Origin: a virus
DNA: 20,358 nt
Strand: one strand, 5' to 3'
IMG/VR virus record: IMGVR_UViG_3300037296_000248
Location: 1 to 20,358 of that record
The notes below the pieces were generated by a model, which saw only the letters and a list, made by a program, of their open reading frames with translations, was not told where the DNA came from and ran no database searches. How positions within the stretch are numbered: the stretch's first letter is position 1; each line of letters begins with the position of its first letter. Shown here piece by piece: positions 1 through 20,358 of this stretch. A program made the position numbers and the translations under genes.

Positions 1-73
1 ATTCGGCTTGCGTGTGAGCATCACCGAATAGATCAAACGGGTTTTGTTGTGCTGCTGTATTCATCGAGTCCAT
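1..73 (-). CDS. N-terminus of an unknown protein (partial)
   Basis: The minus strand opens a reading frame with ATG at 71-73 that continues off the left edge. Only 24 residues are visible, beginning MDSMNTAAQQNPFDLFGDAH, and they show no recognisable domain. A purine-rich GGGACGG sits directly before the ATG. An internal ATG three codons later (62-64) could be the true start. It follows the small membrane gene at 95-256 in the same direction with a 21-base gap, so the two are probably co-transcribed. Identity cannot be decided from this fragment. Confidence 0.5.
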   Translation of the reverse strand, partial: MDSMNTAAQQNPFDLFGDAHTQAE

Positions 74-94
74 CCGTCCCTTAAGTAGTTAAAG

Positions 95-256
95 TTAAAA
101 TTCGTCAAGCAAAGGCTGAATTGCCTCACGGACGTTGCGTTTTTGGTAAATTGCCAGTGCTGCTGTTCCTGCAATCATGAACAGCCAAGCGAAGATGAAG
201 AGAAAGCAAAGGCCTACAGCGAAGCCAATGAAGAAGAGTGCGTTTGCTGAGTCCAT
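95..256 (-). CDS. 53-aa single-helix membrane peptide
   Basis: A short minus-strand frame encodes 53 residues. Residues about 5-36 are strongly hydrophobic (ALFFIGFAVGLCFLFIFAWL, then more) and should form one long or two short membrane helices. A charged tail follows (YQKRNVREAIQPLLDEF). The start is well supported: TTAGGAGG lies about 7 bases upstream and overlaps the stop codon of the AlpA-like gene, so translation is probably coupled to it. I do not recognise the family. Its place beside the regulator suggests a small early or lysogenic membrane protein, but this is inference only. Confidence 0.6.
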   Translation of the reverse strand: MDSANALFFIGFAVGLCFLFIFAWLFMIAGTAALAIYQKRNVREAIQPLLDEF

Positions 257-266
257 TGCTTGCCTC

Positions 267-482
267 CTAAGCGCTTGCTGTTTTTTGTGCTGTATAAGCC
301 ATTGGGTTTGCTAGAAAGCGGTCTATTTCACTTTCAGGCCAGCCAACTCGATTAGTGCTGATTTGAATTGCTTGCGGGAATTGATTTGCTCGCATTTTGC
401 GGTAGATGGTTGTACGAGCTAATGTGGTGCGACGCTCCACCTCAGTTCGACTAAGCAATGCGACGGGTTTAGTCTCATTCAT
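267..482 (-). CDS. AlpA-family DNA-binding regulator / excisionase-type protein
   Basis: The 71-residue product beginning MNETKPVALLSRTEV matches the short AlpA/MerR-like winged-helix class: a recognition segment (TTLARTTIYRKMRANQFPQA), then the typical wing and end (GWPESEIDRFLANPMA). Members regulate integrase or prophage genes or act as excisionases. The frame extends 26 codons further upstream to 560, but the ATG at 480-482 is preferred because AGGAG lies 6-7 bases before it and homology-like sequence starts there. It is the first gene of a leftward group whose later members leave the window, the direction in which an integrase would be expected. Role as Xis versus transcriptional activator cannot be separated here. 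Confidence 0.8.
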   Translation of the reverse strand: MNETKPVALLSRTEVERRTTLARTTIYRKMRANQFPQAIQISTNRVGWPESEIDRFLANPMAYTAQKTASA

Positions 483-669
483 AATGTTCTCCTGTGGTTT
501 TCTGGCTGCGCACTCGTGGAATGCGTACTCAGAAAAAACATGGTTAGACATGCCCATCACACCTATCCCTAACTCAGAGAGATTCGGTCACAGCTCGCAC
601 CTATGGTTTATCGCCTTACCTGGCAACTTGGTGGTCTTTGCTGGAGCGGTTCGCCGCTTCGATGGGATA

Positions 670-699
670 AAGATACCTAAATGATATATAATTAGTCAA
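670..699 (-). promoter_or_regulatory. Candidate sigma70 promoter for the AlpA-like gene
   Basis: On the minus strand TTGACT (694-699) and TATCTT (670-675) are separated by 18 bases. This would start transcription near 663 and give a leader of about 180 bases before the AlpA-like ATG. It is a consensus match only. Confidence 0.35.
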
Positions 700-721
700 C
701 ATCATTTTGATGTTATTTTTT
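698..721. other. Perfect 7-bp inverted repeat followed by a T-rich run
   Basis: AACATCA-TTT-TGATGTT (698-714) is followed by ATTTTTT. It overlaps the upstream edge of the candidate leftward promoter. It could be an operator for the AlpA-like gene or a weak rightward terminator; there is no GC-rich stem. The rest of 483-820 shows no supported gene. Confidence 0.35.
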
Positions 722-763
722 GGTATTTTTGTGTTTTGTAAAGAAATCAAAATGTTATAGGTG

Positions 764-790
764 AAAAAAAACCGCCTAGTGGGCGGTTTT
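764..790 (-). terminator. Intrinsic terminator of the repressor operon
   Basis: AAAACCGCC (768-776) and GGCGGTTTT (782-790) form a stem with a 5-base loop. Read leftward it is followed by a run of eight T (complement of 764-771), so it ends transcripts from the minus-strand genes at 821-2293. Four T on the other side could make it partly bidirectional. Confidence 0.8.
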
Positions 791-820
791 ATGTATGGGG
801 ATATTTTGGAGTTAGGTGGG

Positions 821-1210
821 CTATATTCTTTTTTTGCCTTCTTTCTCGGCTATGTTGTAATAGTGTTTCCAGTAGGAGTAGGCATCTTGCCAAGACGGGT
901 ATATTTCTTTGAAGAGTATTAGCATTTGATCTGTGTACCAATAATAGTCTTTTGACTCTTTAAACTTAGACCATGAGTCGTCGGGTTGTACTGGTATCAA
1001 ATCAGCATCTATATCAATCGCGCTGCACAGAACTGAAAATTTAGCATGTAGGTTTTGAATTGCTTTTACATGTTTATCTTGGCCGAATAGGTTTTTTTTG
1101 CCAATGGATGAGTGTGCTTTTGCGCACGAAGAGATCAATCCTTTTAGTGCTTTGTAGGTTTTTGGGCGAGGGGTGAAATACATAGTCTCTATGTGTGTAT
1201 TTCTTGGCAT
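821..1210 (-). CDS. Hypothetical 129-aa protein in the lysogenic operon
   Basis: This 129-residue protein is soluble-looking, basic at the N-terminus and rich in aromatic residues near the C-terminus (DYYWYTDQMLILFKEIYPSW, then DAYSYWKHYYN). No signal peptide, membrane helix or known motif is visible. The start has a good site (GGAGAAAGGAG) about 5 bases upstream. It is the last gene of the leftward repressor-lipoprotein unit, 36 bases after the lipoprotein, and ends just before the terminator at 764-790. That position, downstream of a CI-like gene, is typical of genes expressed from the prophage that change the host or block other phages; for this protein that is inference. Confidence 0.7.
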   Translation of the reverse strand: MPRNTHIETMYFTPRPKTYKALKGLISSCAKAHSSIGKKNLFGQDKHVKAIQNLHAKFSVLCSAIDIDADLIPVQPDDSWSKFKESKDYYWYTDQMLILFKEIYPSWQDAYSYWKHYYNIAEKEGKKRI

Positions 1211-1246
1211 AACTCCTTTCTCCTTGTCATCCGAGCATCTGTGTTC

Positions 1247-1528
1247 TTATAAAGAATCAACACATTTGAATTCTAAGGCTGCACTTGCCGATCTAGCTAG
1301 GCCGGAACCTCTCGTTTCAACCTTAATAGTTTCAACGTTTTTATTTTGTTTCTGACAGAATTCATTAGCCTCTATGTAAGCGTCAGCTTTAGCTCCGTCG
1401 CCAGAAACAAACCCAAGCTCAGCGCTTTTTACCGCGACCATGTATGTATTTGATTCCATTTTTACGATGCCTGTACTTCCGCAAGAAGCAACAAGTAAGC
1501 TTGATATTACAACCAAATAAAGTCGCAT
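1247..1528 (-). CDS. Small prophage-encoded lipoprotein
   Basis: The 93-residue product starts MRLYLVVISSLLVASC, a short positively charged n-region, a hydrophobic core and an LVAS-C lipobox with the lipidated cysteine at residue 16. The residue after the cysteine is Gly rather than Asp, so outer-membrane sorting is expected. The mature part of about 78 residues has two further cysteines (C58 and C89 approximately) that could form a disulfide. An AAGGAA site precedes the ATG. It lies 39 bases downstream of the repressor and should be co-transcribed with it. Small phage lipoproteins such as Llp and Cor block receptors of competing phages; a similar role here is possible but unproven. Confidence 0.8.
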   Translation of the reverse strand: MRLYLVVISSLLVASCGSTGIVKMESNTYMVAVKSAELGFVSGDGAKADAYIEANEFCQKQNKNVETIKVETRGSGLARSASAALEFKCVDSL

Positions 1529-1567
1529 TTCCTTACACTCCCTATAATAATATTCAAATATTTTTTC

Positions 1568-2293
1568 TTATAAAACAACTGAGTACCAAAAAACCCGTCC
1601 AATTACCCGTATGTCTCTAGCGGTTTCCCCACTTACTTCTTCATCTTGATAGTCGGGATTGGCAGATCTAATGCGCAAGCCATTAAATGGCATGCGGTAT
1701 AAAAATTTAACACGCAGCAACCCACCGTGATTAATAGCGTACATCTTGCCGTCTTTTATGTGAGTGTCACTTGTATCTAAGCCAACTGTAGATCCGTCTG
1801 GTAAAACGGGCTCCATGCTGTCTCCATTTACTTTGCAGCATGCAGCTGTTGAAGGCGTAACCCCTGCGCCAGCTAGCGTTGATAAATTGAAGCGCAATTG
1901 TTGAGAGGCAATTTCTAGAACGCTGTTAAAACCATTTCCTGCGGATAACTCCACCTCAGTAAAGAATGGCACTTCTATTTCGTCTGAATGAAGCGGCTCA
2001 TCGCTTTCATATACGTCAACATGCCCAAGGCTTGGGCTATGAGTATATGAAGCATTTATTTTTCTTACTTCAGTCGCATCGTGGTCTGTGTCCATCCACC
2101 CTTCAGGCTTATTGAAAGCTTCTTCTATATGGCGCGCCAAATCATGCCCAATCTCACGGATCGGATTTTTTCCTATCACGTTATTGATCTGAGCAGGTGC
2201 CTTGTTAACGAATTCTGAAAACTTCGCCCTGCTAGGGAATTGGCTAGATAAAGCCTTCATGTTTGTGCGTCTGATGTCTTTAATGGTTTTCAT
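1568..2293 (-). CDS. S24-family CI/LexA-like phage repressor
   Basis: This 241-aa protein has the layout of self-cleaving phage repressors. Residues about 10-65 form an N-terminal helix-turn-helix type domain (SRAKFSEFVNKAPAQINNVI). A linker carries a likely Ala-Gly cleavage site (ELSAGNG, A118-G119). The C-terminal peptidase fold has the catalytic serine in VNGDSMEP (S159) and lysine in LRVKFLY (K196), ending in the usual VIGRVFW strand. It would bind the divergent operator region, hold the early promoter off, and be inactivated through RecA during DNA damage. The Shine-Dalgarno before the ATG at 2291-2293 is weak; a start at Met12 is possible but has no better site. Confidence 0.93.
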   Translation of the reverse strand: MKTIKDIRRTNMKALSSQFPSRAKFSEFVNKAPAQINNVIGKNPIREIGHDLARHIEEAFNKPEGWMDTDHDATEVRKINASYTHSPSLGHVDVYESDEPLHSDEIEVPFFTEVELSAGNGFNSVLEIASQQLRFNLSTLAGAGVTPSTAACCKVNGDSMEPVLPDGSTVGLDTSDTHIKDGKMYAINHGGLLRVKFLYRMPFNGLRIRSANPDYQDEEVSGETARDIRVIGRVFWYSVVL

Positions 2294-2311
2294 TTTTTAT
2301 CGCTTTGAAAA

Positions 2312-2390
2312 TTGATAACCAATTAAATCTCTAAATGATGTCTTGATAAACTGCCATAATGGTATTTATAATCCATATCAAATAGATACC
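2312..2390. promoter_or_regulatory. Operator region between repressor and cro-like gene
   Basis: The gap between the divergent repressor and cro-like genes holds repeated TTGATA/TATCAA boxes at 2312-2317, 2343-2348 (direct) and 2376-2381 (inverted). It also has a long inverted repeat, GGTATTTA (2361-2368) with TAGATACC (2383-2390), 7 of 8 bases matching. These overlap the early promoter, as repressor and Cro binding sites should. Which box binds which protein is not known. Confidence 0.5.
2343..2372 (+). promoter_or_regulatory. Early rightward promoter (PR-like)
   Basis: TTGATA (2343-2348) and TATAAT (2367-2372) are separated by 18 bases, a near-consensus sigma70 promoter pointing at the cro-like gene. 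The inverted repeat at 2361-2390 covers the -10 and start site, so bound repressor would block it. Confidence 0.7.
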
Positions 2391-2402
2391 AAGGAGATAT
2401 TC

Positions 2403-2645
2403 ATGAGCCTTTCTAAGTTCATGTCAAGCATGCCCAAAGATAAGAAAGAGGCTTTTGCTAAAGCTGCAAACACAAGTGTCGGCTATCTGAGGTTAATAGT
2501 AGCCGGTGAAAGAAAGCCAAGCATTGAGCTTTGCAAAAATATTGAGCAAGCGTCTAAGAATGCCGTTACTCGCTTTGATTTACGTCCCGATTTTTTCGAA
2601 GACATACCAGAACTAAAAACCAAAACGCCCACAGAGGCGGCTTAA
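2403..2645 (+). CDS. Cro / YdaS-like DNA-binding protein
   Basis: The 80-residue product (start MSLSKFMSSMPKDKKEAFAK) has a helix-turn-helix of the Cro/YdaS type. The segment FAKAANTSVGYLRLIVAGER followed by KPSIELCKNIEQAS gives the two-helix motif and the conserved R-P-S of this family, and RPDFF near the end is also typical. The ATG at 2403 is chosen over an in-frame codon 20 residues upstream because AAGGAGAT lies just before it. As the first gene of the early rightward transcript, divergent from the repressor, it should act as the Cro-type antirepressor that favours the lytic path. Confidence 0.85.
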   Translation: MSLSKFMSSMPKDKKEAFAKAANTSVGYLRLIVAGERKPSIELCKNIEQASKNAVTRFDLRPDFFEDIPELKTKTPTEAA

Positions 2646-2666
2646 CCCTAAGAACAGGAGCTACTT

Positions 2667-2894
2667 ATGCCAGCAGCTAAACCACTAGATCAGCAACACG
2701 TACATGATTACCGCCCTCGATTCACAGACGAAGTGCATGGACAAATCTTGCAGCTTACCGCCGAGCTAACACGACTTAATGGGGGTGAACCTGTCCCTAA
2801 AAATGTTGTGCTTCGTGCTTTAGCTGAGAGACAGATTCAACGCTTACGTCCAAGTGATTTAAACGAAATCTTAACGTCTATCCACGTCAGCTAG
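2667..2894 (+). CDS. Hypothetical early protein, 75 aa
   Basis: A small protein with a good upstream site (ACAGGAG) 21 bases after the cro-like gene. Predicted content is mostly helical (FTDEVHGQILQLTAELTRL, then VPKNVVLRALAERQIQRL). It sits where lambdoid phages carry a CII-type activator, but I see no CII signature, so no function is assigned. The N-terminal 15 residues contain several His/Gln and look disordered. Confidence 0.65.
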   Translation: MPAAKPLDQQHVHDYRPRFTDEVHGQILQLTAELTRLNGGEPVPKNVVLRALAERQIQRLRPSDLNEILTSIHVS

Positions 2895-2915
2895 AAGGGA
2901 CGTAAGGGGGATATT

Positions 2916-3137
2916 TTGAGCAATGAAACACAGCCTTTGTTAGTTCAAGTGAGCGAAGAGTTTGCGGAGGTGTTGGATTCGTTCGCTAGTGCGACGGATC
3001 AAACACCTACCGAGGCGATGGAGCTGCTTGTTACAGATGGCTTGGAAGAGGCTTTTCGAGATCCGAGCTTCTTGCACGATCTACTTGAAGACTGCCAGGT
3101 ATTAATGGGTAAAAAAGAGCCGGTCATTCTTCATTAG
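2916..3137 (+). CDS. Hypothetical early protein, 73 aa, TTG start
   Basis: The frame begins at TTG (2916-2918), supported by AAGGGGG (2904-2910) five bases upstream; no in-frame ATG lies nearby, and the ATG at 2923 is out of frame. The product is acidic (VQVSEEFAEVLDSFASATDQ, TPTEAMELLVTDGLEEAF), with a beta-strand then helix-helix outline reminiscent of ribbon-helix-helix proteins. It is not a clear family member. It is the last gene before the early terminator at 3168. Confidence 0.6.
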   Translation: MSNETQPLLVQVSEEFAEVLDSFASATDQTPTEAMELLVTDGLEEAFRDPSFLHDLLEDCQVLMGKKEPVILH

Positions 3138-3167
3138 AGGGACTAGGGGAAATTGAAGCCAATAAAA

Positions 3168-3195
3168 AAGCCCAGATGGCGGTCTGGGCTTCTTT
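3168..3195 (+). terminator. Early-operon terminator
   Basis: AAGCCCAGA (3168-3176) pairs with TCTGGGCTT (3183-3191) around a 6-base loop, followed by CTTT. It lies 30 bases after the 73-aa gene and before the replication genes, the place of a tR1-like terminator. The T run is short, so it may be partial. Confidence 0.65.
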
Positions 3196-3238
3196 CGGCT
3201 TTGTATGCAAATAAAACCGTATTTCTAAGGAATTTAGT

Positions 3239-3388
3239 ATGCAAATTAAACAGATGTTTTTCAAGTCAATTCGTAAGGTGTCAGCATTTTTAATGCTTTG
3301 GGCCCCATGTTCTTTGGTGTTTAAAGCGCATTTTTGGGCATGTAAAAAGTTGGATCGTCAGCAAGTGACTAAGGCGGTGGTGTTATGA
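3239..3388 (+). CDS. 49-aa peptide upstream of the replication genes
   Basis: ATG at 3239 with TAAGGA about 8 bases upstream opens a 49-residue frame. A hydrophobic stretch (VSAFLMLWAPCSLVFKAHFW) is flanked by basic residues at both ends, suggesting a small membrane-associated peptide. Its TGA overlaps the ATG of the next gene (ATGA at 3385-3388), so it may also serve to couple translation. No family is recognised. A 10-base repeat, GTATGCAAAT, occurs at its start and 34 bases upstream. Confidence 0.45.
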   Translation: MQIKQMFFKSIRKVSAFLMLWAPCSLVFKAHFWACKKLDRQQVTKAVVL

Positions 3389-3660
3389 GTATGCAGCTTC
3401 TTCAAGTGGTTATGAATACTCAGTTTGATAGCCCTAAATACAAGCTGATGCTTGCGCAAATGGCACATACAGCGGATGAAAACGACACTTGTCACACTGC
3501 TATTGGTGACATAGCCAAACAGTGTTGCTTAAACCTTGGCAAAACCTTTCAGTGCATCCAAGAGCTTGAGCAAGGTGGCTATCTGAAAATTGAGAAAAAT
3601 ATTAGGGACGTTTGTTTTAAATTGAATCCTGCCCGTATATCAGAGAAAGGGGCTCATTAG
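3385..3660 (+). CDS. Small winged-helix DNA-binding protein
   Basis: The 91-aa product reads as a single winged helix-turn-helix: first helix FDSPKYKLMLAQMAHTADE, recognition region HTAIGDIAKQCCLNLGKTFQ, then a helix and wing (CIQELEQGGYLKIEKN). The same fold type opens the next gene (aligned phrases such as LLSMADRAGEDHTCWPSIAR), so the two look like relatives, one of them reduced to the DNA-binding part. It overlaps the 49-aa frame by four bases, and its stop is two bases before the next ATG. It likely acts in replication initiation or its control. Confidence 0.7.
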   Translation: MSMQLLQVVMNTQFDSPKYKLMLAQMAHTADENDTCHTAIGDIAKQCCLNLGKTFQCIQELEQGGYLKIEKNIRDVCFKLNPARISEKGAH

Positions 3661-3662
3661 TA

Positions 3663-4460
3663 ATGAGTGTAGATGCAACGCGTTGGGCTTGGTTAGCAAG
3701 CCCAACCAAATCGTCCGAATTGCTTGTGCTGCTTTCAATGGCAGATAGAGCGGGAGAAGACCACACTTGTTGGCCTTCCATAGCTCGCATGGTCAAAGAC
3801 ACAAAGCTGAATGAAAAAACAGTTAATACGGCGCTTAAAGGACTTGTTGAGCAAGGTTTGATTTGCGATACCGGTCGTAGAGTAGGGAGTACTGGGCGCG
3901 TAAAAGTGTATCAGTTAGTAGGTGTTTTAGGTCGTGACGAGCAATTAGAAAAAACAACAAGGCCTAAAAAGAAGGGAAAAAAGAATACATCCGAAATAGG
4001 GGGGATTAAATCTAATACCCCCAAAAACGGAATACTTCCAATTTTACCGTCTAATACCCCCGAAATTGGGGGGACTAAATACCCCCAAAATAGGGGGTCA
4101 GAACCTATCACTTTAGAACCTAACAAAGAACCTAACACTTCTTTGAGTTCGCCTCCGGCAAACGCCCCAACAAAAACCAAACAGTCTTGTGTGTTTCCAA
4201 AAGACTTTGCGGTTGATCAAACCATGGTGAATTGGCTGAACGAAAAGGGGATTACCGCACCTTGGCAACTCGAAACGGAAAAGTTTGCTAATCACCACAT
4301 TGCTAAAGGCTCAGTTTTCAAGGATTGGCGAGCGGCATGGCGAACGTGGATGTTGAACTCAATTAAATATCAGGTTCCAGCCCAACAGCAGGCGGCAATC
4401 AAAACTGGACGAGAGGCTGTGCAAGATGCTCTTGGCGATATTCACAACACGGATTGGTGA
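3663..4460 (+). CDS. O-like phage replication initiation protein
   Basis: This 265-aa protein has three parts. Residues 1-85 form a winged helix (WPSIARMVKDTKLNEKTVNT, then GLVEQGLI and a GRVKVYQL wing). Residues about 95-165 form a low-complexity, Asn/Pro/Gly/Lys-rich linker with repeated N-T-P-x-x-G-G type units. Residues about 175-245 form a conserved C-terminal domain (FPKDFAVD, then HIAKGSVFKDWRAAWRTWML). This is the architecture of lambda O-type or DnaT-like initiators that bind the origin and recruit helicase. The linker DNA contains the iteron-like repeats listed separately. No helicase or helicase loader gene follows, so host DnaB/DnaC-type functions are probably used. Confidence 0.8.
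   Translation: MSVDATRWAWLASPTKSSELLVLLSMADRAGEDHTCWPSIARMVKDTKLNEKTVNTALKGLVEQGLICDTGRRVGSTGRVKVYQLVGVLGRDEQLEKTTRPKKKGKKNTSEIGGIKSNTPKNGILPILPSNTPEIGGTKYPQNRGSEPITLEPNKEPNTSLSSPPANAPTKTKQSCVFPKDFAVDQTMVNWLNEKGITAPWQLETEKFANHHIAKGSVFKDWRAAWRTWMLNSIKYQVPAQQQAAIKTGREAVQDALGDIHNTDW
3989..4100. repeat. Iteron-like G/C-tract repeats, probable phage origin
   Basis: Within the linker of the replication gene, six C5/G5-6 boxes with A/T-rich flanks are clustered. AATACCCCC[AG]AAA occurs three times in direct orientation (about 4013, 4052 and 4079), with inverted copies at about 3993-4005, 4062-4076 and 4090-4098. Two pairs make palindromes: CCCCCGAAATTGGGGG (4056-4071) and ACCCCCAAAATAGGGGGT (4081-4098). 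A purine/A-rich stretch lies just upstream (3948-3988). Lambda and many other phages keep their origin iterons inside the initiator gene, which supports reading this as the origin; this is inference. Confidence 0.6.
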
Positions 4461-4469
4461 GGAGGAAAT

Positions 4470-5459
4470 ATGGGACAGTCAGTTATTGCATCAGATAAAA
4501 ACGTATCGGATTTAGATATTAAGGTTTTCTTGGCTGAACAGCGAATTGTTGAATGGTACGAGCATTTCGATGGTCAGGTTTATATCTCATTTTCGGGCGG
4601 CAAAGACAGCACTGTTTTAGCTGAGTTAGTTTGGTCGATTTATCCAGAAGTACCTGCTGTGTTTTCTAATACTGGGCTTGAATATCCTGAGATTGTTCAG
4701 TTTGTTAAGTGGAAGCAGAAACAAGGATACCCAATCGTAATTGTTAGACCAAAAAAGACGTTTCGTGATGTGGTTATGAATGATGGCTTCCCGCTGATCA
4801 GTAAGAAGGTAGCTGAAATGGTATCTCGCTTTTATAACCCGTTGCCAAGCAATGAGGCGACACGAAGTCTTTATTTAACTGGAATTCGAAAAGATGGCGT
4901 TTTTAGTAAAGGGAGCAAACTTCCTGAACGTTGGAAAAAGTTAATAGATGCCCCTTTTAAAGTGACGGCCAGCTGCTGCGATTCTCTTAAAAAAGAGCCG
5001 TTCCGTCGATATATAAAAGAAACTGGGCGAATGCCTTATAGCGGGGTTATGTCGTCCGAGGGTGGTCGTCGAGGAATGATGAAAACCTGTAATTCATTTG
5101 ATGGGAAAGATCCTCAGTCTAAGCCTATGTTGCCTTGGAGCGAGGATGATGTGTGGCAGTACATTCGAGAAAACAATATTGAGTATTGCAGCGTCTACGA
5201 CGACAGAACGGTTAATGGCGTGTTTGTTGAAGGTGAAAAGCGAACAGGTTGTATGTTCTGTGCTTACGGTGCGCATCTAGAGAAAGGTGAAAATCGTTTT
5301 CAGCGCATGGCAATTACTCATCCAAAGCTTTGGAATTACTGCATTAACAAGTTGGGCATGGCGGAGGCGCTGGATTTTATCGGTGTTGATTATATGCCAT
5401 CAAGTCAAAAGCATGTAGAGAACAAACAATTGGAGTTGTTTGATCCTAAGAATTTATAG
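4470..5459 (+). CDS. Phage PAPS-reductase-family (PP-loop) protein
   Basis: The 329-residue protein has the PP-loop ATP-binding motif SGGKDS at 42-47 and a following FSNTGLEYPE strand typical of the phosphoadenosine phosphosulfate reductase/DndC superfamily. Cysteines at 169-170, C207, a CMFC pair at 261-264 and C291 could hold an iron-sulfur cluster or zinc; the CxxC is in RTGCMFCAYG. Such proteins activate sulfur or adenylate a substrate; phage versions are common but their substrate is unknown. No dnd partner genes are nearby, so DNA phosphorothioation is not supported. The start has AGGAGGAAAT upstream, nine bases after the replication gene. Longer than CysH (about 240 aa) because of a C-terminal extension. 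Confidence 0.85.
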   Translation: MGQSVIASDKNVSDLDIKVFLAEQRIVEWYEHFDGQVYISFSGGKDSTVLAELVWSIYPEVPAVFSNTGLEYPEIVQFVKWKQKQGYPIVIVRPKKTFRDVVMNDGFPLISKKVAEMVSRFYNPLPSNEATRSLYLTGIRKDGVFSKGSKLPERWKKLIDAPFKVTASCCDSLKKEPFRRYIKETGRMPYSGVMSSEGGRRGMMKTCNSFDGKDPQSKPMLPWSEDDVWQYIRENNIEYCSVYDDRTVNGVFVEGEKRTGCMFCAYGAHLEKGENRFQRMAITHPKLWNYCINKLGMAEALDFIGVDYMPSSQKHVENKQLELFDPKNL

Positions 5460-5529
5460 GGACTCAGGGCAAGGGGCGTAGTGTCCCGAAAACCACGAAC
5501 ATTACGATTTGAATTGCGGGTGAAATGAT

Positions 5530-5922
5530 ATGACAGATAAGAAAACGATTGGAGCCGTACCAAACATGCTTGGCAAGCTTAGTAAGCATGAGGTTGATGA
5601 ATTGGCTAAATACTCACTTGATCTTCAAGCGGAGGCTTCGCAACGGATATACACGCAGCAAATTCATCGAAACGCATTAGATACATTACTGCAAGATTTA
5701 ATGGAATTGAGAAGTAAGAACCGAGGTGCTCGATTTATTATTTTTGTATCAACTCGTTATTGGGGAATAATTGGCTCCTCTCGAATACATACGGAGGAAA
5801 TTGATAAGCACGGTACATTGCTTGGTTGCAAGCTGATGATATTTGAAGATGCGCCAACATTCGATCTCAAGACTCAAACACGGGATGAAGGCTATTACAT
5901 CCATTGCGTGAAACCGAGGTAA
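5530..5922 (+). CDS. Hypothetical early protein, 130 aa
   Basis: No family is recognised. The first half is helical and polar (LSKHEVDELAKYSLDLQAEA), the second beta-rich (FIIFVSTRYWGIIGSSRIHT and LGCKLMIFEDAP), with no signal peptide or membrane helix. The Shine-Dalgarno is weak (GGGTGA). It stops four bases before the ninB-like ATG and so belongs to the same operon. A 70-base gap with no clear signal separates it from the PAPS-reductase-family gene. Confidence 0.65.
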   Translation: MTDKKTIGAVPNMLGKLSKHEVDELAKYSLDLQAEASQRIYTQQIHRNALDTLLQDLMELRSKNRGARFIIFVSTRYWGIIGSSRIHTEEIDKHGTLLGCKLMIFEDAPTFDLKTQTRDEGYYIHCVKPR

Positions 5923-5926
5923 GACG

Positions 5927-6382
5927 ATGAAAGCAGCAAAAGCGGATATAACGATTGAGATTAATGGAGAAGACGATCTCAGAACCAAGATGATGCAGGC
6001 TTGGGAATTGGTTTGTAAAGGAATTAAAGCGAATGAGACCAAAGGTCCAGTCGTCCTCAAACTTGGTCGAAAAAAGAGAAATAACGGCCAGAATGCTCGG
6101 TTGTGGGCGACGCTGACAGACGTGGCCACACAGTTAGATTGGTATGGCGAGAAGTTAAGCCAAGAAGATTGGAAGCACGTTTTTACCGCGGCATTAAAAA
6201 AACAGAAAGCGGTGCCGGGCATTGATGGTGGCTTTGTGGTTCTGGCTACACATACCAGCCGCATGAACAAAACTGAGTTTTCGGAATTACTCGAGTTAAT
6301 TTATGCATTTGGATCAGAGCGCGGAGTGCGTTGGAGTGATCCTGTTATGAAGTATTACGAGCAAATGGGATTAGTCGCGTGA
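5927..6382 (+). CDS. ninB: NinB-family recombination protein
   Basis: The 151-aa product matches NinB (lambda Orf), a recombination mediator that helps load single-strand annealing or RecA-type functions at phage replication forks. Diagnostic segments are RNNGQNARLWATLTDVATQL, LSQEDWKHVFTAAL, VPGIDGGFVVLATHTSRMNK and the closing ELIYAFGSERGVRWSDP. Length fits the family (about 140-150 aa). GAGGTAAG precedes the ATG. It overlaps the following GTG start by four bases, and the run ninB, DUF1364, rusA repeats the order of nin-region genes in many lambdoid prophages. Confidence 0.9.
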   Translation: MKAAKADITIEINGEDDLRTKMMQAWELVCKGIKANETKGPVVLKLGRKKRNNGQNARLWATLTDVATQLDWYGEKLSQEDWKHVFTAALKKQKAVPGIDGGFVVLATHTSRMNKTEFSELLELIYAFGSERGVRWSDPVMKYYEQMGLVA

Positions 6383-6687
6383 AAGTACGATCGGAAGCAA
6401 TACGCAAAAGCGCTCGCGGCCAAGATTGCGCATTACGCATACCAGGTCATTGCAATTTCAATCCTGAAACAACCGTGCTTGCTCATGTTGGCAAAAACAT
6501 AGGCATGTCTATGAAGTGTGACGATAGCTTTGCAGTGTATGCCTGTTCGGGGTGTCACGACGCAATCGATGGTCGCACTACTGTGCTCGATGCAGGGACT
6601 CAAGCCTCGTACATTCTTGATGCACTTGAAGAGACACAAAACCACCTTATTCAAGTCGGTCTAATTGCAGTTAAGGGGAACAAATGA
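6379..6687 (+). CDS. DUF1364 (YbcO-like) nuclease-type protein
   Basis: A 102-aa protein of the DUF1364 family, found in nin regions next to ninB and rusA. The signature is a RKSARGQDCALRIPGHCNFN opening, a histidine in VLAHVGKNIG, and CSGCHDAIDGR, giving a compact treble-clef zinc/HNH-like site (C17, C25, H36, C55, C58, H59 by count). It starts at GTG 6379 with GTGA overlap with ninB's stop and ends with ATGA overlap with rusA. Relatives are thought to be DNA nucleases; activity here is inferred from the family. Confidence 0.85.
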   Translation: MKVRSEAIRKSARGQDCALRIPGHCNFNPETTVLAHVGKNIGMSMKCDDSFAVYACSGCHDAIDGRTTVLDAGTQASYILDALEETQNHLIQVGLIAVKGNK

Positions 6688-7094
6688 AATACGGTCGTGA
6701 AGTGACATTTAGCATTCCAGAAGCGTCGATCCTGCTCAATGTGTGGCAGCGGATGCATTGGAATAAGCGTCGCGAATATCACAAATCGTTGTGTTGGAGC
6801 GTGCGTGCCGCGCTAGAGAGTGAAGGTTACAAGCGCCTAAGTCCCTTTAAGCATTGCAAGATTGAGATAGACCGCTATTCCTCAAAGCTAGGTGATTGGG
6901 ATGGCGTAATGGGTGGGCTTAAACCTCTGTTCGATACTTTAGTTGTCTGCACTAAGACAAATCCTCTTGGCCTTGGCGTTATTGAAGATGACAACCCTAA
7001 TTGCATCATTAAATGCCCAATTATCAGACAACACAAATCAACACGTAAAGCGGCCTCGACAGTCGTGACAATCACAGAAATATTGGAGGCCTAA
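6684..7094 (+). CDS. rusA: RusA-type Holliday junction resolvase
   Basis: The 136-aa product fits RusA, the small dimeric resolvase that cuts four-way junctions. The family core is visible: a conserved N-terminal basic segment (MHWNKRREYHKS), the acidic metal-binding pair in GDWDGVMGGLKPLFDTLV (D71, D73, D84) and GVIEDDNPN (D102, D103). RusA proteins usually have D-x-D-N; here the residue after the second Asp is Gly, a small deviation. It overlaps the genes on both sides (ATGA upstream, TAATG downstream), so it is translated as part of one tight operon. Confidence 0.85.
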   Translation: MKYGREVTFSIPEASILLNVWQRMHWNKRREYHKSLCWSVRAALESEGYKRLSPFKHCKIEIDRYSSKLGDWDGVMGGLKPLFDTLVVCTKTNPLGLGVIEDDNPNCIIKCPIIRQHKSTRKAASTVVTITEILEA

Positions 7095-7957
7095 TGCAGT
7101 ATTTATCAGCCCGACAAATGTGGCACGATGCGTTTTATTCTCGCAGTGCAAACGATCAGCTATTAGAGATTAATCGCTCTAATGTGAACCTACTTAGGCA
7201 AAAACCTATTATGAATGAAACACAGACACGAGGCCCTGCGGATAACTCGTCGAGAGTCATGCACATGGCGAAAGCAGGGCGTGTGCAGTCTGAGATAGCG
7301 AAGCTGCCAGCTCATTTACAAGCATTTGGCATGTATTGTTGGGCCCCGAAAGCCGAAGACTCGTTACCAACCTTCAAGCATCACAACGAAATCGCCAACG
7401 CGCTCGCTCAGGAAGTAAAAGAGAAGTTTCCACAGGAATACAGCTATTACACAAGTCGCGTGAGTATCGTCATTTTAAACGTACTCAAATACGAGTTTGA
7501 GCGCGATAAAGGCCGTAAGCCGCAAAACATCGATATTACGTTAGCCAGTGCGATGGCAATGCCTAAGGATAAGGTAAGAGCTCAATGGGGTCACATCGTT
7601 AAGCACATTCGCGGCTGTATTCGTGACATGCTCATTTATCAAAGCGAGGTGCCTGGGCAACTCAGTATGAAGCTCGCTAACTCAGAACATATAAAACTCG
7701 TTCAAGTTGCAGATTTGGCTATCAAGTCATTCGCTCATAAAGATCAAGCATACATGTTCTCAGCAAGCGAAGATAAAGAACCAATTACACACACGAAGCC
7801 GCTTTATACTCAAGAATATCTAGCATGGCGTATTGGTGTGGCCTCAGCGAATTGGAAACGAGATGTCTGGCAAGATGTGTTTGATGAAATGATTGGCGCA
7901 TTAGATGAGTGGGCAATGGTGGCTCTGACATCTCTCGTTGAAGTAAGAAATAGGTAA
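7094..7957 (+). CDS. Unknown 287-aa protein in the antiterminator position
   Basis: The protein is largely helical and mildly basic in its middle (VKEKFPQEYSYYTSRVSIVI, then EFERDKGRKPQNIDITLASA), with no zinc-finger cysteines, signal peptide or membrane helix. I recognise no family. It is the last gene of the early block, has GGAGG before an ATG that overlaps rusA's stop, and is followed by about 440 bases with a candidate late promoter. Lambdoid phages place their late antiterminator Q exactly here, and several terminators downstream need an antiterminator. A Q-like role is therefore a reasonable positional inference, though sequence evidence is lacking. An internal ATG at 7211 with weaker context could be an alternative start. 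Confidence 0.65.
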   Translation: MQYLSARQMWHDAFYSRSANDQLLEINRSNVNLLRQKPIMNETQTRGPADNSSRVMHMAKAGRVQSEIAKLPAHLQAFGMYCWAPKAEDSLPTFKHHNEIANALAQEVKEKFPQEYSYYTSRVSIVILNVLKYEFERDKGRKPQNIDITLASAMAMPKDKVRAQWGHIVKHIRGCIRDMLIYQSEVPGQLSMKLANSEHIKLVQVADLAIKSFAHKDQAYMFSASEDKEPITHTKPLYTQEYLAWRIGVASANWKRDVWQDVFDEMIGALDEWAMVALTSLVEVRNR

Positions 7958-7989
7958 GGGCTTAGTTCTAACTGGCAGGACCAGATTTT

Positions 7990-8035
7990 TCTAAGGGTGA
8001 TTCTAGGGTGAAGTCAGAGAAACTCTATAATAGAG
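7990..8035 (+). promoter_or_regulatory. Candidate late promoter with direct and inverted repeats
   Basis: A TATAAT box (8026-8031) lies at the centre of the perfect palindrome CTCTAT-A-ATAGAG (8023-8035). Just upstream are two near-identical units, CTAAGGGTGA (7991-8000) and CTAGGGTGA (8003-8011). No good -35 hexamer sits at 17 bases, so activation or an unusual promoter is likely. The position 30-70 bases after the Q-position gene matches phage late promoters, where direct repeats can be the antiterminator's DNA-binding element. Function is inferred. Confidence 0.4.
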
Positions 8036-8222
8036 CACAATAATATAGGTGAGTAATGCTCATGAAAAAATAGATGAAAATAGTGTTTATAATCTTGTCA
8101 ATCACCAACTTTACGCTTCTTCTATCGAGCAAAGTAAGTGACCACTTAGGCATTCTTTGTTTATTATTTAAGTGTATTTTTCAAGCCTTGATTTTACATT
8201 GAAACCTACTTATTGTACCCGT

Positions 8223-8275
8223 ATGCCTTGAGAACACTGCTTCTCAGGCATAAAAAAGGCCTCCAAGGAGGCCTT
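8223..8275. other. Two stacked hairpins (leader or small-RNA/terminator element)
   Basis: The first hairpin pairs ATGCC..TGAGAA (8223-8234) with TTCTCAGGCAT (8241-8251). The second is a perfect AAGGCCTCC/GGAGGCCTT (8256-8264 with 8267-8275). They are joined by AAAAAA. Rightward, no strong T run follows; leftward the second hairpin is followed by TTTTTT, making a good minus-strand terminator. The element could end a short late-leader transcript or shield from opposing transcription. In the gene-poor stretch 7958-8402 nothing else is supported. Confidence 0.55.
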
Positions 8276-8402
8276 CTGGTGCAAGAGAGAACATTGAGGA
8301 AATCAATTTCTAACCGCGATTCGAGACCGTTAGGATAGTTATTAATTTCAAACTCATCAAGCTTTCTTGTGAAATTTACACAATTCTCCAAGGAGGTTCA
8401 GC

Positions 8403-8510
8403 ATGAAAAAAAGTATATCTACTTTTTTGTGCGTCTGCCTAATGGTGCTAGCTTCTCCAGTAGGAAGTCAGCTAACTATTAGCGATGTTAACTTAATTAT
8501 AAATCTTTAA
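8403..8510 (+). CDS. 35-aa secreted or membrane peptide
   Basis: ATG at 8403 follows an excellent site (AAGGAGGT, seven bases upstream). The product has a textbook signal-peptide layout: basic MKKS, hydrophobic STFLCVCLMVLA, then S-P-V-G-S and a 13-residue tail QLTISDVNLIINL. If cleaved, only about a dozen residues would be released; otherwise it is a one-helix membrane peptide. It is a single-gene unit closed 6 bases later by the terminator at 8517. No family is recognised. Its isolation and strong translation signal argue for a real gene, perhaps a toxin-like or host-modifying peptide, but that is speculation. Confidence 0.6.
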   Translation: MKKSISTFLCVCLMVLASPVGSQLTISDVNLIINL

Positions 8511-8516
8511 ATCGTA

Positions 8517-8547
8517 CAAAGGTGGCCTTGGTCACCTTTGTTATTTT
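8517..8547 (+). terminator. Terminator after the 35-aa peptide
   Basis: CAAAGGTG (8517-8524) pairs with CACCTTTG (8533-8540), with further G-C pairing in the loop, followed by TTATTTT. It closes the 35-aa peptide unit. Confidence 0.8.
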
Positions 8548-8574
8548 GCTATACAAGATTATGAATAAAAAGAT

Positions 8575-8586
8575 AAGTACGTACTT
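8575..8586. repeat. Perfect 12-bp palindrome, left copy of flanking repeat
   Basis: AAGTACGTACTT is a perfect palindrome about 90 bases before the YjzC-like gene. The sequence AGTACG[TC]ACTT recurs at 8880-8890 just after that gene. It could be an operator or a trace of a small insertion boundary. Confidence 0.4.
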
Positions 8587-8674
8587 CGTATTTCATCCGA
8601 TCAAATTTAATCTTTGTCGATTCAGCGATTTTAAACTTTACTAATTATTCAACATAAACGGGAAGGAAATACAT

Positions 8675-8857
8675 ATGAATAATTTACAAAAGCCAGGAGA
8701 AAAGCCTACTAGACCTGGTGAATATTTGGAGAGAGGCCCTAGAGGTGGCGTCGTAACAGATCCTCGACAAGTAACTATTGAACCTGGTGATAATAGAATG
8801 CCGCCTACACAAGAGCCAGGACGTACTTGGGAACGAGTTAGTCCACCCAAGCCATAG
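8675..8857 (+). CDS. YjzC-like small protein (moron)
   Basis: The 60-aa product has the sequence plan of the YjzC family best known from Bacillus: LQKPGEKPTRPGEYLERGPR, then GGVVTDPRQVTIEPGD, then P-P-T and RTWERV near the end. The same order (KPG-K-P, NG-Y-E-G, V-P-V-L-GD-FPPT, W) is remembered from YjzC proteins of about 60 aa; the match is by eye. Function of the family is unknown. A GGAAGGAAA site precedes the ATG. It stands alone between the peptide terminator and a convergent membrane-protein gene, and is flanked by short AGTACG-ACTT repeats, suggesting a separately acquired gene. Confidence 0.65.
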   Translation: MNNLQKPGEKPTRPGEYLERGPRGGVVTDPRQVTIEPGDNRMPPTQEPGRTWERVSPPKP

Positions 8858-8879
8858 ACACTATTATTGATTCTGGATT

Positions 8880-8922
8880 AGTACGCACTTTCCGTACGCA
8901 GTGCGCGGGTGCGTACTGCGTA
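8880..8922. repeat. Overlapping alternative inverted repeats between convergent genes
   Basis: AGTACGCAC (8880-8888) pairs perfectly with GTGCGTACT (8909-8917), while TACGCAGT (8895-8902) pairs perfectly with ACTGCGTA (8915-8922). The two stems share 8915-8917, so they are mutually exclusive. The block ends exactly at the stop codon of the minus-strand gene. There is no T run, so it is not a classical terminator. It contains the second direct copy and an inverted copy of the repeat seen at 8575. Confidence 0.6.
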
Positions 8923-9657
8923 TTATTCTTCTTCTGACAATAAATCGTTAATTATTGAGAACTGAAGGGATCTGGCTAGGCTAGCCAATGATTTAGCTTG
9001 TTGCTGAATATTTATTACATGACTAACTATGTCTTCGTTTGAGGATTCAGTTTTTTTTAAAATGAATTTTGATTCATTTATCAGCTCTCCTTGAGCTTTT
9101 GCTACCTGAGTAAACTGAACTACATATTCATTACTGGAGCTATAAACCGCCAAAAGGGTAGACATGTGAGGCCAAACTTTATTTGTTAATGTAATTATTT
9201 CTTTTATAATTTGATTTTTTGGTAAAGACTCTTGTGAAAGACGATTTGTTTCTTCAATTAAATCAAAATCGTGTCTTATTTGCTCACCAAGCTCTTGGTC
9301 TATAAATGTAGCTACAGTCTCTGAAGTTAAGCAAAGGTTATTAAGCTCTAAAACAATGATATCAAGCCGTTTTGAAGCCTTAAGTTGCCTGATCCATTCA
9401 CTACCTTTAAACCAACCAAAAGCCAGCAGGCCAACAGTGCCGAGTCCGGCAAGAAGAGAGCCGACCATACCCCAAAAGTCCGTAGCGTCTTCGTAGCTTA
9501 GTGCAAGTGCAATTGTCGCCCCAAGCGCAGCGCCTGTTATTAGTGTTAGTCCTTCTTTGAGGAGGAAGTCAGTTATGTGGCTTAGTACGGATTTTTGAGG
9601 AGAAGGCTTTTGATCCATTTGGTTGTGTTCCATGTTGGTTCGATTGTTTGCGTTCAC
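8923..9657 (-). CDS. Two-helix membrane protein with helical cytoplasmic domain (moron)
   Basis: The protein of up to 244 aa has a polar N-terminus, two hydrophobic helices (about 35-54, GLTLITGAALGATIALALSY; and about 62-83, WGMVGSLLAGLGTVGLLAFG), then about 155 mostly helical residues with coiled-coil character, presumably cytoplasmic. No known domain is recognised. It is the only minus-strand gene in the late region, so it is probably expressed on its own, including from the prophage. The start is uncertain: GTG 9655-9657 has AAGG directly against it, while ATGs at 9631-9633 and 9616-9618 lack clear sites. Membrane proteins in this position often act in superinfection exclusion; unproven here. 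Confidence 0.75.
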   Translation of the reverse strand: MNANNRTNMEHNQMDQKPSPQKSVLSHITDFLLKEGLTLITGAALGATIALALSYEDATDFWGMVGSLLAGLGTVGLLAFGWFKGSEWIRQLKASKRLDIIVLELNNLCLTSETVATFIDQELGEQIRHDFDLIEETNRLSQESLPKNQIIKEIITLTNKVWPHMSTLLAVYSSSNEYVVQFTQVAKAQGELINESKFILKKTESSNEDIVSHVINIQQQAKSLASLARSLQFSIINDLLSEEE

Positions 9658-9781
9658 CCTTTTTATCTTTAGCGCAAAATTAAGAAGGGAGCGTTGTTGC
9701 TTAGTTTTTAAATAATATGTACATTTTAATTGTCTTTATGGAAGTTAGCACACACTAATCAATCAGAATATGGAGATTTAT

Positions 9782-10222
9782 ATGTCAGATTCTTTTGTTT
9801 TAGAGGCGCTGTTTATCCAGCAGCGTCTTCAGATATTATCTATGGCCGATTCATTCCCTGATTTCTATGTGTATGCTTGGGAGGAGGGGGTCTACCCTTA
9901 CTTAGAAGATACCGATGGAACGGTAATTAGAAAGCCACATGAGCCTTATGAGTCCTGTTTTCGTTACGGCATACTAATGGTCAAGTCGGTTACAGAATTT
10001 ATAGATGAGAAATGGATCAAAAACGAAATTGTCACATTCAGAGATCTTGAGCGTCAATTCAAGGGGTATGAGCCACATCAACTCCAAAGGATTTGCAGAT
10101 ACTTATTTTTAAAAGGTTTGTTTGATGATGAGTTGTGGAATAGCTTTATCACCCCTCAATGCTCTTCGTCCGCTTTTGGAATAAAAGCAGACTACGACTC
10201 AAGCTCTATCTATTATATTTGA
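9782..10222 (+). CDS. Hypothetical 146-aa protein, first gene of accessory cassette
   Basis: The start is set at ATG 9782 because TGGAG (9771-9775) lies six bases upstream; the codon at 9770 would consume that site. The product is acidic and aromatic-rich (DSFPDFYVYAWEEGVYPYLE), with a helical C-terminal half that resembles a winged helix (IVTFRDLERQFKGYEPHQLQ, then RICRYLFLKGLFDDELW). It has no signal peptide or membrane segment. No family is recognised. It is divergent from the membrane-protein gene across a 120-base AT-rich gap and is followed after 31 bases by a 52-aa gene with a strong ribosome site. Confidence 0.65.
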   Translation: MSDSFVLEALFIQQRLQILSMADSFPDFYVYAWEEGVYPYLEDTDGTVIRKPHEPYESCFRYGILMVKSVTEFIDEKWIKNEIVTFRDLERQFKGYEPHQLQRICRYLFLKGLFDDELWNSFITPQCSSSAFGIKADYDSSSIYYI

Positions 10223-10253
10223 TTAAGACAACTAGATGTTCAAGGAGGAACAC

Positions 10254-10412
10254 ATGGAACAACTAAAGCAATTACTCGATAATTTAGAGCTCATTTCATT
10301 TCAAGATATTTCAGAGATCCCCGAAGACACGCAGCATGAGCTTGCCGAGCAGATAGAGCGGCTGCAGGATAATCTCAAGCGGTTGAGTGAAAATAAGGAA
10401 CATCATGGCTAA
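10254..10412 (+). CDS. 52-aa acidic helical protein
   Basis: ATG at 10254 has a very strong AAGGAGG (10242-10248). The product (start MEQLKQLLDNLELISFQDIS) is almost entirely helical and acidic, with leucines spaced as in a coiled coil (LAEQIERLQDNLKRL). It overlaps the next gene by eight bases, so the pair is translationally linked, as partner proteins often are. No family is recognised; a short accessory or adaptor subunit is possible. Confidence 0.6.
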   Translation: MEQLKQLLDNLELISFQDISEIPEDTQHELAEQIERLQDNLKRLSENKEHHG

Positions 10413-10815
10413 GCTAACAAAAGATCAAAAACGAAAGAAGCAACAAGTGCTGAAAAGAAAGCAAAGCGCCACACAGGCACAAACTATAAATAGAGTCCGA
10501 AACGTTTTATCGTCAATTGATGTGCCAATGGTCGATTTCTTTGATTCGCAAGATGATTCTGCACCTTCAGCGCTAACAGATGAAGAGCGAGAATTAAAAC
10601 CAAAAACTGGTGACACCTATATATCTAGCAAACCTGAAGGCATGAAGTTCTTTATAGAGAGTTCAGGTGGCTTCGAGGATGAAGACGGTGAATATTATAA
10701 TGTTGAGTTAATTGATTACGTGAATAAAGATAATTTTGATGCCGCTGGCGACTCTCTGTCACCAAATGAATGGGTGAAAATGGTTAAGGCCTATGGTTTG
10801 GTTCTTGAAGTATGA
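10405..10815 (+). CDS. Hypothetical 136-aa protein
   Basis: ATG at 10405 with AAGGAA upstream, inside the end of the 52-aa gene. The N-terminus is extremely basic (MAKLTKDQKRKKQQVLKRKQ), then turns acidic from residue about 45 onward (FFDSQDDSAPSALTDEEREL; GGFEDEDGEYYNVELIDYVN). This split charge pattern suggests an N-terminal nucleic-acid or membrane-surface contact and a separate folded C-terminal part. No family recognised. It ends with ATGA overlap with the next gene. Confidence 0.65.
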   Translation: MAKLTKDQKRKKQQVLKRKQSATQAQTINRVRNVLSSIDVPMVDFFDSQDDSAPSALTDEERELKPKTGDTYISSKPEGMKFFIESSGGFEDEDGEYYNVELIDYVNKDNFDAAGDSLSPNEWVKMVKAYGLVLEV

Positions 10816-11528
10816 CAGTCACCAAAGAGTACTGGAACATCCCAAAGCCAGATGATGTGCTGAGCGTAGCACAAGGCACAAACCTAACCGTGTTTGTGGA
10901 TCATGCGGATAACGCATTGGTTTGTGGGCTTACGACCAGTGATATTATTAGCTTGGTTTTGTCGGCCATTGGTATTGTTATTGGTTTATTGGCTTATAGA
11001 GCAGCGAGTAAAGCAAGTGATGCGGCTGAAATGGCAAACAATTTAGCCCAGGCTGAAGGAGAGGCTAACAGAGAGCACAACTATCAGTCAGTAAGACCTC
11101 TTCTTGATGTAGAGCATTCTAGAGAAATAATAAAGAATGGCTTTATTAAAAGAACTTCAGTTACGAATCATGGGGCTGGCGCTGCAATTTTAAAGACTGT
11201 TGAGCTATATGGACAAGGCAGAAGCTATTTTTTATCGTCAAATGACAAGACTTTGCTTACAGCTTTTTTGCTTCTACAGATAAGTAACTCTATAAAAGAT
11301 AAAGAATTCGATCCAATTGATTTTATCCCCCTAGCAACCTCAATAAGTAGTAATACTTTTTTTGGTTCAAACAAAAGTATGGTGCTTCTACAGGTGCAGT
11401 GTACTAATGTGCCAGACGATATAAGGGAATCTATTACAGACGCTTTAAACAATATTCAGGTTAGGGCTGTCTACCATTGCGTGTATGATCAAAAATATAT
11501 TCTTGACACCGTGATAATAAAAAACTAA
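10812..11528 (+). CDS. One-helix membrane protein, last gene of accessory cassette
   Basis: The 238-aa product has about 42 N-terminal residues, one clear membrane helix (about 43-62, SDIISLVLSAIGIVIGLLAY), then an Ala-rich amphipathic helix (RAASKASDAAEMANNLAQAE) and a beta-rich C-terminal domain of about 145 residues (from NYQSVRPLLDVEHS). The layout of a helix, an Ala-heptad stalk and a beta domain recurs in many uncharacterised bacterial membrane proteins. It has two cysteines near the end. Start codon overlaps the preceding TGA; terminator follows at 11558. Function unknown; being coupled to two soluble partners suggests a membrane-anchored complex. Confidence 0.7.
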   Translation: MTVTKEYWNIPKPDDVLSVAQGTNLTVFVDHADNALVCGLTTSDIISLVLSAIGIVIGLLAYRAASKASDAAEMANNLAQAEGEANREHNYQSVRPLLDVEHSREIIKNGFIKRTSVTNHGAGAAILKTVELYGQGRSYFLSSNDKTLLTAFLLLQISNSIKDKEFDPIDFIPLATSISSNTFFGSNKSMVLLQVQCTNVPDDIRESITDALNNIQVRAVYHCVYDQKYILDTVIIKN

Positions 11529-11557
11529 CCTTTTTCCCATAGTCCAGATTTACACCC

Positions 11558-11581
11558 AAAACCCGCTTCTTGCGGGTTTTT
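11558..11581 (+). terminator. Terminator after the accessory cassette
   Basis: AAAACCCGC (11558-11566) pairs with GCGGGTTTT (11572-11580) around TTCTT, followed by another T. It separates the accessory block from the lysis genes. Confidence 0.85.
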
Positions 11582-11607
11582 GCGTTTCTGGCCCCTAATT
11601 TTCGAAT

Positions 11608-11625
11608 CTGACTGGCATAAGTCAG
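11608..11625. other. Short inverted repeat upstream of the lysis genes
   Basis: CTGACT (11608-11613) and AGTCAG (11620-11625) flank the 6-base GGCATA. It could be an operator or a small hairpin; nothing more can be said. Confidence 0.25.
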
Positions 11626-11632
11626 CTCCATT

Positions 11633-11666
11633 GCCGCCCACGTTTTTAGCGTGAGGCGGCTTTTTT
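11633..11666 (+). terminator. Second terminator, just before the lysis genes
   Basis: GCCGCCCACG (11633-11642) pairs with CGTG-A-GGCGGC (11650-11660), one bulged A, followed by six T. A strong intrinsic terminator 16 bases before the first lysis gene implies that late transcripts must read through it. Confidence 0.85.
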
Positions 11667-11681
11667 ATTTTTGGAATTTGT

Positions 11682-12017
11682 ATGACTGCTGACAACGAGC
11701 TTCTAGTTCAAGAGCTTAGAGAACAGCGCAAGGTTTCAAGTGCTCAACACTCGGAATTGCGCACTGCTGTGGTTGATATGGCGAAGTCTGTTTCTGAATT
11801 GACTGTGGTTGTTGCCCGATCAGAAGAGCGGCACTTGCGACAAGATGACGGGCTAAAGCGAATTGGCAAGCAAGTTGATGACCATGAAATACGAATTAGA
11901 ACGGTTGAGACTAACGGTTTTACGCAGCGTGGTTATGTGTCTGGCGGCTGGAAAGTGGCCACAGTGGTTGCGGCTATCGTGTCATGTGCAGTAACCGTAG
12001 GGGTTAAGTTTTTATGA
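11682..12017 (+). CDS. XhlA-like coiled-coil membrane protein, lysis module
   Basis: The 111-aa product has a long N-terminal coiled coil (ELLVQELREQRKVSSAQHSE onward to about residue 83) and one C-terminal membrane helix at about 90-109 (WKVATVVAAIVSCAVTVGVK). This is the topology of XhlA/haemolysin-type and some holin-associated phage proteins: cytoplasmic coiled coil anchored by a C-terminal helix. It overlaps the endolysin start by four bases and shares its transcript, so a role in lysis, as holin partner or regulator, is likely. Start is ATG 11682 with GGAATT upstream. An alternative reading as a tail or unrelated membrane protein is less likely given position. Confidence 0.7.
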   Translation: MTADNELLVQELREQRKVSSAQHSELRTAVVDMAKSVSELTVVVARSEERHLRQDDGLKRIGKQVDDHEIRIRTVETNGFTQRGYVSGGWKVATVVAAIVSCAVTVGVKFL

Positions 12018-12565
12018 GCCAATTATCGCAAGACTTTAAAAAAGCATTTGAACTGGTAATTATCCATGAAGCTGGCTTTGTAAATGATCCTCGCGACCCA
12101 GGTGGAAAGACTAAGTTTGGTATCTCAGATCGCAGAGATGGCAAAGTTGACGGCCTAGCCGATCTTGACGGTGACGGATCAGGGGATAAAGCCATCGAGT
12201 TATTAACACTCGAAGATGCTGGAAACATTTATAAGCGTGAGTACTGGGATAAGTGCCGTTGCGACGAGCTACCAAGCGCAATTGCAACAGCACTATTTGA
12301 TACCGCCGTAAATGTCGGAAACCACCAAGCCAAATTGTTATTGCAGCGAGCCTTGGGCGTAAATGATGACGGCATTATTGGCTCCATCACAATGAAAAAA
12401 GCCCAACAAGCAAGCCAACCATATTTGATAGCACGATTTATGGCAGAGCGCCAAATGTATTACGCAGCACTGAAAAGCTGGAATACATACGGCCTTGGCT
12501 GGACTCGTCGTGTGATTGAAACCGCGCATTACTGTCTATCACTCACAAATAAGGAGGTGACATGA
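12014..12565 (+). CDS. GH108 N-acetylmuramidase endolysin
   Basis: The 183-aa enzyme should cut the glycan strands of peptidoglycan at the end of infection. It starts with the GH108 motif IIHEAGFVNDPRDPGGKTKF, with the catalytic glutamate at E19, and continues with YKREYWDKCRCDELP and TALFDTAVNVGNHQAKLLLQ, which belongs to the following peptidoglycan-binding_3 region. Between them residues about 41-62 carry DLDGDGSGDKAIE, similar to an EF-hand calcium loop, an insertion seen in other GH108 proteins. No signal peptide is present, so a holin is needed. AGGGGTTAAG lies upstream; the gene overlaps both lysis neighbours. Confidence 0.93.
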   Translation: MSQLSQDFKKAFELVIIHEAGFVNDPRDPGGKTKFGISDRRDGKVDGLADLDGDGSGDKAIELLTLEDAGNIYKREYWDKCRCDELPSAIATALFDTAVNVGNHQAKLLLQRALGVNDDGIIGSITMKKAQQASQPYLIARFMAERQMYYAALKSWNTYGLGWTRRVIETAHYCLSLTNKEVT

Positions 12566-12861
12566 TTAGTGCAATTGTTAATGCCATTTTTGGCATGTTC
12601 ACAGGTGCTGGTGTGGCGGGGATTTTCGCCAATCTAGTGAAAGAAGCGCTTTTAGCGTTGGTTATGAAGATTGAATGGAAGGTTGTCATTGAGCGAGCCA
12701 CCACACGAATTGTTGTGAGCGGTTTGCATCGATTAGCCTCGTTATCTACTAACAGCTTGTTAACAGAAACAGTGGAAGACTTCGTTAATCAGTTGCAAAG
12801 CAAAGGCTTGAAGAAGGCCAATCAGACTTACGAGTCGGCAAAGAAATACAGACCAACTTAA
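12562..12861 (+). CDS. Small hydrophobic protein of the lysis module
   Basis: The 99-aa protein starts with ATGA overlap on the endolysin and an AAGGAGG site. Residues about 3-36 are hydrophobic and glycine-rich (AIVNAIFGMFTGAGVAGIFA, then NLVKEALLALVMKI) and could be one or two membrane segments. The remainder is a basic amphipathic helix region. No sequence family is recognised. Its place directly after the endolysin makes it a holin or spanin-like candidate; no lipobox or classical spanin signature is seen, so holin is the better guess. Confidence 0.6.
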   Translation: MISAIVNAIFGMFTGAGVAGIFANLVKEALLALVMKIEWKVVIERATTRIVVSGLHRLASLSTNSLLTETVEDFVNQLQSKGLKKANQTYESAKKYRPT

Positions 12862-12884
12862 ACGAATGAAAGTTCATAAGTCTG

Positions 12885-12918
12885 CGCCTCAGTTACTTCG
12901 GTATCTGGGGCGTTTTCT
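12885..12918 (+). terminator. Terminator with UUCG-type loop after lysis genes
   Basis: CGCCTCAG (12885-12892) pairs with CTGGGGCG (12905-12912, one G-U), and an inner TAC/GTA closes a TTCG tetraloop. TTTTCTT follows. It lies between lysis and packaging genes. Confidence 0.8.
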
Positions 12919-12948
12919 TATGGGGTTTAACTCACACAGGAATTAATC

Positions 12949-13422
12949 ATGTCAGATAAAAAAGTAACACCGCAGCATATCGAAGGGCTTATTCATTCTC
13001 TTGAATTTAAGTTCACACGCATTGAAGGCACGACAACGACCGCTTGCTGGGCATTTTTGCCAAACGGTTTTGGTGTTGGTTACGGTGAGTCTGCTTGTGT
13101 AGATCCTGCCAACTTTGATTTTGAGCTTGGTAAGACTTACGCGCGTGCTCGTTGCATTCAAGCCGCGACAAATAAACTGTGGGAGCTTGAGGGTTACTTA
13201 CTTGCAAACAAGTTAAACCAAGACGAGCCGACAGATCATGTTGCTCGTATGCGAAAAGAGTTTGGCGAGTTGTCGGAAAAGCTTTTTAAGCTTACTGATT
13301 TCGTCCGCTCAGAAAAAGCGCAAGCGCTAGACGAACAAACGCTAACACTTATGCTTGAACAAGGTGAAGCGATGGCTACTTATCACGAAATATTGAACAA
13401 GCGTATCGAATTACATGGCTAA
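12949..13422 (+). CDS. Phage gp49-like protein fused to a crAss001_48-like domain
   Basis: Residues 1-88 match the gp49/gp66-like family of small phage proteins (Phage_gp49_66): FTRIEGTTTTACWAFLPNGF, then GYGESACVDPANFD, LGKTYARARCIQAATNKLWE and LEGYLL. Residues about 97-157 form a helical domain with the pattern of the crAss001_48-related family: MRKEFGELSEKLFKLTDFVR, then QTLTLMLEQGEAMATYHEIL and NKRIEL. Both functions are unknown; each usually occurs alone or fused in phage genomes. AGGAATT precedes the ATG, and the end overlaps the small terminase by eight bases. Confidence 0.8.
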   Translation: MSDKKVTPQHIEGLIHSLEFKFTRIEGTTTTACWAFLPNGFGVGYGESACVDPANFDFELGKTYARARCIQAATNKLWELEGYLLANKLNQDEPTDHVARMRKEFGELSEKLFKLTDFVRSEKAQALDEQTLTLMLEQGEAMATYHEILNKRIELHG

Positions 13423-13981
13423 GTACGATCTAGAAGCAATCGAAGCGGATTACCGTGCTGATTTACTGAGTAACCGTGCGGTCTCTACAAAGCACGGCTG
13501 CTCGGAAGCTTCTATTCGTAAGTGGGCGTTAAAGTTCGGTTGGCAAAAGGATTTGAGCGGCAAAGTTAAGAACGCAACGAAAGCGAAGCTAACAAAAGCT
13601 GTAGCCGAAACAGCTCCAAAAGCCAAAGAGCGTGAACCAAACACACCGCTTTCTGATGAAGAGATCATTGAAGAGGCGAGTAATGTCGCTGTTGATGTCA
13701 TCACAAGACATCGCGTTCGTGCTGGGGAATATCAAGACATTGTTGAAATGTACGGCAAAGAGTTACGGAATCAGCTAGAGAGCGGAAAGCTAAAAGTATT
13801 GGCTCCAAATGGCGACCCGATGGAAATTGATATACCGCTTGAATACGTGGGCAAGTGTCTTAACTCTGCTACTCAATCTTTTGAACGTCTCGTTAAGTTA
13901 GAGCGCCAAGCCTACAACCTAGATGATCAGCAAGACAGCAGCTACGAGGATGATTTAGAAGCATTATCCGAAGGCTTGTAA
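13415..13981 (+). CDS. Terminase small subunit
   Basis: The 188-aa protein begins with a short helix-turn-helix (YRADLLSNRAVSTKHGCSEA, then SIRKWALKFGWQKDL), the DNA-recognition domain of many small terminases. A basic/Ala-rich linker follows, then a helical oligomerisation region (ADEEIIEEASNVAVDVITRH-like segment at about 75-110) and an acidic tail that can contact the large subunit. Identification rests on this layout and its position three bases before the large subunit. The ATG at 13415 lies inside the end of the previous gene, so translation is coupled. Confidence 0.8.
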   Translation: MAKYDLEAIEADYRADLLSNRAVSTKHGCSEASIRKWALKFGWQKDLSGKVKNATKAKLTKAVAETAPKAKEREPNTPLSDEEIIEEASNVAVDVITRHRVRAGEYQDIVEMYGKELRNQLESGKLKVLAPNGDPMEIDIPLEYVGKCLNSATQSFERLVKLERQAYNLDDQQDSSYEDDLEALSEGL

Positions 13982-13984
13982 TCT

Positions 13985-15628
13985 ATGGCGATGGATCGAG
14001 CGGAAAGACGGAGGCTCATAAAAGAGCTACGCAAAGATTATCAGGTTTTTGCAAAGCGCTGCTTAAAGATCAAGATCAAAGCGGGTGAAATAGCATCGTT
14101 TGATTTCAACGCCGCCCAAGATCACATTCACAAGGAAATTGAGGATCAGCTAAAGCGCATTGGTAAAGTGCGTAAGGTGTTACTAAAGGGAAGGCAGCAA
14201 GGTGGCTCCACTTATGTGGCTGGTCGTTACTACAAGAAAGTAACCGAAACTAAAGGCTTTTCAGCGTTCATTCTTTCTCACGAAGCCAAGACCACAAGCC
14301 GCTTGTTTGAAATGATTCAGCGCTACCACAAGCACTGTAATCCTCTTCTTAAACCGCGTGCTGGGAAAGACTCAGCACAGGGAATGAACTTCCCTAAGCT
14401 TGATTCAGGTTTTGAGCTAGCAACAGCGGGTAACAAAGAGACGGGGCGAGGTTTTACTTCTCAGCTATTCCACGGTTCAGAGGTTGCTTTCTGGCCTAAC
14501 GCTGACGCAATACTCGCGGGTATCTTGCAGACATTACCTGATGTACCAGGTAGTGAAGTTGTTTTAGAGTCCACGGCCAACGGTGCTGGTGGTATTTTTT
14601 ACGAGTACGTTCAAGATGCATTAGCCGGTAACGGTGAATACGAGCTGATATTCGTACCTTGGTATTGGCAACCGGAGTACCGATCAACAGCACCAAAAGA
14701 CTTTAAGCGAATGGAAGAAGAAGACCATCTAGTTAAGCTTTGCCGAAACCATCCAGACGGACCTAAGTACAGCCACATATTAACAAACGATCAATTAATG
14801 TGGCGTCGCAACAAAGTCTACGAGTTAAAAAGCCGAGATAAGTTTAAGCAAGAATACCCTTGCTACATCAAAGAAGCCTTCTTGTTCTCTGGTCGTCCAG
14901 TATTTGACCCGAATCACACGGAAGCTGCTTTTACTGACTGCAAGATTCCGCTTGCTCGATACCGAGTTACACCCGAAACGGGGCGTATGTCACTCAATGC
15001 AGAGGGTGAGTTCACGATTTGGGAGAGAGCTGAAGCGGGTAAATATTACGCAGTTGGTGCCGACGTTGCAGAAGGACTTGAGCATGGTGATTTCTCAAGC
15101 GCTGACATTCTGAATGAGCAGGGCGAGCAAGTTGCTCACTGGCGTGGGCACATTGACCCAGACAGATTCGGTGAGCTGCTTTATTACCTCGGTAAACGCT
15201 ACAACGACGCTTATTTAGGTGTTGAGCGAAACAACCACGGTCTAACCACTCTTACCGCGCTGCAGAAAAAGGATTACCCAAACCTTCACATAGAAGAAGA
15301 CGTTCAGCGCCAAGGCGGTGAAAAGAGCATGAAGCGTATTGGTTGGCTAACAACGAGCAAAACGAAACCTCTCATCATCGACAATCTAGCGTCTGAGTTA
15401 CGCGATGGCACAAGCGGAATACGAAACAAAGACACAGTTGATGAATGTCAAAGCTACGTTATCCATGAAAACGGCAGCTATGGCGCACAGTCAGGCAAGT
15501 ATGACGACCGAGTTATGAGCTACGCCATTTCAAAAGAAATGGTTAAGCGAATGCCAAAAATACATATCCCAGATCACATTATTCACGATGCTTATCACGC
15601 ATCAGCAGATAACACAGCAGGTTATTAA
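13985..15628 (+). CDS. Terminase large subunit
   Basis: The 547-aa packaging motor has an N-terminal ATPase with Walker A-like GRQQGGST (69-76), a Walker B region LFHGSEVAFW (161-170) and the coupling motif ESTANG (195-200). The C-terminal nuclease has acidic metal ligands in GADVAEG (D360), GVERNNHG (E414) and KYDDRVMSYA (D507/D508). Together these pump DNA into the head and cut concatemers. Length is normal. ATG 13985 is used; a second ATG two codons later is possible. The stop overlaps the portal start as TAATG. Confidence 0.95.
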   Translation: MAMDRAERRRLIKELRKDYQVFAKRCLKIKIKAGEIASFDFNAAQDHIHKEIEDQLKRIGKVRKVLLKGRQQGGSTYVAGRYYKKVTETKGFSAFILSHEAKTTSRLFEMIQRYHKHCNPLLKPRAGKDSAQGMNFPKLDSGFELATAGNKETGRGFTSQLFHGSEVAFWPNADAILAGILQTLPDVPGSEVVLESTANGAGGIFYEYVQDALAGNGEYELIFVPWYWQPEYRSTAPKDFKRMEEEDHLVKLCRNHPDGPKYSHILTNDQLMWRRNKVYELKSRDKFKQEYPCYIKEAFLFSGRPVFDPNHTEAAFTDCKIPLARYRVTPETGRMSLNAEGEFTIWERAEAGKYYAVGADVAEGLEHGDFSSADILNEQGEQVAHWRGHIDPDRFGELLYYLGKRYNDAYLGVERNNHGLTTLTALQKKDYPNLHIEEDVQRQGGEKSMKRIGWLTTSKTKPLIIDNLASELRDGTSGIRNKDTVDECQSYVIHENGSYGAQSGKYDDRVMSYAISKEMVKRMPKIHIPDHIIHDAYHASADNTAGY

Positions 15629-17547
15629 TGAGCAATCCAACAGATTTTGAAAGCCCAGAAGTGTCGGAAGAGCTAAGCGACAATCTTGGTACCAAAGTGC
15701 GCGGCTTGTTTGCGACCGCTGAGCGCGAGCGTCGTGACTACGAAGATCAGTGGCTTAAAGATTTGCGACAGTACAAAGGCGTTTATGATGATGAAGTGGT
15801 TGCAAATATAGCGGAAGGTCGTAGCAAAACATTCATTCGTCTTACTCGATCTAAAGTGAAAGCAATGGATTCGCGATTGATGGATATTCAATTTCCAGCC
15901 GGTAGCCAAAAGAATTATCGACTTGAAGCAACCCCAGTTCCTGATATTGATCCAACACTACGCGAGCAAGTAATTAATGAATGGATAGTTCAATCTCAAA
16001 ACGAATCACAAAGCGATTTGCCACCACAACCACCGACGCAAGAGCAGATAGAAGACGTTATTCAAGAAGCGGCAGAAGATCGCGTCGAGCGAATGTCTAA
16101 GGAGATTGATGATCAGCTAAGTGAGCTGAAATACCGTGAAATCAGCAAAGACGTTATTCATAGCGGAAATGTGTTCGGTACCGGTGTTTTGAAAGGCCCG
16201 TTGTTTGAAACGCGATTAAAGAAGCGTTGGATTGAACAAGCAAATGGTGCAACGCTTGTAGAGCATGAGGAAATGAAACCGTACTTTGAGTTCGTGCCAA
16301 TTTGGGATATTTACCCAGATATGAACGCAATGACGCTGGAAGATTGCGAGTACATCATTCAGCGCCATACCATGCTTGCCTCAGATCTTCGTCAGCTTGC
16401 TCGACGTGATGACTTTGATAAGCAAAAAATCAAGGAGTACATTGCTGCTAATCGTCATGGTGATATGGGCCAAACTAAGCAGCACGAGCAAGAGTTACGA
16501 TACATAAACGGCAATAAAGACTCAGTATCTGCAACTAATAATAAGCAGTACGAAGTGCTTGAATTCTGGGGTTATGTTGACGGCCAAGACCTTGTTGATA
16601 TGGGTGTGGAAGGTATTGGCGAAGACGAAATAGACGATGAGTTTGAAGCTAATGTGTGGGTGTTGGGTAGTACAGTCATCAAAGCTGATTTAAACCCGAC
16701 TGCTCATGGTACGCGCCCATTTAACTTTTACTATTTTGAAAAAGACGAGACGGGGATCTTTGGTGTTGGTCTTCCTGCAATACTTTCCGACACGCAAAGT
16801 ATGTTTAATGCAGCGATTCGTATGAGTATTGATAACGCGGCTATTTCTACAGGCGCACAATATGAAATAGATTTAACAGTATTGGATTTAGAGAGAAACC
16901 CGAACCCTACAAAAATCTATCCAAACAGAGTTTGGTTTAGAACTAAGGGGGCAGCGGATAATAGAAAAGCGCTCAACGTCCATACAATAACAAACAACAC
17001 TAGCCAGCTTCTTAGCCTGGCGCAACTTGCAAAAGAGTTAGGCGATGAAGCCAGCACTATGCCGAGCTATATGGGCGGTAACGATGCAGGGATTGGTGGT
17101 GCAGGCGATACGGCCAGTGGTTTATCCATGCTCATGGGTGCGGCAGGGATCACGGTGAAAGACGTGGCCCTTAACTTCGATATGGGAATCACTCAGCCAG
17201 CCATGACCGCTTTGTACAACTGGAACATGCAATTCAATTCAAACCGCGAAATTAAAGGTGATATGAACGTCACCGCTTTGGGTGCTGTTTCTCTCGTTGC
17301 AAAAGAGATCAAGAGTAAGCAGCTTACCGAATTTGCGGTATCAACTGGCAATCCAATGGATGCCCCTTACGTTAACCGTCAGAAGCTTAATGCTGAACGA
17401 GTCAAAGCACTCGATTTACCAGAAGATATTTTGTACACCAAAGAAGAATCTGACCAGCTGCAATCTCTACAGCAAGAAAACCAAGCGCTTATGCAGCAAT
17501 TACAGCAACTACAAAAGCAGGTAGGCGTTAGTGATGTCGCAGCATGA
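15628..17547 (+). CDS. Portal protein, P22-like podovirus type
   Basis: At 639 aa this is a large portal protein. The N-terminus has WLKDLRQYKGVYDDEVVANI and RSKTFIRLTRSKVKAMDSRL, then KDVIHSGNVFGTGVLKGPLF (stem/clip region) and FVPIWDIYPDMNAMTLEDCE, segments common to portals of P22-like and N4-gp56-capsid podophages. The central DNA-channel part follows (FGVGLPAILSDTQSMFNAAI; GGNDAGIGGAGDTASGLSML). The last 30 residues are a Gln-rich coiled coil, a possible barrel-like extension. It forms the twelve-fold ring for DNA entry. It overlaps the terminase by one base and the following small gene by 14. Confidence 0.9.
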   Translation: MSNPTDFESPEVSEELSDNLGTKVRGLFATAERERRDYEDQWLKDLRQYKGVYDDEVVANIAEGRSKTFIRLTRSKVKAMDSRLMDIQFPAGSQKNYRLEATPVPDIDPTLREQVINEWIVQSQNESQSDLPPQPPTQEQIEDVIQEAAEDRVERMSKEIDDQLSELKYREISKDVIHSGNVFGTGVLKGPLFETRLKKRWIEQANGATLVEHEEMKPYFEFVPIWDIYPDMNAMTLEDCEYIIQRHTMLASDLRQLARRDDFDKQKIKEYIAANRHGDMGQTKQHEQELRYINGNKDSVSATNNKQYEVLEFWGYVDGQDLVDMGVEGIGEDEIDDEFEANVWVLGSTVIKADLNPTAHGTRPFNFYYFEKDETGIFGVGLPAILSDTQSMFNAAIRMSIDNAAISTGAQYEIDLTVLDLERNPNPTKIYPNRVWFRTKGAADNRKALNVHTITNNTSQLLSLAQLAKELGDEASTMPSYMGGNDAGIGGAGDTASGLSMLMGAAGITVKDVALNFDMGITQPAMTALYNWNMQFNSNREIKGDMNVTALGAVSLVAKEIKSKQLTEFAVSTGNPMDAPYVNRQKLNAERVKALDLPEDILYTKEESDQLQSLQQENQALMQQLQQLQKQVGVSDVAA

Positions 17548-17773
17548 TGACTTTGATGAGGCACTAAAAAAGCTTAAAGAGTCGGGTAGCGCTAAGCGAT
17601 TGACAATCGACCTTTTGAAAGCATCTGTAGAGCGGTGGAAAGAAGATTGTATTGGCATGACTCAATTAGATATTGAACGTTATCATGGCGCCATCATTCA
17701 CACCCGCTCAACCATTGATTTACTCGAACAAGATTTAAAAGGCTTTGAGCTACAGACTCAAAGTTACACCTAA
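17534..17773 (+). CDS. Small helical protein between portal and scaffold
   Basis: ATG 17534 lies in the end of the portal gene; GTG 17531 is an alternative. The 79-aa product is helical and charged (FDEALKKLKESGSAKRLTID, then RSTIDLLEQDLKGFELQ), with no known domain. Small frames at this place occur in related podophages, but function is not recognised. The terminator at 17801 follows. Confidence 0.65.
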   Translation: MSQHDDFDEALKKLKESGSAKRLTIDLLKASVERWKEDCIGMTQLDIERYHGAIIHTRSTIDLLEQDLKGFELQTQSYT

Positions 17774-17800
17774 TTTGCCCCTCACCAGAGGACAGCAAAC

Positions 17801-17824
17801 AACCCGCCATGTGCGGGTTTTTTT
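17801..17824 (+). terminator. Terminator before the scaffold gene
   Basis: AACCCGC (17801-17807) and GCGGGTT (17813-17819) with a 5-base loop, followed by T to 17824. It lies inside the structural gene block. Confidence 0.85.
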
Positions 17825-17862
17825 GTATCTGGATACTACCAAACTAGCCCGGAGAGATAGCA

Positions 17863-18702
17863 ATGCCGAAAAATGAACTTGAATCAAGCGCTGACCAGTT
17901 AGAAGCAGAAGAATTCGACAATGCGTGGAATGACAATGCAGCTGATACCGATGACTTTGAAGATGACGTTGACGACGATACTTCTGACCAAGAAGCCGAA
18001 GACGACGATACCGACGAAGACAGCACGGACGAATTGGAAGAAGAAAGCGACGAGGATGAATCAGACGATCAGGACGAGGAAGAGTCCGCAGAAACGGATG
18101 AAGACGCAGAGCTACCAACTGACGACAAAGACGCTCAGCGCCTAAAGTCTTGGGAAGGTCGACTTAAAGCTGATGAAACTCGATTAAAACGCGAGCGCGA
18201 AGAGCTTGAGCGTAAGCAAAAGGAAGGCAAGCAACCAGAAGATAATGAATCTAATGATGAGCAGGATACCGACAACGGCCCTGACGAATTTGAAGAGGAG
18301 TTTCCGGAAGTTGCGGATTATCTGAAAAAGCGCATTCAACCACTTCAAGAGCAACTATCACAAAGTCAACTTAAACAGCAGCAAGAAGCAGCTAAGGCAC
18401 ATATCAATCGAATTACTGCCTCACACCCAGACGCTTTAACCGTTGCTGGAAGCGAAGACTTTAAATCATGGATTGATGATCAGCCTTACAAGAAAGCGAA
18501 AGACTACGTTCATGTTCAGCAAAACGGCACACCTGAGCAGGTTATTGCCATGCTCGACGACTTCAAAAAACACAAATCCGAATCCACTAAGCCAGCCCCC
18601 GCCAAGCAACCATCAAGTGTCGTTAAAACTCGACGTACAGCCAAACCAAAAGGCCGCGTGTCTAAAGACGACTTTGAGGGTGCGTGGGATTCAGCTGACT
18701 AA
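17863..18702 (+). CDS. Acidic capsid scaffolding protein
   Basis: The 279-aa protein directly precedes the capsid gene, as scaffolds do. Residues about 15-120 are almost entirely Asp/Glu with a few Ser/Thr; about 120-140 and 180-200 are charged or Gln-rich coiled coil; the C-terminus is basic (KTRRTAKPKGRVSKDD). This is the typical scaffold plan: a basic helical end binding the capsid protein, with acidic filler. The motif EEFDNAW near the N-terminus (16-22) returns as DDFEGAW near the C-terminus (269-275). GGAGAG lies before the ATG. Confidence 0.8.
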   Translation: MPKNELESSADQLEAEEFDNAWNDNAADTDDFEDDVDDDTSDQEAEDDDTDEDSTDELEEESDEDESDDQDEEESAETDEDAELPTDDKDAQRLKSWEGRLKADETRLKREREELERKQKEGKQPEDNESNDEQDTDNGPDEFEEEFPEVADYLKKRIQPLQEQLSQSQLKQQQEAAKAHINRITASHPDALTVAGSEDFKSWIDDQPYKKAKDYVHVQQNGTPEQVIAMLDDFKKHKSESTKPAPAKQPSSVVKTRRTAKPKGRVSKDDFEGAWDSAD

Positions 18703-18724
18703 AAACAAATAATAGGAAGCCATT

Positions 18725-19708
18725 ATGAAATACGGTGATATTTCTCCACGTACAGCCGCGCGCGTCTCAAAAGATCTATTGAAGCGCGCTGCGCCATATA
18801 TGTGTCTTGAATTGTTTGGTCAATCCAAGCCACTTCCATCAAATTCAACTCAGTCTATGATATTCCGACGCTATGAAGCGTTAGATCCAACACCAAAAGT
18901 GTTGGCGGAAGGTGTTACTCCATCTGGAAACACTTTGACTAAAACTGATATTACAGTTCATACCCAGCAATATGGTGACTGGATTGAGCTGACTGATGTT
19001 ATTCAAGACACTCACGAAGACCCTGTTTTAAGTGAGTCTACGGAAGTACTAAGCGAGCAGTCAGCCGAAATGATGGAACTTATTCGTTACGGTGCTCTTA
19101 AAGGCGGTTCCAGTGTGTTTTATGCAGGGAACGGTGTCACGTCTCGCGATGGTGTGAATACCAAACTGACTCGTGCTCTACAGCGTAAGGTAACCCGTTT
19201 CTTAAAAGCCCAAAAAGCCAAAAAGATAACCAGAAAAGTATCTGCTTCACCTAACTTTTCAACTGAGCCGGTAGCGCCATCGTATATTGGTCTCTGCCAT
19301 ACAGATGCCGAAAGCGATATTCGCGATATGGAAGGCTTTTTACCTGTTGAAAAGTATGGTTCTGGAATGACTCCATATGAAGGTGAAGTTGGCAAGGTTG
19401 AAGATGTTCGTTATATCACCTCTTCTTCTTTTTCACCGTTTGAAGATGCTGGGGCAGCAACGTCTACCATGCTTTCCACTTCCGAAACGGTGGCCAACGT
19501 TTATCCAGTACTTTATCTAGGCGCAAACGCTTATGCAAACGTGCCATTTAAAGGCAAGCATGCTGTTACCCCTATGGTCGTTAACCCTAAGCCTGCTAAC
19601 GGAGATCCTTTAGGGCAGCGTGGCTCTGTTGGTTGGAAAGCACGAACTGCAACCGTTATTTTAAACGATCTATGGATGGCTCGTGTAGAAGTCGCTGTAA
19701 CGGCATAA
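18725..19708 (+). CDS. Major capsid protein, N4-gp56 family
   Basis: The 327-aa protein has the start and core of the N4-gp56-type HK97-fold capsid family: SPRTAARVSKDLLKRAAPYM, then LPSNSTQSMIFRRYEALDPT, TKTDITVHTQQYGDWIELTD and IQDTHEDPVLSESTEVLSEQ, with the late PSYIGLCHTDAESDIRDMEG segment. Length fits. It builds the icosahedral shell around the scaffold. AGGAAG precedes the ATG; 22 bases separate it from the scaffold. A strong terminator follows, as is common after a highly expressed capsid gene. Confidence 0.93.
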   Translation: MKYGDISPRTAARVSKDLLKRAAPYMCLELFGQSKPLPSNSTQSMIFRRYEALDPTPKVLAEGVTPSGNTLTKTDITVHTQQYGDWIELTDVIQDTHEDPVLSESTEVLSEQSAEMMELIRYGALKGGSSVFYAGNGVTSRDGVNTKLTRALQRKVTRFLKAQKAKKITRKVSASPNFSTEPVAPSYIGLCHTDAESDIRDMEGFLPVEKYGSGMTPYEGEVGKVEDVRYITSSSFSPFEDAGAATSTMLSTSETVANVYPVLYLGANAYANVPFKGKHAVTPMVVNPKPANGDPLGQRGSVGWKARTATVILNDLWMARVEVAVTA

Positions 19709-19726
19709 CGGTAAATTGCAATTAAT

Positions 19727-19755
19727 AAGGCTCACATTTGTGGGCCTTTTTTTGT
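19727..19755 (+). terminator. Terminator after the capsid gene
   Basis: AAGGCTCACA (19727-19736) pairs with TGTGGGCCTT (19739-19748, one G-U) and is followed by five more T. It probably limits expression of downstream head genes relative to capsid. Confidence 0.85.
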
Positions 19756-19776
19756 TTCTGATGAAAGGTAAAGATC

Positions 19777-20223
19777 ATGACGACTTATAAAAAAACGCAA
19801 CTTAATTCCTTAAAAGAAGACGAGCTTATTCAGATTGGCGCTGATGAATACAATTTGGAGTTAGATGACTCCATGTCAAAAACCGCATTAGTGGATGAAA
19901 TATGGGGCGCGATTCAAGCCGTAAAAGACAGTGAAAAAGACGCCCAAGAAAGCCTGAAAGCGACACCCGTAGCTGAAAAAGAAAAGGTAAAAATCACTGT
20001 CGCCAAAGGCGGTGAAAATGATCCTGATTATGTGACACCAGCTATTAATGGTCGTGTTTGGCAGATTAAGCGTGGTATTGAAGTTGAGGTGCCTAAGTTT
20101 GTTGCACGGCATATTCAAAAGCTCACCCAAACTGTTTACAAGCCAGTACATGATAGTAGTGGCAAAGTAATAGGGAAAAAAGCTGAAGAGGTTGCTCGTT
20201 TTAACGTGCAAACCAATTTCTAA
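19777..20223 (+). CDS. Small head-associated protein with SAP-like N-terminus
   Basis: The 148-aa protein starts with a short helix-extended-helix unit (TQLNSLKEDELIQIGADEYN, then LDDSMSKTALVDEIWGAI) of the SAP/Rho-N type used for nucleic-acid binding or protein tails. A flexible Lys/Glu/Ala linker follows, then a beta-rich C-terminal domain (PAINGRVWQIKRGIEVEVPK and FVARHIQKLTQTVYKP). Similar proteins follow the capsid gene in podophages of this type, but I do not recognise a named function. AAGG-type sequence is seen before the ATG. It overlaps no neighbour; the next frame starts immediately after its TAA. Confidence 0.7.
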   Translation: MTTYKKTQLNSLKEDELIQIGADEYNLELDDSMSKTALVDEIWGAIQAVKDSEKDAQESLKATPVAEKEKVKITVAKGGENDPDYVTPAINGRVWQIKRGIEVEVPKFVARHIQKLTQTVYKPVHDSSGKVIGKKAEEVARFNVQTNF

Positions 20224-20358
20224 ATGGCCGCGCTGACGGAGTTCCGCATTGATATTGCGCCAGATGTGCAGCAGTGTCCGACGCTCTTTCTTGATCGTCA
20301 GTTGATCCATGTCGCTATTGAGTTTTGCAAAGAGACAAAGATTGCGGAGCCGCCAGCG
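20224..20358 (+). CDS. Head-tail adaptor-like protein (partial)
   Basis: ATG at 20224 follows the previous stop directly (TAAATG), without its own Shine-Dalgarno, so translation is coupled. The 45 visible residues (IDIAPDVQQCPTLFLDRQLI, then HVAIEFCKETKIAEPPA) match the N-terminus of podophage adaptor proteins with the C-P-x-x-x-x-x-x-L then A-x-x-F-C-x-x-T pattern. The rest of the gene is beyond the window. Confidence 0.65.
   Translation, partial: MAALTEFRIDIAPDVQQCPTLFLDRQLIHVAIEFCKETKIAEPPA

Follow-up and report, generated by a model that had tools for sequence, protein, structure and literature searches.

A marine phage appears to keep the start of its replication inside the gene of the protein that recognizes it. 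In the DNA analyzed here (an IMG/VR virus record of 20,358 bases, hereafter the window), bases 3987-4139 very probably form a replication origin of the lambda type, located within the gene of its own initiator. There the DNA would dictate the peptide, and the initiator would bind, open the duplex, and load the helicase as proposed below. Judging by its sequence, the window has a lambda-type origin architecture, i.e., about four dyad iterons in the initiator gene beside a segment of repeats. This layout, its recurrence in related phages, and the selection acting on the DNA can be read from the sequences themselves (Table 1). The idea of an origin embedded in the initiator gene, following the logic of lambda, was put forward in a preliminary description of this DNA, and the layout supports it.

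The profile matches place the window gene among the HTH_36 / phrog_1032 phage replication initiators. Its N-terminus matches the Pfam family HTH_36 (E=1.3e-12, exceeding the gathering score), and residues 1-241, nearly the full length of the protein, match phrog_1032, annotated as 'replication initiation protein' (E=4.2e-41). All 52 members of alignment A2 also match HTH_36. In an AlphaFold2 model built on a 52-sequence alignment, the winged helix is modelled with confidence (block pLDDT of 90-97 over residues 1-90 and 58 for residues 91-100), its secondary structure reaches residue 97, and a linker spanning approximately residues 99-175 is predicted to be disordered. The C-terminal helical domain is presumed to be the part that recruits the helicase. 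It has no match in Pfam, and hence we do not claim that it is a DnaT domain. The fold search with the winged helix retrieved generic winged-helix regulators with weak scores, none at E ≤0.001; altogether, the sequence and fold searches of the PDB gave just such weak regulators and one irrelevant chain.

Table 1. Coordinates of the initiator gene, its domains, and the elements of the putative origin in the window.
Feature	Position	Strand	Details
O-like replication initiator gene	3663..4460	+	265 aa; HTH_36, phrog_1032, AlphaFold2 model
Winged-helix DNA-binding domain	3663..3956	+	aa 1-98; K52 in presumed recognition helix
Iteron 1	3987..4004	+	core 3991-4000, codon phase 1, left arm degenerate
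Iteron 2	4017..4034	+	core 4021-4030, codon phase 1, right arm degenerate
Iteron 3	4056..4073	+	full dyad CCCCC-N6-GGGGG, core 4060-4069, codon phase 1
Iteron 4	4081..4098	+	full dyad, core 4085-4094, codon phase 2
Three tandem repeats GAACCTATCACTTTA / GAACCTAACAAA / GAACCTAACACT	4101..4139	+	proposed unwinding and single-strand loading element
C-terminal helical domain	4218..4367	+	aa 186-235; block pLDDT 64-75, lower confidence

The preliminary description had noted six C/G tracts in the linker of the initiator. All six are present (G6 at 3999-4004, C5 at 4018-4022, C5 at 4057-4061, G6 at 4068-4073, C5 at 4082-4086, and G5 at 4093-4097), they do fall in the linker that the model predicts to be disordered, and the string AATACCCCC[AG]AAA occurs at 4014, 4053, and 4078. 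The C5/G5 tracts are clustered, with 8 of the 14 match positions lying within 99 bp. Since the window as a whole shows no excess of them (14 matches for 12.2 expected, a number reached by 31 of 100 shuffles), we dropped them as the signal. The dyad core CCRAAADHGG occurs six times in the window for 0.91 expected, a count reached by none of 100 shuffles, and four of these matches are inside 104 bp. The tracts, described as six boxes with two palindromes, resolve best into four dyad-symmetric iterons with the core CC-RAAAWY-GG, all in the initiator linker: two are full (iterons 3 and 4) and two have a degenerate arm (iterons 1 and 2). Six independent boxes were discarded as the unit because the relatives carry the whole dyad. 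Iterons 3 and 4 are spaced by 25 bp and have arms extended to five C/G. As iteron 4 lies in another codon phase than iteron 3, it encodes PQNRG where iteron 3 encodes TPEIGG. The NTPxxGG peptide repeats pointed out earlier represent only one of several reading frames of the DNA unit.

Relatives of the initiator were collected by protein scans of IMG/VR and of GTDB genomes, and from phage and plasmid records. The query of the main IMG/VR and GTDB scans was restricted to the N-terminal 96 residues, and therefore the linker did not select these relatives; one IMG/VR scan (7 loci) used linker peptides, and the searches of records used the whole protein. The IMG/VR relatives from the main scan are the best 80 of 447. 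We extracted 163 genes (the window and L002-L164 without L006; L001 is the window itself and was left out), dropped six of them (L027, L064, L075, L105, and L144, with fewer than 180 aa, and L135, which is not closed), and removed those sharing more than 75% of their 5-mers with a kept gene, which left 92 non-redundant genes. The genome scan located members of the family in Acinetobacter, Vibrio, Pseudoalteromonas, Marinomonas, Enterobacterales, and others, and the nearest genome relatives of the window initiator are from Marinomonas.

When dyads were sought without supervision in the 92 linkers, CC-N6-GG types (GTACC/GGTAC, GTCCC/GGGAC, and CCCCC/GGGGG) ranked among the top ones, well above synonymous recoding. 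The strict core was found at 261 sites in 67 of the 92 genes, i.e., 261 sites in 81,468 ORF bases against 16 in 384,728 flanking bases. The A-run is on the coding strand in 252 of these sites and inverted in 9. For the 85 genes whose linker has at least two broad cores, the distance between the last two is 24 bp in 43, 25 bp in 5, and 61 bp in 16; spacings of 17, 24, or 18 bp prevail between other neighbouring cores. The strict core is missing in 25 genes, 16 of which carry at least one linker variant of the type CCAAYRDYGG, and some genes without it bear other dyads (e.g., GTCTCAC..TGAGAC in L007). In three genes (L019, L022, and L082), neither iterons nor repeats are clear. A lysine at the position of K52 goes along with these sites: 81 of the 82 genes having it carry at least two broad CC-N6-GG sites in the linker, compared with 4 of the 10 lacking it (p=2e-6), using a permissive pattern (about one chance match per linker, with 57 sites expected in 60 genes) and without correction for relatedness. 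We take this association as a lead only.

Downstream of the iterons, the window has three tandem repeats (GAACCTA...) starting at 4101, 4116, and 4128, the first one 6 nt past the core of iteron 4. They were absent from the preliminary description, which had instead pointed to an adjoining A-rich stretch. Such a stretch exists at around 3949-3985, upstream of the iterons, but L005, the nearest divergent relative, does not conserve its sequence, and for that reason we dropped it as a part of the origin; the conserved neighbour is the downstream segment at 4101-4139. In the relatives, two to four GAAYCW units follow the last iteron, spaced by 11-15 nt, mostly by 12 or 13 nt (66 and 43 of 116 spacings). 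Chains of GAAYCW are found in 64 of the 92 genes, against 11.9 ± 2.8 after synonymous recoding (maximum 20), and are absent from the other 28; there are 116 GAAYCW pairs in ORFs and 3 in the flanks. The last core and the first unit are 6 nt apart in 49 of the 59 genes with a chain and a preceding core. In five further ones of the 59, the offset comes out as 30 because their last dyad escapes the search pattern; a script placed a CC-N6-GG at the 6-nt offset in four of them, and inspection by eye did so in L121. The chain is still kept by four of the seven genes that have at most one broad CC-N6-GG site.

When each ORF was scanned for its least stable 40-mer, this stretch started within -5 to +100 bp of the last iteron's end in 46 of 75 genes, for 9.5 expected. 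Not so in the window, where it lies upstream, at 3978, and 4100-4150 is just a local minimum. On average, the repeat zone is mildly AT-rich (0.59-0.63 versus mostly 0.54-0.57 upstream, where one bin also reaches 0.63).

The two-part layout can also be searched for in DNA alone. In a scan of IMG/VR for two cores 24 bp apart followed by GAAYC at +6, at least 120 stretches matched and, among the matches listed, 118 of the 118 readable loci were inside ORFs encoding the winged helix of the initiator family. The pattern was derived from the same family, and this figure measures its precision, not discovery. The first 80 loci comprised 33 non-redundant ones, of which 23 were outside the 92 genes. 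Further contigs (L199, L228, L233, and L251) have CCCCC-N6-GGGGG dyads spaced by 24 bp; CAGAACC follows the dyads in L228 and L233, and not in L199 within the stretch printed.

Several known phages have HTH_36 / phrog_1032 initiators like that of the window: phiV10, Acinetobacter AB1/AP22, Vibrio H20, and Edwardsiella GF-2. The linkers of phiV10, H20, and GF-2 have four core-bearing repeats, and those of Acinetobacter AB1/AP22 fewer. In 15 phage records, the initiator proteins are annotated and the linker repeats are not. HTH_36 proteins are also reported in the Stx-phage types Eru5/6/8/11/13 in PMC8951638, in which the word 'iteron' is absent; we group them with the window family by name. A passage of PMC7924643 describes a putative origin with four iterons, likened to that of lambda, in the replication ORF (ORF43) of Francisella phage KIRK. 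This resembles the window, the likeness being one of description in a single-phage report.

The origin of lambda offers the closest comparison of layout. It has four dyad iterons with C/G arms and a central A-run, inside the linker of the initiator gene as in the window, and immediately after them an A-rich asymmetric segment where the window has the GAAYCW repeats. Iteron 3 reads CCCTCAAATTGGGGG in lambda and CCCCCGAAATTGGGGG in the window; after iteron 4, lambda continues with ACACAAAAGACAC... and the window with TCAGAACCTATCAC. The iteron unit of the window differs from that of lambda, as the preliminary description had it, yet the two are clearly comparable and not as far apart as it implied. 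The core common to the window family is CC-N6-GG, and its downstream unit is a GAAYCW per 12/13 nt, versus ACAAAAG-type repeats in lambda. In lambda and Stx phages, O is described as binding each iteron and contacting G-tracks, and the AT-rich tract is called crucial for unwinding (PMC7466680). The origin of P22 is annotated (rep_origin) within the initiator gene 18, the arrangement that we propose for the window. Its dyads are of the type ACC..GGT, followed by repeats that read ACAAAAGACAATAT or ACAAAAGACA; the repeat sequences differ from those of the window.

Lambda O and the gene 18 product of P22 (gp18), which is related to it, match Phage_rep_O (PF04492), whereas the winged helix of the window family is HTH_36 and the window initiator has no match to Phage_rep_O at E up to 1. 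With lambda O as the query, blastp at E 1e-3 matched 3 of the 92 genes, only the chimeric GF-2 strongly, and did not match the window. Lambda O and the window initiator both match the 'O-like' PHROG families 391, 678, and 345 (E of 1e-19, 5.1e-12, and 4.9e-8 for the window), with lambda O matching phrog_391 C-terminally only. These common profiles suggest a kinship that is distant at most.

Repeats of 13 or 8 nt lie beside the sites bound by the initiator in RK2 oriV, F oriS, and oriC, as in the window, with other repeat sequences. These three origins are non-coding. For RK2, TrfA is reported to bind one strand of the unwinding element and to need all four 13-mers (PMC4081077). Among the matches listed in the open-access PMC literature, no description of the family-wide two-part layout was found, and the iteron strings retrieved other subjects only.

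The genes between 1568 and 7957 follow the order S24-type repressor, YdaS-like, initiator, PAPS-reductase-like, NinB, YbcO nuclease, and possible RusA-like; this early region is that of a lambdoid-style temperate phage. Unlike in the lambda O protein family, the initiator of the window is not directly followed by a P gene, nor by DnaC or DnaB. The next gene (4470-5459) is PAPS-reductase/PP-loop ATPase-like, with a possible role in nucleotide or DNA modification, whereas several relatives have P or DnaB at this position. Directly upstream of the initiator, at 3385-3660, an ORF of 91 aa encodes a wHTH-only protein that matches initiator families (phrog_4617, E=3.7e-13). Among the loci compared, this copy was found only in the closest relatives of the window. 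It could be a brake that competes for the iterons.

The dyads might instead be operators through which the winged helix, or the wHTH-only protein, autoregulates transcription or the level of the initiator, the origin being elsewhere. That the winged helix has regulators as its fold matches, and that the window's clade carries another wHTH-only ORF immediately upstream, would fit such a role. However, the sites are approximately 330-435 bp into the coding region, a regulator would have no need of repeats at a fixed offset, the layout resembles the annotated origins of lambda and P22, and the upstream paralogue is restricted, among the loci compared, to the closest relatives. We regard operators with the origin elsewhere as very unlikely; a dual use of the dyads, as operator and as origin, is possible.

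The repeats might also matter for the peptide, either as a functional NTPxxGG motif or as a low-complexity linker, with the likeness in DNA being secondary. The linker is indeed disordered in the model, and there is a bias in frame, with 185, 45, and 31 of the 261 strict cores in the three codon phases. However, synonymous recoding of the same proteins gave only 44.2 ± 5.7 strict cores (maximum 57 in 200 recodings), and the unit occurs in all three frames, at least two of them being used in 40 of the 60 multi-site genes, including the window. Furthermore, the codons are frozen relative to the rest of the gene. Between the window and L005 (winged helix 91% identical), the codons of identical residues changed in 2 of 46 cases over residues 109-162, compared with 46 of 77 in the winged helix (Fisher p 1.5e-10) and 26 of 64 in the C-terminus (p 1.2e-5). 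The corresponding changes relative to L029 are 3/45, 42/77, and 26/60. The closest relatives are less informative (0/52, 19/83, and 5/89 for L003; 0/53, 13/82, and 9/88 for L004). The recoding and frame tests lead us to reject the explanation at the level of the peptide, which is very improbable.

These excesses persist when relatedness is controlled by keeping one gene per cluster of wHTH identity. Below 80% identity, 60 genes have 187 cores (32.0 expected) and 39 chains (7.3 expected); below 60%, 33 genes have 98 cores (18.2 expected) and 18 chains (3.4 expected); and below 50%, 16 genes have 38 cores (5.1 expected) and 7 chains (1.9 expected, maximum 5). The exact geometry of core, 6 nt, and GAAYCW is kept in 37, 15, and 5 genes, respectively, and in the last set at least two frames are used in 7 of 9 multi-site genes for 0.3 genes expected. 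Selection on the DNA rather than on the peptide is supported by the switching of reading frames and by the conservation of synonymous sites.

Finally, that the dyads act in the mRNA as hairpins for translation pausing, attenuation, or decay is hardly credible. The arms do vary symmetrically between phages (as they would in hairpins and dimer sites alike), and 252 of the 261 sites put the A-rich strand on the message (a bias that would also follow from avoiding hydrophobic residues in the linker). However, the stems are short, at about 4-5 bp around a loop of 6 nt, 9 of the sites are inverted, and the common spacing of 24-25 bp and the 6-nt offset fit phasing on duplex DNA.

Returning to the origin within the initiator gene, we infer binding, dimerisation, opening, helicase loading, and origin activity from the sequences. 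Dimers of the winged helix would bind the four dyad iterons, the last two of which are 25 bp apart, and form a lambda-like O-some. This would strain the GAAYCW repeats that begin 6 nt past the last core, and the repeats would open. Either the variable C-terminal domain or a partner protein would then hold one of the opened strands and pass it to the helicase. The peptide of the linker would be largely dictated by the DNA, which would be tolerated because the linker is disordered.

The variability of the C-terminal part is substantial: at E 1e-3 in blastp, the winged helices of the 92 genes form a single cluster, and 91 C-termini (one being too short) form 14. The initiator of Edwardsiella phage GF-2 (L011, 1501-2343) is a chimera, with an HTH_36 N-terminus, the repeats of the family, and the sequence of lambda O from the linker on (46.6% over lambda O 93-299 in blastp), followed by a P gene. 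This suggests that the cassette can serve helicase loading of the lambda type. A broader reading, to which we give somewhat less than even credence, is that the winged helix, the iterons, and the downstream 12-mers make up a single portable origin cassette, which evolves as a whole and is joined to unrelated helicase-recruiting domains at a point just beyond the 12-mers. In this reading, the GAAYCW units would be a sequence-specific element, fixed at 6 nt from the last iteron and probably recognized as one strand of the opened duplex, either by the initiator itself or by a factor of the host. In some genes, the 12-mers persist when the iterons have diverged completely, and they would therefore be the more conserved signal of the origin if this reading is true. 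They would then be comparable to the repeats of the RK2 or oriC unwinding elements, in this case within coding DNA.

A circular plasmid record of Escherichia coli (L024, 1-8461; 8,461 bp) is a prophage segment that is also found in linear form in other chromosomes. It has genes for a repressor, Cro, YdaT, the initiator, and P, of which only the family initiator, with four strict cores, and P are recognizable replication genes. A 10-bp string is common to the regions near both ends of the source segment. The circle resembles a natural lambda-dv, but may be an assembly artefact.

The lambda origin in gene O is a classic. For HTH_36 initiators, we found no description of an origin among the matches listed in the literature searched, KIRK aside if it belongs to the family. 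The two-part signature would make the origins of HTH_36 phages, a little-studied group, predictable from sequence and open to testing, and more than 100 related phage sequences share the layout. The association of K52 with CC-N6-GG is a testable pairing of helix and iteron, and the repeats at a fixed offset make the opening of DNA by HTH_36 initiators testable as well. The family would thus be a clean case in which one segment of DNA is both an origin and the linker of a protein, the peptide being set by the DNA in more than one reading frame.

Follow-up and report, generated by a model that had tools for sequence, protein, structure and literature searches.

A hypervariable gene slot between a Q-like gene and the lysis genes of temperate Marinomonas phages, probably an anti-phage hotspot

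Ahead of its lysis genes, the phage genome analysed here (a complete IMG/VR record of 20,358 bases, hereafter the window) carries a block of small and membrane-protein genes, which raises the question of whether these genes act as one dedicated system or are the present occupants of a site at which genes are exchanged. The relatives of the window are Marinomonas prophages, namely those of M. polaris DSM 16579 and of an isolate (IMG 2834262506), together with three metagenome contigs; its DNA shows no similarity to E. coli genomes or phage records. At a probability of roughly 0.6, we read the block as a hypervariable moron or exclusion hotspot of temperate Marinomonas phages, probably anti-phage in nature, situated between a Q-like gene and the lysis genes.

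Composition and boundaries of the block

The left conserved flank is a forward-strand gene (7094..7957) kept in the sister phages and tentatively assigned as a late antiterminator; it matches phrog_3373, a family of unknown function (3.5e-19), and the Q-like phrog_304 (E 0.028), so that the Q label itself is weak. The right conserved flank, likewise kept in the sisters, comprises the lysis genes and a 99-aa gene (11682..12861, forward strand), the order downstream of the block being a terminator, an XhlA-like 111-aa gene, a lysin gene (12014-12565) and then the terminase. The first-pass annotation had placed six genes ahead of lysis genes at this location, and the open reading frames of all six, as well as the lysis genes themselves, were confirmed. 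The first encodes a YjzC-like 60-aa protein (8675..8857, forward; PF14168, E 4.4e-10; phrog_3202, 4.7e-16). It is followed by a minus-strand gene (8923..9657) for a two-TM membrane protein, here termed MEM, and by four forward genes: those of a 146-aa protein (9782..10222), a 52-aa protein (10254..10412) whose start is supported by AAGGAGG immediately 5' of the ATG, a 136-aa protein with a basic N-terminal and an acidic C-terminal part (10405..10815), and a 238-aa protein termed EFF (10812..11528). The 52-aa and 136-aa genes overlap by 8 bases (10405-10412) and the 136-aa and EFF genes by 4 bases (10812-10815). The five frames other than the YjzC-like one have homologous coding sequence elsewhere and are therefore not chance frames. 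MEM, EFF and the 146-, 52- and 136-aa proteins have no usable match in Pfam, PHROG, PADLOC or NCBIfam, and no window gene matches a defence family in PADLOC. The earlier description of an accessory block of overlapping genes, devoid of structural or lysis homology and located at a classical moron/exclusion position, is thus borne out. Sequence searches with the 146-aa protein, for which a winged-helix-like nature had been suggested, gave no Pfam match and only marginal, unrelated matches in the PDB.

Lambdoid phages carry lysogenic-conversion genes between Q and the lysis genes. The Marinomonas block is alike in position and moron-like organisation, and no sequence relation to those genes was found.

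Two hairpins delimit the part of the block that contains MEM and the forward cassette. The left one (8894..8923, no strand assigned; 13-bp stem, z -5.2) adjoins the 3' end of MEM, and its motif is present at the matching place in the window and in seven of the eight relatives checked, but does not occur in control Marinomonas DNA totalling 160 kb. The right one is a strong intrinsic-terminator-like hairpin with a T run (11633..11670, forward; z -4.1) directly before the first lysis gene, which separates the block from the lysis genes; a weaker terminator-like hairpin lies at 11557-11580 (z -2.6). Promoter-like sites within the block (12, against 9.6 expected) support no promoter. In the arrangement that we propose, MEM is oriented opposite to the late operon, the forward cassette that diverges from it is enclosed by the hairpin and the terminator, and the block would be expressed in the lysogen. 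A comparable layout is known from phi80, where the Tai immune gene (the taiEcA noncontiguous operon) lies divergently inside the Q operon (PMC11364771). MEM, with its minus-strand orientation and its place between the Q-like gene and the lysis genes, would similarly interrupt a Q-controlled late operon, subject to the weakness of the Q label; in contrast to the Tai arrangement, no counter-defence gene was identified in the Marinomonas slot.

Replacement of the slot contents among related phages

In alignments to seven relatives, most 500-base bins of the flanks are conserved at ~72-100% DNA identity, and the region from 8.0 to 11.5 kb is mostly unalignable, even against a sister with flanks at 91-100%. 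In every relative ~3.5 kb between two conserved phage genes has been replaced, the pattern expected of a hotspot. Elsewhere in the window, positions 4470-5920 form a second replaced region, where a PAPS-reductase-like gene aligns at ~75% to the phage of genome G030 and hardly to closer sisters, and an N4 gp49/Sf6 gp66-like gene at 12950-13422 (PF13876, PF21825) is missing or replaced in sisters.

Gene maps of the unannotated loci consist of mechanically called open reading frames, with some neighbours named by eye and some sister records being fragments. On these maps the window slot contains MEM followed by the 146-aa, 52-aa, 136-aa and EFF genes; that of contig 3300025671 has MEM, 146-aa (91% identity), 52-aa, 77-aa and EFF genes, and that of M. 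polaris MEM, 52-aa, 77-aa and EFF genes. The relative from 3300037296 holds MEM, 52-aa and EFF genes, 3300031976 only the 52-aa and 136-aa genes, prophage 2834262506 MEM, 52-aa and RES-domain genes, and genome G046 MEM, 52-aa and 136-aa genes (the last at about 50%). More distant contents occur in G030 (locus L087), with MEM and genes for 52-aa (51%), 146-aa (43%), 100-aa and EFF (31%) proteins, and in G014 (L098), with 52-aa and 150-aa genes. Only the 52-aa gene is constant across the slots. On its 3' side lies the 136-aa gene, with EFF missing from L006 and L094; a 77-aa gene in its stead (L004 and L005); EFF directly (L002); or a RES-domain toxin gene (L015, the isolate prophage; PF08808, 4.6e-11), a domain that Pfam searches place in this sister only and not in the window itself.

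These comparisons bear directly on the earlier proposal of a co-conserved four-gene system, in which the 146-, 52-, 136-aa and EFF proteins would act together as a dedicated four-component defence. Pairs and triples of the genes do recur elsewhere, and the 146-aa, 52-aa and EFF genes occur jointly in three phages at 31-91% identity. The exact quartet was nevertheless found in no other locus, the 136-aa gene is exchangeable, the 146-aa gene usually stands alone in capsid-forming PICIs (see below), and the order in L087 (52-146-100-EFF) differs from that of the window. We accordingly regard a four-component system as very improbable, and favour the hotspot reading, under which effector genes and domains would be exchanged by recombination at shared points, namely the 52-aa gene, the EFF N-terminus and the membrane core of MEM.

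The constant 52-aa protein is 69-96% identical among relatives, with a dN/dS of 0.10-0.35 indicative of purifying selection, and the stop codon of its gene overlaps the following start in the window, L002, L004, L005, L006 and L015 despite the differing next genes. Relatives of the 136-aa protein reach 84% and 51% identity; among 391 order-level genomes searched with narrow profiles there was one weak match for the 136-aa and none for the 146-aa protein. The 52-aa family extends to Marinomonas chromosomes, and most of the 49 genomes searched contain host chromosomal copies of it. The 52-aa protein might serve as a common small partner or leader for any following gene.

A small gene overlapping the start of an effector gene is also the layout of a toxin-antitoxin module, in which the 52-aa and/or the 136-aa protein would neutralise the downstream EFF (or the RES protein in L015), serving prophage stabilisation or abortive infection. 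The RES-domain gene that fills the slot of sister prophage L015, directly after the 52-aa gene, recalls the RES-domain toxins NatT, MbcT and ParT, and a 52-aa family gene in L121 lies beside an apparent Xre/RES pair, identified by eye. Unlike a specific antitoxin, the 52-aa protein stays highly conserved while its downstream neighbour changes completely; moreover, it matches no known antitoxin family, the window has no RES gene, L121 has a separate antitoxin-like gene, and most chromosomal 52-aa copies are without an evident toxin. Such a module is therefore unlikely.

The surroundings of the chromosomal 52-aa copies are varied. Relatives in L096, L095, L103 and L121 adjoin SspBCD, a Shango/BrxHI-type helicase, an E2-E1-JAB protein and the apparent Xre-RES pair, and Gabija-like genes are also among the neighbours. 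Known defence loci lie beside ~4-6 of 22 copies as against ~2 of 20 random places and are not clearly commoner there, these locus numbers being approximate since PADLOC families rather than loci were counted; a defence-island enrichment was dropped, as the random-region control was not clearly separated. Six relatives (L120, L138, L090, L133, L096 and L103) lie within ~160 bases of secreted-nuclease-like genes, as judged by eye, and umuDC-like genes occur near 52-aa, MEM or EFF relatives in L089, L091, L092 and L132.

Mosaic membrane proteins

Replacement extends into the two membrane proteins. The N- and C-terminal modules of MEM, linked by a conserved second TM segment, vary independently of each other: the C-module is 86% identical with that of L094 and 49% with that of L002, although the N-modules reach only 25-32%, and the N-module is 73% identical with that of L005 although the C-module reaches 13%. 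The first 32 residues of EFF are 75-100% identical among four phages, and residues from 90 on only 21-30%. The EFF C-terminal parts keep S.RP.L ... N.G.G.A and related motifs in common, and hence are divergent versions of one domain. An AlphaFold2 model (mean pLDDT 79.8) comprises a 52-residue helix, the TM/coiled helix of residues 42-93, followed by a beta-rich C-terminal domain. We take this domain to be cytoplasmic from the charges around the TM segment, positive after it, as read by eye. On the sequence comparisons, both proteins thus appear to have a conserved membrane part and a cytoplasmic part that is swapped or strongly diverged, and they may represent membrane-anchored proteins with diversifying cytoplasmic domains.

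At 7 of 20 sites in the 49 genomes of the family, MEM and a 52-aa relative are at most 6 kb apart. Three of these loci lie outside this phage family (3/16; P ~7e-5 under uniform placement, a model that ignores the clustering of accessory genes). No tblastn match was recovered for MEM in phage records, or for EFF in phage records or plasmids, and EFF has no sequence match in the PDB. One EFF relative matches EACC1 (E 0.008). A match of EFF to Cas8/Csx8 (E 1e-4) was rejected as spurious, being weak and confined to one of 11 family members. On the G046 chromosome (L104, 5423-5656), the EFF N-terminus and TM segment form a lone 77-aa reading frame after an apparent ParDE/RelBE pair.

The position of EFF invites a further explanation, in which it would time or assist lysis, for instance as an antiholin. 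It has a single TM segment, its relatives in three other prophages lie just upstream of holin/lysin genes (by eye), and a PHROG holin match (E 0.013) covers the TM segment only. This match does not amount to family homology, nor is EFF an invariant companion of the lysis genes, as it is missing from L006 and L094, which keep the same ones. Furthermore, EFF relatives also occur beside other chromosomal genes and beside dusA, there directly after a 52-aa relative, and a terminator intervenes between EFF and the lysis genes. A lysis role consequently seems quite unlikely.

The 146-aa family, satellites and the nature of the slot

The 146-aa protein, 91% identical to its relative in the sister phage and 36-43% to others, founds an uncatalogued family with members in phages, capsid-forming PICIs (cf-PICIs) and plasmids. 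Its signature is Y..AW...VYP / H / E / CRY, and an alignment of 33 sequences shows little or no variation at Y29, A32, W33, P39, H53, F60, E90 and Y107. A scan of viral contigs recovered relatives on 31 contigs beyond the sister phage, 23 of them cf-PICIs in which the gene, alone and in divergent orientation, separates the capsid gene from the replication module. The relatives recovered by tblastn belong to a Pleionea plasmid, a capsid-forming PICI of Salmonella Senftenberg and a Microvirga plasmid, on which the gene adjoins an Abi-family gene and DISARM genes; the plasmid search returned three records and that of phage records none. E. coli PCP06171 carries another copy, within a PICI located at dusB-fis, and in L189, another phage, a relative immediately precedes genes that look by eye like those of a holin, a lysin and a spanin. 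Since other E. coli islands hold unrelated genes at the place of the 146-aa family, the cf-PICI slot is an exchange site too. In some islands it is occupied by 168-170-aa proteins (L112 5930-6442, L116 5932-6438, L117 6699-7208) whose VQIGxxN-like motif recalls amyloid signalling motifs.

An immune region that has been described in PICIs adjoins the pri gene (PMC11364771), and the 146-aa family resembles it in lying beside the replication/primase gene of cf-PICIs. The 146-aa gene may be an interference gene that needs no partners, like those borne by satellites. A more specific possibility, which we put forward tentatively, is that it represents a new single-gene anti-phage family common to enterobacterial cf-PICIs and temperate phages, combined in Marinomonas phages with a domain-swapping membrane pair, MEM and EFF, of fixed membrane anchor and interchangeable cytoplasmic sensor or effector domains.

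The antiviral hotspots of P2, P4 and other prophages occupy 1-5 kb and have conserved phage genes on either side (Rousset et al. 2022; PMC9122126). The Marinomonas slot is similar in being a small, high-turnover locus between two conserved phage genes with a conserved anchor gene. It differs in phage lineage and in position, from the Q-like gene to the lysis genes, in occupants that match no known defence family, and in the mosaicism within its membrane proteins. We favour the anti-phage interpretation, according to which the contents of the slot would most likely protect the lysogen from other phages, since in location, turnover, divergent orientation within the late region and occurrence in satellites the slot corresponds to known anti-phage hotspots and noncontiguous-operon immune genes. 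Equal turnover would be produced by other lysogenic-conversion genes, acting in host physiology or stress, and the block might instead consist of these or of neutral recombinational cargo. The absence of a known defence domain and the chromosomal distribution of the 52-aa family agree with such an origin, while purifying selection on the 52-aa protein, the satellite-slot distribution of the 146-aa family and the fast divergence of the cytoplasmic domains speak against it; on balance we consider it rather unlikely.

Hotspots flanked by conserved phage genes are a productive source of new anti-phage systems, and this one sits in a little-studied marine phage family with contents that are missing from defence catalogues. 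The domains swapped in MEM and EFF point to the sites of selection or recombination, and the 146-aa family ties the slot to satellites in tractable enterobacteria, where its function is directly testable.
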